From the NCBI RefSeq assembly GCF_003173615.1, contig NZ_QGNA01000003.1:496001-560000 (forward strand): a DNA stretch of 64,000 nucleotides, read 5' to 3'. This DNA is from Falsiroseomonas bella (GTDB lineage Bacteria > Pseudomonadota > Alphaproteobacteria > Acetobacterales > Acetobacteraceae). A model generated the notes under the pieces. It was not told the origin of the DNA. It worked only from the letters and a program-made list of their open reading frames with translations, and did no database searches. Each line of letters begins with the position of its first letter. The first letter of the stretch is position 1. Both the position numbers and the translations under genes were made by a program. Below, one piece after another: positions 1-64,000 of the stretch.

Positions 1-2
1 TG

Positions 3-347
3 TGGCCCGCCTTCACCGAGGAACAGCGCGCCGAGATCATGGCCAAGGGCGTGCTGGATCTGCCGAGCCAGTATGGCGAGCCGACACCCGTCACCCGCGC
101 GCTGATCGAGGATGGCCGCCGGCACAACGTGCTGGACGCGCCGATCCCCCTCGCCTGCCCCGTGCGCATCCTGCAGGGCATGCGCGACCCGGACGTGCCC
201 TGGCAGCACGCGCTGAAACTGGTGGACGCGATCGTGGGCGAGGATGTGCGCCTGCACCTGATCAAGGATGGCGACCACCGGCTGAGCCGGCCCGAGGACC
301 TCCGCCTGCTGGCCGAGACGCTTGACGCGCTGCGCGCTCAGCCCTGA
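3..347 (+). CDS. alpha/beta hydrolase, C-terminal part (5' end outside window)
   Basis: The frame is open from the first bases of the window and ends at TGA 345-347, so only about 114 C-terminal residues are present. They contain an alpha/beta-hydrolase ending: a strand reading CPVRILQGMRDPDVPW, which supplies the usual acidic residue loop, and later IKDGDHRLSRPEDL, where GDH fits the catalytic histidine near the C-terminus. The family covers esterases, thioesterases and dienelactone-hydrolase-like enzymes; the substrate cannot be told without the nucleophile elbow, which lies upstream. Its last 10 bases overlap the end of the convergent epimerase gene. Confidence 0.75.
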   Translation, partial: WPAFTEEQRAEIMAKGVLDLPSQYGEPTPVTRALIEDGRRHNVLDAPIPLACPVRILQGMRDPDVPWQHALKLVDAIVGEDVRLHLIKDGDHRLSRPEDLRLLAETLDALRAQP

Positions 348-1198
348 TCGCCGGCGGCGAGGATGGCGCGAAGCCCCTCGCGGTAGGTCGGGCAGCGCCA
401 GGCGATGCCGAGCGCCTGCTTCGTGATGACGTTCGCGACGCGGCGATTCTCCGTCCAGAACGAAAGCGCCATGGGCGACATGCGCTGCCGCGCCTCCTCG
501 AAGGGGATCGCGGGCGGGGGCGCGACGCCGAGCAGCCGCGCCGCCTCCTCCACCACCACGGCGCTCGGCGCGGGTTCGTCGTCCACCAGGTGCAGCACAC
601 GCTGCCCGTCCGGGCGCAACGCGGCGGCGACGACTGCGAGCGCGATGTCGTCGCGATGGATGCGGCTGAAGGCGTGGCCCGGCTTCACCACGCGCCGCGC
701 CACGCCGGCCCGCACTTCCTCGAGCGCACTGCGACCGGGGCCGTAGATGCCGCCGACCCGGAAGAGGTCGAGCGCCGCGCCGCGCGCCACCGCCACCGCG
801 CGCCAGGCCTGCTCGGCTTCCAGGCGGCGGACGGAGCGTGCCTGGCCCGGCGCCGGCGTCGTCGCCTCATCCACCCAGCCGCCGTCGCGGTCGCCATAGA
901 CGCCGGTGGTGGAGAGATAGCCGATCCAGCGCAGCGCCGGCGCCGCGGCGATCGCCTCCCCATGCGCCGCCAGCACCGGATCGCCGCCCTGCTCGGGCGC
1001 GGCGGTGACGATCAGATGCGTCGCCTGCCGCAGCGCCGCAGCGGCTTCCGCGAAGGCCACAAGCGCAACGCCCGCGGGCGGGCTCGCCGCCACCGGGTCG
1101 CGCGTCGTGCCCGTCACCACGAAGCCGTGCGCCACGGCCTCCGCAGCGATCGCCCTGCCCGCATAGCCGATCCCGGCCACCACCATCCGCGCTTCCAT
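338..1198 (-). CDS. SDR-family NAD(P)-dependent epimerase/dehydratase-like protein
   Basis: The 286-residue product begins with a Rossmann nucleotide-binding turn, VVAGIGYAGRAI (GxGxxG), followed by a basic patch TTRDP that suggests NADP preference. Later segments YLSTTGVYGD, FRVGGIYGPGRS and SRIHRDDIA are typical of extended or atypical SDRs of the YeeZ type. The classical Tyr-x3-Lys pair is not evident, so catalysis is uncertain. ATG 1196-1198 is preceded by a purine-rich GGGG; an internal ATG at 1186 is an alternative start. The gene is transcribed away from the TPR operon at 1293 and overlaps the hydrolase tail by 10 bases. Confidence 0.8.
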   Translation of the reverse strand: MEARMVVAGIGYAGRAIAAEAVAHGFVVTGTTRDPVAASPPAGVALVAFAEAAAALRQATHLIVTAAPEQGGDPVLAAHGEAIAAAPALRWIGYLSTTGVYGDRDGGWVDEATTPAPGQARSVRRLEAEQAWRAVAVARGAALDLFRVGGIYGPGRSALEEVRAGVARRVVKPGHAFSRIHRDDIALAVVAAALRPDGQRVLHLVDDEPAPSAVVVEEAARLLGVAPPPAIPFEEARQRMSPMALSFWTENRRVANVITKQALGIAWRCPTYREGLRAILAAGDQG

Positions 1199-1292
1199 CC
1201 CCTGCAGATGCGCCGCCTTCCGCCCGTCGTGAAGGGGCGGGAGACGCGTCGCGCTCTGGAAGCACGCCTGTGCGGGGGATAGATTGCCGCCG

Positions 1293-2132
1293 ATGCGTCC
1301 CAGGCCCCGTGCCCTGCTGCTCGGTGGCGCCGCCGCCGTCCTGATCGGCGCGGTGGCAGGCGCTGTCTGGCTGCGTTCCCCCTCCCCGCCCGGCCCGCCG
1401 CCGGAAGCGGCTGCGTCCGCGGCCGCGCCCCCGGAGCCCGCCGCCCCGGCGGCGACGAGCGAGTCGGAACGCTGCAACGCGCTTCTGCGCAGCGACCCGG
1501 ACGCGGCACGCGGCTTCGCCGCGCAATGGCGCAGCGCGCAGGGCGGGAGCGCGGCCGAGCAATGCGAGGCGCTGGCCATCCTGGCGCTTGGCGATCCCGC
1601 GCAGGCGGCGACGCGGCTGGAGGCGATCGCGGCCCGCGGCGCCGGCGACAGGCCGACCAAGGCAGCACTGTTCGCGCAGGCCGCGCAGGCCTGGCTGCTG
1701 GCCGGCGATGCCAACCGCGCCTATGGCGCGACGACCCTCGCCCTGACCCTGACGCCCGAGGATCTCGAACTGCTGGTGGACCGCGCCGTCGCTCTCGGTA
1801 CGCTCGGCCGCTACCGCGAGGCGCTGGAGGACCTCGACCGCGTGCTGTCGCTGGACCCGGACCGCGCCGAGGCGCTGGTTTTCCGCGCCGCCGCGCTACG
1901 CCAGCTGGACCGCCCCGACATGGCGCGGCGCGACCTGGACCGCGCGCTGGCGATCGAGCCCGACCACGTGGAGGGCCTGCTGGAGCGCGGCATCCTCCGT
2001 CAGCTCGCCGGCGACGAGGAGGGCGCGCGGCGGGACTGGGAACGCGTGGTGGCCATCGCGCCGGGCAGCGCCGCGGCCGACCTCGCCGCGCAGAACCTCG
2101 CGCTGAGCGAAGCCGGGCCGGCCCGGCGGTGA
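1293..2132 (+). CDS. membrane-anchored TPR-repeat protein
   Basis: The 279-residue protein has one N-terminal membrane segment (about residues 7-24, rich in Leu, Ala and Val), then a Pro/Ala-rich linker and a helical region. The second half carries at least three tetratricopeptide units, recognisable by repeats such as LGRYREALEDLDRVLSLDPD, RPDMARRDLDRALAIEPD and DEEGARRDWERVVAIAPG. TPRs mediate protein-protein contacts; the domain is predicted to face the periplasm. A TTG at 1284 lies closer to the GGGGGA ribosome-binding stretch at 1274-1279 and could be the true start. The stop overlaps the GTG of the lrgA-like gene, so the three genes form one operon. Confidence 0.8.
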   Translation: MRPRPRALLLGGAAAVLIGAVAGAVWLRSPSPPGPPPEAAASAAAPPEPAAPAATSESERCNALLRSDPDAARGFAAQWRSAQGGSAAEQCEALAILALGDPAQAATRLEAIAARGAGDRPTKAALFAQAAQAWLLAGDANRAYGATTLALTLTPEDLELLVDRAVALGTLGRYREALEDLDRVLSLDPDRAEALVFRAAALRQLDRPDMARRDLDRALAIEPDHVEGLLERGILRQLAGDEEGARRDWERVVAIAPGSAAADLAAQNLALSEAGPARR

Positions 2133-2476
2133 TCCCGGCGATCACGGCGCTGCTCGTGTGCCAGCTTCTGGGCGAGGTGGCGGCGCGCGCCTTCGCGCTG
2201 CCGGTCCCCGGCCCCGTGATCGGGATGGTGCTGCTGTTCCTCGCGCTGCTGCTGCGGCGGCGGGAGGTGCCGGCGGAGCTCGGCGCCACCGCCGATTCGC
2301 TGCTCGGCAATCTCGGCCTGCTCTTCGTGCCCGCGGGCGTCGGCGTGGTGCTGCACCTGCCGCTGCTGGCGCGCGACTGGGCACCGCTGTCCCTGGCGAT
2401 CCTCGCCGGCACGCTCTTCGCCATCGCGGCGACGGGGCGGCTGGCGCAATGGCTGCTGCGGCGCGGCGGCGGATGA
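2129..2476 (+). CDS. lrgA: CidA/LrgA-family membrane protein
   Basis: The 115-residue hydrophobic protein has about four membrane segments and the family signature PVPGPVIGMVLLFLAL near its start, followed by a charged RRREVPAEL turn and LGNLGLLFVPAGVGVV. CidA/LrgA proteins are holin-like and act with LrgB-type partners; in Bacillus and in plants related pairs export pyruvate or glycolate. The start is GTG 2129, which shares bases with the TGA of the TPR gene (GTGA). The stop overlaps the ATG of lrgB (ATGA), so translation is probably coupled. Confidence 0.85.
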   Translation: MIPAITALLVCQLLGEVAARAFALPVPGPVIGMVLLFLALLLRRREVPAELGATADSLLGNLGLLFVPAGVGVVLHLPLLARDWAPLSLAILAGTLFAIAATGRLAQWLLRRGGG

Positions 2477-3192
2477 ACGACCTTGCCGAGATCTGGGTCT
2501 ACCTGGCGCGGGAGCCGCTGGCCGCGCTCACCGCGACGCTGCTTGCCTGGCTGTTGGCGCTGCGCGTGCATCGCTGGTGCGGCGGCCATGCGCTGGCCAA
2601 TCCGGTGCTGATCGCGGTGGCGCTGCTCGCCGGCGGGCTGCTGGCGGCCGGCGTGGACTACCGCGACTACTTCGCCGGCGCACAATTCGTGCACTTCCTG
2701 CTCGGCCCCGCGACGGTGGCGCTCGCCGTGCCGCTCTACCGGCAGCTGGCGCTGGTGCGGCGCTCGGCGGCGGCGGCCATCGCCTCCGTCGTGCTGGGCG
2801 GCGCCTTCGCCTCGCTCGCCGGAATCGCCATCGCGCTCGCCCTCGGCGCGGCGCCGGAAGTCACGGCGAGCCTGGCGCCACGCTCCGTCACCACGCCCGT
2901 CGCGATGGGCATCGCCGAGCGGATCGGCGGCCTGCCTTCCCTGACCGCGGTGGTGGTGATCCTCGGCGGCATCACCGGCGCCGCGCTCGGCCCGCTCGTG
3001 CTGGACCTCATGCGGGTGAGGGACTGGCGCGCGCGGGGGCTCGCGATCGGGACGGCGGCGCATGGCATCGGCACGGCGCGGGCGCTGTCCGTGAATGCGA
3101 CGGCAGGCGCCTTCAGCGGGCTCGCGATGGGGCTGAACGCGCTGGCGACGGCGCTGCTGCTGCCGCTGCTCTGGGCGCTCTTCGCCGAATAG
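2473..3192 (+). CDS. lrgB: LrgB/CidB-family membrane protein
   Basis: The 239-residue product is almost wholly hydrophobic, with six to seven predicted membrane segments. It carries LrgB hallmarks: FAGAQFVHFLLGPATVALAVPLY, LAPRSVTTPVAMGIAE and GTAAHGIGTARAL. It is the standard partner of the LrgA-like protein encoded immediately upstream with a four-base ATGA overlap. Plant and bacterial homologues transport small carboxylates such as glycolate or pyruvate, so a metabolite-efflux role is at least as likely as one in lysis. It ends 5 bases before the convergent small secreted-protein gene. Confidence 0.88.
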   Translation: MNDLAEIWVYLAREPLAALTATLLAWLLALRVHRWCGGHALANPVLIAVALLAGGLLAAGVDYRDYFAGAQFVHFLLGPATVALAVPLYRQLALVRRSAAAAIASVVLGGAFASLAGIAIALALGAAPEVTASLAPRSVTTPVAMGIAERIGGLPSLTAVVVILGGITGAALGPLVLDLMRVRDWRARGLAIGTAAHGIGTARALSVNATAGAFSGLAMGLNALATALLLPLLWALFAE

Positions 3193-3196
3193 GCGG

Positions 3197-3526
3197 CTAC
3201 CGGGGCGGGCGGCTCATCTCCGGCGCGCCGCCAATCGGGGCATCCGGCTCGCGCGCGCCGGCGGTGGACCGGCCGAGGAAGCCCTGCGGCGTCGTGCCCG
3301 TGCTGCCAGGCTCCACGAGCCCGACCGCCGAGCCGTCGGTGCCGCGGTTGACCGCCTGCGCGCTGTCGGTCCGGGGCCGCTGGTCGGCGGGGCCGGCATC
3401 GGCGCCGATGGAGGCGGCGCGCCCCGGCGGCGGCCCGCCGGCCACGGGCGGTGTCACCTGCTGTGCGGCGGCCAGCGCGGGCAGCAGCAGCAGGGCGAGG
3501 GGAAGGCGGAGCGGCAGTCGGCTCAC
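3197..3526 (-). CDS. small predicted secreted protein of unknown function
   Basis: The 109-residue product starts with a clear Sec signal peptide: MSRLPLR, a Leu-rich core, and cleavage near ALAAAQQ. The mature part is Pro/Gly/Ala-rich and low in complexity, with no domain that I recognise. The start is GTG at 3524-3526, with CCGGAG about 8 bases upstream on the minus strand; no in-frame ATG lies nearby. Strong codon bias and the signal peptide argue that it is real. It is convergent with lrgB and lies 57 bases downstream of the GST gene on the same strand. Confidence 0.55.
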   Translation of the reverse strand: MSRLPLRLPLALLLLPALAAAQQVTPPVAGGPPPGRAASIGADAGPADQRPRTDSAQAVNRGTDGSAVGLVEPGSTGTTPQGFLGRSTAGAREPDAPIGGAPEMSRPPR

Positions 3527-3582
3527 ACGGGCATCTCCGGACGTTCCTCGCCGGAACGCCGGGGCACATCCGTGGTTGCGGA

Positions 3583-4251
3583 TCAGAAATCCAGGTCGTC
3601 GTAATGCGCGGGGGGCGCCAGGTCCGGCAGGCGGTCCGCGAGGATGGCGCGGAAGGCGGGACGCGACTTGATGCGCGCATACCAGTCCTTGGCGCCGTCA
3701 TTCAGCGACCAGTCCACGTCGCCGATGTAGTCGAGCGCGGAGAGATGCGCCGCCGCGGCGAGATCCGCGAGGCTGAGGCTGCTGCCGCCGAGCCAGGCGC
3801 GCGTCTCGGCCAGCCAGCCGATGTAGTCGAGATGCGGCTTGAGGTTCGCATAGCCCGCGCGGATCGCGCCGGCATCCGGATTGCCGCGCCCGAGCAGGCG
3901 CTTCATCTGCCGCTCGTGCAGGAGGTTGCGCGTGACCTCGGACTGGAACTTGTGGTCGAACCAGGCGACGAGGCGCCGCACCTCCGCTCGCTCCGCCAGC
4001 GTGCGGCCGAGCAGCGGCAGGTCGGGATAGGCCTCGTCCAGGTACTCGCAGATCGCGTTCGAATCGGCAAGCACGAGGCCGTTCGCGTCCTGCAGCACCG
4101 GGACCGTGCAGGCAGGGTTCAGCGCCAGGAATTCCGGACGCCGGTCCCACACCCGCTCGAGCCTCAGGTCGAACGGAATGCGTTTCTCCGCCAGGGCGAG
4201 GCGGACCTTGCGGGAAAACGGCGACAGGGGAAGGTGGTAGAGGGTCCGCAT
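3583..4251 (-). CDS. glutathione S-transferase family protein, FzlA-like
   Basis: The 222-residue protein has an N-terminal thioredoxin-like domain (LPLSPFSRKVRLAL, with Ser-Pro-Phe at the active-site turn; LNPACTVPVLQD containing the conserved cis-proline; ADSNAICEYLDE) and an all-helical C-terminal domain. The start LYHLPLSPFSRKVRL, the WDRRPEFLALNP block and the acidic-aromatic C-terminus YDDLDF resemble alphaproteobacterial FzlA. FzlA is a GST-fold protein that binds FtsZ and supports constriction rather than detoxification. This assignment rests on remembered family features, and an ordinary GST is the alternative. The gene is monocistronic, downstream of gltB on the same strand. Confidence 0.7.
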   Translation of the reverse strand: MRTLYHLPLSPFSRKVRLALAEKRIPFDLRLERVWDRRPEFLALNPACTVPVLQDANGLVLADSNAICEYLDEAYPDLPLLGRTLAERAEVRRLVAWFDHKFQSEVTRNLLHERQMKRLLGRGNPDAGAIRAGYANLKPHLDYIGWLAETRAWLGGSSLSLADLAAAAHLSALDYIGDVDWSLNDGAKDWYARIKSRPAFRAILADRLPDLAPPAHYDDLDF

Positions 4252-4343
4252 CGGCCTCGCGCGACTCCGGTCACCATCCCTATGGCACGCGCGCGCCGCG
4301 CGGCCAACGGGTCGGCGACCGGATCAGGTCACGCCGCCGCGAC

Positions 4344-8882
<4,539 letters not shown>

Positions 8883-8887
8883 CGCGC

Positions 8888-10327
8888 TCACTCCGCGGCC
8901 ACGGCGAGGGGGCTCGCCTTCTGCTGCATGTAGAGGTCCATCTGCTCGGCCGCGTCGCGGCCGTCCCGGATGGCCCAGACGACGAGGGAGGCGCCGCGCA
9001 CGATGTCGCCCGCGGCGAAGACGCCGGGAAGCGCCGTCATCATCGTGCGGTGGTCCACCTTCAGCGTGCCCCAGCGCGTGACCGGCAGGTCCTTCTCGCC
9101 GAAGGCCGTCGGCAGGTCCTCCGGGTCGAAGCCGAGCGCCATGATGACGAGGTCCGCCGGCAGCTCGAAGCGGCTGTCCGGCATGGGCGTGACCTGCTGG
9201 CGGCCGGTGGCGTCGGGCAGGCCGAGATGCATCCGGTGTGCGATGACGCCTTTGACATGGCCCTCCCCGCGGAAGGCTTCCGGCGCGCCGAGCCATTCGA
9301 AGCGCACGCCCTCTTCCTCGGCGTTGTACACCTCGCGCATGGAGCCGGGCATGTTCGCCTTGTCGCGGCGGTAGAGGCAGGTGACGGAGGTCGCGCCCTG
9401 GCGCACCGCGGTGCGCACGCAATCCATCGCCGTGTCGCCGCCGCCGATCACCACCACATGCTTGCCCGTGGCGTCCAGCGCGCCGGAGGCGAAGGCCGGC
9501 ACGGCCTCCCCGAGCCCGACGCGGTTGGCGGCGGTGAGGTAGTCCAGCGCCGGCACGATGCCGTCGAGGCCGATGCCCGGCGCCGACATCTCGCGCGCCT
9601 TGTAGACGCCGGTGCCGATCAGCACGGAGTCGTGCCGCGCGCGCAGCTCCGCCAGCGAGACGTCCTGCCCGACCGCGGTGTTCAGGTGGAAGTGGATGCC
9701 GCCTTCCTCGTACTGCTTCCAGCGGCGCAGCACGACATCCTTCTCGAGCTTAAAGTTGGGGATGCCGTAGATCATCAGCCCGCCGACGCGGTCGTAGCGG
9801 TCATAGACATGCACCTGGTAGCCACGCACCCGTAGCCGCTCCGCCGCGGCAAGGCCGGCCGGGCCGGCGCCGACGATGCCGACACTCTGCGCCAGCTCGC
9901 GGCGCGGCTTCGGCGGCTTCACCCAGCCGCGCTCCCAGGCGGTGTCGGTGATGTATTTCTCCACCGACCCGATGGTGACGCTGCCGAATCCCTTCTCGAT
10001 GACGCAGTTGCCCTCGCAGAGGCGGTCCTGGGGGCAGATGCGGCCGCAGATCTCGGGGAAGGTGTTGGTGGCGGAGGCGACCTCGTAGGCTTCCTCGAGG
10101 CGGCCTTCGGCGGTCAGCTTCAGCCAGTCGGGGATGTTGTTGTTGAGCGGGCAATGCACCTGGCAGAAGGGCACGCCGCACTGGCTGCAGCGGCTGGCCT
10201 GGGCGGTGGCGGCCTGCGGCTCGAACTCCTTGTAGATCTCGCCGAAATCGGCGCGGCGCGTCTCCGCCGCCCGCTTCTCGGGCTGGCGCTGATCCAGGCG
10301 CACGAATTGCAGCATCCGTTCGGCCAT
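8888..10327 (-). CDS. gltD: glutamate synthase (NADPH) small subunit
   Basis: The 479-residue flavoprotein takes electrons from NADPH and passes them through FAD and 4Fe-4S clusters to GltB. The N-terminal Cys-rich region has CSQCGVPFCQVHCP and CGRICPQDRLCEGNC. The FAD site is GIVGAGPAGLAAAERL and the NADPH site is VVVIGGGDTAMDCVRTA. ATG 10325-10327 is chosen because AGGGAGGG lies about 10 bases upstream; an in-frame ATG at 10366 would add 13 atypical residues. It is the first gene of the gltD-gltB operon, followed after 5 bases by gltB. An imperfect inverted repeat lies 87-121 bases upstream. Confidence 0.97.
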   Translation of the reverse strand: MAERMLQFVRLDQRQPEKRAAETRRADFGEIYKEFEPQAATAQASRCSQCGVPFCQVHCPLNNNIPDWLKLTAEGRLEEAYEVASATNTFPEICGRICPQDRLCEGNCVIEKGFGSVTIGSVEKYITDTAWERGWVKPPKPRRELAQSVGIVGAGPAGLAAAERLRVRGYQVHVYDRYDRVGGLMIYGIPNFKLEKDVVLRRWKQYEEGGIHFHLNTAVGQDVSLAELRARHDSVLIGTGVYKAREMSAPGIGLDGIVPALDYLTAANRVGLGEAVPAFASGALDATGKHVVVIGGGDTAMDCVRTAVRQGATSVTCLYRRDKANMPGSMREVYNAEEEGVRFEWLGAPEAFRGEGHVKGVIAHRMHLGLPDATGRQQVTPMPDSRFELPADLVIMALGFDPEDLPTAFGEKDLPVTRWGTLKVDHRTMMTALPGVFAAGDIVRGASLVVWAIRDGRDAAEQMDLYMQQKASPLAVAAE

Positions 10328-10413
10328 GACGGCGAGACCCTCCCTGGGCGCTTTCAGCGCGCCCATCGGCGGCGGCCTCTACAGCAAGCCTCGCGGGGTT
10401 GCGAGTCCGATCT

Positions 10414-10448
10414 GGCCGATAAGGACAGTTTTTCTGTCGCATTCGGCC
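10414..10448. promoter_or_regulatory. imperfect inverted repeat upstream of gltD
   Basis: The gap 10328-10513 contains a nested inverted repeat. The outer arms are GGCCGAT (10414-10420) and ATTCGGCC (10441-10448). The inner arms are GACAG (10424-10428) and CTGTC (10434-10438), around a TTTTT centre. It lies between the gene at 10514 and gltD, both on the minus strand. It could end transcription of the first gene, act as an operator for gltDB, or form an mRNA hairpin. No T-run follows it on the minus strand, which weakens the terminator reading. Confidence 0.4.
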
Positions 10449-10513
10449 GAACCGGACCTGTTCAGCGTCGGAAGCGCACTCTCAGCGCGTTGTATAAGGT
10501 CCGATCCGGACCT

Positions 10514-11464
10514 TCACGCCACCTCGCGGCGACCGCCGCCCGGCCGGAACCGCTTCAGATAGCCCGGCACCACGCTCTCCACCGAGGTCGGCGCGATGCC
10601 GAGTTCCGCGAGCCCGGGCATGTCGGGCGCCACGACGTTGTCCCGCTCCAGCAGCAGAAGCTGGTCCTGGGTCAGCGGCGGCGTCGGCAGCCGCTGCAGA
10701 AGCCCGGCCTGGAAGCGCATCAGACCGGGCGGCATGTCCACCATCGGGCGGCGGCGCCGCGTCACCTCCAGGATGAAGCGCAGCACCTCCCGCATCGTCA
10801 TGACGCGCGGGCCGCCGAGTTCATAGGTCTTGCCGCGCGCCTCCGGCCGGGCGAGGGCGGCGCCCACCGCATCGGCCACGTCGCCCACATAGACCGGCTG
10901 GAAGCGCGTGCCGCCGCTCACCACCGGCATCACCGGCAGCCAGGCCATCCCCGCGAAGCGGTTGAAGAACCCGTCCTCCGGCCCGAAGACCACGGAGGGG
11001 CGCAGGATGGTCGCCGCCGGGAAGCCCGCGCGCACCCCCTCCTCGCCCTCGGCCTTGGTTTGCGCATAGAGGCTCGGCGAGGCGGCATCGGCGCCGATCG
11101 CCGAAAGATGCACGAAGGACTCCACGCCCGCGGCCGCGGCGGCCCGCGCCACGGCGCCCGGCGCCTCGCCCTGGATGCGCCGGAAATCGCCCGGCCGGCG
11201 CTCGAACAGGATGCCGACCAGGTTCACCACCACCTGGGCGCCCTCCACGGCGCGGGCGACCCCCGCCGCATCGGTGACCGGCGCGGCCAGCGGCACGATC
11301 TGGCCGACGCGCCCCTGGGTCTGCAGGAATCGCGCCCCGGCCGGGTCCCGCACCGCCACCCGGACGACGTAGTCCTGCTGGGCGAGGCGCTGGACGACGT
11401 AGCGGCCGATGAAGCCGGAGCCGCCGAACACCGTCGCCACCTTGCGCTCGAGCGCACCCCGCAT
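10514..11464 (-). CDS. complex I NDUFA9-subunit-family NAD(P)-binding protein
   Basis: The 316-residue atypical SDR has the nucleotide-binding motif VFGGSGFIGRYVVQRLA near the N-terminus (GxxGxxG) followed by RVAVRDP. It continues with VNLVGILFE, HLSAIGADAASPSLYAQTKAEGE (a Tyr-x3-Lys arrangement) and ILRPSVVFGPEDGFFNRFA. This is the bacterial relative of the NDUFA9 accessory subunit of respiratory complex I, common as a stand-alone gene in alphaproteobacteria. Its exact role there is not settled; quinone biosynthesis or complex I assembly are suggested. ATG 11462-11464 has GGGGAG 6 bases upstream. It is divergent from the CFA-synthase-like gene. Confidence 0.88.
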   Translation of the reverse strand: MRGALERKVATVFGGSGFIGRYVVQRLAQQDYVVRVAVRDPAGARFLQTQGRVGQIVPLAAPVTDAAGVARAVEGAQVVVNLVGILFERRPGDFRRIQGEAPGAVARAAAAAGVESFVHLSAIGADAASPSLYAQTKAEGEEGVRAGFPAATILRPSVVFGPEDGFFNRFAGMAWLPVMPVVSGGTRFQPVYVGDVADAVGAALARPEARGKTYELGGPRVMTMREVLRFILEVTRRRRPMVDMPPGLMRFQAGLLQRLPTPPLTQDQLLLLERDNVVAPDMPGLAELGIAPTSVESVVPGYLKRFRPGGGRREVA

Positions 11465-11589
11465 GGTCAACTCCCCAACCTTCGCGGGCCGGACCATATG
11501 AGCCCATACTGGACACGCCAAGCGGGCCCTTCGGGGTGGCCGCGCCCGCCGCATGCGGCCATACAGGGCCCGCATCTCGGAACGGGCCC

Positions 11590-12819
11590 ATGCGACTCCT
11601 CTCCAGCCTGCTGAACCGCTTCGTCCAGCGCGGCAGCCTGACCGTCACCGACCACGCCGGCGTGGCGCATCGCTTCGGCAGCGGGGCGGACGGGCCGAAC
11701 GTCGCCATCCGCCTGACCGACAAGAAGGTCGAGCACGAGATCTTCTTCAATCCCGAACTCAAGGCCGCCGAGGCCTATATGGACGGTCGCCTGGTGATGG
11801 AGGGCGGGCAGCGGGTCTTCGACCTTCTCTACCTGTTCTCGGTGAACCGCTCCGGCCTCGCGGCGCACCCGGTGCAGCAGGCGCTGCGCAAGGCCTGGCG
11901 CGCGGCGCGCCGCTGGCACCAGCGCAACCCACTCGGCCTGGCGGCGAAGAACATCCGCCACCACTACGACATCCCGCCGGAGTTCTACCGGACCTGGCTC
12001 GATCCCACGATGACCTATTCCTGCGCCTACTACCCGACGCCGGACGCCACGCTGCACGAGGCGCAGCTGGCCAAGCTGCGCCACATCGCGGCGAAGCTCA
12101 GGCTGGAGCCGGGGATGACGGTGGCCGAGATCGGCTCCGGCTGGGGCGCGCTCGGCACCTTCCTGGCGCGGAACTACGGGGTGAAGGTGGTCTCGGTCAC
12201 CCTCTCGCCCGAGCAATGCGCCATCGCGAAGCAGCGCGCGGTGGATGAGGGCGTGACGGATCTCGTGGAGTTCCGCGAGCTCGACTACCGCCTGCTGGAA
12301 GGCACCTATGACCGCGTCGTCTCCATTGCCATGATGGAGGCGATCGGCATCGACGAGTTCGACACGTATTTCCGGAAGATCAAGGCGCTGACCAAGCCGG
12401 GCGGATTCGCCCTCGTCCACTGCATCGGCCGCCAGTCGCCGCCCGGCACCACGGCGCCCTTCATCCGAAAGTACATCTTCCCCGGCGGCTACGTGCCGGC
12501 GATGTCGGAGGTCTTCGCCTCGCTCGAGCGCACCGGCACCTGGTGCGCCGACTGCGAGATGCTCCGCCTGCACTACTACTGGACCATCAAGCACTGGCGG
12601 GAGGCCTTCGACGCCGTGCGGGAGCAGGCGGTGGCCAAGATGGGCGAGCGCTTCTGCCGGATGTGGGATTTCTACCTGGCCAGCGTGGAGCTGGGCTTCC
12701 TGCACGGCTCCAACTTCGTCTTCCAGATCCTGATTTCCGAACGTCGCGACGACGTGCCGGTGATCCGCGACTACATCGTGGACGAAGAGCGGCGGCTGAA
12801 CGCGATCGGCGCGACATAA
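11590..12819 (+). CDS. cyclopropane-fatty-acyl-phospholipid synthase family methyltransferase
   Basis: The 409-residue protein belongs to the CFA synthase family, which methylenates the double bond of phospholipid acyl chains using S-adenosylmethionine. The SAM site is VAEIGSGWGALGTFLA, followed by VVSVTLSPEQCAIAKQRA; upstream HHYDIPPEFYRTWLDPTMTYSCAYY is the family signature. The N-terminal 100 residues form the lipid-binding region (VAIRLTDKKVEHEIFFNPEL). Length is normal. ATG 11590 follows a weak GGAACGGG. It shares a 125-bp divergent promoter region with the NDUFA9-like gene and is followed by a nested inverted repeat. Confidence 0.93.
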   Translation: MRLLSSLLNRFVQRGSLTVTDHAGVAHRFGSGADGPNVAIRLTDKKVEHEIFFNPELKAAEAYMDGRLVMEGGQRVFDLLYLFSVNRSGLAAHPVQQALRKAWRAARRWHQRNPLGLAAKNIRHHYDIPPEFYRTWLDPTMTYSCAYYPTPDATLHEAQLAKLRHIAAKLRLEPGMTVAEIGSGWGALGTFLARNYGVKVVSVTLSPEQCAIAKQRAVDEGVTDLVEFRELDYRLLEGTYDRVVSIAMMEAIGIDEFDTYFRKIKALTKPGGFALVHCIGRQSPPGTTAPFIRKYIFPGGYVPAMSEVFASLERTGTWCADCEMLRLHYYWTIKHWREAFDAVREQAVAKMGERFCRMWDFYLASVELGFLHGSNFVFQILISERRDDVPVIRDYIVDEERRLNAIGAT

Positions 12820-12834
12820 GGGGCCAAAGGGACA

Positions 12835-12900
12835 GGCCTGCGATTCACGTCTCCGGTGCTCGGCGCCGCGGGCGCCTCCGCCCTGCGACGATCGCAGGCC
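12835..12900 (+). terminator. nested inverted repeat after the CFA-synthase gene
   Basis: A perfect 10-bp inverted repeat, GGCCTGCGAT at 12835-12844 and ATCGCAGGCC at 12891-12900, encloses a second perfect one, GGCGCC at 12862-12867 and 12871-12876. It begins 15 bases after the methyltransferase stop and ends just before the likely tRNA promoter, so a transcription-end role is reasonable. However, the tail is C-rich with no T-run, and the outer loop is long, so the structure may be a processing or regulatory hairpin instead. Confidence 0.45.
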
Positions 12901-12908
12901 CCCCCCGC

Positions 12909-12938
12909 TTGACGCCTCCGCGGCGCCCCCCCTACACA
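12909..12938 (+). promoter_or_regulatory. candidate housekeeping promoter for tRNA-Leu
   Basis: A -35-like TTGACG (12909-12914) is followed after 18 bases by TACACA (12933-12938). This would start transcription around 12945, about 12 bases before the mature tRNA. The -35 matches 5 of 6 consensus bases and the -10 only 3 of 6. Location is the main support. Confidence 0.4.
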
Positions 12939-12956
12939 GCGCCGCATCGCGCACCT

Positions 12957-13043
12957 GCCCAGGTGGCGGAATTGGTAGACGCGCAGGTTTCAGGTACCTG
13001 TGGCCGCGAGGCCGTGAAGGTTCGAGTCCTTTCCTGGGCACCA
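12957..13043 (+). tRNA. tRNA-Leu (anticodon CAG)
   Basis: The 87-nt gene folds as a class II tRNA. The acceptor stem GCCCAGG (12957-12963) pairs with CCTGGGC (13033-13039), followed by discriminator A and a genome-encoded CCA at 13041-13043. The D-arm is GGCGGAATTGGTAGAC. The anticodon stem CAGGT/ACCTG encloses TTCAGGT with anticodon CAG at 12991-12993. A long variable arm (TGGCCGCGAGGCCGT) and the T-arm GTTCGAGTC follow. These are leucine features, and CTG is expected to be a dominant leucine codon in a GC-rich genome. No integrase or duplicated tRNA end is nearby. Confidence 0.97.
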
Positions 13044-13081
13044 CCCGCGCCAAGCGGGTTTTCGAGAGGTGGTCGCGACCC

Positions 13082-13735
13082 ATGGGCGAGACCCTGTTCA
13101 CCCAAGGCGCCATGATCCGCCTCCACAAGCACGACCTGCCCGACGGGCTCGATTTCGGCGCCTCCGTCGCCATCGACACCGAGACGATGGGCCTCGACCC
13201 GCGGCGCGACCGGCTCTGCCTCGTCCAGCTCTCGGCCGGCGACGGCACGGCGCATTGCGTGCAGATCATCCCGCCTGCCCTCGGCGGCCGGGGCTCGGAC
13301 TGCCCGAACCTGAAGCGCCTGCTGGCCGATCCGGCGGTGCTGAAGATCTTCCACTTCGCCAGGTTCGACGTGGCGATGCTGCACCACGCGCTGGACGTCA
13401 CCGTCGCGCCGGTGGTCTGCACCAAGATCGCCTCCAAGCTGGTGCGGACCTACACCGACCGGCACGGGCTGAAGGATCTGCTGAAGGACCTGCTGGGGGT
13501 CGAGATCTCCAAGCAGCAGCAATCGAGCGACTGGGGCGCGCCGGACCTCACACCCGAACAGCTGGCCTATGCCGCCTCGGACGTGCTGCACCTGCATGCG
13601 CTCTGGGCGAAGCTGAAGGCGCTGCTGCAGCGCGAGGGGCGACTCGACCTCGCTGAGGCCTGTTACGCCTTTCTGCCAACCCGCGGCCGGCTCGACCTGC
13701 TCGGTTACGAGGACCCCGACCTCTTCGCCCACTGA
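13082..13735 (+). CDS. rnd: ribonuclease D (exonuclease domain only)
   Basis: The 217-residue DEDD-family 3'-5' exonuclease shows all four acidic motif residues: the D and E of AIDTETMGLD, the D of FHFARFDVAML and the D of YAASDVLHLHAL with the DEDDy tyrosine just before it. It lacks the C-terminal HRDC domains of E. coli RNase D, as is usual for short alphaproteobacterial forms. RNase D trims tRNA and other RNA 3' ends, fitting its position 38 bases after tRNA-Leu. ATG 13082 has GAGAGGTGG upstream; ATG 13112 (MIRLHKHDLP) is an alternative start. Confidence 0.92.
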   Translation: MGETLFTQGAMIRLHKHDLPDGLDFGASVAIDTETMGLDPRRDRLCLVQLSAGDGTAHCVQIIPPALGGRGSDCPNLKRLLADPAVLKIFHFARFDVAMLHHALDVTVAPVVCTKIASKLVRTYTDRHGLKDLLKDLLGVEISKQQQSSDWGAPDLTPEQLAYAASDVLHLHALWAKLKALLQREGRLDLAEACYAFLPTRGRLDLLGYEDPDLFAH

Positions 13736-13803
13736 TGGGTGGACTCATCCGTCAAGTGCGAAGCGCTAACCTCAAGCGTTTGTGAAGAACTGATTGTCGC
13801 ATA

Positions 13804-13820
13804 CTGGCACATTTCTTGTC
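13804..13820 (+). promoter_or_regulatory. candidate sigma-54 (-24/-12) promoter upstream of lptC-lptA-lptB-rpoN-hpf
   Basis: The 17 bases CTGGCAC-ATTTC-TTGTC have the spacing of the sigma-54 consensus YTGGCACGRNNNTTGCW. The -24 half is perfect; the -12 half has TTGT in place of TTGC, a significant mismatch. It lies about 50 bases before the GTG proposed for lptC, in an operon that itself encodes sigma-54. A weak sigma-70-like pair (TTGACC 13837-13842, CATACA 13860-13865, spacer 17) also occurs in the gap. Neither is proven. Confidence 0.35.
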
Positions 13821-13871
13821 CGATCGCTTTGTTGCGTTGACCCCCGCCATGCCGAGGCCCATACAAGGCTG

Positions 13872-14570
13872 GTGAAGTCCCCTCCCCTGATCCCTGCGCG
13901 CGGCCCCTCGCCGGCGGCCGCGGCGCGCCCGCCCGCCAGCCGGCTGCCGCCGCCGTCCCGTCGCAGGGCCCCGCCGACAGCCGGCCAGCTCATGCGGCGC
14001 CGCGTGGCGGTCGCGGTGGCCAAGCGCGTGCTCCCGCTCGCCGCGGTGGCCCTCCTCGCCGCCATCGCCCTCTGGCCGGAGATCGAAAGCGCCGCCGATC
14101 GCGGACGCGTGGCCTTCAAGCGCGTCACGGAGGTCCGGCCGGATGCGCTGAGCGTGGTGCAGCCGCGTTTCCAGGGCCTGGACGAGCAGAACCGCCCCTA
14201 CACGGTCACTGCCGACACCGCCGTGCAGGCCGGCAGCGAGGAGGTGGTGCAGTTGCGCGCGCCGCGCGCCGACCTGCTGCTGACCGATGGCGGCTGGCTC
14301 TACATGGAGGCGCGCGAGGGCCGCTACGACCGGCCACGCAACCATCTCGACCTCGCCGGCCGGGTGACGATCCACCACGACGACGGCACGCAGTTCGTCA
14401 CCGACCGCGCCGCCATCGACGTCACCGGCGGCAATGCCGCCGGCGATTCGCCGGTCGCCGCGCAGGGCCCCTTCGGCACGCTGACCGCCGAGGGCTTCCG
14501 GCTGCGCGACCGCGGCCAGGTGGTGGTCTTCACCGGCAAGGCCCGCGCCGTGCTGGAGGGCACGCCATGA
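13872..14570 (+). CDS. lptC: LPS export ABC transporter periplasmic protein LptC
   Basis: LptC is a bitopic inner-membrane protein that passes lipopolysaccharide from the LptBFG transporter to LptA. The predicted 232-residue product has a Pro/Arg-rich cytoplasmic head, one membrane segment (VLPLAAVALLAAIALWPEI) and a periplasmic beta-jellyroll with FQGLDEQNRPYTVTADTA and YDRPRNHLDLAGRVTIHHDDGT-type repeats. The start is uncertain: GTG 13872 has AAGG just upstream, while ATG 13992 (MRRRVAVAV) would remove the odd N-terminal head and give a family-typical protein. The stop overlaps lptA (ATGA). Confidence 0.88.
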   Translation: MKSPPLIPARGPSPAAAARPPASRLPPPSRRRAPPTAGQLMRRRVAVAVAKRVLPLAAVALLAAIALWPEIESAADRGRVAFKRVTEVRPDALSVVQPRFQGLDEQNRPYTVTADTAVQAGSEEVVQLRAPRADLLLTDGGWLYMEAREGRYDRPRNHLDLAGRVTIHHDDGTQFVTDRAAIDVTGGNAAGDSPVAAQGPFGTLTAEGFRLRDRGQVVVFTGKARAVLEGTP

Positions 14571-15562
14571 GGGCGGCCGGCGCGCTGGTGCTCGCCGCCC
14601 TGCTCGCCGCAGGCCCGGCGGCGGCGCAGACGCTCGACCTGACCCAGGGCGGGCCGGTCGAGATCACCTCCGAGGACGGGATCGAGTGGCGCCAGCAGGA
14701 GCAGGCGGTCATCGCGCAGGGCAATGCGCGCGCCGCGCGGGACGGCGTGATCATCGACGCCGACCGGCTGATCGCGCGCTATCGGCCGCGCAGCGGCGCG
14801 GCCGCGCAGCGGGAGGGCCAGTCCGCCGCAAGCCCCGTCTCCGGCAGCGAGATCTGGCGCCTCGAGGCCGAGGGGAATGTCCGGATCACCTCCGCCAGCG
14901 AGAAGGCCACCGGCAGCCGCGCGGTCTACGACATGGACCAGGCGGTGATGGTGCTCTCCGGCCAGGGCCTCGCGCTGGAGACGCCGGACCAGCGGATCAC
15001 GGCGCGCGAAAGCCTGGAATACTGGCCGCAGCGGCGCATGGCGGTCGCGCGCGGCGGGGCGGTGGTCACCACCACCGACGACCGCCGCATCACCGCCGAC
15101 ACGCTCGTCGCCCATTTCATGGAGAACCCGGCGGCCGGAGCGCCTACGGCGCAGCCCGCCGCCCAGCCTGCGGCGCAGCCGGGCCGCCCCGGCATCCCGG
15201 GCCTTCCCGGCGGCGGCGAGGGTAGCCGCATCGACCGCGTCGAGGCCTTCGGGCAGGTCGAGATCCGCACGCCGGACGAAGTGGTGCGCGGCGAGCGCGG
15301 GGTCTATTCGCCGCAGACCGGCATGGCGCGCCTGCTCGGCGGCGTCCGCATCACGCGCGGCGACAACCAGCTGAACGGGCAGGAAGCCATCGTGAACCTG
15401 CGCAGCGGCATCGCGCGCCTCGTCTCCGCGCCCGGCCAGCGCGTCCAGGGCCTGATCGTGCCGCAGCAGGGCCAGCCCGGCGAGGCGCAGCTGCCGCCGG
15501 CCGGCATGCCGCAGGGCGCCGCCCGGCAGCCACGCCAGCCGCGCCCGGGGGCCGCGCCATGA
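14567..15562 (+). CDS. lptA: LPS transport periplasmic protein LptA
   Basis: LptA forms the periplasmic bridge that carries LPS to the outer membrane. The 331-residue product has a signal peptide (MRAAGALVLAALLAAGPAAAQ) and OstA-like beta repeats such as GVIIDADRLIARY, NVRITSASEKATGSRAVYD and ERGVYSPQTGMARLLGGVRITRG. It is longer than E. coli LptA (185 residues). An Ala/Pro/Gln-rich insert near residues 192-222 separates two beta blocks, and there is a Pro/Gln-rich tail. It overlaps lptC upstream and lptB downstream, each by ATGA. Confidence 0.92.
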   Translation: MRAAGALVLAALLAAGPAAAQTLDLTQGGPVEITSEDGIEWRQQEQAVIAQGNARAARDGVIIDADRLIARYRPRSGAAAQREGQSAASPVSGSEIWRLEAEGNVRITSASEKATGSRAVYDMDQAVMVLSGQGLALETPDQRITARESLEYWPQRRMAVARGGAVVTTTDDRRITADTLVAHFMENPAAGAPTAQPAAQPAAQPGRPGIPGLPGGGEGSRIDRVEAFGQVEIRTPDEVVRGERGVYSPQTGMARLLGGVRITRGDNQLNGQEAIVNLRSGIARLVSAPGQRVQGLIVPQQGQPGEAQLPPAGMPQGAARQPRQPRPGAAP

Positions 15563-16341
15563 GCCCGCCGGACAGCCCGCGCGCCGAGGGCGGACCCGCC
15601 ATCCGCCTGGCCGCGCAGAATGCCGGCCTCGTCGCGATCGGGCTCGGCAAGCGCTACAAGAAGCGCCCGGTGGTGCGCGGCGTCTCGGTGAACCTGAAGC
15701 GCGGCGAGGCGGTGGGGCTGCTCGGCCCGAACGGCGCCGGCAAGACCACGACCTTCTACATGATGACCGGCCTCGTGCAGCCCGACGAAGGCCAGGTGAT
15801 GATGGACGGTCACGACGTGACCTTCCTGCCGATGTATCGCCGCGCGCGGCTCGGCCTCGGCTACCTGCCGCAGGAGGCCTCGATCTTCCGCGGCCTCAGC
15901 GTGGAGGACAACATCCGCGCCGCGCTCGAGGTGATCGAGCCGATCCGCGACCGCCGAGAGCAGATGCTGGACGCGCTGCTGGCCGAGTTCGGCATCGCGC
16001 ATCTGCGCCGCGCCCCTGCCCTCGCGCTCTCGGGCGGCGAGCGGCGGCGCTGCGAGATCGCGCGCGCGCTGGCCACGCAGCCCGCCTACATCCTGCTGGA
16101 CGAGCCGCTGGCCGGCATCGACCCGATCGCCGTCGGCGAGATCCGCGACCTGGTGAAGCACCTGAAGGACCGCGGCATCGGCGTGCTGATCACCGACCAC
16201 AATGTGCGCGAGACTCTGGAGATCATCGACCGCGCCTACATCCTCCACGAAGGCCAGGTGCTGATGGAGGGCAGCCCGCGCGACATCGTCGAGCATGAGG
16301 GCGTGCGCCGCGTCTACCTTGGGGAAAGGTTTTCCCTCTAG
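15559..16341 (+). CDS. lptB: LPS export ABC transporter ATP-binding protein LptB
   Basis: The 260-residue cytoplasmic ATPase powers LPS extraction by LptBFG. Walker A is LLGPNGAGKTTTFYMMTG, the Q-loop region is YLPQEASIFRGLSVEDN, the signature is LSGGERRRCEIARALA, Walker B is YILLDEPLAGID and the switch histidine is in ITDHNVRETL. These are textbook LptB forms. About 20 extra N-terminal residues precede the core. The ATG overlaps the lptA stop and the rpoN gene follows after 51 bases. lptF and lptG are not in this window. Confidence 0.97.
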   Translation: MSPPDSPRAEGGPAIRLAAQNAGLVAIGLGKRYKKRPVVRGVSVNLKRGEAVGLLGPNGAGKTTTFYMMTGLVQPDEGQVMMDGHDVTFLPMYRRARLGLGYLPQEASIFRGLSVEDNIRAALEVIEPIRDRREQMLDALLAEFGIAHLRRAPALALSGGERRRCEIARALATQPAYILLDEPLAGIDPIAVGEIRDLVKHLKDRGIGVLITDHNVRETLEIIDRAYILHEGQVLMEGSPRDIVEHEGVRRVYLGERFSL

Positions 16342-16392
16342 GGGCGCGGCGATGGGTGGGGGGAACCGCAGGCAGCAGCCGCACGGGTCGCC

Positions 16393-17880
16393 ATGGCGCT
16401 AGGTCCACGCCTCGACCTGCGGCAGTCGCAGTCGCTGGTGATGACGCCGCAGTTGCGGCAGGCCATCAAGCTTCTGCAGTCCTCCAACGTCGAGGTTTCC
16501 GCCTTCGTCGAGGAGGAGCTGGAACGCAACCCGCTGCTCGAGCGCGACGAGCGCCCCGAGCCGCGCACCACGGCGGATGAGCGCGCACCGGAACCCGCCG
16601 CCCCCGAGCCCGCGGATGCGCACGCCGCCGCGACCTCCGACGCGCTGCCCGCCGAGGGTGCCGCGCCGCTCGATGCCGAATGGGACAACGTCTACGACCC
16701 CGACGGCGCGGCCGGGCTCGGCACCGGGATCGGGCGCGGCGGCCGCGGCGACTTCGAGGACGACCTCTCCGGCATCGAGGAGGTCGCCGATGCCCGGCTG
16801 ACGCTGCGCGAGCATCTGGGCGAGCAGATCCGCCTGACCTTCCACGCGGCGCAGGAGCGGCTGATCGCGGCGCAGATGCTGGCGATGGTGGATGCCGCGG
16901 GCCGGCTGCCGGTGACCGATGCCGCGATCGCCACGGCCATGGGGTGCGAGGAGGCGCTGGTGGCCGGCGTCCGCCGGCGGCTGCAGCGGCTCGATCCGGT
17001 GGGCATGTTCGCGCAGAGCCTGCGCGAATGCCTCGCCGTGCAGCTGGCGGAGCTGAACCGGCTCGATCCCTGCATGGAGGCGCTGCTCGACAACCTGGAC
17101 ATGCTCGCGCGGCGCGACCTGCGCGGGCTGATGAAGGTCTGCGGGGTGGATTCGGAAGACCTCGCCGACATGATCACCGAGCTCAAGCGGCTGGATCCCA
17201 AGCCCGGCGCCAACTGGGACGCCGCGCCGCCGCCCATGGTGGTGCCGGACGTGCTGATGCGCCGCCTCGAGAACGGCGAGTGGAGCGTGGAGCTGAACCC
17301 GGAGACGCTGCCGCGGGTGCTGGTGAACCGCGGTTTCCACGCGCGCGCGGTGGTCGGCGCGAAGTCCAAGGACGACAAGGCCTTCCTGGCGGACCGGCTG
17401 CAGAGCGCGACCTGGCTGGTCAAGTCGCTCGAACAGCGGGCCAACACCATCCTGAAGGTGGCGGCCGAGATCGTGCGCCGGCAGGACGGCTTCTTCCGCC
17501 ATGGCGTGGCGCATCTGCGCCCGCTGATCCTGCGCGACGTGGCGGAAGCCGTCTCCATGCATGAGAGCACCGTCAGCAGGGTGACCGCGAACAAGCACAT
17601 CGCGACGCCGCGCGGGACCTTCGAGCTCAAGTATTTCTTCACCACCGCCATCGCCGGCACGTCCGGCAACGAGGCCCATTCCGCGGAAGCGATCCGTTTC
17701 CGCATCCGGGAGATGATCGCGCAGGAGCACCCGGACGACATCCTCTCGGACGACGCCATCGTCGAAAGGTTGCGGAAGGAAGGTGTGGACATCGCGCGGC
17801 GAACGGTGGCCAAATACCGGGAGGCGCTGCGTATTCCCTCATCGGTGCAGCGCAAGCGGGAGAAGGCCGTCCCGGCCTGA
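16393..17880 (+). CDS. rpoN: RNA polymerase sigma-54 factor
   Basis: The 495-residue protein directs RNA polymerase to -24/-12 promoters that need enhancer-binding ATPases. Region I is the Gln/Leu-rich start LDLRQSQSLVMTPQLRQAIKLLQ, followed by an acidic, Ala/Pro-rich region II. A core-binding domain comes next, then a helix-turn-helix region (LRDVAEAVSMHESTVSRVTANK). The RpoN box is present as ARRTVAKYREAL near the C-terminus. Linkage lptB-rpoN-hpf is conserved in many proteobacteria. It is probably transcribed with the lpt genes, with its stop 44 bases before hpf. Confidence 0.97.
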   Translation: MALGPRLDLRQSQSLVMTPQLRQAIKLLQSSNVEVSAFVEEELERNPLLERDERPEPRTTADERAPEPAAPEPADAHAAATSDALPAEGAAPLDAEWDNVYDPDGAAGLGTGIGRGGRGDFEDDLSGIEEVADARLTLREHLGEQIRLTFHAAQERLIAAQMLAMVDAAGRLPVTDAAIATAMGCEEALVAGVRRRLQRLDPVGMFAQSLRECLAVQLAELNRLDPCMEALLDNLDMLARRDLRGLMKVCGVDSEDLADMITELKRLDPKPGANWDAAPPPMVVPDVLMRRLENGEWSVELNPETLPRVLVNRGFHARAVVGAKSKDDKAFLADRLQSATWLVKSLEQRANTILKVAAEIVRRQDGFFRHGVAHLRPLILRDVAEAVSMHESTVSRVTANKHIATPRGTFELKYFFTTAIAGTSGNEAHSAEAIRFRIREMIAQEHPDDILSDDAIVERLRKEGVDIARRTVAKYREALRIPSSVQRKREKAVPA

Positions 17881-17924
17881 CCGTGGGTGGCCCTCTCCGA
17901 CCTCTGGAGCGGAGTTCACCCCAC

Positions 17925-18530
17925 ATGCACATCACTGTCGCGGGCAAGCAGGTCGAAACCGGCGAAGCGCTGCAGACCCATGTCCGCGAAGGCCTAGGCA
18001 CCATCGCGCGAAAGTATTTCGACCACGCGTTGGAAGCCAACGTGACCTTCCGCCGCAACGGCAAGGGCCACGCCTTCGTCTGCGACATCAACCTCAAGGC
18101 CGGGCGCGACCTGTTCATGCGCGGCGAGGGCGAGGGCCCCGACGCGCACCGCGCCTTCGAGGAGGCGGCCGAACATGTTGCGAAGCGGCTGCGTCGCTAC
18201 AGGCGCCGGGTGAACGACCATGCGCGCAGCATGGCCGCGGAGCGCGACCGTCCGCTAGGCGAGCCGGCGCGGCAGATGGTGCTGCGCCAGCCTGAGGAAG
18301 ACATGGAGGATGCGGCCGAAACCGTGGTGGCGAACGGCCAGGATCATCCCGCGGTGATCGCGGAATCCGTCACCAGCATCGAGGAACTGACCGTCAGCGA
18401 GGCGGTGATGCGGCTCGACCTGCTGCAGGCGCCGGCGCTGATGTTCCGCAACCGCGCCTCGCGCGCGATGAACGTGGTGTTCCGCCGCGCCGACGGCCAT
18501 GTCGGCTGGATCGACGCGAAGGCCGGCTGA
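17925..18530 (+). CDS. hpf: long-form ribosome hibernation-promoting factor
   Basis: The 201-residue protein has an N-terminal S30AE/YfiA domain (MHITVAGKQVETGEALQTHV; YFDHALEANVTFRRNGKGHAFVCDI), an acidic linker, and a C-terminal dimerisation domain with RLDLLQAPALMFRNRASRAMNVVFRRADGHVGWI-type sequence. This long form drives 100S ribosome dimers by itself, as in many alphaproteobacteria. ATG 17925 is preceded by GGAGCGGAG (17906-17914). It is the last gene of the lpt-rpoN operon and is followed by a strong hairpin terminator. Confidence 0.93.
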   Translation: MHITVAGKQVETGEALQTHVREGLGTIARKYFDHALEANVTFRRNGKGHAFVCDINLKAGRDLFMRGEGEGPDAHRAFEEAAEHVAKRLRRYRRRVNDHARSMAAERDRPLGEPARQMVLRQPEEDMEDAAETVVANGQDHPAVIAESVTSIEELTVSEAVMRLDLLQAPALMFRNRASRAMNVVFRRADGHVGWIDAKAG

Positions 18531-18539
18531 CGCCCTTCG

Positions 18540-18563
18540 CCTCCCCCGCTGCCGCGGGGGAGG
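18540..18563 (+). terminator. hairpin terminator after hpf
   Basis: CCTCCCCCGC (18540-18549) and GCGGGGGAGG (18554-18563) form a perfect 10-bp stem with a TGCC loop, starting 10 bases after the hpf stop and followed by CTTTC. It sits between convergent genes, so it could act in both directions. The arm sequence is close to the arms of the palindromic repeats at 26113-26225 and 32239-32277, so it may descend from the same repeat family. Confidence 0.75.
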
Positions 18564-18581
18564 CTTTCGGGCGCCCTGCCC

Positions 18582-19541
18582 CTATTCGACCTTCGCGCCC
18601 ACCGCGCGCGCGATCTCCGTCCATTTCGTGATCTCGGCGCGCTGGAAGTCGGCCAGTTCCTCCGGCGTGGAGCCGACCGGCACCGTGCCCGCCGCGCGCA
18701 TCCGCTGTTGGACATCCGCGTCTCGGACGGCGCCCACGAAGGCCGCGTTGAGCCGCTTCACCGTATCGGCTGGCGTCCGCGCGGGTGCGAAGATGCCGTG
18801 CCAGGCGGTGCCCACCACGCCGGGCAGCGTCTCCGCGATGGTCGGCAGGTCCGGCAGCACGGCGCTGCGCTCCGCGCCCGCCACCGCGATGCCGCGCAGC
18901 CGCCCCGCCTGCAGCAGCGGCAGGATGTTCGCGACATCGGCGATGGTCATGGAAATGTGGCCGGCCTGCAGATCCACCAGCATCGGCCCGCCGCCGCGAT
19001 AGGGCACGTGCTCGATCTGCAGCCCGCCACCGGCGCGCTTCAGCATCTCCGTCAGCAGATGCGGCAGGCTGCCCGCGCCGGCCGTGCCGTAGTTCAGCTT
19101 GCCCGGCTCCGCCTTGGCCAGCGCCACCAGCTCGGCGACCGTGCGCGCCGGCACCGAGGGGTGCACGGCCAGCATGAACTCCACTTGCGCCGCCAGCGTC
19201 ACTGGCGCGAAGTCGGCGACCGGATCGTACGGCATGCGGGTGTAGACCGCGGCGTTCAGCGCATGGGTGGCGATGTTGCCCCAGACCACCGTGCTGCCAT
19301 CGGGCGCGCTGCGCGCCACCTGCTCGGATCCGAGCATGCCGCCTGCGCCGCCGCGGTTCTCCACCACCACGGCGCCGCCCAGCAGTTCCGCCACCTTCGG
19401 CTGCACGATCCGCGCGACCAGGTCCACCGACCCGCCCGGCGGAAACGGCGCCACGATCCGGAGCGCCGGTGCCTGTGCGAAGGCCCGCCGGGCGGCCAGC
19501 GACGCCGCGCCCGCAAGCAGAATGCGTCTTCCAACCCGCAT
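18582..19541 (-). CDS. Bug-family (tripartite tricarboxylate transporter) solute-binding protein
   Basis: The 319-residue exported receptor has a twin-arginine-like leader (RRILLAGAASLAARRAFAQ) and Bug hallmarks: IVAPFPPGGSVDLVARI, VVVENRGGAGGMLGSEQVARS-type ligand loop, NYGTAGAGSLPHLLTEM and HVPYRGGGPMLVDLQAGHI. Bug receptors bind carboxylates or related small molecules for TctAB-type carriers. No TctA or TctB gene is in the window, so it is an orphan receptor, common in Acetobacteraceae and Burkholderiales. ATG 19539-19541 is preceded by a strong AGGAGGGAGG. The ligand cannot be deduced. Confidence 0.93.
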   Translation of the reverse strand: MRVGRRILLAGAASLAARRAFAQAPALRIVAPFPPGGSVDLVARIVQPKVAELLGGAVVVENRGGAGGMLGSEQVARSAPDGSTVVWGNIATHALNAAVYTRMPYDPVADFAPVTLAAQVEFMLAVHPSVPARTVAELVALAKAEPGKLNYGTAGAGSLPHLLTEMLKRAGGGLQIEHVPYRGGGPMLVDLQAGHISMTIADVANILPLLQAGRLRGIAVAGAERSAVLPDLPTIAETLPGVVGTAWHGIFAPARTPADTVKRLNAAFVGAVRDADVQQRMRAAGTVPVGSTPEELADFQRAEITKWTEIARAVGAKVE

Positions 19542-19598
19542 GGCGCGTTCCTCCCTCCTGCCGTTGCCGGCAAGCCTAGGAGTGCGCGCGGCGTGGGG

Positions 19599-19853
19599 TC
19601 AATGAACCGCGACGGGCTCCATCTCGTGTTGCAGGATCGCAGCGGCCGCGAGCTGGCTGCTCGGCGCGGCGCCGATCGGCGTGCCGTCGGCCGCGTGGAT
19701 CGAGAAGGCGCGGGCACCGTTCAGGACGACCGGCCGCACATAGGCCAGTTCCTCGAGCCCGAGGCGGGCGAAATCCTGCACGGAAAGGTTGCGCAGCGCC
19801 GCGGCGCTGATCTGGATGCGGCCCGTCTCGGCGCCGCCGTCATGCTCGTTCAT
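19599..19853 (-). CDS. DUF1150-family protein
   Basis: The 84-residue soluble protein contains the conserved block LGLEELAYVRPVVLNGARAFSIHAADGTPIG, which I recognise as DUF1150. The family is small, alphaproteobacterial and typically encoded directly after an Hsp20 gene, as here (61 bases downstream of hsp20, same strand). Co-expression with the heat-shock gene is likely, but no molecular function is known. The start has GGAAGGAG 7 bases upstream. Confidence 0.85.
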   Translation of the reverse strand: MNEHDGGAETGRIQISAAALRNLSVQDFARLGLEELAYVRPVVLNGARAFSIHAADGTPIGAAPSSQLAAAAILQHEMEPVAVH

Positions 19854-19914
19854 GGTGCACTCCTTCCGGCACGTCCCCGAGAGGCCCGTGCCCGTGTTGC
19901 GAGGGTGTCGTCGG

Positions 19915-20397
19915 TCACCCCTCCTTGACGCGGCCGTCCGTCATCGGCTCGGCCAGGCCCCCCACGACGGGGCGCTGCGCGCCGTTTCCGCGGGTGGCGA
20001 TCTGGATCGTCTTGACCCGCGCCTCCGGCAGGGGGCGACGCAGGTCCACATGCAGCAGGCCGTTGTCCAGCCAGGCCCCTTCCACCTCGATGCCCTCGGC
20101 CAGCACGAAGGCGCGCTGGAACTGGCGGGCGGCGATGCCGCGATGGAGGAAGACGCGGCCTTCCGTGTCCTCCTTCTGGCGGCCGCGGATCACCAACTGG
20201 TTGTCTTCCTGCGTGATCTGCAGGTCGTCCATCGAGAAGCCCGCGACGGCGAGCGTGATGCGCAGCCGCGTGTCGCCGGTCTGCTCGATGTTGTAGGGCG
20301 GGTAGCCGTCGGCGTTCTTCTGCACCCGGTCGAGCATCTGCTCGAGATGGTCGAAGCCGAGGAAAAGCGGCGAACCGAACAGCGAGGGACGCGACAT
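19915..20397 (-). CDS. Hsp20-family small heat-shock protein
   Basis: The 160-residue chaperone has an alpha-crystallin domain: YPPYNIEQTGDTRLRITLAVAGFSMDDLQI, NQLVIRGRQ, and FLHRGIAARQFQRAFVLAEGIEVEGAWLDNGLLHVDL. It follows the IbpA pattern, with an N-terminal region (SLFGSPLFLGFDHLEQMLDR) and a C-terminal tail used in oligomerisation. Small Hsps hold unfolding proteins for later refolding. A possible RpoH promoter lies about 100 bases upstream, and its leader contains GC-rich hairpins. It is followed by the DUF1150 gene. Confidence 0.95.
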   Translation of the reverse strand: MSRPSLFGSPLFLGFDHLEQMLDRVQKNADGYPPYNIEQTGDTRLRITLAVAGFSMDDLQITQEDNQLVIRGRQKEDTEGRVFLHRGIAARQFQRAFVLAEGIEVEGAWLDNGLLHVDLRRPLPEARVKTIQIATRGNGAQRPVVGGLAEPMTDGRVKEG

Positions 20398-20426
20398 CCT
20401 GGGTTCCCCTGGCCTCCCCCATCCCC

Positions 20427-20442
20427 GCCGGCGTTGGCCGGC
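20427..20442 (-). promoter_or_regulatory. hairpin in the hsp20 leader
   Basis: GCCGGC (20427-20432) and GCCGGC (20437-20442) form a perfect 6-bp stem with a 4-base loop, about 30-45 bases upstream of the hsp20 ATG on the minus strand. A second short hairpin, CCTGC-ATC-GCAGG, is farther upstream. Leaders of rhizobial small heat-shock genes often contain RNA thermometers, but I cannot see the diagnostic ROSE sequence, so the thermometer idea is only a suggestion. Confidence 0.3.
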
Positions 20443-20500
20443 CTGGATGTGCTGGGCAAGGCATCCGAAATGCAGGACCCGAAGCGCCCTGCGATGCAGG

Positions 20501-20529
20501 ATTTTGGCCCTGTCTCATGCCGTTGCAAG
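20501..20529 (-). promoter_or_regulatory. candidate RpoH (sigma-32) promoter for hsp20
   Basis: On the minus strand CCCTTG (CTTG core at 20529-20526) is followed after 18 bases by CCAAAAT (20507-20501). The alphaproteobacterial sigma-32 pattern is CTTG, 17-18 bases, then a C-rich/AT -10 such as CYTATNT. Core and spacing fit, but the -10 is only partial. Transcription would begin near 20493, leaving a leader of about 95 bases. Confidence 0.45.
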
Positions 20530-20573
20530 GGGGGTGGCGGGGGGCTAGGTCTGGCGTCCTGCGGACCCCAGCG

Positions 20574-21098
20574 ATGACCGAAGCCGAGCTCCTCCCCATC
20601 CTCTACGTCCCCGACCCGCGGCTGCGCGCCAAGGCGAAGCCGGTCGAGCCGGGCGATCCGCGCGTGCCCGCCCTGGCGGAGCGCATGCTGGCCACGATGT
20701 ACAAGGCGCCCGGCATCGGGCTTGCCGGCCCGCAGGTGGGCGAGATGCTGCGCCTCGTGGTCATCGACCTCCGGCCCGAGGAGACGCCGCAGCCGATCGT
20801 GCTGATCAATCCGGAGATCGTGGCCGAGAGCAAGGAGCTGGCAACGCGGGAGGAAGGCTGCCTGTCCCTCCCCGGCCAGTTCGCCGATGTCACGCGTCCC
20901 GCCCGGGTGAAGGCGCGCTGGACGGACCTGACCGGCGCGCGGCAGGAGATGGAGGCGGAGGGCCTGATGGCCGCCTGCCTGCAGCACGAGATCGACCACC
21001 TCGATGGCGTGCTGTTCGTCGACCACATCTCCGCGCTGAAGCGGAACATGCTGCTGCGCAAGCTGGCCAAGGAACTGAAGTCCAAAGCCAGGGAGTAG
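20574..21098 (+). CDS. def: peptide deformylase
   Basis: The 174-residue iron/zinc enzyme removes the formyl group from nascent N-termini. All three motifs are present: GIGLAGPQVG (motif 1), EGCLSLP (motif 2, metal-ligand Cys) and QHEIDHLDG (motif 3, HExxH-type). Length and layout are those of type I deformylases. ATG 20574 gives the standard start, with GGGG-rich sequence upstream. It is divergent from hsp20 and leads the def-fmt-truA-ASCH run. The 108-base gap to fmt is GC-palindrome-rich (for example GGCCGCG-TC-CGCGGCC at 21128-21143). Confidence 0.97.
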   Translation: MTEAELLPILYVPDPRLRAKAKPVEPGDPRVPALAERMLATMYKAPGIGLAGPQVGEMLRLVVIDLRPEETPQPIVLINPEIVAESKELATREEGCLSLPGQFADVTRPARVKARWTDLTGARQEMEAEGLMAACLQHEIDHLDGVLFVDHISALKRNMLLRKLAKELKSKARE

Positions 21099-21206
21099 GG
21101 ATCTTCCAATGCCCTCAGACGCCGGGCGGCCGCGTCCGCGGCCTTGGCTGCACCGCACGAGCGGCGGGCCGGGTTCGCGGCCTCGGCCGCCTGCGGCGGC
21201 CGCCTG

Positions 21207-22112
21207 ATGCGCCTCGCTTTCATGGGCAGCCCGGACTTCGCGGTGCCGGCGCTGCGCGCTCTGCACGGGGCGGGGCATGAGATCGCCTGCGTCTATGCGC
21301 AGCCGGCACGCCCCGCCGGTCGTGGCCAGAAGGAGACCCCCTGCCCCGTCCATCGCGCGGCGCTGGAACTCGGGCTGCCGGTCCGCACCCCGGCGCGGGT
21401 GAAGCGAGACACGGCGGAACACGCGGCCTTCGCGGCGCTCGATCTCGATGCCGCGGTGGTCGCCGCCTATGGGCTGATCCTGCCCAAGGCGATGCTCGAT
21501 GCGCCGCGGCGCGGTTGCCTCAACATCCATGCCTCGCTGCTGCCGCGCTGGCGTGGGGCGGGGCCGATCCAGGCGGCGATCCTCGCCGGCGATGCCGAGA
21601 CGGGCATCACCATCATGCGGATGGAAGAAGGCCTCGACACCGGCCCGATGCTGTTGCGCGCCGCGGTGCCGATCGGGCCCCGCGCCACGACGCCCGAGAT
21701 CCACGATGCGCTGGCCTCACTCGGCGCGACGCTCATCCTGCGTGCGCTGGCCGAAGACCCGGCCGCAACGCCGCAGCCGGAGCAGGGCGTCACCTATGCG
21801 CCGAAGATCGCGAAGGAGGACGGCCGCCTCGACTGGACGCAGCCCGCGGCGGCGCTGGACCGGCGGGTGCGGGCGCTGAACCCCTGGCCCGGCTGCTTCT
21901 TCGCGCATGGCGACGAGACCATCCGCGTGCTGGCCGCGGAGCCCGCCGAGGGCGCTGGCGCACCGGGAACGGTGCTGGATGCCGCGCCGACCGTCGCCTG
22001 CGGCGAGGGCGCGCTGCGCCTGCTGCGGCTCCAGCGCGCGGGACGCGCCGCAATGGACGCCGAGGCCTTCCTGCGCGGCTACGCGCTGAGGCCCGGCGAA
22101 TTGCTGGGCTGA
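21207..22112 (+). CDS. fmt: methionyl-tRNA formyltransferase
   Basis: The 301-residue enzyme formylates initiator Met-tRNA with 10-formyl-THF. The N-terminal domain shows [19 protein letters not shown], the active-site block [20 protein letters not shown] (Asn, His) and [17 protein letters not shown] with the catalytic Asp region. The C-terminal OB-like tRNA-binding domain starts near [14 protein letters not shown]. Pairing with def is a standard arrangement. ATG 21207 has no strong ribosome-binding site but matches the family start. truA follows after one base. Confidence 0.96.
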
Positions 22113-22113
22113 G

Positions 22114-22875
22114 ATGCCCCGCTACGCCCTCAGGCTGGAATTCTGCGGCACCGGCTTCGTCGGCTGGCAGCGCCAGGCGGATGGGCTCTCGCTGCAGCAG
22201 GTGATCGAGGAGGCGGCGGCGCCGCTGAACCGCGGCGAGCCACCGCTCGCCACGGCCGCCGGCCGCACCGACGCCGGCGTGCATGCCGAGGCGATGGTGG
22301 TGGACCTGATGCTCGCCGCCGAGCTGCCGCCCGAGCGCGTGCGGGAGGCGATCAACGCCCGCACCGCGCCGCATCCCGTCGTCGCGCTTGCCGCCGCGCG
22401 CGTCGCCAATGACTGGTCGGCCCGCTTCGCCTGCACCGGCCGCGCCTATCGCTACCGCGTCATGAACCGCAGCGCGCGCCCGGCGCTGGAAGCCGGACGG
22501 CTCTGGCACGTGAAGCGGCGCCTGGATGCCGAGGCGATGCACGCGTCGGCGCAGCGTCTGCTGGGAAGGCACGACTTCTCCGCCTTCCGTGCCGCCGCCT
22601 GCCAGGCGAAGTCGCCGCTGCGCACGCTGGACCGGCTCGAGGTCAGCCGCCTCGGCGAGGAGGTGGTCATCGTCGCGGAGGCGCGCAGCTTCCTGCACCA
22701 TCAGGTCCGCAACCTGGTGGGCACGCTGGTGGAGGTCGGCGCCGGCAAGCGCGGCGTGGACTGGCCGCGGCAGCTGCTGGACGGGCGGGACAGGACCAAG
22801 GCCGGCCAGACCGCGCCGGCCGAGGGGCTCGTCTTCGTCGCCGCCCGCTACGATCCCGAGCCGGAGTGGGTGTGA
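22114..22875 (+). CDS. truA: tRNA pseudouridine(38-40) synthase
   Basis: The 253-residue enzyme converts uridines 38-40 in the tRNA anticodon stem to pseudouridine. The catalytic aspartate lies in AAGRTDAGVHAEAMV. Other family blocks are YALRLEFCGTGFVGWQRQ, FRAAACQAKSPLRTL and SFLHHQVRNLVGTLVEVGAGK. The start is one base after the fmt stop. Its TGA shares a base with the next ATG (TGATG), so the ASCH-domain gene is probably translated by coupling. Confidence 0.96.
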   Translation: MPRYALRLEFCGTGFVGWQRQADGLSLQQVIEEAAAPLNRGEPPLATAAGRTDAGVHAEAMVVDLMLAAELPPERVREAINARTAPHPVVALAAARVANDWSARFACTGRAYRYRVMNRSARPALEAGRLWHVKRRLDAEAMHASAQRLLGRHDFSAFRAAACQAKSPLRTLDRLEVSRLGEEVVIVAEARSFLHHQVRNLVGTLVEVGAGKRGVDWPRQLLDGRDRTKAGQTAPAEGLVFVAARYDPEPEWV

Positions 22876-23339
22876 TGCAGGATCACCGCCACGACATCCT
22901 CGAAGCCGCCTTCCCCGGGGAATCCGGGCGGTTCTTCCTCTCGATGCGCATCGGCGGCACGCCCGACCTCGCGGATTACGGCGCCGCGCTGATTCTCGAC
23001 GGCACAAAGACCGCGACCTCGTCGCCCTTCTCCGACTATCCAGATGGCCGCATCCCATTCGCCGGCGCACTTTCTGTACTTCTCGACGGGCGCGAAAGAC
23101 CGGTCGGCATCGTCGAGACGACCGGCGTCGAGACCGTGCGGTTCCGTGACGTCACGGAGGCGATGGCGCGTGCCTACGGAGAGGGTGAGCGGACTCTGGC
23201 GTGGTGGCGGCGCGAGATCGGCGCCTGGTACCGCGACAAGGCCGACCACGAGGGCTGGCGCTTCTCGGAACACGACGCGATCCTCTGGGAGTGGATCAAC
23301 GTTGCGCGCCGGCTTCAGCCCGGCGGCGCCACCCCGTAG
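22875..23339 (+). CDS. ASCH-domain protein
   Basis: The 154-residue protein fits the ASCH fold: ALILDGTKTATSSPF carries the GxKxxT core, followed by LLDGRERPVGIVETTGVETVRFRDVTEAMARAYGEGER and the aromatic ending WWRREIGAWYRDK. ASCH domains are PUA-like, bind RNA or modified nucleosides, and in some members (YqfB) hydrolyse N4-acetylcytidine. Being coupled to truA hints at RNA modification, but this is inference. ATG 22875 is preferred over in-frame GTG codons at 22866 and 22872. The 3' end overlaps the convergent Ldh gene by 25 bases. Confidence 0.8.
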   Translation: MQDHRHDILEAAFPGESGRFFLSMRIGGTPDLADYGAALILDGTKTATSSPFSDYPDGRIPFAGALSVLLDGRERPVGIVETTGVETVRFRDVTEAMARAYGEGERTLAWWRREIGAWYRDKADHEGWRFSEHDAILWEWINVARRLQPGGATP

Positions 23340-24361
23340 CGCGCCGCCAGCTTCGCCAGTGCCGGCGGCACGGAGGGATGCAGCGCCACACCCTCCGCCA
23401 GCGCCTTCGCGCGCCGCGCCATCGCCGCATCGCCCGGCATGCGCGGCGTCATGCCAGGGCGCGGCGGGTTGTTGCGTACCGCCTGCGCCATCCAGCCGCC
23501 TTCCGCCATGAAGGCCTCCGCCCCGCCGAATTTCGCCGGGTCAAGCACCAGCACCAGAACGCTCGCGCCCCAGTCGGTGCGGCCTTCCACGCGGCCATGG
23601 CCAGCGAGCCCGCTGGTCAGCGCCTCAACGAGCAGGCCGAGGGCCCAGCCCTTGTGCCCGGCCTCCATCCCACCCAGCGGCAGCAGCGTGCCAGCCGGGT
23701 CGGTGAAGAAGGCGTTGGGGTCGTCGGTCGCGTTGCCAGCCGCATCAAGCAGCCACTGGCCCGGGAAGCGCGTGCCCTCGGCGCGGCGGCGGCCGGTCAT
23801 GCCATTGGTCGTGATGGACATGGAGACGTCGAGGATCACCGGCCCCTCGGGCGTCGGCCAGGCGGCGGCGAGCGGGTTGGGCGTGATCACCCGCCGCGTG
23901 CCGCCCCAGGGCGCGACGGACGCGGTGGAGGGATCGGAGCAGGTCAGCACCAGCATCCGCCCGCGCTCCACCACCGGCGGCGCATAGGCGGCGAGGCAGC
24001 CGATATGGCCGCTGCGCGCGATCGCGACGGCACCGATGCCGAATCCCTCCGCCGCCTCGTCCGCCGCGGCGATCGCGCGGCGCACCAGCCAGGGCCCGGG
24101 CAGCTTGCGACCGTCCCAGCTCCGCACAACCGGCGTGGCCGAGATCGTCTCGGGCTCGCCCTCCGCCCGCATCTCCCCGGCGGCAAGGCTGTCCAGATAG
24201 GGCGTGAGCAGCGCGAGGCCGTGGGTGTCGTGGCCCATCAGGTCGCCCTCGACCAGCACCTCCGCGACGTCGCGCGCCTTGTCGGCGGGCAAGCCCGCGA
24301 CGCGGCAGCATTCGGTCGCGAAGCGCAGCAGCGCATCGGCGGCAAAGGCCATGCCCGTCAT
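23315..24361 (-). CDS. Ldh-family (malate/L-lactate/ureidoglycolate-type) NAD(P)-dependent dehydrogenase
   Basis: The 348-residue enzyme belongs to the Ldh2/MdhII family, which reduces or oxidises 2-hydroxy acids and is unrelated to classical lactate dehydrogenases. Signatures are EGDLMGHDTHGLALLTPYLD (active-site His), AIARSGHIGCLAAYA, TPNPLAAAWPTPEGPVILD and the cofactor loop GHKGWALGLLVEALTSGLAG. The substrate cannot be assigned; known members act on malate, L-sulfolactate, ureidoglycolate or delta1-piperideine-2-carboxylate. The ATG overlaps the stop of the upstream membrane protein (ATGA). Confidence 0.9.
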   Translation of the reverse strand: MTGMAFAADALLRFATECCRVAGLPADKARDVAEVLVEGDLMGHDTHGLALLTPYLDSLAAGEMRAEGEPETISATPVVRSWDGRKLPGPWLVRRAIAAADEAAEGFGIGAVAIARSGHIGCLAAYAPPVVERGRMLVLTCSDPSTASVAPWGGTRRVITPNPLAAAWPTPEGPVILDVSMSITTNGMTGRRRAEGTRFPGQWLLDAAGNATDDPNAFFTDPAGTLLPLGGMEAGHKGWALGLLVEALTSGLAGHGRVEGRTDWGASVLVLVLDPAKFGGAEAFMAEGGWMAQAVRNNPPRPGMTPRMPGDAAMARRAKALAEGVALHPSVPPALAKLAARYGVAPPG

Positions 24362-24924
24362 CCTTCGGAGAGCGTGCGGATCAACCCGCCCAGGAACAGG
24401 CCGAGCACGAGGTCGAGCGCCACGATGATCGCCGCCCGGCCGCCTTCCACGCCCAGCGCGCGCCGCGCCACGAACCACTCCAGCCACACCGCGTAGGCGA
24501 GCCCGACCAGGGTCAGCACCTGCGAGAGCGCATCCGGCAGCCCCAGCGCACCCGGCAGCATCAGCGCCAGCAGCACGAGATACTGGACGATGTTGGTCCA
24601 GTTCCAGGCCGAGATGAAGCGCGGCCACTCGCCGTTGCGTCCCCAGGCGCGCGCGATGCCGAGCGAGAGCAGCGCGAAGGCCGTCCAGGCGATGCTGTAG
24701 CCGATCAGCTCGGCCAGCAGCCCCCGCAGCAGCCCGCCTTCCGGCGCGCCGATCCCGGCCCAGGCGAAGACCCGGATCGCGAGGAAGGCCGGCAGGCAGA
24801 GCAGCGCCGCGACGAAGGAGCGCCAAGCGCCCTCCGGCGTGTCCTCCATCAGGGCGAAGCCCTCGCTGCGGCCTCGGCCGAGCAGGAAGGCGCCGGCGAG
24901 GCCCGAGACGATCACCTCGCGCAT
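24358..24924 (-). CDS. multi-pass membrane protein of unknown function
   Basis: The 188-residue protein has about five predicted membrane segments (AALLCLPAFLAIRVFAWAGI; LIGYSIAWTAFALLSLGIA; IVQYLVLLALMLPGALGL; VLTLVGLAYAVWLEWFVA; AAIIVALDLVLGLFLGGLI). The layout recalls small Yip1-like membrane proteins common in alphaproteobacteria, but I have no firm family. It lies between dapE (20 bases upstream) and the Ldh gene, with which it overlaps by four bases, so it belongs to the same minus-strand transcript. Confidence 0.65.
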   Translation of the reverse strand: MREVIVSGLAGAFLLGRGRSEGFALMEDTPEGAWRSFVAALLCLPAFLAIRVFAWAGIGAPEGGLLRGLLAELIGYSIAWTAFALLSLGIARAWGRNGEWPRFISAWNWTNIVQYLVLLALMLPGALGLPDALSQVLTLVGLAYAVWLEWFVARRALGVEGGRAAIIVALDLVLGLFLGGLIRTLSEG

Positions 24925-24944
24925 CGGCGGCTGCTGCGTTCCGC

Positions 24945-26084
24945 TCAGGTCAGGAACTCCTCGAGGATCGCCCGATAGGCGCCGGCCAGCCGACGGAGTT
25001 CCTCCACCGGCGCGCGCTCATCCACCTGGTGCGGCGTTTCGCCCACCGCCCCGAACTCCGCCACCGGGCAGTAGCGCGCGATGAAGCGCGCATCGGAGGT
25101 GCCGCCGCCCGTGTCGAGCTTCGGCGTCACGCCGGTGGCGCGCGCGATGGCGCGCGACAGGCCGTCCACGAAGGGGCCCGGCTCGGTCAGAAAACTCTCG
25201 CCGGAGCATTCGGTGCGCATCGTGTAGCGGGCGCCGCTGGCTTTGAAGGCGGCGTGCAGGCGTTCGGTGAGATGCGCGCTGGTGTGGTGGTCGTTGAAGC
25301 GGATGTTGAGCATCGCCTGGGCCGTGGCCGGGATGACGTTGCTCGTCCGGTTGCCCACGTCGAAGCCCGTGACCTGCAGGGTCGAGGGCGGGAAATGCGC
25401 GCTGCCGTTGTCGAGCGGCGCCGACAGCAGCGGCCCGAGTGCCGCGACCATGCGATGGATCGGGTTGTCGGCGCCGGCCGGATAGGCGCTGTGGCCCTGG
25501 ATGCCGTCCACCGTGACCCAGGCGTTCAGGCTGCCGCGACGGCCGATCTTGATCGTGTCGCCGAGCGCGTGGCGGCTGGTCGGCTCGCCGACGAGGGCCA
25601 TGTCCGGGATCTGGCCATTGGCCTGCATCCATTCGAGGACCTTGGCCGTCCCGTCCACCGACCGGGCCTCCTCGTCGCCCGTGATCAGCAGCGAGACCGA
25701 GCCCTTGTGCGCGGGGTTCGCGGCGAGGAAGTCGGCCAGGCCGGCAAGGAAGGCGGCGATGCCGCCCTTCATGTCGCAGGCGCCGCGGCCGTAGAGCACG
25801 CCATCGCGGATGGTCGCCGAGAACGGGTCGTCGCGCCAGGCGGCGACGTCGCCGGGCGGCACGACATCGGTGTGGCCGGCGTAGCAGAAATGCGGCCCCT
25901 CGGTGCCGCGGCGCGCGAAGAGGTTGTCCACGCGGTAGTCGTCGGGGCCGTAGACGAGGCGCGTGCAGGCGAAGCCCAGCGGCTCGAGGAAGCGCTGCAC
26001 AACGTCCAGCGCGCCGTCATCGGCGGGCGTGACGGAGCGGCAGCGGATCAGCGCCTGGGCGACGGGAACGGGGTCGGCGGTCAT
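24945..26084 (-). CDS. dapE: succinyl-diaminopimelate desuccinylase
   Basis: The 379-residue M20-family enzyme hydrolyses N-succinyl-LL-diaminopimelate in lysine and peptidoglycan precursor synthesis. Two-metal site motifs are CYAGHTDVVPPGD, YGRGACDMKGGIAAFLA and LLITGDEEARSVDGT (catalytic Glu-Glu). The dimerisation domain includes GIQGHSAYPAGADNPIHRM. DTGGGTSDARFIA is characteristic of DapE. ATG 26082-26084 is the likely start; an ATG at 26099 would add 5 residues. The palindromic repeat at 26113-26225 separates it from dapD. Confidence 0.96.
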   Translation of the reverse strand: MTADPVPVAQALIRCRSVTPADDGALDVVQRFLEPLGFACTRLVYGPDDYRVDNLFARRGTEGPHFCYAGHTDVVPPGDVAAWRDDPFSATIRDGVLYGRGACDMKGGIAAFLAGLADFLAANPAHKGSVSLLITGDEEARSVDGTAKVLEWMQANGQIPDMALVGEPTSRHALGDTIKIGRRGSLNAWVTVDGIQGHSAYPAGADNPIHRMVAALGPLLSAPLDNGSAHFPPSTLQVTGFDVGNRTSNVIPATAQAMLNIRFNDHHTSAHLTERLHAAFKASGARYTMRTECSGESFLTEPGPFVDGLSRAIARATGVTPKLDTGGGTSDARFIARYCPVAEFGAVGETPHQVDERAPVEELRRLAGAYRAILEEFLT

Positions 26085-26112
26085 GGCGCGTGGCCGCATC
26101 GCGCGGCACGCG

Positions 26113-26225
26113 ACCCCCCACCCGGCAGCGCTCCGCGCCGCCACCCTCCCCCGCAAGCGGGAGAGGGAGTGTCAGCATGCCCTGCTCCCTCTCCCGCGAA
26201 GCGGGGGAGGGTCGGGGTGGGGGTT
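26113..26225. repeat. REP/BIME-like double palindrome between dapE and dapD
   Basis: Two GC-rich hairpins in opposite orientation, CCCTCCCCCGC-AA-GCGGGAGAGGG (26144-26167) and CCCTCTCCCGC-GAA-GCGGGGGAGGG (from 26187), are mutual inverted copies with one mismatch per stem. GCGGGAGAGGGAG and CTCCCTCTCCCGC around the centre form a perfect 13-bp pair. The outer ends also mirror each other: ACCCCCCACCC at 26113-26123 and GGGGTGGGGGTT at 26214-26225. The unit fills most of the dapD-dapE gap. A half copy lies at 32239-32277. It is probably a non-autonomous palindromic element, and it may also terminate or attenuate dap transcription. Confidence 0.8.
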
Positions 26226-26233
26226 CTCACGCG

Positions 26234-27070
<837 letters not shown>

Positions 27071-27194
27071 GGTGATCGTGGTCCTGGGCTGATGGGCAGG
27101 CCGCGAGGTTTGGAAGAGGGGCGATGCGCTGTCAACGCGGTGACCCGCGGCAGCGTCAACCAGCGGTTCAGCGCCGTGCCGCATTGTGGGCGCC

Positions 27195-28391
27195 ATGACC
27201 GCCGGACCCGCCGATCCCCTCGCCGCCGCGCTGCTGGAGAGCCGCGCGCGCTGGCGTGACCTCGCGCTGCTGGCGGCCGACCTGCTGTTCGAGACCGACG
27301 CCGAGGGCCGCCTGACCTTCCTCGCCCCGGAGGAGGTGCTCGGCCACGCCGCCGAGGCGCTGCTCGGCCATTCCATGCGCCGCCTGCTGGATGCGGAGGA
27401 CGGCCCCGATCCATTCGATCCCGCGGCCCCGCCGCGCGGCCTGCGCGCGTGGTTCCGCACCGCGGTGGGCGAGGCGGCCTGCCTGGAGGTGACGGCGCTC
27501 GCGCTCGATACGGGCGGGCTGCGCGGCGTCGCCCGTGACGTCACGACGGAGGAACGCGACGGGCTCGCCACGGCGCGCATGCTGCGCCGCGCGACCGCGA
27601 TCGCAAGGCTGCTCGGCCTCGCTGGGCGCGGCCGCGCCACGGAGGGCGCGGCCGGTCCGGCGCTCGCGACGCTGCTGGAAGGGCTTTGCCAGGCGCTCGG
27701 CTTCCGCGCCGCCGCGCTGCTGCCGGCGGCGCCGGAGGGCGCGGCGCCGCTGGCGCAGGCCGGCACTGCAAGCGGCGCCTCCGACAGCCTCGCCCTCGGC
27801 CAGGGGCTGGCACTTCGCGTCTGGCGCGCGACGCCCCCGGATGCGGAAGAGAGGGAGCTTCTGGCGGCGCTGGCCCCCGCCCTGGCCGGGCTGCAGGCGG
27901 AGGCCGCACGCCAGGCGGAACTGGCCGCCGCGGCGCGGACCGATCCGCTCACCGGACTGCTGAACCGCCGCGGCTTTGCCGAGGCGCTGGAGCATGGCAG
28001 GGCGCGCCAGCCGGCCGGCGTGATCGCCTATCTCGACATGGACGGGCTGAAGCGGGTGAACGATCGGCACGGCCATGCCGCGGGGGACGCCGCGATCCGC
28101 GCGCTCGCCGGACGGCTGTCGGCGATGGCCGGAGCGGGCGAGCTTGCCGCGCGGCTGGGCGGCGACGAGTTCGCCCTCTGGCTGCCCGGTGCGACGCCTG
28201 GGGATGCGCTGGAACGGTGTGCGTCGCTCGGCGCGCCGGGGCCGCTGCCCGGCTTCCCGGAAGCCGGCACTGCGGCGGTGGCGGCCAGCATCGGCGTCGC
28301 CGAAGTGGCACCCGGCGACAGCGCGGAGGCGCTGATCGCGCGGGCCGATGCCGCGATGTATCACCGCAAGCGCGAAAGGCGCGCCGCATGA
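27195..28391 (+). CDS. PAS-GAF-GGDEF diguanylate cyclase
   Basis: The 398-residue protein has an N-terminal PAS-like segment ([21 protein letters not shown]), a GAF-like middle region and a C-terminal GGDEF domain. The domain begins at [17 protein letters not shown] and has the intact active site GGDEF at residues 322-326. An active site of this form is expected to make cyclic di-GMP. The inhibitory RxxD site is absent from the stretch just before GGDEF, so product inhibition may be missing. No membrane segment is seen. The stop overlaps the DUF2336 gene (ATGA). Confidence 0.9.
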
Positions 28392-29530
28392 GCCACGCCG
28401 CGCTGCGCGAGCGACAGGGCAGCGTCGCCGCACGCACCGCCCTTGCGGCGGATGACCGCACCTCGCCCGAGCTGCTCACCTTCCTGGCCGCCGATCCCGC
28501 GCCCGAGGTGCGCGCCGCCGTCGCGGCCAATGCCGCGACGCCGCCCCAGGCCGGGCTGCTGCTGGCCGAGGATGCCGAGACGGAAGTGCGGGAGGCTCTG
28601 GCGCGCCGCATCGGCCGGCTCGCGCCGGGGCTGACCGCCGCAGCGCAGGACCGGCTCGCGCGCATGACCGGCGCCATCCTCGGGCGACTGGTGGAGGACG
28701 CCGCGGTCGCGGTGCGCGCCGCGCTGTCCGATGCCGTCGCCGGCCTGCCCGACGCGCCGCGCGACCTGATCCTGCGCCTGGCGCGCGACACCGCCCTGCC
28801 GGTGGCCGAGCCCGTCCTGCGGCTCTCGCCCCTGCTGACGGAAGAGGACCTGCTGGCGCTGGTCTCGGCCCCGCCGGCGGCCTTCACCCGCCGCCTGGTC
28901 GCCGCCCGACCGCGCCTGACGGAGCCGGTGACGGAAGCGCTGGCGGGCACCACCGATGCGCCGGCGATTGCGGCGCTGCTGGCGAACCCCTCGGCCGCGA
29001 TCCGGGAAGCCACGCTGGACCGCTTGGCGGCCGGCTCGGCCGGGCAGGATTCGTGGCAGGCGGCGCTGGTGCGCCGGCCGCGTCTGCCGGCCAGGGCGGC
29101 GCGGGCGCTGGGGGAAATCCTGGCCGCCCATCTGCTGCAGGCCCTGGCAAGCCGCCCCGACCTGCCCGAAGGGCTCGCCGAGACGTTGCGGCCGCGAATA
29201 GAGGCCCACCTGGCCGAGTCCGCGGCCAGCCAGGGCGCCGCGCGGGAGGCGGCGCGCAGCGGCGACCGGGCGGCGCTCTCGGCGCTTCTCGCCGCTGCGA
29301 CCGGCTTCGGCGAGGGGCGCGTCGAGGCCGCGCTGGCGTTGCGCAGCCCACGCGCCATCGCGGCGTTGTGCTGGCGCGCGGGCTGGACCGCGGAACTCGC
29401 GGAGGAGGTGCAGTCGGCGCTCGGCGTGCCGCGCCCGCGCGTGCTCCGGGCGAACGTGGAGGGCAGCTGGACCCTCTCCCCGGCCGAGCTCCAATGGCAG
29501 ATCGAGTTGCTGGAGGAACTGCCGGCATAG
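28388..29530 (+). CDS. DUF2336-family HEAT-like repeat protein
   Basis: The 380-residue Ala/Arg/Leu-rich helical protein shows short repeating helices typical of DUF2336: ERQGSVAARTALAADDRTSPELLTFLAADPAPEVRAAVAANAATPP-like units. It also has PVAEPVLRLSPLLTEEDLLALV and RLVAARPRLTEPVTEAL. The family is alphaproteobacterial and of unknown biochemical role, and probably forms a HEAT-type scaffold. Coupling to a diguanylate cyclase by a four-base overlap suggests a partner or regulator in c-di-GMP signalling (inference). Confidence 0.8.
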   Translation: MSHAALRERQGSVAARTALAADDRTSPELLTFLAADPAPEVRAAVAANAATPPQAGLLLAEDAETEVREALARRIGRLAPGLTAAAQDRLARMTGAILGRLVEDAAVAVRAALSDAVAGLPDAPRDLILRLARDTALPVAEPVLRLSPLLTEEDLLALVSAPPAAFTRRLVAARPRLTEPVTEALAGTTDAPAIAALLANPSAAIREATLDRLAAGSAGQDSWQAALVRRPRLPARAARALGEILAAHLLQALASRPDLPEGLAETLRPRIEAHLAESAASQGAAREAARSGDRAALSALLAAATGFGEGRVEAALALRSPRAIAALCWRAGWTAELAEEVQSALGVPRPRVLRANVEGSWTLSPAELQWQIELLEELPA

Positions 29531-29602
29531 CCAATGAACCCGCCCCCGCTTCGCCTGCGGGCCGGTCTTGGCTAGGCTGCGGGCCCGGAAGCAGGATACG
29601 CA

Positions 29603-30583
29603 ATGGCGGACGAGGACTGGACGATCCCGGAGGAGCTGCGGCCCGATCCGGCCGACTATGCCTATGACCTCGGGACGGCGCTGGGTTCGGTGGTGGCCCT
29701 GAAGTCGCGCGTGCCTGCCGATGCCTTCTCGGCCCGCACGCTCGGGACCGAGCGCGAGGGCAGCGGCGTGGTGATCCGCGAGGACGGGCTGGTGCTGACC
29801 ATCGGCTACCTGGTGAGCGAGTCCGAGAGCATCTGGATCACCACCGCCGCCGGCCGCGTCGTGCCGGGCCATGCGCTGGCCTATGACTTCGAGACCGGCT
29901 TCGGCCTGGTGCAGGCGCTCGGCCGGCTGGAGGCGCCGGCGATGCCGCTCGGCCCCGCGCAGACGCCGGAGGCCGGGGTGCAGACCGTGCTCGCCGCCGC
30001 GGCCGGCGAGGACGAGGCGGGCGCGATCGCCTGCTCCATCGTCGCAAAGGAGCCCTTTGCCGGCTACTGGGAATACCTGCTGGAGGAGGCGCTGTTCACG
30101 GCACCGGCGCATCCCTCCTGGGGCGGCGCGGCGCTGATCGGGCCGGACGGCAAGCTGCTCGGCATCGGGTCGCTGGTGCTGCAGCATCGCGACAAGCGCG
30201 GCCGGCGGATGGACCTCAACATGTGCGTCCCCGTCGCCCTGCTGCATCCGATCCTGGACGACCTGCTGAGCTATGGCCGCGTGAACAAGCCGGCGCGGCC
30301 GTGGCTCGGCGTCTATGCCGCCGACCAGGAGGAAGGCGTGGTGGTGGCCTCGGTCGCCAGCAAGGGGCCGGCGGAGCGTGCGGGGCTGCGCGCGGGCGAC
30401 AGGATCCTCTCGATCGAGGGGCATGAGGCGACGGATCTCGCCGGGCTGTGGCGCAGCCTGTGGTCCTGCGGGAATGCGGGCGTGAAGGTGACGCTCTCGG
30501 CCGAGCGCGACGGGCGCCGCATCGACCTCGCGGTCGCGAGCGCAGACCGCGCGAGCTTCCTGAAGGCGCCGCGGCTGCATTGA
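29603..30583 (+). CDS. HtrA/S1C-like PDZ protein lacking the catalytic triad
   Basis: The 326-residue protein has a trypsin-like double-barrel layout (GSGVVIREDGLVLTIGYLV near residues 53-71; WGGAALIGPDGKLLGIGS near 173-190) and a C-terminal PDZ domain (RPWLGVYAADQEEGVVV, GPAERAGLRAGDRILSIEG). Compared with HtrA, His is replaced by Tyr69, Asp by Gly99 and the nucleophile Ser of GNSGG by Trp173. It has no signal peptide. I therefore predict a non-proteolytic, possibly cytoplasmic binding protein. The gene starts 72 bases after DUF2336 and overlaps the RibD-C gene. Confidence 0.88.
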   Translation: MADEDWTIPEELRPDPADYAYDLGTALGSVVALKSRVPADAFSARTLGTEREGSGVVIREDGLVLTIGYLVSESESIWITTAAGRVVPGHALAYDFETGFGLVQALGRLEAPAMPLGPAQTPEAGVQTVLAAAAGEDEAGAIACSIVAKEPFAGYWEYLLEEALFTAPAHPSWGGAALIGPDGKLLGIGSLVLQHRDKRGRRMDLNMCVPVALLHPILDDLLSYGRVNKPARPWLGVYAADQEEGVVVASVASKGPAERAGLRAGDRILSIEGHEATDLAGLWRSLWSCGNAGVKVTLSAERDGRRIDLAVASADRASFLKAPRLH

Positions 30584-31107
30584 AGACGCTGTTCCACTGC
30601 CACATCGCCGTCTCGCTGGACGGCAGGATCGCCCGGGCGGATGGCGCGGTGGATTGGCTGGAGATGGCCGGACCGCCGGAGGAGTTCGGCTTCGCGGCCT
30701 TCTATGCCGAGGTCGACGCCATCCTGATGGGCCGCGGCACCTACGAGGCCGTGCGGCGGATGGGCGCATGGCCGTATCCGGAAAAGCCGGTCTTCGTGGT
30801 GACGCATCGCGACCTGCCCGACAGGCCGCCGGGCGTGGAACCACTTGCCGGCGCGGTGACGACTATCGCGGCAGCGCTCGAGGCGCGCGGCCATCGCCGC
30901 GTCTGGGTGGAAGGCGGCGGCGACCTGCTGCGGCAGATGCTCGCGGCGGGACGGCTCGACGTGCTGGAGATGGCGGTGCTGCCCATCGTGCTCGGCGAGG
31001 GCATCGCGCTGTTTCCCGAGGGCACGCCGGAGGCGCGCTTCGCACTGCGAAGCTGCACGCCGCGCAGCGGCGGCGCGCTGCACGTGATCTACGACCGGCT
31101 TTCGTAG
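30580..31107 (+). CDS. dihydrofolate-reductase-like (RibD C-terminal) family protein
   Basis: The 175-residue protein shows the RibD-C/DHFR fold: HCHIAVSLDGRIARADGAVDWL, DAILMGRGTYEAVRRMG, PVFVVTHRDLP, RVWVEGGGDLLRQMLAAGRLD and LPIVLGEGIALFPE. Such stand-alone proteins are NADPH-dependent reductases of unknown substrate. The start is TTG 30580, which shares bases with the TGA of the preceding gene (TTGA). This matches the coupling style of the region and gives the family-standard N-terminus KTLFHCHIAVSLDG. The 3' end overlaps the convergent flavoprotein gene by 19 bases. Confidence 0.85.
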   Translation: MKTLFHCHIAVSLDGRIARADGAVDWLEMAGPPEEFGFAAFYAEVDAILMGRGTYEAVRRMGAWPYPEKPVFVVTHRDLPDRPPGVEPLAGAVTTIAAALEARGHRRVWVEGGGDLLRQMLAAGRLDVLEMAVLPIVLGEGIALFPEGTPEARFALRSCTPRSGGALHVIYDRLS

Positions 31108-33977
31108 GCCGAAGGCGAGAAGACCGCCGGCGGTCCCTTCCCTCCGCGCAGCGCCTCCGCGATCAGCTCCGCGATCACCGGCGCGAGTGTCCATCCGTTG
31201 AAGGTGACGGCGTGGAACAGGCCCGGCACGCGCTGATCGGCGCCGAGGATCGGGCCGGGGATCAGCACGTTCAGCCCGGTCCAGGCGCGGATCACATGCA
31301 GCCCTTCGATCGCCGGCAGCACGCTGCGCGCCACCCAGAGATTGCCCTCGATGCTGGCGCGCAGGTTGCGCGGGCGGCCCGCCGCGTCGAGCTCGCCCGG
31401 CCAGGCGCCGCCGAGGATCAGATGTCCGGCATCACCCTGCTTGAGGCTGAGATGGCGCGACCCGTGGAGCACCAGCGGGCGCAGCAGTTCCGCCCCCGCT
31501 GCCTCGGTCGCGATCACCTGCTGCACCGTGGCGCGCACCGGGATCGGCGCGCCGAGTCGCGCGGCGATCTGCCCGGCCCAGGGGCCGGCGGCGTTCACCA
31601 CGCGCGCGGCGCGGATCACGCCCTCCGGGGTTTCCGCGCGGAAGACGCTGCCCTCGCGCGAGAGCGCGGTGACGGGCGTCGCGCCACGGATCTCGGCGCC
31701 CGCCTCGCGCGCCAGGCGCAGCAGCGCGGAGAGGCCGCGCAGCGGGTCCATCTGGCCTTCCTCCGCGCAGAAGGCCGCACCCGCGAAGCCGGGTGCGAGC
31801 CAGGGCGCGGCGGCGTAGAGCTCGTTGGCGCCGAGCAGCGAGGAGATCACGCCGAAATCGCGCTCCATCGCGACCTTGTCGGCGAGCGCGCGAAGCTGCG
31901 CCTCGGTTTCCGCCAGCATCAGCCCGCCCTCGGTGCGGATCGCCAGCGCCTCGCCCGACTCGCGCGCGATGTCGCGCCACAGCGCGACGGAGCGTGGCCC
32001 CAAGGTGAGGATCTGCGCCGCGGCGCTTTCCGGCCCTTCCGCCGCGCCGGCGCTGTCGTAGGCATGCAGCTGCACATGCAGGCTGCCGGCATTCGCGGTG
32101 GAAGCGCCCTGCCCCGGCTCGCCGCGATCGAGCGCGACGACATGCAGGCCCTCGCGCGCCGCGGCGCGGGCGATGGCGAGGCCGAGCACGCCAGCACCGA
32201 TGACGAGGAGGTCGCAGGCGGTCTCGGAGCGTGCGCGGCCCCCACCCCGACCCTCCCCCGCATCGCGGGGGAGGGAGACGGCTTCGAAGGATGGCGCCTC
32301 GGTCCATTCCGGCTTTTCCATCGCCAGCGCCAGCGCGGGGATGGGCTTCACCGGCGCGCGCGGCGCGGCCCAGTCGGGCTCGGTCCCGGCGCCCGCGATG
32401 CGCGCGACCGTCGCGGCGCACATCCGCCCCTGGCATCGGCCCATGCCGGCGCGCGTCGCCTTCTTGAGCGACCCGAGCGAACACGCGCCCTGCGCCATCG
32501 CCGCGCGCAGCGCGCCCGCGCTCACTTCCTCGCAGCGGCAGACGACGGTGTCGTCGGCAAGACGCGACGCGTCGAAGCCCGGCACCTCGAACAGGCGCCA
32601 GAGCGCCGCCTGGAACGCCTCGGCGCGCGCGAGCGCCGTGCGGCTCGCGGCGTCGTCCGGCACCGCGCGGCCGAGATCGCGTGCCGCGGCGAGCCCCGCG
32701 AGGCGACCGCGCGCCAGCGCGATGCGGGCGCCGCCGATCTGCGCCCCGTCGCCGATGGCGAGCACCTGCGCGAGGCTGGTTCGGCCATCCGGCCCGGTGA
32801 TCGTTTCCAATCGGCCGAGCCCGCTGTCGGTGAAGCGATGCGCGCAGCCGAGCGCACGCGCCAGCCCCGTCTCCGGCTGGAAGCCGAGATTGAGCGCGAC
32901 GGCCTGCGCCGTGACCGCGCGCGGGCCGCCCGGCGCTTCGGCATGCAGCGTCAGCCCGTCCGTGGCCGGCTCGACCCGCTCCGGCATCGCGCCCCAGATC
33001 ACCTTCACGCCGGCGCGGCGCAAAACGGCGAGATAGCGCACGCCATCCCAGGCGAGGTCCGGCGCACGCGCGGCCAGCGTGACGGCCTCGCGCCAGGCGC
33101 GGAAGCCGGGCTTCGGCGCGGCCTCCAGCACGGCCGCGACCTCGACGCCGCCTTCCACCAATTCGCAGGCGAGCTGCAGGTTCAGCGGGCCGTTGCCCGC
33201 CACCACCACGCGGCGCCCCGGCGAGACGCGGTTGGCGCGCGCGAGGGTCTGCAAGGCGCCCGTCGTCATCACGCCGGGCAGCGTCCAGCCAGGGATCGGC
33301 ACGGGCCGCTCATGCGCGCCGGGCGCGAGCACGAGGCGGCGCGGCCGCGCCACCATGTTCCGGCCGCCGACCAGCACGCCGAGCTCATCCGGCGCGAAGG
33401 CGCCCCACACCGTCGCCCCGTGCTGGAAGACGACGCCCGCCGCCTCGGCACGCGCGCGCAGCGCCGCGGCCTGGCGGAACTGGCGATCCGGTGCGGCATG
33501 CGCGTGGCTTGCCGCGAGCGGCTTCAGATACTGCCCGCCCGCTGCGTCGCGCTCGTCGAGCAGCACAACGGAACATCCCGCCTCGGCCGCGGCGATGGCG
33601 GCGGATAGACCGGCCGGTCCCGCGCCGACCACGAGCACGTCGGGCGCAATCTCGGCGGCCTGCGATGCCGGTTCCGGCGCGAGCGGCGCGGGCGCTGCGG
33701 GCGGAGCGCTCTCCACCACCATCCCCGGCGCAACCTTCGCGAGGCAGGCGCGCTGGTTGGCGCGGCCGTCGATGGTGACAAGGCAGTCGAAGCAGGCACC
33801 CATGCCGCACCACAATCCGCGTGGCGCGCCGCTCGCGGTGTGGCGGTAGGCAAGGATTCCGGCAGCGGACAGCGCGGCTGCCACGGTTTCGCCGGGCAGC
33901 GCGGAAAGCGGGCGACAGTCGAAGGTGATGCCCACCGCTTCGGCAGACGGCGTGATGTGCGGATGGATCAATCGCAT
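31089..33977 (-). CDS. three-part fused flavoprotein dehydrogenase (HcnA-HcnB-HcnC / D-hydroxyproline dehydrogenase type)
   Basis: The 962-residue protein fuses modules that are usually separate subunits. Residues 20-90 form a 2Fe-2S ferredoxin-like domain (Cys57, 62, 65, 78; HcnA/SoxX-like). Residues 112-430 form an FAD/NAD domain (VVGAGPAGL), followed by a BFD-type 2Fe-2S site (Cys480, 482, 515, 520; HcnB-like). Residues 588-955 form a DAO-family oxidase (VIGAGVLGLAIA; HcnC-like). Known relatives are hydrogen cyanide synthase, opine oxidases and D-hydroxyproline dehydrogenase. Residues 568-583 are encoded by a palindromic repeat. The divergent DapA-like lyase gene favours an imino- or amino-acid dehydrogenase over cyanide production. 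ATG 33975-33977 lacks a clear ribosome-binding site. Confidence 0.88.
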   Translation of the reverse strand: MRLIHPHITPSAEAVGITFDCRPLSALPGETVAAALSAAGILAYRHTASGAPRGLWCGMGACFDCLVTIDGRANQRACLAKVAPGMVVESAPPAAPAPLAPEPASQAAEIAPDVLVVGAGPAGLSAAIAAAEAGCSVVLLDERDAAGGQYLKPLAASHAHAAPDRQFRQAAALRARAEAAGVVFQHGATVWGAFAPDELGVLVGGRNMVARPRRLVLAPGAHERPVPIPGWTLPGVMTTGALQTLARANRVSPGRRVVVAGNGPLNLQLACELVEGGVEVAAVLEAAPKPGFRAWREAVTLAARAPDLAWDGVRYLAVLRRAGVKVIWGAMPERVEPATDGLTLHAEAPGGPRAVTAQAVALNLGFQPETGLARALGCAHRFTDSGLGRLETITGPDGRTSLAQVLAIGDGAQIGGARIALARGRLAGLAAARDLGRAVPDDAASRTALARAEAFQAALWRLFEVPGFDASRLADDTVVCRCEEVSAGALRAAMAQGACSLGSLKKATRAGMGRCQGRMCAATVARIAGAGTEPDWAAPRAPVKPIPALALAMEKPEWTEAPSFEAVSLPRDAGEGRGGGRARSETACDLLVIGAGVLGLAIARAAAREGLHVVALDRGEPGQGASTANAGSLHVQLHAYDSAGAAEGPESAAAQILTLGPRSVALWRDIARESGEALAIRTEGGLMLAETEAQLRALADKVAMERDFGVISSLLGANELYAAAPWLAPGFAGAAFCAEEGQMDPLRGLSALLRLAREAGAEIRGATPVTALSREGSVFRAETPEGVIRAARVVNAAGPWAGQIAARLGAPIPVRATVQQVIATEAAGAELLRPLVLHGSRHLSLKQGDAGHLILGGAWPGELDAAGRPRNLRASIEGNLWVARSVLPAIEGLHVIRAWTGLNVLIPGPILGADQRVPGLFHAVTFNGWTLAPVIAELIAEALRGGKGPPAVFSPSAYESRS
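32239..32277 (-). repeat. half copy of the palindromic repeat, translated in frame
   Basis: CCCTCCCCCGC (32251-32261) and GCGGGGGAGGG (32265-32275) form a perfect 11-bp stem with an ATC loop, flanked by a CCCCCACCCCGA tract. Read on the minus strand it nearly matches the right half of the repeat at 26113-26225, including the TCGGGGTGGGGG tail. It lies inside the flavoprotein gene, at the junction between the HcnB-like and HcnC-like parts, and is translated as SLPRDAGEGRGGGR. Confidence 0.8.
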
Positions 33978-33997
33978 CGCAGGGGGGTTGTCGTACC

Positions 33998-34043
33998 GGT
34001 CGAATGGCGGTCGGATGTTCGCACGACACGTCCCGGCACGACA
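33998..34043. promoter_or_regulatory. paired direct repeats in the flavoprotein/lyase divergent promoter region
   Basis: The 80-bp gap holds GGTCGAATG (33998-34006) and GGTCGGATG (34009-34017), spaced exactly 11 bp. It also holds two perfect GCACGACA copies at 34021-34028 and 34036-34043, spaced 15 bp. An 11-bp period places the first pair on the same DNA face, as for a regulator binding tandem sites between divergent genes. No regulator gene is adjacent. Confidence 0.4.
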
Positions 34044-34057
34044 GGGAGCCCCGGACC

Positions 34058-34981
34058 ATGGCCCCAAGGGCATCACGTGAGCCTTTCCGCGGCTGCTACA
34101 CCGTGCTCATCACGCCCTTCACCGAAGGCGGCGCGGCGGTGGACATCAAGGCGCTGGAGCGCCTCGTGGAGTTCCAGATCCGCGAGGGCATACGCGGCCT
34201 GATCCCGCTCGGCTCGACCGGCGAGTTCCTCTCGGTCTCGCCTGAGGAACGCACGGCCATCGTCGAGACGGTGGTGCGCACCGCCGCGGGCCGCGTGCCC
34301 GTGCTGGTCGGCACCGGCGCCGAGGACACGCGGGAGGTGGTGCGCACCAGCAGGGAAGCCGAGGCGCTCGGCGCCGACGGCGTGATGATCATCCCGCCCT
34401 TCTATTCGGTGCCGACGCTGGCCGAGCTGATCCACCACTACGACACGGTGGCGAAGGCCATCGGCATCCCGATCATGGTCTACAACAACCCGGCGACGGC
34501 CAATGTGGACATGACGCCGGAAATGCTGGCCGAGATCAGCCGCATCCCGAACTGCCGCTACGTGAAGGAGAGCACGCTGGAAGTCACCCGCGTGCGCGAC
34601 ATCGTGGCGCTCTGCGGCGACAGGATGGAGGTCTTCGCCGGCGTGCTGGGCTACGAAAGCGCATGGCTCGGCGCGATCGGCTGGGTGGCGGTGTGCTCCA
34701 ACCTCGCGCCGAAGCTCTCGACGGAGATGTTCCACGCGGCGGCGTTCGACAAGGACATGGACAGGGCGCTGGCGCTGTATCGGCGCCTTGCGCCGCTGCT
34801 GCCCTGGGTGGGCGGGCCGCGCTACGTCTCGGGCACCAAGGCCGGGTTCCGGCTGATGGGCATGGACATGGGCAATCCGCGTCCGCCGCGCCTGCCACTG
34901 CCGGGTGCGGACATGCCGCGGCTTGCCGCGGTTCTGCAGACCATGGGCCTGCTGGCCGAAGGCGCCAGGCAGGCGGCCTAG
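34058..34981 (+). CDS. DapA/NAL-family class I aldolase or lyase
   Basis: The 307-residue TIM barrel belongs to the dihydrodipicolinate synthase/N-acetylneuraminate lyase family. It has the substrate-carboxylate loop LIPLGSTGEF, the catalytic tyrosine region MVYNNPATANVDM and the Schiff-base lysine in RYVKESTLEVTRV. The family includes delta1-pyrroline-4-hydroxy-2-carboxylate deaminase, which works next to D-hydroxyproline dehydrogenase. The divergent three-part flavoprotein makes that, or a related keto-acid lyase or deaminase, the best guess; it is unlikely to be biosynthetic DapA. ATG 34058 has AGGGAG about 10 bases upstream. Confidence 0.85.
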   Translation: MAPRASREPFRGCYTVLITPFTEGGAAVDIKALERLVEFQIREGIRGLIPLGSTGEFLSVSPEERTAIVETVVRTAAGRVPVLVGTGAEDTREVVRTSREAEALGADGVMIIPPFYSVPTLAELIHHYDTVAKAIGIPIMVYNNPATANVDMTPEMLAEISRIPNCRYVKESTLEVTRVRDIVALCGDRMEVFAGVLGYESAWLGAIGWVAVCSNLAPKLSTEMFHAAAFDKDMDRALALYRRLAPLLPWVGGPRYVSGTKAGFRLMGMDMGNPRPPRLPLPGADMPRLAAVLQTMGLLAEGARQAA

Positions 34982-35011
34982 GAACCCCGCAAGGGACAGG
35001 GAGAGAGCAAC

Positions 35012-35836
35012 ATGCGTCGTCTGATTCTGGCCGCCGTCGCGGCGGTGATCGCAACGCCCGCCTTCGCGCAGGCCCCTCAGAACTGCACGCCGCGCGTGCC
35101 GGCGGGCGAGCTGGTGAAGCCCGGCACGCTGGTGATGTCCACGAACCCCACCCTGCCGCCGCTGCAGTTCGTCAACGCGCAGGGCCAGCTGCAGGGGATG
35201 CGCATCGAACTCGGCAACGAGATCGCGCGGCGGCTCTGCCTGACGCCGGAATACGTGCGCATCGAGTTCAGTGCGATGATCCCGGGCCTCGCCGCGCGCC
35301 GGTGGGACATGATCAACACCGGCATCTTCTACACCGAGGAACGCGCGCGGATGATGCAGATGATCCGCTACGAGAACAACGCGGTGGCGATCAGCGCGGC
35401 GCGCGGCAACCCGAAGAGCATCCGCACCGAGGACGACCTGGCCGGCAAGACCGTGGGCGTCGAGCTCGGCGGCTTCGAGGAGCGGAGCCTGCGCGCCATC
35501 AGCCAGCGCCTGACCCAGGCGGGCAAGCCCGCGATCAACATCCGCACCTTCGACAACTTCGCCGTCGCCTTCCAGGCGCTGCGCGCGGGCCAGGTGGATG
35601 CGGTGACAAGCATCGACGCGGTCGCCGCGGAATATGACCGGCGCGGCGAATTCCCGCGCGTGCTGCACGGGCTGAACGCGACGCCGGCGGCGCTCGCCTT
35701 CCGCTCGCGCAAGCTGGCGGAGGAGACCTCCTGGGCGCTGCAGCAGATGCTGGCCGATGGCAGCCTGGAGCGGCTGTTCGACCAGTATGGCGTCGGTATC
35801 GCCGACCGCGCCTTCGCCATCGTCGGGCCGCAGTGA
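35012..35836 (+). CDS. amino-acid-type ABC transporter substrate-binding protein
   Basis: The 274-residue periplasmic receptor has a Sec signal (MRRLILAAVAAVIATPAFAQ) and the SBP family 3 fold: PGTLVMSTNPTLPPLQFVNAQGQLQGMRIELGNEIARRL, then GLAARRWDMINTGIFYTEER and TVGVELGGFEERSL. It ends with LADGSLERLFDQYG. Such receptors bind polar amino acids, opines or related small molecules. It lies 30 bases after the lyase gene with a good ribosome-binding site (GGGACAGGGAGAG) and 107 bases before its permease. No ATPase gene follows. Confidence 0.92.
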   Translation: MRRLILAAVAAVIATPAFAQAPQNCTPRVPAGELVKPGTLVMSTNPTLPPLQFVNAQGQLQGMRIELGNEIARRLCLTPEYVRIEFSAMIPGLAARRWDMINTGIFYTEERARMMQMIRYENNAVAISAARGNPKSIRTEDDLAGKTVGVELGGFEERSLRAISQRLTQAGKPAINIRTFDNFAVAFQALRAGQVDAVTSIDAVAAEYDRRGEFPRVLHGLNATPAALAFRSRKLAEETSWALQQMLADGSLERLFDQYGVGIADRAFAIVGPQ

Positions 35837-35943
35837 AGAACGGGAACGGGCGGCCTGCGCATCTCGCGCAGGCCGATGCCGCGAATGCCGCCCCCGCCCG
35901 GCATGCCGACGGCATGAGGCGCGCGCACGGCGTCTGAGGGCAT

Positions 35944-36633
35944 ATGCAGATCTGGTCCTGGTCGGGGTTCTTCGAGTACCTCTTCAATCCGTTCCTGCTG
36001 GAAGGCGCGCTCACCACGCTGTGGCTGACCGTCGCCTCCCTGGCCTGCGGGCTGGTGCTGGGGATCGCGCTGGCGCTGATGCGGCTCTCGGGCAATCGCG
36101 CACTGTCCGGCGTCGCCGCGGCGTATTGCTGGCTGTTCCGCGGCACGCCGCTGCTGGTGCAACTGCTGATCATCTACACCGGCCTGCCCCTGTTCGGCCT
36201 TCGCTTCAGCGTGACGCAGGCCGCGCTGCTCGGCCTCTCTCTGAACGAGGCGGCCTACCTTTCGGAGATCGTGCGCGCCGGCATCCTCGCGGTCGGCAAG
36301 GGCCAGCGGGAGGCAGGCTTCGCGCTCGGCCTGTCCAAGTCGCAGGTGTTCCGCACCATCACCTGGCCGCAGGCCTTCCGCATCATCATCCCGCCGCTCG
36401 GCAATTCCGTGAACGGCCTGCTCAAGACCACCTCCGTCGCCAGCGTCATCTCCATGGAGGAGCTGCTGCGCCGCACGCAGATCCTGATCCAGGAACGCTT
36501 CATGGTGCTGGAGCTCTTCATCGTGGCGGCCATCTGGTACCTGGCGATGACGACCGCCTGGGACTTCGTGCAACGGCGGCTCGAGGCGCGCTACGGTCGC
36601 GCCTATGCCGCGGACCGCGCCGACCGGCGATGA
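35944..36633 (+). CDS. amino-acid ABC transporter permease (HisMQ family)
   Basis: The 229-residue inner-membrane protein has about five membrane segments and the His/Glu/Gln/Arg/opine permease signature: LLEGALTTLWLTVASLACGLVLG, YCWLFRGTPLLVQLLIIYTGLPLF, LSLNEAAYLSEIVRAGILAVGKGQREAGFALGLSKSQ (the EAA loop that contacts the ATPase) and PLGNSVNGLLKTTSVAS. It should work with the binding protein just upstream. Only one permease and no ATP-binding subunit are encoded here, so a homodimeric channel and a shared ATPase are implied. Confidence 0.93.
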   Translation: MQIWSWSGFFEYLFNPFLLEGALTTLWLTVASLACGLVLGIALALMRLSGNRALSGVAAAYCWLFRGTPLLVQLLIIYTGLPLFGLRFSVTQAALLGLSLNEAAYLSEIVRAGILAVGKGQREAGFALGLSKSQVFRTITWPQAFRIIIPPLGNSVNGLLKTTSVASVISMEELLRRTQILIQERFMVLELFIVAAIWYLAMTTAWDFVQRRLEARYGRAYAADRADRR

Positions 36634-36663
36634 GCGCCCCGACGCGCAGATAGGAGACGCGCC

Positions 36664-38103
36664 ATGCCCGAGTACGACATCGCGATCCGCGGCGGCCTGG
36701 TCGCCACATCCTTCGGCGCCGCGCGCTGCGATATCGGCATCAAGGACGGCCGCATCGCCGCCATCGCCGAGCGCATCGGCGATGCCGCGCAGGTGATCGA
36801 GGCCGACGGGCTCTTTGTGCTGCCGGGCGGCGTGGACACGCATTGCCACATCGAGCAGCCGGAGGCGAACGGCACGGTGCACGAGGACAGCTTCGTCACC
36901 GCCTCCGCCAGCGCCTTCGCCGGCGGCACCACCTCCGCCGTCTGCTTCATCCCGCAGTTCAAGGGCGGCGGCATCCTGGAGCGCTTCGCGGACTACAAGG
37001 CGCGCGGCGCGAAGGGAATGCTCGACCACGCCTTCCACCAGATCATCGCAGACCCGACCGATGCCGTGATCAACGAGGAAGTGCCGAAGGTCGTCGCGGA
37101 GGGCGTGCGCAGCCTGAAAGTGTTTCTCACCTATGAGCCGCTGCACCTGAACGACGCCGAGTTCATCAAGGTGCTCCTCGCCGCGCGCCGGCATGGCTGC
37201 CTGGTGACGGTGCATTGCGAGAACTACGACGCGATCGGCTGGCGCACCCGCGCGCTGCTGGAAGCGGGGATGACCGCGCCGAAATACCACGCCTGGTCGC
37301 GCCCGCGCGTGGTGGAGCGGGAAGCGACGCACCGCGCCATCGCGCTGGCCGAGCTGGTGGACCAGCCAATCCAGGTCTTCCACGTCTCCTGCGAGGAAGC
37401 CGCGGAGGAGATCGCCCGCGCCCAGGCGCGCGGGCTGAAGGTGTGGGGCGAGACTTGTCCCCAATACGTCACGCTGACCGCCGCCCACATGGACCGCCCC
37501 GGCTTCGAGGGCGCGAAGTTCATGTGCAGCCCGGCGCCGCGCGACACGGCCGAGCATGCGCGCATCTGGGAGATGATCCGCCGCGGCACGCTCGACGTCG
37601 TCTCCTCCGACCATTGCGGCTTCAGCTACGAGGGCACGCAGGGCAAGGCCCAGAACGGGCGGGACGCGGTGTTCCGCGACATCCCGAACGGCATCCCCGG
37701 CCTCGCGGCGCGGCTGCCCATCGTGTTCAGCGAGGGTGTCTCCAAGGGCCGCATCGGCCTCGAGGACTTCGTGAAGCTGACCGCGACCAACCCGGCGCGG
37801 ATCATGGGCCTCTATCCGCGCAAGGGCGTGATCCAGCCGGGCAGCGATGCCGACATCGTGCTTTGGGATGCGGCGAAGAAGGTGACCATCACGAACGCGC
37901 TGATGCAGCACGCGATCGACTACACGCCCTATGAGGGGCTGGAGGTCACCGGCTGGCCGGCCATGACGATCCGCCGCGGCGAGGTGGTGATGCGGGACGG
38001 AAAGGTGCAGGCCGAGCCCGGCAGTGGCCGCTACCTGCCGCGCGGCCCCTACGACCTGGTGAAGCCGCGCGGGATCACGCCGGACGGCTTCGTGGCGCCG
38101 TAG
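36664..38103 (+). CDS. dihydropyrimidinase/hydantoinase-like amidohydrolase
   Basis: The 479-residue cyclic amidohydrolase has the metal-binding DTHCHIEQP near residues 59-66, the likely carboxylated lysine in RSLKVFLTYEP, later ligands in VTVHCENYD and VFHVSCEEA, and the final aspartate in VVSSDHCGFSYEG. D-hydantoinases, dihydropyrimidinases and related imidases share this layout; the exact ring substrate is unknown. AGGAGA lies 7 bases before ATG 36664. Being last in the lyase-receptor-permease run, it may open a cyclic amide imported by that transporter. Confidence 0.9.
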   Translation: MPEYDIAIRGGLVATSFGAARCDIGIKDGRIAAIAERIGDAAQVIEADGLFVLPGGVDTHCHIEQPEANGTVHEDSFVTASASAFAGGTTSAVCFIPQFKGGGILERFADYKARGAKGMLDHAFHQIIADPTDAVINEEVPKVVAEGVRSLKVFLTYEPLHLNDAEFIKVLLAARRHGCLVTVHCENYDAIGWRTRALLEAGMTAPKYHAWSRPRVVEREATHRAIALAELVDQPIQVFHVSCEEAAEEIARAQARGLKVWGETCPQYVTLTAAHMDRPGFEGAKFMCSPAPRDTAEHARIWEMIRRGTLDVVSSDHCGFSYEGTQGKAQNGRDAVFRDIPNGIPGLAARLPIVFSEGVSKGRIGLEDFVKLTATNPARIMGLYPRKGVIQPGSDADIVLWDAAKKVTITNALMQHAIDYTPYEGLEVTGWPAMTIRRGEVVMRDGKVQAEPGSGRYLPRGPYDLVKPRGITPDGFVAP

Positions 38104-38112
38104 CGGCGGCCA

Positions 38113-38559
38113 TCAGGCCGAGCGGAGCTTACGCAGCAGTTCGGCGAGACCCGGCTCCTTCACCACCGCCGCTGCCGCCTCGGCGGTGAAGAGCTTGCGC
38201 TCACGCTCGCGCCGCTCGGGCCAGTCATGCAGCAGCCGGGCGACGCGGTAGCGGAAGACCAGGACCTCGGTCGGGCGCACCGCTCCGCTGGCCAGGCGCT
38301 TCGGATAGGCATAGAGGCCGAGCGGATCGGGGTCCGCCTCGCCGGCCAGCCCGGCCTCCTCGAAGGCCTCCCGCGCCGCGCTGCGATGCGGCGCCTCTCG
38401 CGGCTCGATCCAGCCCTTCGGGATTACCCAGCGCCTCGTCTCGCGGCTGGTGATCAGCACGACACGCAGCGCCGCGCCGGCGCCGAGGATCGGCAGCGCG
38501 GCACTCTGGCGCGGCGCGCGCGCCTGTATGGCCTGGGCCTGAAGAAGGCCATCGGGCAT
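38113..38559 (-). CDS. NUDIX hydrolase
   Basis: The 148-residue protein contains a full Nudix box GWIEPREAPHRSAAREAFEEAGL (Gx5Ex7REUxEExGU), preceded by RRWVIPKGW. The PKGW form recalls diphosphoinositol-polyphosphate or (di)nucleoside-polyphosphate hydrolases, but the substrate is not resolved. ATG 38557-38559 gives a compact protein; an in-frame ATG at 38625 would add 22 residues. The gap 38560-38744 upstream is noticeably AT-richer (around 38636-38705) and probably holds its promoter, though I see no convincing -35/-10 pair. Confidence 0.88.
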   Translation of the reverse strand: MPDGLLQAQAIQARAPRQSAALPILGAGAALRVVLITSRETRRWVIPKGWIEPREAPHRSAAREAFEEAGLAGEADPDPLGLYAYPKRLASGAVRPTEVLVFRYRVARLLHDWPERRERERKLFTAEAAAAVVKEPGLAELLRKLRSA

Positions 38560-38744
38560 GTCGCTTCGTTTCCCCAGCCGAGCGATCCGACGGGCCCAGA
38601 GCCCATTCCTTGGTACCGCACGCATCGGAACGATAAGGAGACACGGTTAACGAAAGTAAAGGCAGTATTCCGCGCCACGGAAATTTCACATCAACAACTT
38701 GTTCGGTCGTCCGGGTATCTCGCCTGCGCCGGGCGCCGCAGCCT

Positions 38745-39716
38745 TCAGATGCGCAGGCCCATGGCGCGGATCATGGCGCTGTCCTCGGCGTGGAACGCCT
38801 GGGCGTATCGCTCATAGGCGGCGCTGTCGGCGTAGAGCAGCGGCATGTCGAACCGCGCGAGGACCTGACGATGCCCAGGATCGTCGAGCGAATCGCGGAA
38901 CGCGTCATGCAGGATGCGCACGGCGTCGGCGTCCATCCCGCGCGGGCCGGCCAAGCCGTAGGGGGCGGAGGCGACGACCGGGATGCCGCTCTCCAGCAGG
39001 GTCGGCACGGCGGGAAAGCGCGCCGTACGCGCCTCGCCCCAGGTGGCGAGCAGACGCAACCGCCCCTGCAGCACAAGATCGGCCCAGAGGCTGTTCTCGG
39101 CCGCGGCGTCGATCTGGCCGGCCAGCAGCGCGCGCAGGTTCTCCGTGCCCCCACGGAAGGGCACATGCACCCACTGGATGCCGCCGGCGGCGCGGGCGAT
39201 CTGCTCCATGGTGACATCGAGCGTTGCGACGCCGGGGGTGCCGAAGGTGATGCGTCCCGGATTCGCGCGGGCGTCGTCCAGGAACGCCCGCAGGGTCCGC
39301 CAGGGCGCATCGGCGCGGACCACGATGCCGAAGGTGTAGCCCACCAGGCGGATGATCCAGGTGAAGTCCGCGAGCGGGTCGTAGGGCGGTGACGACGACA
39401 TCGCCGCCATGCGGAACACGCTGCCAGGCATGACCGAAAGCGTGTAGCCGTCCGGCCGCGTGCCGCGCGCGATGGTCGCGGCGCCGAGCGTGCCGCCGGC
39501 GCCGGGCTTGTTCTCGATGATCACGGGCTGGCCGAGGCGCCGGGAAGCAGGCTCGGCCAGCGCGCGCATCTGCAGGTCGGTGGTGCCGCCCGGCGGGAAG
39601 GGCACGAGGATGCGGATCGGGCGGCCGGGAAAGCCGGCGCCGCCGAGGCTCGGCCGCGCGGGCAGCGCCAAGACCCCGGCAAGCAGCGCGCGCCGCCAGA
39701 TCCCCTTCCGCGGCAT
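38745..39716 (-). CDS. Bug-family (tripartite tricarboxylate transporter) solute-binding protein
   Basis: The 323-residue exported receptor has a signal peptide (RRALLAGVLALPARPSLGG) and Bug signatures: IRILVPFPPGGTTDLQMRAL, VIIENKPGAGGTLGAATIAR, TFGTPGVATLDVTMEQIAR and VHVPFRGGTENLRALLAGQI. Bug receptors often bind carboxylic acids. It lies 31 bases downstream of the acyl-CoA dehydrogenase operon on the same strand, so it may capture the acid that the operon degrades. No TctA/TctB membrane partners are present. Confidence 0.93.
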   Translation of the reverse strand: MPRKGIWRRALLAGVLALPARPSLGGAGFPGRPIRILVPFPPGGTTDLQMRALAEPASRRLGQPVIIENKPGAGGTLGAATIARGTRPDGYTLSVMPGSVFRMAAMSSSPPYDPLADFTWIIRLVGYTFGIVVRADAPWRTLRAFLDDARANPGRITFGTPGVATLDVTMEQIARAAGGIQWVHVPFRGGTENLRALLAGQIDAAAENSLWADLVLQGRLRLLATWGEARTARFPAVPTLLESGIPVVASAPYGLAGPRGMDADAVRILHDAFRDSLDDPGHRQVLARFDMPLLYADSAAYERYAQAFHAEDSAMIRAMGLRI

Positions 39717-39747
39717 CCCGTACCCCCGCGCCGCCCGGCCCGTCGGG

Positions 39748-40872
39748 TCAGTCCGGGAGGCCGCCGGCCGCGACCACGCGCCGGAGATGATGGTCCACGT
39801 CGCCGAACAGGACGTTCAGCATGGACAGCCGCTTGAAGTAGTGGCCGGCCTTGTATTCCTCGGTCATGGCGATGCCGCCATGCAGCTGGATCGCCTCCTT
39901 GCCGAGCTGGTCGGCCAGCTTCCCGACCAGCGCCTTGGCGGCCGAAAGCGCGGTGGAACGGGCCGCCGCGTCGGGCTCCTGCACCATCATGGCGGCATAC
40001 ATCGCCATGCTGCGCGCCTGCTCGGTGGCCACCAGCATGTCGGCGGCGCGGTGCTGCAGGGCCTGGAACTCGCCGATGGCGCGGCCGAACTGCTGGCGGG
40101 TCTTGAGGTAGTCCACCGTCAGGTCGCGCAGCGTCTCCATCGCGCCCACCGCCTCCGCGCAGAGGGCGGCGATCGCTTCGTCCGCGACGCGTTCGACCAG
40201 CGGCAGCGCGTCCTCCGCCAGCAGCGTGGCGCGCGCGCCTTCCAGCACGATCTCGGCGGCACGGAGCCCGTCCTGCGTGGCGTAGCCGCGACGCGTGACG
40301 CCTTGCGTCGCGGCGTCGAGCAGGAACAGGCCGATGCCGGTGCGGTCGCGGCGCCCGCCGGACAGGCGCGCCGAGACGATGATGCGATCCGCCGTGTCGC
40401 CGTTCAGCACGACACCCTTGGCGCCGTCGAGGAGATACGCGTCGCCGTCGCGCCGCGCGGTGGTGGCGAGGTCGTGCAGGTCGTAGCGCGCCTGGCGTTC
40501 CTGATGCGCGAAGGCGAGCGTCGCCTCGCCTGCGGCGACCTGCGCCTGCAGTTCGGGCGGGCCGCCAGCGCCGCGCAGCAGCCCGAGGCCGAGGACGACG
40601 GTGGCGAGATAGGGCTCCACCACCAGGCCGCGGCCGATGGCTTCCATCACCAGCATCGTCTCCACCGGCCCGCCGCCGAAGCCGCCTTCCTCCTCGGTCA
40701 ACGGCAGGGCGAGCAAGCCCATCTCCGCCATCGCAGACCAGTTGGCGGCGGCGTAGCCCTTCGCTTCCGCACGGTAGGCCTTGCGCTTCTCGAAGTCGCC
40801 GTAGCGGTCGGAGACGAAGCGGTTGACGCTCTCGGCCAGCAGGCGCTGTTCGTCGGTGAGGTCGAAATCCAT
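39748..40872 (-). CDS. acyl-CoA dehydrogenase (PimD-like small subunit)
   Basis: The 374-residue FAD enzyme oxidises acyl-CoA to enoyl-CoA. It starts MDFDLTDEQRLLAESVNRFVSDRYGDFEKR and has LPLTEEEGGFGGGPVETMLVMEAIGRGLVVEPYL. It ends with the FAD-contact block AIQLHGGIAMTEEYKAGHYFKRL. This pattern is close to small-subunit pimeloyl-CoA or dicarboxylyl-CoA dehydrogenases that pair with a larger one. The pair is encoded head to tail with a 6-base gap. Assignment to the pim type is by neighbourhood and remembered similarity. Confidence 0.9.
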   Translation of the reverse strand: MDFDLTDEQRLLAESVNRFVSDRYGDFEKRKAYRAEAKGYAAANWSAMAEMGLLALPLTEEEGGFGGGPVETMLVMEAIGRGLVVEPYLATVVLGLGLLRGAGGPPELQAQVAAGEATLAFAHQERQARYDLHDLATTARRDGDAYLLDGAKGVVLNGDTADRIIVSARLSGGRRDRTGIGLFLLDAATQGVTRRGYATQDGLRAAEIVLEGARATLLAEDALPLVERVADEAIAALCAEAVGAMETLRDLTVDYLKTRQQFGRAIGEFQALQHRAADMLVATEQARSMAMYAAMMVQEPDAAARSTALSAAKALVGKLADQLGKEAIQLHGGIAMTEEYKAGHYFKRLSMLNVLFGDVDHHLRRVVAAGGLPD

Positions 40873-40878
40873 CTGACG

Positions 40879-42078
40879 TCAGAGCCCCAGGAACGCTTTC
40901 GCGATGATGTTGCGCTGGATCTCGTTCGAGCCGCCGTAGATCGAGACCTTGCGGAAGTTGAAGAACAGCGGCGCGGCGGCATCCGCCCATTCGGGACCGA
41001 CGGAGGGCAGGTTCAGCCCGTCCTCCTCGCGATCCGGGCGCGGCGCGGCGTAGGGGCCCGCGACATCCATGAGAAGCTGCGTCGCCTGCTGCTGGATCTC
41101 GCTGCCCTTGATCTTGAGGATGGAGCTCGACGGGTCCGGCTTGTCGGCTGCGCGCGTGCGCTGAGCGGCGACGACGCGCATCTGCGTGATCTCGAGCGCC
41201 TTCAGCTCGATCTCCGACCAGGCGAGGCGGCGGCGGAAATCCGGGTCGTCCCAGACCGTGCCCTCGCCGGAAGGCGTCTCCTGCGCCAGGCGCTTCACGC
41301 GGGCCAGGCGTTCCTTGGTCATGCCGATGCGCGCGATGCCGATGCGCTCGTTGGAAAGCAGGAACTTCGCATAGTCCCACCCTTTGTTGAGCTCGCCGAC
41401 AAGGTTCTCGGCCGGCACCTTTACCTCGTCGAAGAAGACCTCGTTCACCTCATGCCCGCCATCGATGGTGACGATCGGGCGCACGGTGATGCCGGGCGTC
41501 TTCATGTCGATGAGGATGAACGAGATCCCCTGCTGCTTCTTCGCGCTGGCATCCGTCCGAACGAGACAAAAAATCCAGTCGGCATACTGGCCGAGCGTCG
41601 TCCAGGTCTTCTGGCCGTTGATGACGAAATGCTCGCCCTCGCGCCGCGCGGTGGTCTTGAGGCTGGCGAGGTCGGAGCCGGCACCGGGCTCGGAGAAGCC
41701 CTGCGCCCACCAGATGTCGAGGCTGGCGGTACCCGGCAGGAAGCGGCGCTTCTGGTCCTCGCTTCCAAAGGTCGCGATGACCGGGCCGACCATGGTCACG
41801 TTGAAGCCGAGCGGCTGCGGCACGGCATTGGCCTGCAGCTCCTCGACGAAGATGTAGCGCTGCACCGGGGACCAGTCCTTGCCGCCCCACTCCACCGGCC
41901 AGTTCGGCGTCGCCAGCCCCGCCGCATGCAGGATCTTCTGGGACGTGACGTAGTCGATCCGCGCCAGGGCGCGGCCCTCGCTGACCTTGCGGCGGATCTC
42001 GGCCGGGATCTGCGTGCGGAAGAACTGCCGCAGCTCGTCGCGGAAGGCGATCTCCTCGGCGGTGTAGCGCAGCTCCAT
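40879..42078 (-). CDS. acyl-CoA dehydrogenase (PimC-like large subunit)
   Basis: The 399-residue FAD enzyme has the acyl-CoA dehydrogenase middle-domain motif WWAQGFSEPGAGSDLASLKTTA, then FVINGQKTWTTLGQYADW and an ending SIYGGSNEIQRNIIAKAFLGL. This NEIQRN form is typical of large-subunit, pimeloyl-CoA-type dehydrogenases. It is followed after 6 bases by the small subunit and preceded after 5 bases by the CoA ligase, so all are co-transcribed. Confidence 0.92.
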   Translation of the reverse strand: MELRYTAEEIAFRDELRQFFRTQIPAEIRRKVSEGRALARIDYVTSQKILHAAGLATPNWPVEWGGKDWSPVQRYIFVEELQANAVPQPLGFNVTMVGPVIATFGSEDQKRRFLPGTASLDIWWAQGFSEPGAGSDLASLKTTARREGEHFVINGQKTWTTLGQYADWIFCLVRTDASAKKQQGISFILIDMKTPGITVRPIVTIDGGHEVNEVFFDEVKVPAENLVGELNKGWDYAKFLLSNERIGIARIGMTKERLARVKRLAQETPSGEGTVWDDPDFRRRLAWSEIELKALEITQMRVVAAQRTRAADKPDPSSSILKIKGSEIQQQATQLLMDVAGPYAAPRPDREEDGLNLPSVGPEWADAAAPLFFNFRKVSIYGGSNEIQRNIIAKAFLGL

Positions 42079-42083
42079 GGCCT

Positions 42084-43706
42084 CTACTCCCTGTTCTCGT
42101 CGCGCAGCGCGCTGGCCAGCAGCTTGCCGGCGGCACTGCGAGGAAGATTGTCTCGGATCTCCAGCGCGGCAGGCATCCCGTGCTTGCCGAGGCGATCCGC
42201 GAGGAACGTGCGCAGCTCCTCAAGCGTGAAGCCGCGTGCGCCCTGTTTCAGTGCGACATAGGCCTTCGCCGCCTGGCCGCGATACGCATCCGGCACGCCG
42301 ATGACGATACATTCGGCGACGTCCGGATGCTCGTAGATCGCCTGCTCGATCTGCGCGGGATAGACGTTGAAGCCGCCGGACAGGATCATGTTCTTGCGGC
42401 GATCCACCAGCGTGAAATGGCCGCGCTCATCCATCCAGCCCATGTCGCCGGTGAGGAACCAGCCATCGGCGAAGGCGCGCGCATTCTCTTCGGCGGGACG
42501 GTTCCAGTAGCCGGAGAACACGTTCGGCCCCCGCACCGCCATCTCGCCGACCTCACCCACGGCGCGCTCCACGGTGGGGTTATCGGGATCGACGATGCGC
42601 AATTCGATGCCGGGCAGCGGCAGGCCGATGAGGCCGGCGCGCCGCGGCGCATCGGGCGGGATGCGCGTGCCGGCGGGGCAGGTTTCCGTCATGCCCCAGC
42701 CGCCGCCGATGCGCAGGCCGACCAGCGTCTCCAGCTTCTGCTGCACCTCGAAGGGCATCGGCGCGCCGCCGGAGGAGGCCTGGCGCAGCGTCGCGAAATG
42801 CGCGCGCGTCACGCCCGGCATGTTCAGGATGCCGATCCACATGGTTGGCACGCCGGAGAAGGTGGTGATGCGGAGCGCCCGAAACTCCTCAACCGCCTGC
42901 GCCGCGTCGAAGCGCGGGCGGAGGTGGCAAAGATGGCCTTCCGACATCTGCCGCAGCAGCACGGCAGTCAGCGCGAAGATGTGGAACAGCGGCAGCAGCA
43001 CGAGGCAGCGCCCCTGCCCTTCCGGGATCGTCGCGCGGTCCCGCCAGGCCTTGTAGATGCTGATGGCGGCCGTGAGGTTGCCATGCGTCAGCATCGCGCC
43101 CTTCGGCGTGCCCGTGGTGCCACCGGTGTATTGCAGCAGCGCGACGTCGTCGGGCACGATCGCGGGCCAGGATTGCGTCGGCTCCGCTTCCGGCAGCAGC
43201 GGGAAATCGTTCGAAAAATCCTCGCCGTTCCAGCGCGCCTCCGGCGCCAGCAGCACGCGGGCCACGGCGCCTTCCGCGCGCAGCCAGGCCGCATTCTCCA
43301 GCAGGGGCGCGAAGCCCGTCGTGATCAGCAGCGTCGCGCCGGAATCCCGCACCTTGTGCGCCAGCTCCCGCTTCGCATCCAGCGCGGAGAGATGCGTCAC
43401 GCGCGCCCCGGTGCGCAGCGCGGCGAAGAAGCAGATCGGATGCCACGGCGTGTTGGGCAGGTAGAGCGCGACGCAATCGCCGCGCCCGATGCCCATCGCC
43501 ATCAGGGCGGCAGCCACGCGGTCGGAAAGCCGCTTCACTTCGGCATAGCTCAGCACATCGCCGCGGTATCCGAGGGCCGGCGCATCGCCGTAGCGCGCCG
43601 CGACCTTGTCCAGGAAACCAGGCAGCGTGCCCTGCGCGATCGGCGCGTCCCAGCGGCATTCAGGCGGGTAGCTCGCCTCCCAGGGATGCGCCACTCGGGA
43701 CATCAT
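42084..43706 (-). CDS. AMP-forming acyl-CoA ligase (PimA-like)
   Basis: The 540-residue adenylate-forming enzyme activates a carboxylic acid to its CoA thioester. Core motifs are LLQYTGGTTGTPKGAML (P-loop), GGGWGMTETCPAG, GWFLTGDMGWMDERGHFTLVDRRKNMI and the C-terminal lysine region LPRSAAGKLLASALRDE. In this operon it should feed the acyl-CoA dehydrogenases. The start codon ATG 43704-43706 overlaps the stop of the hydratase/dehydrogenase gene, and a second ATG follows directly (ATGATG). Confidence 0.92.
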   Translation of the reverse strand: MMSRVAHPWEASYPPECRWDAPIAQGTLPGFLDKVAARYGDAPALGYRGDVLSYAEVKRLSDRVAAALMAMGIGRGDCVALYLPNTPWHPICFFAALRTGARVTHLSALDAKRELAHKVRDSGATLLITTGFAPLLENAAWLRAEGAVARVLLAPEARWNGEDFSNDFPLLPEAEPTQSWPAIVPDDVALLQYTGGTTGTPKGAMLTHGNLTAAISIYKAWRDRATIPEGQGRCLVLLPLFHIFALTAVLLRQMSEGHLCHLRPRFDAAQAVEEFRALRITTFSGVPTMWIGILNMPGVTRAHFATLRQASSGGAPMPFEVQQKLETLVGLRIGGGWGMTETCPAGTRIPPDAPRRAGLIGLPLPGIELRIVDPDNPTVERAVGEVGEMAVRGPNVFSGYWNRPAEENARAFADGWFLTGDMGWMDERGHFTLVDRRKNMILSGGFNVYPAQIEQAIYEHPDVAECIVIGVPDAYRGQAAKAYVALKQGARGFTLEELRTFLADRLGKHGMPAALEIRDNLPRSAAGKLLASALRDENRE

Positions 43707-45769
43707 CGAAGGCTCGCGAAGCCCCGGTCCTCGGCGACAAGCCGCGCCAGCAGCGGCGCCGGCGCCAGGCTGTCGTCGCCGCTCTGCCGCGCCAGTTCCG
43801 TCAGCCGCGCGAAGACCTCCTTCAGCCCGCGCGCATCGGCCCAATGCATCGGTCCGCCACGCCAGGCCGGCCAGTTGTAGCCGTGCAGCCAGACAACATC
43901 GATGTCGCCGGGGCGGGCGGCGATGCCTTCCTCCAGGATACGAGCGCCCTCGTTCACCATCGGCAGCAGCAGGCGGTCGAGGATCTCCTCCTGACCGATC
44001 GCGCGGCGCGCCACGCCTTCCTGCGCCGCAACGTTCGCGATCAGCGCGGCCACGTCGGGATCGGGCACGCCGGCGCGCGCGCCTTCCGGATACAGGTAGT
44101 AGCCCTTGCCGGTCTTCTGGCCGAGCCGGCCGGCCTCCACCAGCGCATCGGCCACCGGCGCACGCTTGCCGGTCGCCTTGCGGATGCGCCAGCCGATGTC
44201 GAGCCCGGCCAGGTCGCCCATCGCGCAGGGGCCCATGCGGAAGCCGAAATCCGTCAGCGCCTTGTCCACCTGGTCCGGCAGCGCGCCTTCCAGCAGCAGG
44301 CGCTCCACCTGCTGCGTGCGCCGCGCCAGCATGCGGTTGCCGACGAAGCCGAAGCAGACGCCCACCACCACCGGCACCTTGCCGAGTTTCCGTCCGATCT
44401 CTGCCGCCGTCGCCAGCGCATCCGGCGCGGTGTGCTTCGCGCGCACGACCTCCAGCAGCCGCATGACGTTCGCCGGCGAGAAGAAATGCATCCCCAGCAC
44501 GTCGCCCGGTCGGCTTGTCGCCGCCGCCATCTCGTCGATGTCGAGATAGGAGGTGTTCGAGGCCAGCACCGCGCCGGGCTTCGCCACCTTGTCCAAGGTG
44601 GAAAAGACCTGCTTCTTCAGCCCCATCTCCTCGAACACCGCCTCGATCACGATGTCGGCGTCGCCGGCGGCGTCGAGGCCGACCGCACCCTCGACCAGCG
44701 CCATGCGCGCAGCGCGCCTCTCCGGCGTCAGGCTGCCGCGCTTCACGCTGGCCTCGTAGGTGGCGCGGATGCGGTCGAGGCCGCGCTTCATGGCGGCCTC
44801 GTCCGTCTCGATCACGCGCACGGGAATGCCGGCATTGGCAAAGCACATCGCGATGCCCGCGCCCATCGTGCCGGCGCCGAGCACCGCGGCGCGTTCCACC
44901 TTCCGCGGCTTCGTGCCTTCCGGAAGGTTCGCGATCTTCGCCGCCTCGCGCTCCGCGAAGAAGACGTGGCGTAGCGCCTTGCTGCGCGGGTCCTGCAGCA
45001 GATCGAGGAAGGCCTGGCGTTCCTCGGCCAGGGCCTCGGCAAAGGGCTTCTCAAAGGCCGCGCGGACGCAGGCGATCATGGCGGCGACCTGCGGCTCGGT
45101 CGCGGCGCGCTTCGCCAGGGCAGCGGCCTCCGCCTCGAAGGCGTCGCGGGAACCCAGCCCCTCGTCGCGCTGCGAAACAGGCCTGGGCAGAGGCTCGCCG
45201 GCAAGCTTCGCGGCATGGGCGCAGGCGGCGGCGCGGAGGTTGCCCTCTACCAGCGCATCAGCGAGCCCCGCGGCGACCGCGGCCTTGGCGTCCAGCGGAT
45301 CGCCCTGCACCATCAGCTTCAGCGCCGGCGCGGCGCCCATCAGCCGCGGCGCGCGCTGCGTACCGCCGCTGCCCGGCAGCAGGCCGAGCTTCACCTCCGG
45401 CAGGCCGAGCTTCGCGGCGGGCCCGATCAGCCGCGCCGTGCAGGCCATCGCCACCTCCAGCCCGCCGCCGAGCGCCGCGGCATGAATCGCCGCCACCACG
45501 GGCTTCGGGCAGCCATCCAGCAGCGCGATCAAATCGGCGAGGGTCGGCGCGACCGGCGGCTTGCCGAATTCGGAGATGTCGGCGCCCGCGATCCAGGTGC
45601 GGCCCTCCGCGACGATCACCAAGCCTCGAATGGCGGGATCCGCCGTGGCGCGTGTCACCGCCTCGGCCAGCGCGCCGCGCAGCGCGGCGGAGAGCGCGTT
45701 GACAGGCGGGTTCGCGATGGTGGCGATGGCGATGCCCTCGGCGATCTCGAACCGCACGGGACCTGTCAT
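43703..45769 (-). CDS. bifunctional enoyl-CoA hydratase/3-hydroxyacyl-CoA dehydrogenase (PimF/FadJ-like)
   Basis: The 688-residue protein fuses a crotonase domain and a 3-hydroxyacyl-CoA dehydrogenase. The crotonase has IAGADISEFGKPP and the oxyanion hole HAAALGGGLEVAMAC; its Glu residues lie in LGLPEVKLGLLPGSGGTQR. The NAD motif is AAVLGAGTMGAGIA, and dehydrogenase blocks are NTSYLDIDEMA, GMHFFSPANVMRLLEVV and GKVPVVVGVCFGFVGNRM. It performs two successive beta-oxidation steps. ATG 45767-45769 has GGGGAAG upstream. It is the first gene of the operon and is divergent from the nitronate monooxygenase gene. Confidence 0.94.
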   Translation of the reverse strand: MTGPVRFEIAEGIAIATIANPPVNALSAALRGALAEAVTRATADPAIRGLVIVAEGRTWIAGADISEFGKPPVAPTLADLIALLDGCPKPVVAAIHAAALGGGLEVAMACTARLIGPAAKLGLPEVKLGLLPGSGGTQRAPRLMGAAPALKLMVQGDPLDAKAAVAAGLADALVEGNLRAAACAHAAKLAGEPLPRPVSQRDEGLGSRDAFEAEAAALAKRAATEPQVAAMIACVRAAFEKPFAEALAEERQAFLDLLQDPRSKALRHVFFAEREAAKIANLPEGTKPRKVERAAVLGAGTMGAGIAMCFANAGIPVRVIETDEAAMKRGLDRIRATYEASVKRGSLTPERRAARMALVEGAVGLDAAGDADIVIEAVFEEMGLKKQVFSTLDKVAKPGAVLASNTSYLDIDEMAAATSRPGDVLGMHFFSPANVMRLLEVVRAKHTAPDALATAAEIGRKLGKVPVVVGVCFGFVGNRMLARRTQQVERLLLEGALPDQVDKALTDFGFRMGPCAMGDLAGLDIGWRIRKATGKRAPVADALVEAGRLGQKTGKGYYLYPEGARAGVPDPDVAALIANVAAQEGVARRAIGQEEILDRLLLPMVNEGARILEEGIAARPGDIDVVWLHGYNWPAWRGGPMHWADARGLKEVFARLTELARQSGDDSLAPAPLLARLVAEDRGFASLR

Positions 45770-45891
45770 GCTGCGCTTCCCCTGATTTATCCGGCCGGCT
45801 TGATCGCCCGCCCCCCACACCGGGTCAAGGCGATTGGACGGGGGCGGGCGCGGACGGCATGCTCGGCCCCAGACCGCTCCGGACCCCGTGC

Positions 45892-46830
45892 ATGCCCCTG
45901 CCGCCCCTTCTGCAGAACCTGGCCCTGCCGGTGATTGGCGCGCCGATGTTCCTCGTCTCCAACCCGGAACTGGTGATCGCGCAGTGCCGCGCCGGCATCG
46001 TCGGCTCCTTCCCCTCCCTGAATGCGCGGCCGGAGGCGGAACTGGACGTGTGGCTCACGCGCATTCGCGAAGGCCTGCGGCAAGGCGACGCGCCCTTCGC
46101 CGTGAACCTGATCGTGCATGGCAGCAACGCGCGGCTGGAGCATGATCTTGCCGCCTGCGCGCGGCATCGCGTGCCCATCGTCATCACCTCGCTGCGCGCA
46201 CCGGGCGACATCGCGAAGCAGGTGCATGGCTGGGGCGGCATCGTGCTGCACGACGTCACCACGCTGCGCCATGCGGAGAAGGCGCTGGAAGCCGGCGTGG
46301 ACGGGCTGGTGCTGGTGGCGGCCGGTGCGGGCGGCCATGCCGGCACGCTCTCGCCCTTCGCCCTGGTGGACGAGGTGCGGCGCATCTTCGGCGGGCCGCT
46401 CGCTCTGTCGGGCGCCATCACCCAGGGGCGGCAGATCCTGGCGGCGCAGGCGATGGGCGCGGACCTCGCCTATGTCGGCACGCGCTTCATCGCGACGACG
46501 GAATCCATGGCGAACGAACGCCACAAGGCGATGATCGTCGAGAGCCGCGCCGCCGACATCCTCTACACGCCCTTCTTCAGCGGCGTGCCGGCGAACTACC
46601 TGAAGCCCTCGATCGCCGCGCAGGGGCTCGACCCCGAAGCGCTGCCGGCAGAGCAGGCGCGCAGCGGCTATGGCGCGAACCGGCCGCGGCCCTGGAAGGA
46701 CATCTTCGGCGCCGGCCAGGGCGTCGGCGGCATCGCGGAGGTCCTGCCGGCGGGCGAGGTCGTGGCGCGGCTCACGGCCGAATACCGCGCCGCACGCCAC
46801 GCGTTGACCGAGGGCGCGTCGCACGCCTAG
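45892..46830 (+). CDS. nitronate monooxygenase (NPD family)
   Basis: The 312-residue FMN TIM-barrel protein has LPVIGAPMFLVSNPELVIAQCRAGIVGSFPSLNAR, VLVAAGAGGHAGTLSPFALVDEVRR (family GGHxG block) and AISQGR/DLAYVGTRFIATTES-like phosphate-binding loops. NPD-family enzymes oxidise alkyl nitronates such as propionate 3-nitronate, or act as related flavoprotein reductases. ATG 45892 (MPLPPLLQNLALPV) matches the family start; ATG 45859 is an alternative. The 122-bp divergent gap contains a 9-bp inverted repeat (CCCGCCCCC 45807-45815, GGGGGCGGG 45840-45848). Confidence 0.9.
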   Translation: MPLPPLLQNLALPVIGAPMFLVSNPELVIAQCRAGIVGSFPSLNARPEAELDVWLTRIREGLRQGDAPFAVNLIVHGSNARLEHDLAACARHRVPIVITSLRAPGDIAKQVHGWGGIVLHDVTTLRHAEKALEAGVDGLVLVAAGAGGHAGTLSPFALVDEVRRIFGGPLALSGAITQGRQILAAQAMGADLAYVGTRFIATTESMANERHKAMIVESRAADILYTPFFSGVPANYLKPSIAAQGLDPEALPAEQARSGYGANRPRPWKDIFGAGQGVGGIAEVLPAGEVVARLTAEYRAARHALTEGASHA

Positions 46831-46866
46831 CCTTCGAACAACTAAAAGCACAACAGGAGGAAGATG

Positions 46867-48459
46867 ATGCGTCGTCGTAGCTTCATGACCGCCGCCGCGG
46901 GCCTCGCGGCCTCAGGCGGTCTCGTCGCGCCCGCCCTCGGGCAATCCACGCGCGCGATGACGCTGCGCTTCGTGCCGCAGGCCAACGTCGCCACGCTCGA
47001 TCCGATCTGGACGACGGCGATCGTGACGCAGATGCACGGCTATCACGTGTACGACACGCTCTATGGCATGGACGGCCAGCTCCGCCCGCGGCCACAGATG
47101 GCGGAGCGGCACGAGGTCTCGGCCGATGGCCGCATCTGGCGCATCCGCCTGCGCGAGGGCCTGCGCTTCCATGATGGCGAGCCGGTGCGCGCCCAGGATT
47201 GCACGGCCTCCCTGGCGCGCTGGGCGAAGCGCGACCCCTTCGGCCAGATCCTGGCCGAACGCGTGGACGAGTGGCGCGCGCCCGATGACCGGACGATCGA
47301 GATCAGGCTCAAGCGCCCCTTCGCCCTTATGCTGGACGCGCTGAGCAAGCCTGATGCGAACGTGCCCTTCATCATGCCGGAGCGCCTGGCGCGCACCGAT
47401 GCGAACACGCAGGTGAGCGAGGTGGTGGGAAGCGGTCCCTACCGCTTCCGCAGCAACGAGTTCGTCGCCGGAAGTCGCCTGGTCTACGAGAAGTTCGACG
47501 GCTATCGCCCACGCAGCGAGGCCGCGGACGGTGCGGCGGGCGGCAAGATCGCGCATTTCCCGCGCATCGAGTGGCACATCCTGCCAGACCCCGCGACCGC
47601 CGCCGCGGCGTTGCAGGCCGGCGAGGTGGATTGGCTGGACCAGCCCCTGCCCGACCTGATCCCGACCCTGCAGCGCAACCGCAACGTCACCGTGGACGTG
47701 CTGAACCCCTACGGCATCATGTCGATCATGCGGCTGAACCACCTGCAGGCGCCGTTCAACGACGTGAAGGTGCGCCAGGCCGTCGCGCTCGCCGTGGACC
47801 AGGAGGAATACATGCGCGCGACGCTCGGCGACGACCGCAGCGTCTGGCGCGTTTGCCGCAGCCTCTTTCCTTGCGGCACGCCGCTGGGCACGGAGGACCT
47901 CTCGCCGGTCAACGCGCCGCCGCGCAACCTGGACCGGGCCCGCGCGGCGCTGCAGGCCAGCGGCTACAAGGGCGAGAAGGTCGTCATCATCAACCCCACC
48001 GACTTCCCGCTGATCGGGCCGCATGGCCAGGTGACGGCCGACCGGCTGCGCCGCATCGGCTTCAACGTGGAACTGGCGGAGACCGACTGGGGCACGGTCG
48101 TGCAGCGCCGCGTGCGCACGGAACCGGTCGAGCAGGGCGGCTGGAGCATCTTCCACACCTATGGTTCGGCGCTGGCCTACCTGAACCCCGCCGTCTCCTC
48201 GCTGGTGAAGGGCCCCGGCCCGACCGGCTGGTTTGGCTGGTACACCAGCCCGCGGGCGCAGGAACTGGTCGCGGCCTGGCTTGACGCGCCGGATGCCGAC
48301 AAGCAGCTCACCATCGCGAACGAGCTGAACAAGCTTGCGCAGGACGACGTGGCGACGGTGCCGCTCGGCCAGTTCACCATGCGCACGGCCTACCGGCGGA
48401 ACCTGACCGGCTTCCAGAAAGGCAGCATGCCCTATCCCTGGGGTGTGCGGCCCGCCTGA
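46867..48459 (+). CDS. peptide/nickel-type ABC transporter substrate-binding protein (SBP family 5)
   Basis: The 530-residue receptor has a twin-arginine-like leader (RRRSFMTAAAGLAASGGLVAPALGQ) and the family 5 scaffold: VATLDPIWTTAIVTQMHGYHVYDTLYGMD, WRIRLREGLRFHDGEPVRAQD, VGSGPYRFRSNEFV, and NHLQAPFNDVKVRQAVALAVDQEEYM. It should bind oligopeptides or other larger solutes. No permease or ATPase genes are adjacent. AGGAGG at 46855-46860 is 6 bases from ATG 46867 and only 3 from ATG 46864, so the second is chosen. Confidence 0.93.
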   Translation: MRRRSFMTAAAGLAASGGLVAPALGQSTRAMTLRFVPQANVATLDPIWTTAIVTQMHGYHVYDTLYGMDGQLRPRPQMAERHEVSADGRIWRIRLREGLRFHDGEPVRAQDCTASLARWAKRDPFGQILAERVDEWRAPDDRTIEIRLKRPFALMLDALSKPDANVPFIMPERLARTDANTQVSEVVGSGPYRFRSNEFVAGSRLVYEKFDGYRPRSEAADGAAGGKIAHFPRIEWHILPDPATAAAALQAGEVDWLDQPLPDLIPTLQRNRNVTVDVLNPYGIMSIMRLNHLQAPFNDVKVRQAVALAVDQEEYMRATLGDDRSVWRVCRSLFPCGTPLGTEDLSPVNAPPRNLDRARAALQASGYKGEKVVIINPTDFPLIGPHGQVTADRLRRIGFNVELAETDWGTVVQRRVRTEPVEQGGWSIFHTYGSALAYLNPAVSSLVKGPGPTGWFGWYTSPRAQELVAAWLDAPDADKQLTIANELNKLAQDDVATVPLGQFTMRTAYRRNLTGFQKGSMPYPWGVRPA

Positions 48460-48481
48460 TCGGAGAAACAGGGCGGCGGCG

Positions 48482-49561
48482 TCACACCGGCGTCGCCGCC
48501 CGCCAGGCCCGCAGCATCACCAGGCCGACCGCAAGCAGTACCGGGCCGATGAACAGGCCCAGGAACCCGAAGGCGACGAAGCCGCCGAACACGCCGATGA
48601 TCACGATGGACAGCGGCATGTCCACGCCGCGCTTGATCAGCATCGGGCGGATCAGGTTGTCGGCGGAGGAGATGGCGGTCAGGCCCCAGGCGGCCATGAA
48701 GACCGCCCATCCGGTCTGCCCCTGGTCGAACAGCCACCAGGCGGCGCCGATCCACATGGCGACCACCAGAGGGCTCAGCACTTGGCTGATCGAGAAGACG
48801 AAGGTGAGGAATCCTAGCAGCGAGGCGGCGGGAACACCGGCGATGGCGTAGCCGATCGCCGCCGCCACGCCCTGCCAGATCGAGGTCCCGACCACGCCAT
48901 AGGCCACCGAGCGCACCGCGCCGCTCGCGGTCGCCAGCACATCGGCGCCGGTCGCCCCGCCGATCCGCCGCGCGGCATGCTGCAGCGAGTCCGCGATCGC
49001 TTCGCCCGAGGTCCAGAACATCGCCGCGACGGCCAGCGCCAGCAGCATCTGGATCAGGCTGTCGGCCAGCCCGCCGGCGACGCTCAGCAGCACCGACTGG
49101 AAGCGAACCAGATAGGGCGCGATCACCGCTCCCAGATTGTCCCGAGCCTCGGCCAGCTGCCCCCAGCCCGCGGTGACCTTGCTGCCCACCACCGGCAGGT
49201 CGGCGAGCCACGCGGGCGGCTCGAGCGGCGCGCGCAGCAGCGCTTCGCGCGCCCAGACCATCCCCGCATTGATCGCTTCGACCAGGCCCGGGGCGATGGC
49301 GAGCGTCGGCAACACGATGGCGGCCAGAACCAGGAGGATCAGCAGCGTCGCGGCGAGCCCGCGGCCGATGCCGCGCCGGACCAGCGTGTCGCGCAGCGGC
49401 CAGAGCGCGATGGCCAGGATCGCGCCAAACATGATGGAGGTCGCGAAGGGCTGCAGCGTTGCCAGGATGCCGAGCACCACGCCGCCGACCGCGAGGATGG
49501 CAAGGCCGCGCTCCATGATCGGCGCGAGGCCCTGCGGCTGCGGCGGCGGTGGCTGGTCCAT
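48482..49561 (-). CDS. AI-2E-family transporter
   Basis: The 359-residue inner-membrane protein has the AI-2E (UPF0118/PerM) pattern. Hydrophobic pairs occur at the start (LAILAVGGVVLGILATLQPFATSIMFGAILAIALWPL). A long periplasmic segment with DLPVVGSKVTAGWGQLAEARDN follows, and the C-terminal block includes GVDMPLSIVIIGVFGGFVAFGFLGLFIGPVLLAV. Members are trimeric exporters, proton-coupled in some cases; the family name does not prove autoinducer transport. It lies 52 bases after gatB on the same strand and may share its transcript. Confidence 0.9.
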   Translation of the reverse strand: MDQPPPPQPQGLAPIMERGLAILAVGGVVLGILATLQPFATSIMFGAILAIALWPLRDTLVRRGIGRGLAATLLILLVLAAIVLPTLAIAPGLVEAINAGMVWAREALLRAPLEPPAWLADLPVVGSKVTAGWGQLAEARDNLGAVIAPYLVRFQSVLLSVAGGLADSLIQMLLALAVAAMFWTSGEAIADSLQHAARRIGGATGADVLATASGAVRSVAYGVVGTSIWQGVAAAIGYAIAGVPAASLLGFLTFVFSISQVLSPLVVAMWIGAAWWLFDQGQTGWAVFMAAWGLTAISSADNLIRPMLIKRGVDMPLSIVIIGVFGGFVAFGFLGLFIGPVLLAVGLVMLRAWRAATPV

Positions 49562-49613
49562 GACCGGGAATCTCCCCTGCGCGCCGGCGGCGCGGCGCGC
49601 ATGAGGAAAATAC

Positions 49614-51058
49614 TCAGCCCAGGAGCTTCTTGACCACCTCGTTCACGAGCGCGGGATTGCCCTTGCCCTGCATGGCCTTCATCGTCTGGCCCACGAAGAA
49701 GCCGAACAGCTTGTCCTTGCCGGACTTGTATTCCGCGACCTTGTCGGCGTTCTTCGCCAGCACATCGGCGACCGCGGCCTCGATGGCGCCGGTGTCGGTC
49801 ACCTGCTTCAGGCCGCGTTCCTCGACGATCACGCCGGGCGCCTTGCCCGTCTCGATCATGATCTCGAATATTTCTTTCGCCAGCTTGCCGCTGACGGTTC
49901 CGTCAGCGATCAGGTCGAGCAATCCGCCGAGGTTCTCGGCGGTCACCGGCGGGTCGGTGATGTCGCGCTTCAGGCGGTTGAGGGCGGCGAAGAAATCGCC
50001 GGTCACCCAGTTCGCCGCCTGCTTCGCGTCGCGGCCCTTCGCCACCGTCTCGAAGAAGGCGGCGGTCTCCTTCTCCAGCGTCAGGACATGCGCGTCATAG
50101 GGCGTGAGGCCCATGGCGACGTAGCGCGCGCGACGCACATCCGGCAGTTCGGGCAGCGACGCCTTCAGCTGCTCGACCCAGTCCGGCTCCAGGACCAGCG
50201 GCGGCAGGTCGGGCTCGGGGAAGTAGCGGTAGTCATGCGCATCCTCCTTCGACCGCATCGAGCGCGTCGTGCCGCGCTGCGTGTCGAACAGGCGCGTCTC
50301 CTGCTCGACGGTGCCGCCGGATTCCCACACCTCGATCTGGCGCCGCGCCTCGGCCTCGACGGCCTGCATGACGAACTTCACGCTGTTGACGTTCTTCACC
50401 TCGCAGCGCGTGCGGTAGCCCTCGCCCGCCTTGCGGACGGAGACATTGACGTCGGCACGCATCGAGCCCTCGTCCATGTTGCCGTCGCAGGTGCCGAGGT
50501 AGCGCAGGATCTGTCTCAGCTTGGTGAGATACGCCCCGGCTTCTTCCGGGCTGCGCATGTCGGGTTCTGAAACAATCTCCATCAGCGCGACGCCGGAGCG
50601 GTTGAGGTCGATGAAGCTCTTCGTCGGGTGCTGGTCGTGCAGCGACTTTCCTGCGTCCTGCTCGAGGTGCAGGCGCGTGATGCCCACGATCTTCTTCGCG
50701 CCGTCCGCAAGTTCGATCTCGATCTCGCCCTTGCCGACGATCGGGTGGGCGTACTGGCTGATCTGATAGCCCTGCGGCAGGTCGGCGTAGAAGTAGTTCT
50801 TCCGGTCGAAGCGGGACCAGAGGTTGATCTCGGCATTCAGCCCGAGCCCGGTGCGCACGGCCTGCGCCACGCATTCGCGGTTGATCACCGGCAGCATGCC
50901 GGGGAATCCGGCGTCGATGAAGGACACCTGGCTGTTCGGCTCGGCGCCGAAGGCGGTCGCGGCGCCGGAGAACAGCTTGGAGTGGGAGATGACCTGGGCG
51001 TGGACTTCCAGGCCGATGACCAGCTCCCAGGGGCCGGTGTTGCCTTCGATGGTGTAGC

Positions 51059-51062
<4 letters not shown>
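49614..51062 (-). CDS. gatB: Asp-tRNA(Asn)/Glu-tRNA(Gln) amidotransferase subunit B
   Basis: The 482-residue subunit binds misacylated tRNA and phosphorylates its side chain in the GatCAB amidotransferase. Signatures are [70 protein letters not shown] and [15 protein letters not shown]. The C-terminal YqeY-like tRNA-binding tail ends [27 protein letters not shown]. The ATG overlaps the gatA stop (ATGA). A full gatCAB set implies indirect synthesis of Gln-tRNA and/or Asn-tRNA. Confidence 0.97.
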
Positions 51063-52539
<1,477 letters not shown>

Positions 52540-52540
<1 letters not shown>

Positions 52541-52836
52541 CACTCGACCACCTTCGGCACGCCGAAATAGGCACCCATGCGGTCCGGCGCATTCGCCAGC
52601 ACGGCATCCGCCTGGCCGCCATCGGTCACCGCATCCTCGCGCATGCGCATCGCCGGCTGGCCCTCCGGCGCGCCGCCGGCCATCGGCTCCACCCCCTCGG
52701 TGTCCACCGCCTGCAGTTGCTCGATCCAGCCCAGGATGCCGTTCAGCTCGGCCTGCATGCGGCCGACCTCGTCCTCTTCCAGGCGAATGCGGGCCAGCGA
52801 GGCGATGCGCCTCACGGTGGCGGCGTCGAGCGACAT
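52540..52836 (-). CDS. gatC: Asp-tRNA(Asn)/Glu-tRNA(Gln) amidotransferase subunit C
   Basis: The 98-residue subunit wraps around GatA and GatB and stabilises the complex. It has the family start [42 protein letters not shown] and the ending [33 protein letters not shown] (MxxDxV/PxxxxxyFxVPKVV pattern). It is first in the gatC-gatA-gatB operon, with overlapping stop and start codons. Confidence 0.95.
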
Positions 52837-53058
52837 TTTCGGGCGGTTTTCCAGGCTTGAATGACCCCGGCAGGAAGCGCCGAGGGCGGCGGAAGTCAAG
52901 GCCCGCGCCATCCGCGCCACCGGCGTCGCACGCGACACGCCGGCGAAACGGGCGCGAAACCTGATTCTCGCCGCGGCGCAATCGCCTGGAAACGCCCTTG
53001 GCCCAAAACCCGGCGCCAAGGCCGCGCCGTGCGCGGCGAAGCGCAGCGGAGCCACACG

Positions 53059-54384
53059 ATGCCAGAGCACCCGACACACGCTTTCGGCCGCCGAGGCCTC
53101 GCCCTGCTGGCCGCGGCCGCCTTCGGTGGCGGCGCGGGCATGGCCGGGGCGTATCTGGCGACGGGCCAAGCCGCCGCTGCGGGCCAGGCCGCCGAGCCCG
53201 GCTTCGATCCGGGCGGCGATCTCGTCGCGCGCTGGAGCCTCGCCGCCTACCAGGCGATCAAGGCGAAGGACGGCTATCGCGACCCGCTCGCCGCCAGCCG
53301 CATCCTCGCCATGATGCATCTGGCGATGCATGACGCGGTGAACGCCGCGGCGCCGCGCTTCGCCACCCACCTGCCGCTGTCGGCCGTGCAGGGCGCGGAC
53401 CCGGCCGTGGCGGCCTCGGCCGCGGCGCATGGCGTCCTGCGCGCCCTCTGCCCCGGCCAGCGCGAGGCCCTCGCCTTCGAGGCCGAGAAGACGATGCTGG
53501 AGGCCGGGCGGGGCGAGGCGGTGGCGCGCGGGCGCCTGCTCGGCGAGACCGTGGCCGCGACCATGCTGGTCTCGCGTGCCGGCGACGGCGCCGACCGGGT
53601 CGAGCGCTACGGGCCGATGAACCATGTCGGCGCCTATCGCTACACGCCGGGCTACGATTTCCTGTTTGCGCCGCAGTGGCGCTCCGTCCGGCCCTTCGCC
53701 CTGCTCCGGCCCGCGCAGTTCCGCACCGCCCCGCCGACCTCGGTCGAGAGCGCTGCCTATGCCCGCGCCTTCGCGGAGGTGAAGCGCATCGGCGGCAAGG
53801 ATTCGGCGGACCGGACGGAGGACCAGACGCACGCCGCCCATTTCTGGTACGAGTTCTCCGACATCGGCTGGAACCGGGTGGCGCGCGTGGCCGCGCGGGA
53901 GCATGCGCTGGACCTGTGGGACGCCGCGCGGCTGTTTGCCCTGGTCAACATGGCCCTGGCGGATGGCTACATCGCGGGCTGGGATTCCAAGATCCACCAT
54001 GATTTCTGGCGCCCGGTGACGGCGATCCGCATGGCGGCGCAGGACTTCAACCCGGAAACGTCGCCCGACCCCGCCTGGGAGCCGCTGCTGCCGACCCCGC
54101 CCGTGCAGGACCATCCCTCCACCCATGCCACGCTCGGGGCTGCGGCGGCGGCGGTTATGGCGGAGCTCCTCGGCGATGCCACGCCTTTCGCGCTGGCCTC
54201 GACCACCGCCCTGCCGGAGAACCCGGTGCGGCGCTTCCAGGGTTTCGCCGCCGCAGCGCGCGAGAATGCCGAAAGCCGCATCGCCGCCGGGCTGCATTTC
54301 CGCTTCGCCTGCGATGCGGGGCTCGAGCTCGGGCGGCGGATCGGCCGTTACGCGGTGGCGAACCACCTGAGGCCGGTGGAGTAG
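53059..54384 (+). CDS. vanadium-dependent haloperoxidase-like (PAP2-superfamily) secreted enzyme
   Basis: The 441-residue protein has an N-terminal export signal ([31 protein letters not shown]). The vanadate/phosphate site of vanadium haloperoxidases is present: KIHHDFWRP from Lys311 (Kx6RP), DHPSTH at 351-356 with the PSGH motif changed to PSTH, and SRIAAGLH at 406-413 (SRx5H). The spacings match the family. It may halogenate, or act as a phosphatase-like relative; residues that select halide cannot be judged. ATG 53059 has GCGGAG 8 bases upstream. No PQQ or halide genes are nearby. Confidence 0.88.
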
Positions 54385-54433
54385 GCGACGGGGCGGCTTG
54401 ACCGGCGGGGGCCGATCCGGTCCTTCCGGCGCC

Positions 54434-54898
54434 ATGCCGCCCCTGACCGTCGCCGAGCTCCGCGCCAGCCTGCCCCGCGCCACAAGGCTGATCGGTCTCG
54501 ATCCCGGCACGAAGGTGATCGGCGTGGCGCTGTCGGACGTGTCGCTGACCCTCGCCTCGCCCTACACGGCGCTGAAGCGGGGGAAGCTCGGCGCGGTGGC
54601 GGCCGAGGTGGCGGCGATCGCGCGGAAGGAAGGCGCCGGCGGACTGGTTGTCGGGCTGCCGCTCGGCATGGATGGCAGCTTCGGCCCGGCGGCGCAGGCG
54701 GCGAAGGATTGGGGCCGGGCGCTGGCCGAGGCGGCCGCGCTGCCCGTGGCCTTCTGGGACGAGCGGCTGTCCTCCGCGGCCGTGAACCGGGCGATGATCG
54801 AGGCCGACCTGTCGCGCGCCAAGCGGGCGGAACGCGTGGATGCGGCTGCGGCGGCCTACATGCTCCAGGCGGCGCTGGACGCGACCCATCCGGGCTGA
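54434..54898 (+). CDS. ruvX: YqgF-type Holliday junction resolvase-like nuclease
   Basis: The 154-residue RNase H-fold protein has RLIGLDPGTKVIGVALSD (first acidic residue), GGLVVGLPLGMDGSFGPAAQ, PVAFWDERLSSAAVNRAMIE (Asp/Glu) and ERVDAAAAAYMLQAAL (final Asp). YqgF proteins process the 5' end of pre-16S rRNA and have been proposed as Holliday junction resolvases. ATG 54434 gives a family-typical start. It lies 111 bases before pyrB on the same strand. Confidence 0.94.
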   Translation: MPPLTVAELRASLPRATRLIGLDPGTKVIGVALSDVSLTLASPYTALKRGKLGAVAAEVAAIARKEGAGGLVVGLPLGMDGSFGPAAQAAKDWGRALAEAAALPVAFWDERLSSAAVNRAMIEADLSRAKRAERVDAAAAAYMLQAALDATHPG

Positions 54899-55009
54899 GG
54901 CGGCCCGATGACCGGAGGGCCGCGAGGCCCGAAGGTCTGAATCGGCCCGCCCGACATGCAAGCCGCCAGACTGGCCGAATCCCCGCCGCCGCGCCTAAGG
55001 TGCGGCCCC

Positions 55010-55945
55010 GTGCCCTACCCCTTCCGCCACCTCCTCGCCATCGAAGGCCTGGAGCCGCCCTATATCGCCGAGTTGCTGGAGCTGGCGGACCACTACGCCC
55101 TGCAGAACCGGCGCGGCACCACGCAGCGCGACCTGCTGAAGGGCCGCACGCTCATCAACCTGTTCTTCGAGGATTCCACGCGCACCCGCACCAGCTTCGA
55201 GCTGGCCGGCAAGCGGCTGGGCGCCGACATCGTCAACATGTCGGTGTCCACCAGCAGCGTGAACAAGGGCGAGACGCTGCTCGACACCGCCGCGACGCTG
55301 AACGCCATGCGGACCGACCTGCTGGTGGTGCGCCACGGCCAGTCCGGCGCGCCGGCGCTGCTGGCCCAGAAGGTGGATGCGGCGGTGATCAATGCCGGCG
55401 ACGGCACGCATGAGCACCCGACCCAGGCGCTGCTGGACGCGCTGACCATCCGGCGCCGCAAGGGCAGGCTGGAGGGGCTGACGGTCGCGATCTGCGGCGA
55501 CGTGCTGCATTCCCGCGTCGCGCGCAGCAACATCCACCTGCTCCTGACGATGAACGCCCGCGTCCGCATCGTCGGCCCGCCGACGCTGATCCCGTCCGAA
55601 GCCGGGCGGCTCGGCGTGGAGGTGCATCACGACATGAAGTCGGGCCTGGAAGGGGCCGATGTCGTGATGATGCTGCGCTTGCAGAAAGAGCGGATGACTG
55701 GCGGCCTGGTGCCCAGCGCGCGCGAGTTCTTTCGCTTCTTTGGGTTGGATGCCGCAAAGCTGGCCTACGCGAAGCCGGATGCCATCGTGATGCATCCCGG
55801 CCCGATGAACCGCGGCGTCGAGATCGACAGCGCGGTGGCCGACGATCCCGCCCGCAGCGTGATCGGTGAGCAGGTGGAGATGGGGGTTGCGGTGCGGATG
55901 GCGGTGCTGGACCTGCTGTCGCGCAACCTGCGGCGCAACGCATGA
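55010..55945 (+). CDS. pyrB: aspartate carbamoyltransferase catalytic subunit
   Basis: The 311-residue enzyme joins carbamoyl phosphate and aspartate in pyrimidine synthesis. The carbamoyl-phosphate loop is [22 protein letters not shown], followed by [32 protein letters not shown] and [16 protein letters not shown] 55010 is chosen because TAAGG lies about 9 bases upstream and the product starts like other PyrBs ([13 protein letters not shown]); ATG 54956 would add 18 atypical residues. The stop overlaps the pyrC-like gene. No pyrI regulatory subunit is present. Confidence 0.95.
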
Positions 55946-57216
55946 GCCTGCTGCATATCACCAACGCCCGCCTGCTGGACCCCGCCTCGGGCCTCGATGC
56001 GGCTGGCGAGTTGCTGGTGCGGGACGGAATCATCCTGGACCACGGCACCGGCCTCGGCCGACTGGACGGGGCGGAAGTTGTGGATGCCGGTGGCGCCTGC
56101 CTCGCGCCCGGCCTCGTGGATCTGCGCGCAGCCTTGGGCGAGCCCGGCGCCGAGCACCGCGAAACCATCGCCTCGGCGGCTCAGGCGGCCGCCGCTGGCG
56201 GGATCACCACCCTCTGCGCGCTGCCCGACACCGACCCGCCGCTGGACGACGCCGCGCTGATCCAGTTCGTGATCCGCCGCGGCGAGGCGACGGGCTGCGT
56301 GACGATCCTGCCCTATGCAGCGGCCACAGCGGGCTGCGCGGGGAAGGAAATCGCCGAATACGGCCTGCTGGAGGAAGCCGGCGCCGTCGCCTTCACCGAC
56401 GGAACGCGCGCCATCGGCAATGCGCGCACCATGCGCCTCGCGCTGTCCTACGCCCGCGCCTTCGGCAGCTTCGTGGTGCAGCATCCGGAGGAGCCGAGCC
56501 TCGCCGCCGGCGGCGCCGCGACGGAAGGCGAGCGCGCGACGCGCATGGGCCTGCCCGGCATCCCCGTCGCCGCGGAATCCATGCTGGTCGCGCGCGACAT
56601 CGAGCTCGCGAAGATCACCGGCGGGCATGTGCATTTCGCACATGTCTCGACCGCGGCCGCCCTCGCCCACATCCGCGCCGCGCGGGTGCTGGGCCTGCGC
56701 GTTACCTGCGACACCGCGCCGCCCTATTTCGACCTGAACGAGACGGCGATCGGCGAGTATCGCACCTATGCGAAACTCTCCCCGCCGCTGCGCTCGGACG
56801 AGGACCGGCTCGCCGTGGTGGCCGCGCTGAAGGACGGCACGATCGACGCCATCGCGTCGGACCACCAGCCGCGCGACGCCGACGACAAGCGCCTGCCCTT
56901 CGCCCAGGCCGAGGCTGGCGGGGCGGGGCTCGCGACGCTGCTCGCGGTGACTCTGGCCCGCGTGCATGCCGGCGACCTGACGCTGCTGCAGGCGCTGGAC
57001 CTGCTGACGGCACGGCCCGCGAAGCTGCTGGGGATCGAGGCCGGGACGCTGCGCAAGGGTGCGCCCGCGGACCTGGTGCTGTTCCACCCCGAGCGCGGCT
57101 GGCGCGTGGAGGCCGGGAAGCTGCCCGGCAAGGCGCAGAACACGCCCTTCGACGGGCGGGCGCTGGAAGGCAAGGTGCTCGGCACCTGGAAGGCCGGGCG
57201 GCGGGTGTTCGGATGA
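55942..57216 (+). CDS. pyrX: dihydroorotase-like protein without the HxH metal site (PyrC'/PyrX type)
   Basis: The 424-residue amidohydrolase-fold protein is encoded with a four-base overlap after pyrB. Active type I dihydroorotases have GLVDxHxHxREPG; here residues 57-69 read [13 protein letters not shown], so both histidines and the substrate-binding arginine are gone (Arg62, Ala64, Gly66). The usual second histidine pair is also replaced ([10 protein letters not shown]), while HFAHVST and the Asp-His of ASDHQPRD remain. Such proteins are known as non-catalytic partners that hold PyrB in a stable complex. I predict a structural role; a functional dihydroorotase should be encoded elsewhere. 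Confidence 0.9.
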
Positions 57217-57797
57217 CCTTTCTGCTCGCTGCCGCGCTCGGATACTTGTTGGGCTCCGTGCCTTATGGGCTGCTGCTGACCAGGGCGGCTGGCCTTGGTG
57301 ACATCCGCAGCATCGGATCGGGCAATATCGGCGCGACCAATGTGCTGCGCACCGGGAACAAGGGCCTCGCGGCCGCGACGCTGGTGCTGGACGCGGTGAA
57401 GGGGCTCGCGGCGCTGCTGATCGCGCGCTGGCTCTGGGGCGAGGATGCCGGGCTGGTGGCGGGCGTCGCTGCCATGGCGGGCCACGCCTTCCCGGTCTGG
57501 CTCGGATTCAAGGGTGGCAAGGGCGTGGCCACCGGTGCGGGCGTACTGTTCGGCGCAGCCTGGTGGCTGGGCGCCGTGGCGCTGGGCACATGGCTGGCGG
57601 TGTTCGCGGTGACGCGGATCTCCTCCGCCGGCGCGCTCGCGGCCTGCGTTGCGGCGCCGATCGCGGCACTGATCTTCGGGGATGCAAAGCTCGCGGTCTT
57701 CGCCGCGGGACTCGCGGCGCTGATCGCCTGGCGGCACAAGGCGAACATCCAGCGCCTGCTGGCGGGGACGGAACCACGGGTGGGCTCGAAGGGCTAG
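57213..57797 (+). CDS. plsY: glycerol-3-phosphate acyltransferase PlsY
   Basis: The 194-residue inner-membrane enzyme transfers an acyl group from acyl phosphate to glycerol-3-phosphate, the first step of phospholipid synthesis. It has about five membrane segments and all three PlsY motifs: YLLGSVPYGLLLTR, GSGNIGATNVLRTGNKG and GHAFPVWLGFKGGKGVATGAG. A final HKANIQRLLAGTEPR is typical. ATG 57213 overlaps the stop of the preceding gene, so expression is tied to the pyrimidine genes. Confidence 0.97.
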   Translation: MTFLLAAALGYLLGSVPYGLLLTRAAGLGDIRSIGSGNIGATNVLRTGNKGLAAATLVLDAVKGLAALLIARWLWGEDAGLVAGVAAMAGHAFPVWLGFKGGKGVATGAGVLFGAAWWLGAVALGTWLAVFAVTRISSAGALAACVAAPIAALIFGDAKLAVFAAGLAALIAWRHKANIQRLLAGTEPRVGSKG

Positions 57798-57802
57798 GCG
57801 GG

Positions 57803-58912
57803 TTGCGGGACGCGGACCACCTCGCGCGGCTTCGCCTCGCCCGGACCGAGGGCATCGGCCCCTCCACCTTCCGCCGGCTGCTCGCCCGCCACGGCTCGGC
57901 CGCCGCGGCGCTGGCAGCGCTGCCGCGCATCTCCTCGCAGACGGGGCGTCCTCTCGCCCCCTTCCCCGCCGACGCCGCCGAACGGGAGACAGGGGCAGTC
58001 ACAAAGCTCGGCGGCACCTGGCTTCACCTGGACGGCCCCGGCTACCCGCCGCTGCTCGCGCTGACGGAGGACGCGCCGCCGGTGCTCGCCGTGCTCGGCG
58101 ACGCATCTGTCCTGCTGCGGCGGCAGGTGGGGCTGGTCGGCGCCCGCGCGGCCTCGGCCAGCGGGCGGCGCATCGCGGAGGAACTCGCGGCGGGTCTGAC
58201 CACCGGTGGCCTTGCCGTCACCTCTGGCCTCGCGCGCGGCGTGGATGCGGCGGCCCATCTTGGTGCGCTGGAGGCGCATGGGCGCACCGTCGCGGTGGTC
58301 GCCGGCGGCCTTGACCAGCCCTACCCGCCCGAGAACGCCAAGCTCCAGGCCCGCATCGCGGCCGAAGGCGGGGCCGTGGTGGCCGAGGCGCCCTTCGGCA
58401 CCGCCCCGCTTGCCCGCCACTTTCCCCGCCGCAACCGCATCGTCGCCGGCCTGGTGCTGGGCGTGGTGGTGGTCGAGGCCGCGTTGCGCTCCGGCAGCCT
58501 CATCACAGCGCGCCTGGCGCTGGAAGCGGGGCGCGAGGTCTTCGCCGTGCCGGGAAGCCCGCTCGATCCGCGTTGCCGTGGGTCGAACGACCTGATCCGG
58601 CAGGGCGCCCATCTGGTCGAGACGGCCGAGGACGTGTTCGCCCACCTGCCCGAGGCGCCCCGCGACCTGCCCCTGTTCCGCCCCCGCAGCGAGTCCGAAG
58701 CGCAACCGCAGGAGGTGGAGGAGCCCCCTGCGCCCTCCGATGCCGCCGCGCAACTGCTTGAATTGATTGGACCTACACCGGTAGCCGTTGACGATCTGGT
58801 CCGGCGCTGCCACCTCTCGCCGCCAACGGTGCGGGCCATCCTGCTGGACCTGGAGCTTTCCGGTCTGGTGGAACCCCTGCCCGGCAACCGCGTCGCGCGC
58901 GCCGCAAGCTGA
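57803..58912 (+). CDS. dprA: DNA-processing protein DprA
   Basis: The 369-residue protein loads RecA on incoming single-stranded DNA during transformation. The Rossmann-like DprA core includes VGLVGARAASASGRRIAEELA, AVTSGLARGVDAAAHLGAL, AVVAGGLDQPYPPEN, FPRRNRIVAGLVLGVVVVEAALRSGSLITAR and AVPGSPLDPRCRGSNDLIRQGA. A C-terminal winged-helix-like tail (LLELIGPTPVAVDDLVRRCHLSPPTVRAILLDLELSGLV) follows. The start is probably TTG 57803, preceded by TAGGCGGG; no suitable ATG exists nearby. It sits 5 bases after plsY and 37 before topA. Confidence 0.93.
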   Translation: MRDADHLARLRLARTEGIGPSTFRRLLARHGSAAAALAALPRISSQTGRPLAPFPADAAERETGAVTKLGGTWLHLDGPGYPPLLALTEDAPPVLAVLGDASVLLRRQVGLVGARAASASGRRIAEELAAGLTTGGLAVTSGLARGVDAAAHLGALEAHGRTVAVVAGGLDQPYPPENAKLQARIAAEGGAVVAEAPFGTAPLARHFPRRNRIVAGLVLGVVVVEAALRSGSLITARLALEAGREVFAVPGSPLDPRCRGSNDLIRQGAHLVETAEDVFAHLPEAPRDLPLFRPRSESEAQPQEVEEPPAPSDAAAQLLELIGPTPVAVDDLVRRCHLSPPTVRAILLDLELSGLVEPLPGNRVARAAS

Positions 58913-58949
58913 CCGGCTTGCGCCGGACAAACTGGGCGAATCCGCAAGC

Positions 58950-61673
58950 ATGACCGACGTCGTCGTGGTCGAGAGCCCGGCAAAGGCCAAGACCATCAAC
59001 AAGTATCTCGGCCGCGATTTCCGCGTGCTCGCTTCCTTCGGCCATGTCCGGGACCTCCCCCCCAAGGACGGCTCCGTCCGGCCGGAGGAGGACTTCGCCA
59101 TGGACTGGGAGGCGGATGACCGCGGTGAGCGCCAGGTGCGCGAGATCGCGCAGGCGCTGAAGGGCGCACGGCGGCTGTTCCTGGCCACCGACCCGGACCG
59201 CGAGGGCGAGGCGATCTCCTGGCATGTGAAGGACATGCTGGCCCGGCGCGGCGCGCTGAAGGGCGTCGAGGTCAACCGCATCACCTTCAACGAGATCACC
59301 AAGCGCGCCATCCAGACCGCGATCGCCGCCCCGCGCGACCTCGATACGCCGCTGATCGAGGCCTATCTGGCCCGCCGCGCGCTGGACTACCTGGTGGGCT
59401 TCAACCTCTCGCCGGTGCTGTGGCGGAAGCTGCCAGGGTCGAAGTCGGCCGGCCGCGTGCAGTCGGTCGCGCTGCGGCTGATCTGCGAGCGCGAGGCCGA
59501 GATCGAGGCCTTCCGGGCGCGCGAATACTGGACGGTCGAGGCGCGCTTCCAGACCCCCACCGGTGCCCCCTTCACGGCCCGCCTGACCCATCACGAAGGA
59601 AAGAAGCTCGAGCAGTTCGACCTGCCGAACGAGGCGGCGGCCCTGGCCGCGAAGCGGGCGGTAGAAGCCGGGCGCTTCGGCGTCGTCTCGGTCGAGAAGA
59701 AGCGCGTGCGGCGCAACCCGCCGCCGCCCTTCACCACCTCGACCCTGCAGATGGAAGCGTCCCGCAAGCTCGGCCTCGGCGCGCAGCAGACCATGCGCCT
59801 GGCGCAGCAGCTCTACGAAGGCGTGGACATTGCCGGCGAGACGGTGGGCCTGATCACCTACATGCGGACGGACGGCGTGCAGATGGCCCGCGAGGCGATC
59901 TTCGCCATCCGCGACCACGTCAAGGAAAGCTTCGGCGGCGACTACGTGCCGGGCGCGCCGCGCGAATACCAGTCCAAGGCGAAGAACGCGCAGGAAGCGC
60001 ATGAGGCGATCCGCCCGACGGACGTCACGCGCACGCCAGAGCAGGTCGGGCCGTTCCTCGATGACCGCCAGCGCCGCCTCTATGAGCTGATCTGGAAGCG
60101 TGCCGTCGCCAGCCAGATGCAGTCGGCCGAGCTAGACCAGACCACGGTCGAGATCGCGGACGGGCCAGGAAAGACGCGGCTGCGCGCCACCGGCTCGGTC
60201 GTCGCCTTCGACGGCTTCCTGCGCCTTTATCGGGAGGACGAGGACGACCGCGCGGCCGACGCCCGCGCGGGCATCGCGACGGCCGCCGCCGACGATGACG
60301 ACGAGAAGACGCTGCCGCCGATGCGGGAAAAGGACCCGCTGAAGACCGGCGCCGTCGCCGCCACCCAGCATTTCACCCAGCCGCCGCCGCGCTACTCGGA
60401 GGCGACGCTGGTGAAGAAGCTGGAGGAGCTCGGCATCGGGCGCCCCTCCACCTATGCCTCGATCCTGCAGGTGCTGCAGGACCGGCAATATGTCCGCCTG
60501 GAGAAGCGGCGCTTCCTGCCGGAGGATCGCGGGCGCCTCGTCACCGCGTTCCTCGAATCCTTCTTCGAGAAATACGTGGACTACGGCTTCACCGCGGGGC
60601 TCGAGGAGAAGCTGGACGACATCTCCGGCGGGCGCGCCGACTGGCGCGCGGTGATGCGCGCCTTCTGGGAGGATTTTTCCGCCGCAATCGCCGCGACCAC
60701 CGACCTCAAGATCAGCGACGTTATCGACGCGCTGGACGAGGAGCTGGGGCGGCATTTCTTCCCGCAGAAGGCGGACGGCTCGGATGGCCGTGTATGCCCC
60801 GCCTGCGCGAATGGCCGGCTTGGGCTGCGGCTGGGGCGGCAGGGCGCCTTCATCGGCTGCTCGAACTACCCCGAATGCCGCTACACGCGGCCGCTGGCGG
60901 TGCCCGGGGCCGAGGCCGAAGGCGCGGCAGGGCTCAACGAAGGCCAGCGCGAGATGGGCGTGGACCCCGCCACCGGCCAGCCAGTGACGCTGCGGCGCGG
61001 CCCCTACGGGCTCTATGTGCAGCTCGGCGAGGAGACGGAGCAGGACGGCAAGAAGGTGAAGCCGCGCCGCGCCAGCCTCACGCGCGACATGAACCCCGAG
61101 ACGCTGGACCTGCAGGCCGCCCTCGGCCTGCTCTCCCTGCCGCGCGTGGTCGGACGCGACCCCGAGACGGGGGAGGAGATCACCGCAGGCATCGGCCGCT
61201 TCGGGCCCTATGTGCGGCTGGGCAACGTGTATCAGTCGCTCGAGCCCGGCGATGAGGTGCTGACGCTCGGCATGAACCGCGCGATGGAGTTGCTGGCCAA
61301 GGCGCGCGCCAAGGTTCGTCTGGTGGGACAGCACCCGAAGGACGCGCAGCCGGTGGAGATCCGCAAGGGCCGCTTCGGTCCCTATGCCCTGCACAGCGGC
61401 ATGGTCGCCAACCTGCCGCGCGGCATGGAGATGGAAGCGGCGACGCTGGACGAGGTGGTCGCGTTGCTCGCCGAGAAGGGCAAGGCGCTGCCACCGCGGG
61501 GAGCCAAGGGCGCGAAGGGCAAGGCGAAACCGGCTTCGCGCAAGGCGGCGGCGCCGGATGGCGAGGAGAAGCCGAAGGCGGCGCCACGGAAGGCCGCGGC
61601 GAAGAAGGCGCCGGCGCGGAAGCCCGCGGCGAAGAAGCCGGCCGCGAAGACCGCCACCCGCAAGGCGAAATAG
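58950..61673 (+). CDS. topA: DNA topoisomerase I
   Basis: The 907-residue type IA enzyme relaxes negative supercoils. The TOPRIM domain starts DVVVVESPAKAKTINKYLG and has FLATDPDREGEAISWHV. The active-site tyrosine is Tyr304 in GLITYMRTDGVQ. One Cys4 zinc ribbon (VCPACANGRLGLRLGRQGAFIGCSNYPECRYT) and later GRFGPYV-type repeats follow. The last 55 residues are a Lys/Ala/Pro tail (KPAAKKPAAKTATRKAK) resembling histone H1, which probably adds DNA affinity. ATG 58950 matches the family. rnr starts one base after its stop. Confidence 0.97.
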   Translation: MTDVVVVESPAKAKTINKYLGRDFRVLASFGHVRDLPPKDGSVRPEEDFAMDWEADDRGERQVREIAQALKGARRLFLATDPDREGEAISWHVKDMLARRGALKGVEVNRITFNEITKRAIQTAIAAPRDLDTPLIEAYLARRALDYLVGFNLSPVLWRKLPGSKSAGRVQSVALRLICEREAEIEAFRAREYWTVEARFQTPTGAPFTARLTHHEGKKLEQFDLPNEAAALAAKRAVEAGRFGVVSVEKKRVRRNPPPPFTTSTLQMEASRKLGLGAQQTMRLAQQLYEGVDIAGETVGLITYMRTDGVQMAREAIFAIRDHVKESFGGDYVPGAPREYQSKAKNAQEAHEAIRPTDVTRTPEQVGPFLDDRQRRLYELIWKRAVASQMQSAELDQTTVEIADGPGKTRLRATGSVVAFDGFLRLYREDEDDRAADARAGIATAAADDDDEKTLPPMREKDPLKTGAVAATQHFTQPPPRYSEATLVKKLEELGIGRPSTYASILQVLQDRQYVRLEKRRFLPEDRGRLVTAFLESFFEKYVDYGFTAGLEEKLDDISGGRADWRAVMRAFWEDFSAAIAATTDLKISDVIDALDEELGRHFFPQKADGSDGRVCPACANGRLGLRLGRQGAFIGCSNYPECRYTRPLAVPGAEAEGAAGLNEGQREMGVDPATGQPVTLRRGPYGLYVQLGEETEQDGKKVKPRRASLTRDMNPETLDLQAALGLLSLPRVVGRDPETGEEITAGIGRFGPYVRLGNVYQSLEPGDEVLTLGMNRAMELLAKARAKVRLVGQHPKDAQPVEIRKGRFGPYALHSGMVANLPRGMEMEAATLDEVVALLAEKGKALPPRGAKGAKGKAKPASRKAAAPDGEEKPKAAPRKAAAKKAPARKPAAKKPAAKTATRKAK

Positions 61674-61674
61674 G

Positions 61675-64000
61675 ATGCCGCGCCGCGGGCCGCCGAAGAA
61701 GGGGCATGCCGCGCGGAAGCGGGTTCGGGCGACACCCGAAGGTCGCGCGGCCCCTCCCGCAGCCGCGGGAGACGCGAAGCGGTTCGAGCATACTGCCGCG
61801 AAGGCACCTCGGCGGAAGCCGAGGGGCGAAAAGGGCGAGCCGCGGCTGCCCAGCCGCGAGGAACTCCGCGCCTTCCTCCGCGACGCGCCGGGCCGCGTCG
61901 GCAAGACCGAGATCGCCCGGCATTTCGGCCTGACCACCGAACAGCGCCCGGCGCTGCGCGACTTGCTGCGATCGCTGAAGGAAACCGGCCAGGCCGCGCC
62001 CGCCGGCCGCCGCGGCTTCGCCGCACCCGATCGCCTGCCCGACATGACCGTGGTGGAGGTCGTCGGCACCGACGCCGATGGCGACGCCATCGCGCGCCCG
62101 GTGCAGTGGGACAAGGCAAACGGGCCGCCCCCCGCCATCTTCATGCGCCCCGAGGCGCGCGGCCAGCCCGCCCTCGCGCCGGGCGAGCGCGTCCTCGCGC
62201 GGCTGAAATTCCTCGGCGGTACGAAATACGAAGGCCGCACCTTCAAGCGGCTCGCCGGCAGCGGCGCACCCGCCCGCATCCTCGGCGTCTTCGAGGAAGG
62301 CAGGATCATCCCGACCGACCGCCGCCAGCGCGCCGACTGGATGGTCTCGCCCGCCGACGCGAACGGCGCCGCCGCGGGCGACATCGTGCTGGCCGAGCCC
62401 CTGCCCCAGCACCGCGCCTTCGGCCCGCGCCCGGCCCGCATCGTCGAGGTGCTGGGCCGCATGGGCGAGCCGCGCAGCGTCTCCCTCGTCTGCATCCACG
62501 CCCACGGCATCCCGGACATCTTTCCCGCCGAAGCGGTGCAGGAGGCCGAGCGCGCCAAGGGAGTGACCGTGCGCGGCCGCGAGGATCTGCGCGGCATCCC
62601 CCTCGTCACCATCGACGGCGAGGATGCCCGCGACTTCGACGATGCCGTCTTCGCCGAGCCCGACGGGCATGGCTGGCGCGTGCTCGTCGCCATCGCCGAT
62701 GTCGCCCACTACGTGAAGCCGGACTCGGCCCTGGACCGGGAGGCCTGGGCGCGCGGCAACAGCGTGTATTTCCCGGACCGCGTCGTGCCGATGCTGCCCG
62801 AGGCGCTCTCGAATGGCTGGTGCAGCCTGCGGCCGAACGAGAATCGTGGCTGCCTGTTCGTGGAGATGCGCTTCGACAGGGCGGGCACCAAGACCGGCCA
62901 CCGCTTCGGCCGCGGCCTGATGCGCAGCGCCGCCCGCCTCACCTACGAACAGGTGCAGGCCCACCACGATGCCGGCACCGATCCCGAAGGGCTGGAAGCC
63001 GGCCACGTCCAGAAGCTCTACGGCGCGTTCCGGGCGCTGCTGTCGGAGCGCGAGCGGCGCGGCACGCTGGATCTCGACGTGCCGGAACGCCGCGTACTGC
63101 TCGACTCCAGGGGCAATGTCCAGGCGGTGGTCCCGCGCGCCCGTCTCGACAGCCACAAGCTGATCGAAGAGTTCATGGTCGCCGCGAATGTCTGCGCGGC
63201 GGAGGAGCTGGAGCGGCTGCGCCAGCCCTGCATGTACCGCGTCCATGACCGCCCCAGCGACGAGAAGCTGGAAGGCCTGCGCCAGTTCCTGCAGGGCCTC
63301 GGCATCAAGCTGGCGCCGCGCGACCGCATCCACCCGCGGGACTTCTCCCAGGTGCTGGAGCTCGTGAAGGACCGGCCGGAGGCGCGGCTGGTGAACGAGG
63401 CGGTGCTGCGCGGCCAGTCCCAGGCGGCCTACAGCCCGGACAATATCGGCCATTTCGGCCTGGCGCTGGCGCGCTACGCCCATTTCACCAGCCCGATCCG
63501 GCGCTACGCCGACCTGCTGGTGCATCGCGCTCTGGTCAACGGCCTGAAGCTCGGCCGCGACGGCCTGGCGGAGGAGGAGGCCGCGCGCTTCCCCGACACG
63601 GGCGAGCACATCACCCAGACCGAGCGCCGCGCCGCCATGGCGGAACGCGATGCGGTGGACCGCTATCTCGCCGCCTGGATGGCGGACCGCGTCGGCGACA
63701 TGTTCGATGCGCGAATCAGTGGGGTGACTCGATTCGGTCTCTTCGTGACTGTAGAGGCGAATGGCGCGAGCGGAATCGTCCCGCTGGCGTCCTTGCCGGA
63801 CGACCGATGGCAGCTGGATGGAGCCGGGCACGCGATGACCGGCCAGAGAACGCGCCTCACCTTCAGCCTCGGCCAGGCGGTCGAGGTTCAACTCGTCTCC
63901 GCGACTCCGCGCACCGGCGGCATGGTGTTCCGGCTGATGCAGGGCGATCCGCGCGCCGGGCGCGGCCGCAAGCCTCCTTCCCATTCGGGTCGGCGTTCCG
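61675..64000 (+). CDS. rnr: ribonuclease R (3' end outside window)
   Basis: At least 775 residues of this RNase II-family 3'-5' exoribonuclease are present. A basic, low-complexity head of about 60 residues precedes a winged helix (REELRAFLRDAPGRVGKTEIARHFGL) and cold-shock domains. The RNB catalytic block TIDGEDARDFDDAVFAE (catalytic Asp residues) follows, with HFTSPIRRYADLLVHRAL later. An S1 domain (FDARISGVTRFGLFVTVEANGASGIVPL) is followed by a basic tail running off the window. RNase R degrades structured RNA. The ATG follows the topA stop after one base, so the genes are co-transcribed. Confidence 0.96.
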   Translation, partial: MPRRGPPKKGHAARKRVRATPEGRAAPPAAAGDAKRFEHTAAKAPRRKPRGEKGEPRLPSREELRAFLRDAPGRVGKTEIARHFGLTTEQRPALRDLLRSLKETGQAAPAGRRGFAAPDRLPDMTVVEVVGTDADGDAIARPVQWDKANGPPPAIFMRPEARGQPALAPGERVLARLKFLGGTKYEGRTFKRLAGSGAPARILGVFEEGRIIPTDRRQRADWMVSPADANGAAAGDIVLAEPLPQHRAFGPRPARIVEVLGRMGEPRSVSLVCIHAHGIPDIFPAEAVQEAERAKGVTVRGREDLRGIPLVTIDGEDARDFDDAVFAEPDGHGWRVLVAIADVAHYVKPDSALDREAWARGNSVYFPDRVVPMLPEALSNGWCSLRPNENRGCLFVEMRFDRAGTKTGHRFGRGLMRSAARLTYEQVQAHHDAGTDPEGLEAGHVQKLYGAFRALLSERERRGTLDLDVPERRVLLDSRGNVQAVVPRARLDSHKLIEEFMVAANVCAAEELERLRQPCMYRVHDRPSDEKLEGLRQFLQGLGIKLAPRDRIHPRDFSQVLELVKDRPEARLVNEAVLRGQSQAAYSPDNIGHFGLALARYAHFTSPIRRYADLLVHRALVNGLKLGRDGLAEEEAARFPDTGEHITQTERRAAMAERDAVDRYLAAWMADRVGDMFDARISGVTRFGLFVTVEANGASGIVPLASLPDDRWQLDGAGHAMTGQRTRLTFSLGQAVEVQLVSATPRTGGMVFRLMQGDPRAGRGRKPPSHSGRRS

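Follow-up and report, generated by a model that had tools for sequence, protein, structure and literature searches.

A REP-like palindromic unit translated in the interdomain linker of a fused flavoprotein of Falsiroseomonas bella: probable in-frame insertion into a pre-existing linker, and recurrent palindromes at a few gene junctions

The window, by which we mean the whole 64,000-nucleotide stretch of Falsiroseomonas bella DNA analyzed here, carries a minus-strand gene for a fused flavoprotein whose interdomain linker includes a translated palindromic repeat. A second, intergenic copy of the repeat lies in the same window. The features are as follows.

31089-34076, minus strand: fused flavoprotein gene; 995 aa counted from GTG at 34076, with the ATG at 33977 as likely start (from Pfam and PDB relatives)
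32397-32546, minus strand: BFD-like 2Fe-2S domain (Pfam PF04324), residues 511-560, last domain ahead of the linker
32239-32277, minus strand: REP-like unit, translated as residues 600-613 (VSLPRDAGEGRGGG) (from sequence, site comparison and the genome-wide family)
32251-32261, no strand assigned: left stem arm CCCTCCCCCGC (from sequence reading)
32265-32275, no strand assigned: right stem arm GCGGGGGAGGG (from sequence reading)
31155-32213, minus strand: DAO domain (Pfam PF01266), residues 622-974, first domain past the linker
26113-26225, no strand assigned: two-unit intergenic copy of the flavoprotein-gene repeat, units opposite, tails outward (from sequence)

Based on Pfam, the flavoprotein consists of a 2Fe-2S domain (Fer2_4, residues 46-124), an FAD/NAD oxidoreductase domain (Pyr_redox_2, residues 146-450), a BFD-type 2Fe-2S domain and an FAD amine/amino-acid oxidase domain (DAO). 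The borders of the last two (511-560 and 622-974) place the repeat at a domain junction, in agreement with the first-pass annotation. Among solved structures in the PDB, the closest folds are those of sarcosine oxidase alpha and of the P. horikoshii L-proline dehydrogenase alpha and beta chains; the two dehydrogenase chains are separate. The neighboring genes, a DapA-family gene and an amino-acid ABC transporter, suggest a role in amino-acid or imino-acid catabolism. An AlphaFold model built with 35 sequences has a mean pLDDT of 87.7 and a pTM of 0.89, and pLDDT falls below 50 at residues 1-32, 604-614 and 675-677. The lowest internal confidence is at 604-614, a segment that lies within the repeat residues except for one, and the linker is predicted to be disordered.

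On the plus strand, positions 32239-32277 read CCCCCACCCCGACCCTCCCCCGCATCGCGGGGGAGGGAG (39 nt, read directly). All 11 stem positions are paired (32251-32261 with 32265-32275) around an ATC loop, and the C-rich tail is unpaired. The repeat is in frame with the minus-strand ORF 31089-34076 and encodes ...EAVSLPRDAGEGRGGGRARSE..., that is, residues 600-613 when numbering starts at the GTG at 34076, or 567-580 when it starts at the likely ATG (residue 34), close to the 568-583 given in the first-pass annotation. The likeness noted there between this perfect 11-bp hairpin with its tail and the right half of 26113-26225 is confirmed, since the tails are identical and the stems differ by one C-to-T change in an arm. 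All six frames of the window unit are free of stop codons, so an insertion stays open whenever the length change is a multiple of three.

To place the unit in a family, the F. bella genome (5.94 Mb, 14 contigs) was scanned for other copies, on whose existence the first-pass annotation had made its reading depend, and many were found. The stem pattern (loop of 3, up to 3 mismatches) gave 72 matches compared with 2 for the reversed pattern, and the tail and arm pattern (up to 3 mismatches) gave 112 (59+53) compared with 7 (3+4) for the control; the flavoprotein repeat is therefore not a product of chance. The right unit of 26113-26225 is among the tail and arm matches. In total, about 100 copies of this REP-like repeat are present, with a consensus of tail CCCCACCCCGA, stem CCCTCCCCCGC/GCGGGGGAGGG and a loop of 2-3 nt. 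One hundred of the 112 places were used to define 104 units in 85 elements. The stem was found in all 104 units at up to 4 mismatches, with a loop of 3 (59 units), 2 (44) or 4 nt (1). Most elements are single units, and the two units are in opposite orientation in all 19 two-unit elements, with tails outward in 16 and starts 52-79 bp apart. Across the genus, the tail and arm pattern at up to 2 mismatches matched in all 15 genomes (2 to 196 matches each, compared with 0-2 for the reversed pattern), although the count is not above the control in G012 (2 versus 1) and hardly so in G003 (3 versus 0). Collectively, the family has the features of REPs in the broad sense: a palindromic unit of 20-40 bp in many copies (39 nt; 112 versus 7 matches), frequent inverted pairs (19 of 85 elements, all opposite) and a predominantly extragenic position, as described below.

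The narrower classes fit less well. Of the 104 units, at most six have CGTC and one GTAG, on either strand, within 8 nt past the stem, and two and none, respectively, in the 18-nt tail, so the family does not carry the tag of the GTAG or CGTC REP superfamilies. RAYT-associated REPs have a Y1 tyrosine transposase in their genome; Y1_Tnp (PF01797, RAYT) was found in none of the 15 genus genomes, that of F. bella included, with the control giving a signal in 5 of 14. An Rfam search of positions 25900-34100 at E up to 1 returned only two matches, both to miRNA families, in the intergenic pair and far under the gathering scores, and identity with a known Rfam family was rejected on this basis.

Each element was classed as in-gene or intergenic by a codon-usage test on both flanks. 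As a benchmark, 1428 of 2000 random window positions were scored in-gene, so the classifier misses some and the in-gene counts are perhaps somewhat low. Three of the 85 F. bella elements (plus one weak case) are clearly in frame within genes, namely the flavoprotein gene, a helicase gene (DUF4011/AAA_11/MTES_1575 in Pfam) and dnaE2. In Roseomonas sp. AR75, the closest species to F. bella, 4 of 91 elements (plus two weak cases) are clearly in-gene; the set came from 100 of the 145 places found when up to 1 mismatch was allowed, and the decayed AR75 flavoprotein copy is outside these 100. The four lie in the same helicase gene, dnaE2, an imuB-like gene and a poly(A)/CCA polymerase gene, the last with a two-unit copy. 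Pfam identifies dnaE2 (DNA_pol3_alpha, finger, HHH_6) and the AR75 polymerase (PolyA_pol), and plasmid sequences matching the dnaE2 piece carry the annotation error-prone DNA polymerase; the AR75 imuB-like gene had no Pfam match and is named from its sequence and place. The comparison of intergenic with in-gene copies proposed in the first-pass annotation thus came out mostly intergenic, and the family clearly avoids genes.

To reveal the order of events in the flavoprotein gene, we compared its linker in relatives. A flavoprotein match at E 1e-100 was present in 14 of the 15 genus genomes; the orthologue is split over short contigs in Roseomonas sp. MO-31 (G004) and F. oryziterrae (G005), a contig end truncates it in G011, and two genus rows carry one TGA. 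At E 1e-200, matches were found in 31 of 150 family genomes (F. bella being one) and 25 of 102 genera; among these 31, G142 stops ahead of the second half, and G019 and G081 carry one TGA. Of 96 loci from the genus and beyond, 80 yielded a linker, and 63 of these linkers were distinct. The repeat is present in three of the 63 (F. bella, AR75 and MO-31) and absent from 60, with scores against the unit of 36, 28 and 34, respectively, and a next best of 15. The AR75 copy has the same orientation as in F. bella and is decayed with the frame kept, while the MO-31 copy is intact and in the opposite orientation, its coding strand reading CCCCCACCCCGACCCTCCCCCGCCAGCGGGGGAGGGAG. The F. oryziterrae linker, outside the 63 and the scoring, is without the repeat. 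The stretch between the last F and the conserved C spans 17 residues in both F. oryziterrae and G012, compared with 23 in F. bella and AR75 and 21 in MO-31. A net growth of only +6 residues (F. bella, AR75) or +4 (MO-31), compared with a 39-nt, 13-codon unit, suggests that some of the former linker sequence was lost or exchanged. The linkers of relatives are ordinary and variable, some Pro-rich, and do not share the F. bella linker residues; fused relatives sharing those residues without the palindrome, the outcome said beforehand to tell against the first-pass reading, were thus not what we found.

Based on this site comparison, the fusion appears to have come first and the repeat later. The first-pass annotation had offered as one possibility that two separate genes fused through a repeat lying between them, so that the linker would be a fossil of an intergenic repeat. 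The repeat is indeed mostly intergenic, and separate-gene paralogues exist (L033-L036). However, the same fusion is present in 31 of 150 family genomes (F. bella among them) and in most of the genus; the linkers that could be cut are repeat-free outside F. bella, AR75 and MO-31; and the separate-gene relatives encountered are paralogues with identities of about 36-48%. Moreover, one of the 63 distinct linkers (L031, on contig 5 of MO-31) belongs to an unfused pair whose genes share one frame, with nothing but a single TGA to separate them and no repeat, which offers an easier route to fusion. Since repeat-free fused orthologues branch outside the F. bella/AR75/MO-31 group, fusion through the repeat was rejected as very improbable. 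A similarity arising by accident from G+C-rich Pro/Gly linker codons might be considered for a G+C-rich genome in which other linkers are Pro-rich, but it has virtually no probability: a 22-base tail and arm pattern with two degenerate positions has 42 mismatch-free places in the genome, the flavoprotein copy included, the reversed pattern is rare, and in 200 codon shuffles per linker none reached the score of the F. bella, AR75 or MO-31 linker. In contrast, the filled and empty sites, the frame-keeping decay in AR75 and the opposite copy in MO-31 support in-frame insertion of a REP-like unit into a pre-existing linker, which we consider very likely; this was the other possibility raised initially, by analogy with Rickettsia palindromic elements. 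The accompanying proposal that a non-coding repeat became a protein linker applies to part of the linker, as a linker already existed.

The three known repeat-bearing linkers include two from one event. A tree of the flavoprotein gene minus the linker (based on one gene, represented by fragments in MO-31 and F. oryziterrae) supports F. bella with AR75 (99.9/100), MO-31 with F. oryziterrae (95.7/96) and the joining of the two pairs (93.1/88); a tree from less sequence left the MO-31/F. oryziterrae pair open. With F. oryziterrae empty, the repeat state requires at least two changes on this tree. The opposite orientation favors two insertions, and it is fairly likely that those in F. bella/AR75 and in MO-31 were independent. 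A single two-unit insertion in the ancestor of F. bella, AR75, MO-31 and F. oryziterrae, followed by unit losses, is possible if rather unlikely. It would agree with the usual layout of outward-tail pairs (16 of 19 pairs in F. bella) and with the flanks, as MO-31 keeps a left-hand type beside more of the left flank and F. bella/AR75 a right-hand type beside more of the right flank. Nevertheless, it needs three in-frame losses (the left unit in F. bella/AR75, the right in MO-31 and both in F. oryziterrae), and the F. oryziterrae linker has the 17 residues of repeat-free G012 and no remnant detectable by eye.

We then asked what is kept of the unit. Between F. bella and AR75, 6 of 42 bases of the repeat codons differ (14.3%, compared with 13.2-15.9% in the domains), with four nonsynonymous and two synonymous changes in the 14 codons. 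In the AR75 flavoprotein copy, 3 of 11 stem pairs are lost without compensation and the frame is kept, while the helicase copy retains 11 of 11 pairs in both species (pairs counted by eye), so stem decay is not universal. A hairpin acting at the RNA level within the gene, by causing a pause between domains or by affecting mRNA stability, and retained for that reason would be consistent with the perfect 11-bp stem at a domain junction and with the intact helicase stem. It is nonetheless improbable given the three uncompensated breaks in AR75, the absence of the repeat from most orthologues and the RNA folding of the 59-nt stretch, which is unexceptional for its composition (z -1.32; 19 of 200 shuffles equally good).

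The insertion into a pre-existing linker could thus be described as follows. The unit is one copy of a REP-like palindrome family spread through Roseomonas/Falsiroseomonas genomes. An old fusion of two catalytic flavoprotein parts would already have contained a tolerant linker, about 17 residues long, ahead of the second part's conserved C, and one unit probably entered it in the common ancestor of F. bella and AR75. In the MO-31 lineage, a unit would have entered the linker in the other orientation, probably independently. Part of the old linker was presumably replaced or deleted at or after insertion, and selection would then keep the reading frame but not necessarily the hairpin. The encoded product probably acts as an unstructured spacer, in line with the structural model, and may have no function beyond spacing.

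Filled and empty sites were also observed among relatives in other, unrelated proteins, so that the flavoprotein, helicase, dnaE2 and imuB genes all provide such comparisons. The helicase repeat is present in 2 of 13 genomes, F. bella and AR75, with a net gain of +4/+5 residues. The dnaE2 junction (about DWDC(T/A/M)LE to LRLGL) holds in-frame palindromic repeats in 7 of 14 resolved genus genomes, with 58-88 residues between the anchors compared with 17-22 in the other seven; the anchors required an open frame, so out-of-frame repeats are invisible to this count, and G002, which is out of frame, is outside the 14. These palindromes differ in sequence even between sister species. On the flavoprotein tree, dnaE2 repeat presence needs at least four changes, with weak nodes at G010 and G012 and a dnaE2 tree that may differ. 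That insertion always replaces about 24 nt was considered as a rule; it fits the flavoprotein and helicase, but dnaE2 gains tens of residues, and the rule was rejected as not general. For the imuB junction (SPLV to LLDI(T/A)G), both flanks were found in 11 of 15 genomes (including G010, the query source), one flank in G005, G004 and G007, and none in G002. Palindromes occur in 2 of the 11: a 12-bp stem of another sequence type in F. bella and a member of the flavoprotein-repeat family in AR75. The second palindrome type, CCCTCTCCCCCC-N3-GGGGGGAGAGGG (exact), was found in 6 of 340 loci, all imuB or dnaE2 stretches and some overlapping; these loci were chosen for other reasons, so the figure is not a genome-wide count. 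Among six plasmid-borne dnaE2 records sampled from 782 matching records, R. mucosa has 22 residues between the anchors without a strong palindrome, S. meliloti has 38 with a 9-bp palindrome, and four gave no anchor match; the claim for the dnaE2 junction is confined to the genus.

In dnaE2, imuB and the flavoprotein linker, neighboring species thus have a different palindrome or orientation, and all readable rows are in frame. We tentatively propose, as a possibility short of an even chance, that palindromes of more than one sequence type repeatedly enter the same few junctions in frame through a site-directed or template-switch process with fixed junction sequences and no Y1 transposase. If so, repeats would be a steady source of new linkers, particularly for the SOS mutasome pair ImuB-DnaE2.

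Rickettsia palindromic elements (RPEs) are the classic case of palindromic repeats that are read as in-frame parts of functionally unrelated proteins. The repeats described here resemble them in their in-frame insertion into unrelated proteins and in the empty sites of relatives, a likeness that does not imply sequence homology, and differ, as far as the available description of RPEs goes, in being mostly single units with another stem type. They share short palindromes and inverted pairs (here with starts 52-79 bp apart) with REPINs and RAYT-associated REPs, but Y1_Tnp (PF01797) was absent from the 15 genus genomes. According to the part of Di Nocera et al. 2013 (PMC3733652) available to us, intragenic REPs occur in frame in unrelated proteins of several species, with DnaE2 and further DNA repair genes among the targets; flexible linkers are proposed to tolerate such insertions; and in two Xanthomonas species recB carries a REP at about the same site. 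The same portion of that paper (PMC3733652) describes CGTC repeats as apparently without a dedicated transposase and absent from Acetobacteraceae, RPE-4 and RPE-6 as CGTC-type REPs, and RPE-1 as longer. Similar to those REPs (PMC3733652), the F. bella repeats are short and palindromic, have one unpaired end and frequently form inverted pairs; most lie between genes, and a few are in frame. They differ from the REPs described there in their 11-bp stem, loop of 2-3, long unpaired C-rich tail and the lack of either a GTAG or a CGTC tag. Relative to the same part of that study (PMC3733652), the filled/empty comparison, the insertion in opposite orientation in one linker and the junction hot spot across many species are additional. 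A full-text search for "repetitive extragenic palindromic" in Roseomonas found no paper, and no REP term appeared among the dnaE2/imuB matches listed, which are part of the matching literature. These searches turned up no published account of this repeat type in Roseomonas, of a linker re-used in opposite orientation or of junction hot spots.

In-frame REPs, including those in DnaE2, are already known; what stands out is the repeated use of the same junctions. The flavoprotein case is a genuine and cleanly supported instance of a known phenomenon. In-gene copies offer clean pairs of filled and empty sites, which intergenic copies rarely give. With the flavoprotein linker and especially the dnaE2 junction (7 of 14 genomes), the movement of REPs without RAYT becomes a countable series of events, and both junctions would show repeats supplying new protein linkers. 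The wider value lies in this recurrence of in-frame insertion at the same junctions.

A single junction in dnaE2, located between about DWDC(T/A/M)LE and LRLGL, carries in-frame palindromic repeats in seven of 14 resolved genus genomes, and the palindromes at this junction vary in sequence among the seven, sister species included. These dnaE2 loci, and a separate in-frame locus in another gene, are as follows:

G000:C7:923745-924791 (F. bella), dnaE2 repeat locus L302
Six further genus genomes, one locus each, dnaE2 repeat loci L301 and L303-L307
AR75 contig 6, 499705-499840, two-unit repeat copy in frame inside a poly(A)/CCA polymerase gene (L283)

At one imuB junction, between SPLV and LLDI(T/A)G, F. 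bella (L321) and its sister species Roseomonas sp. AR75 (L298) hold different palindromes, while this junction is empty in the remaining nine of the 11 resolved genomes.

In another genus genome, G002, dnaE2 (L330/L318/L311; G002:C27, about 31.3-32.2 kb) is divided into two reading frames at the repeat-prone junction. No repeat is visible at this split point, and the split reflects either a frameshift or an assembly error.

Additionally, an in-frame repeat was weakly called in the same protein of F. bella (L125, G000:C7:862932) and AR75 (L222, C1:1168884), the sequence being AMPGQPPPQPSPASRERES. Within the window, a G+C-rich palindrome unlike the flavoprotein-linker repeat occupies 18539-18564 and is followed by TTTC; this could represent either a terminator or what is left of a repeat.

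Finally, Roseomonas sp. MO-31 has a homologue (L031, G004:C5:35683-38403) in which each half is encoded by its own gene; both genes share a reading frame, and one TGA separates them. This layout illustrates a possible repeat-free origin of such a flavoprotein fusion.
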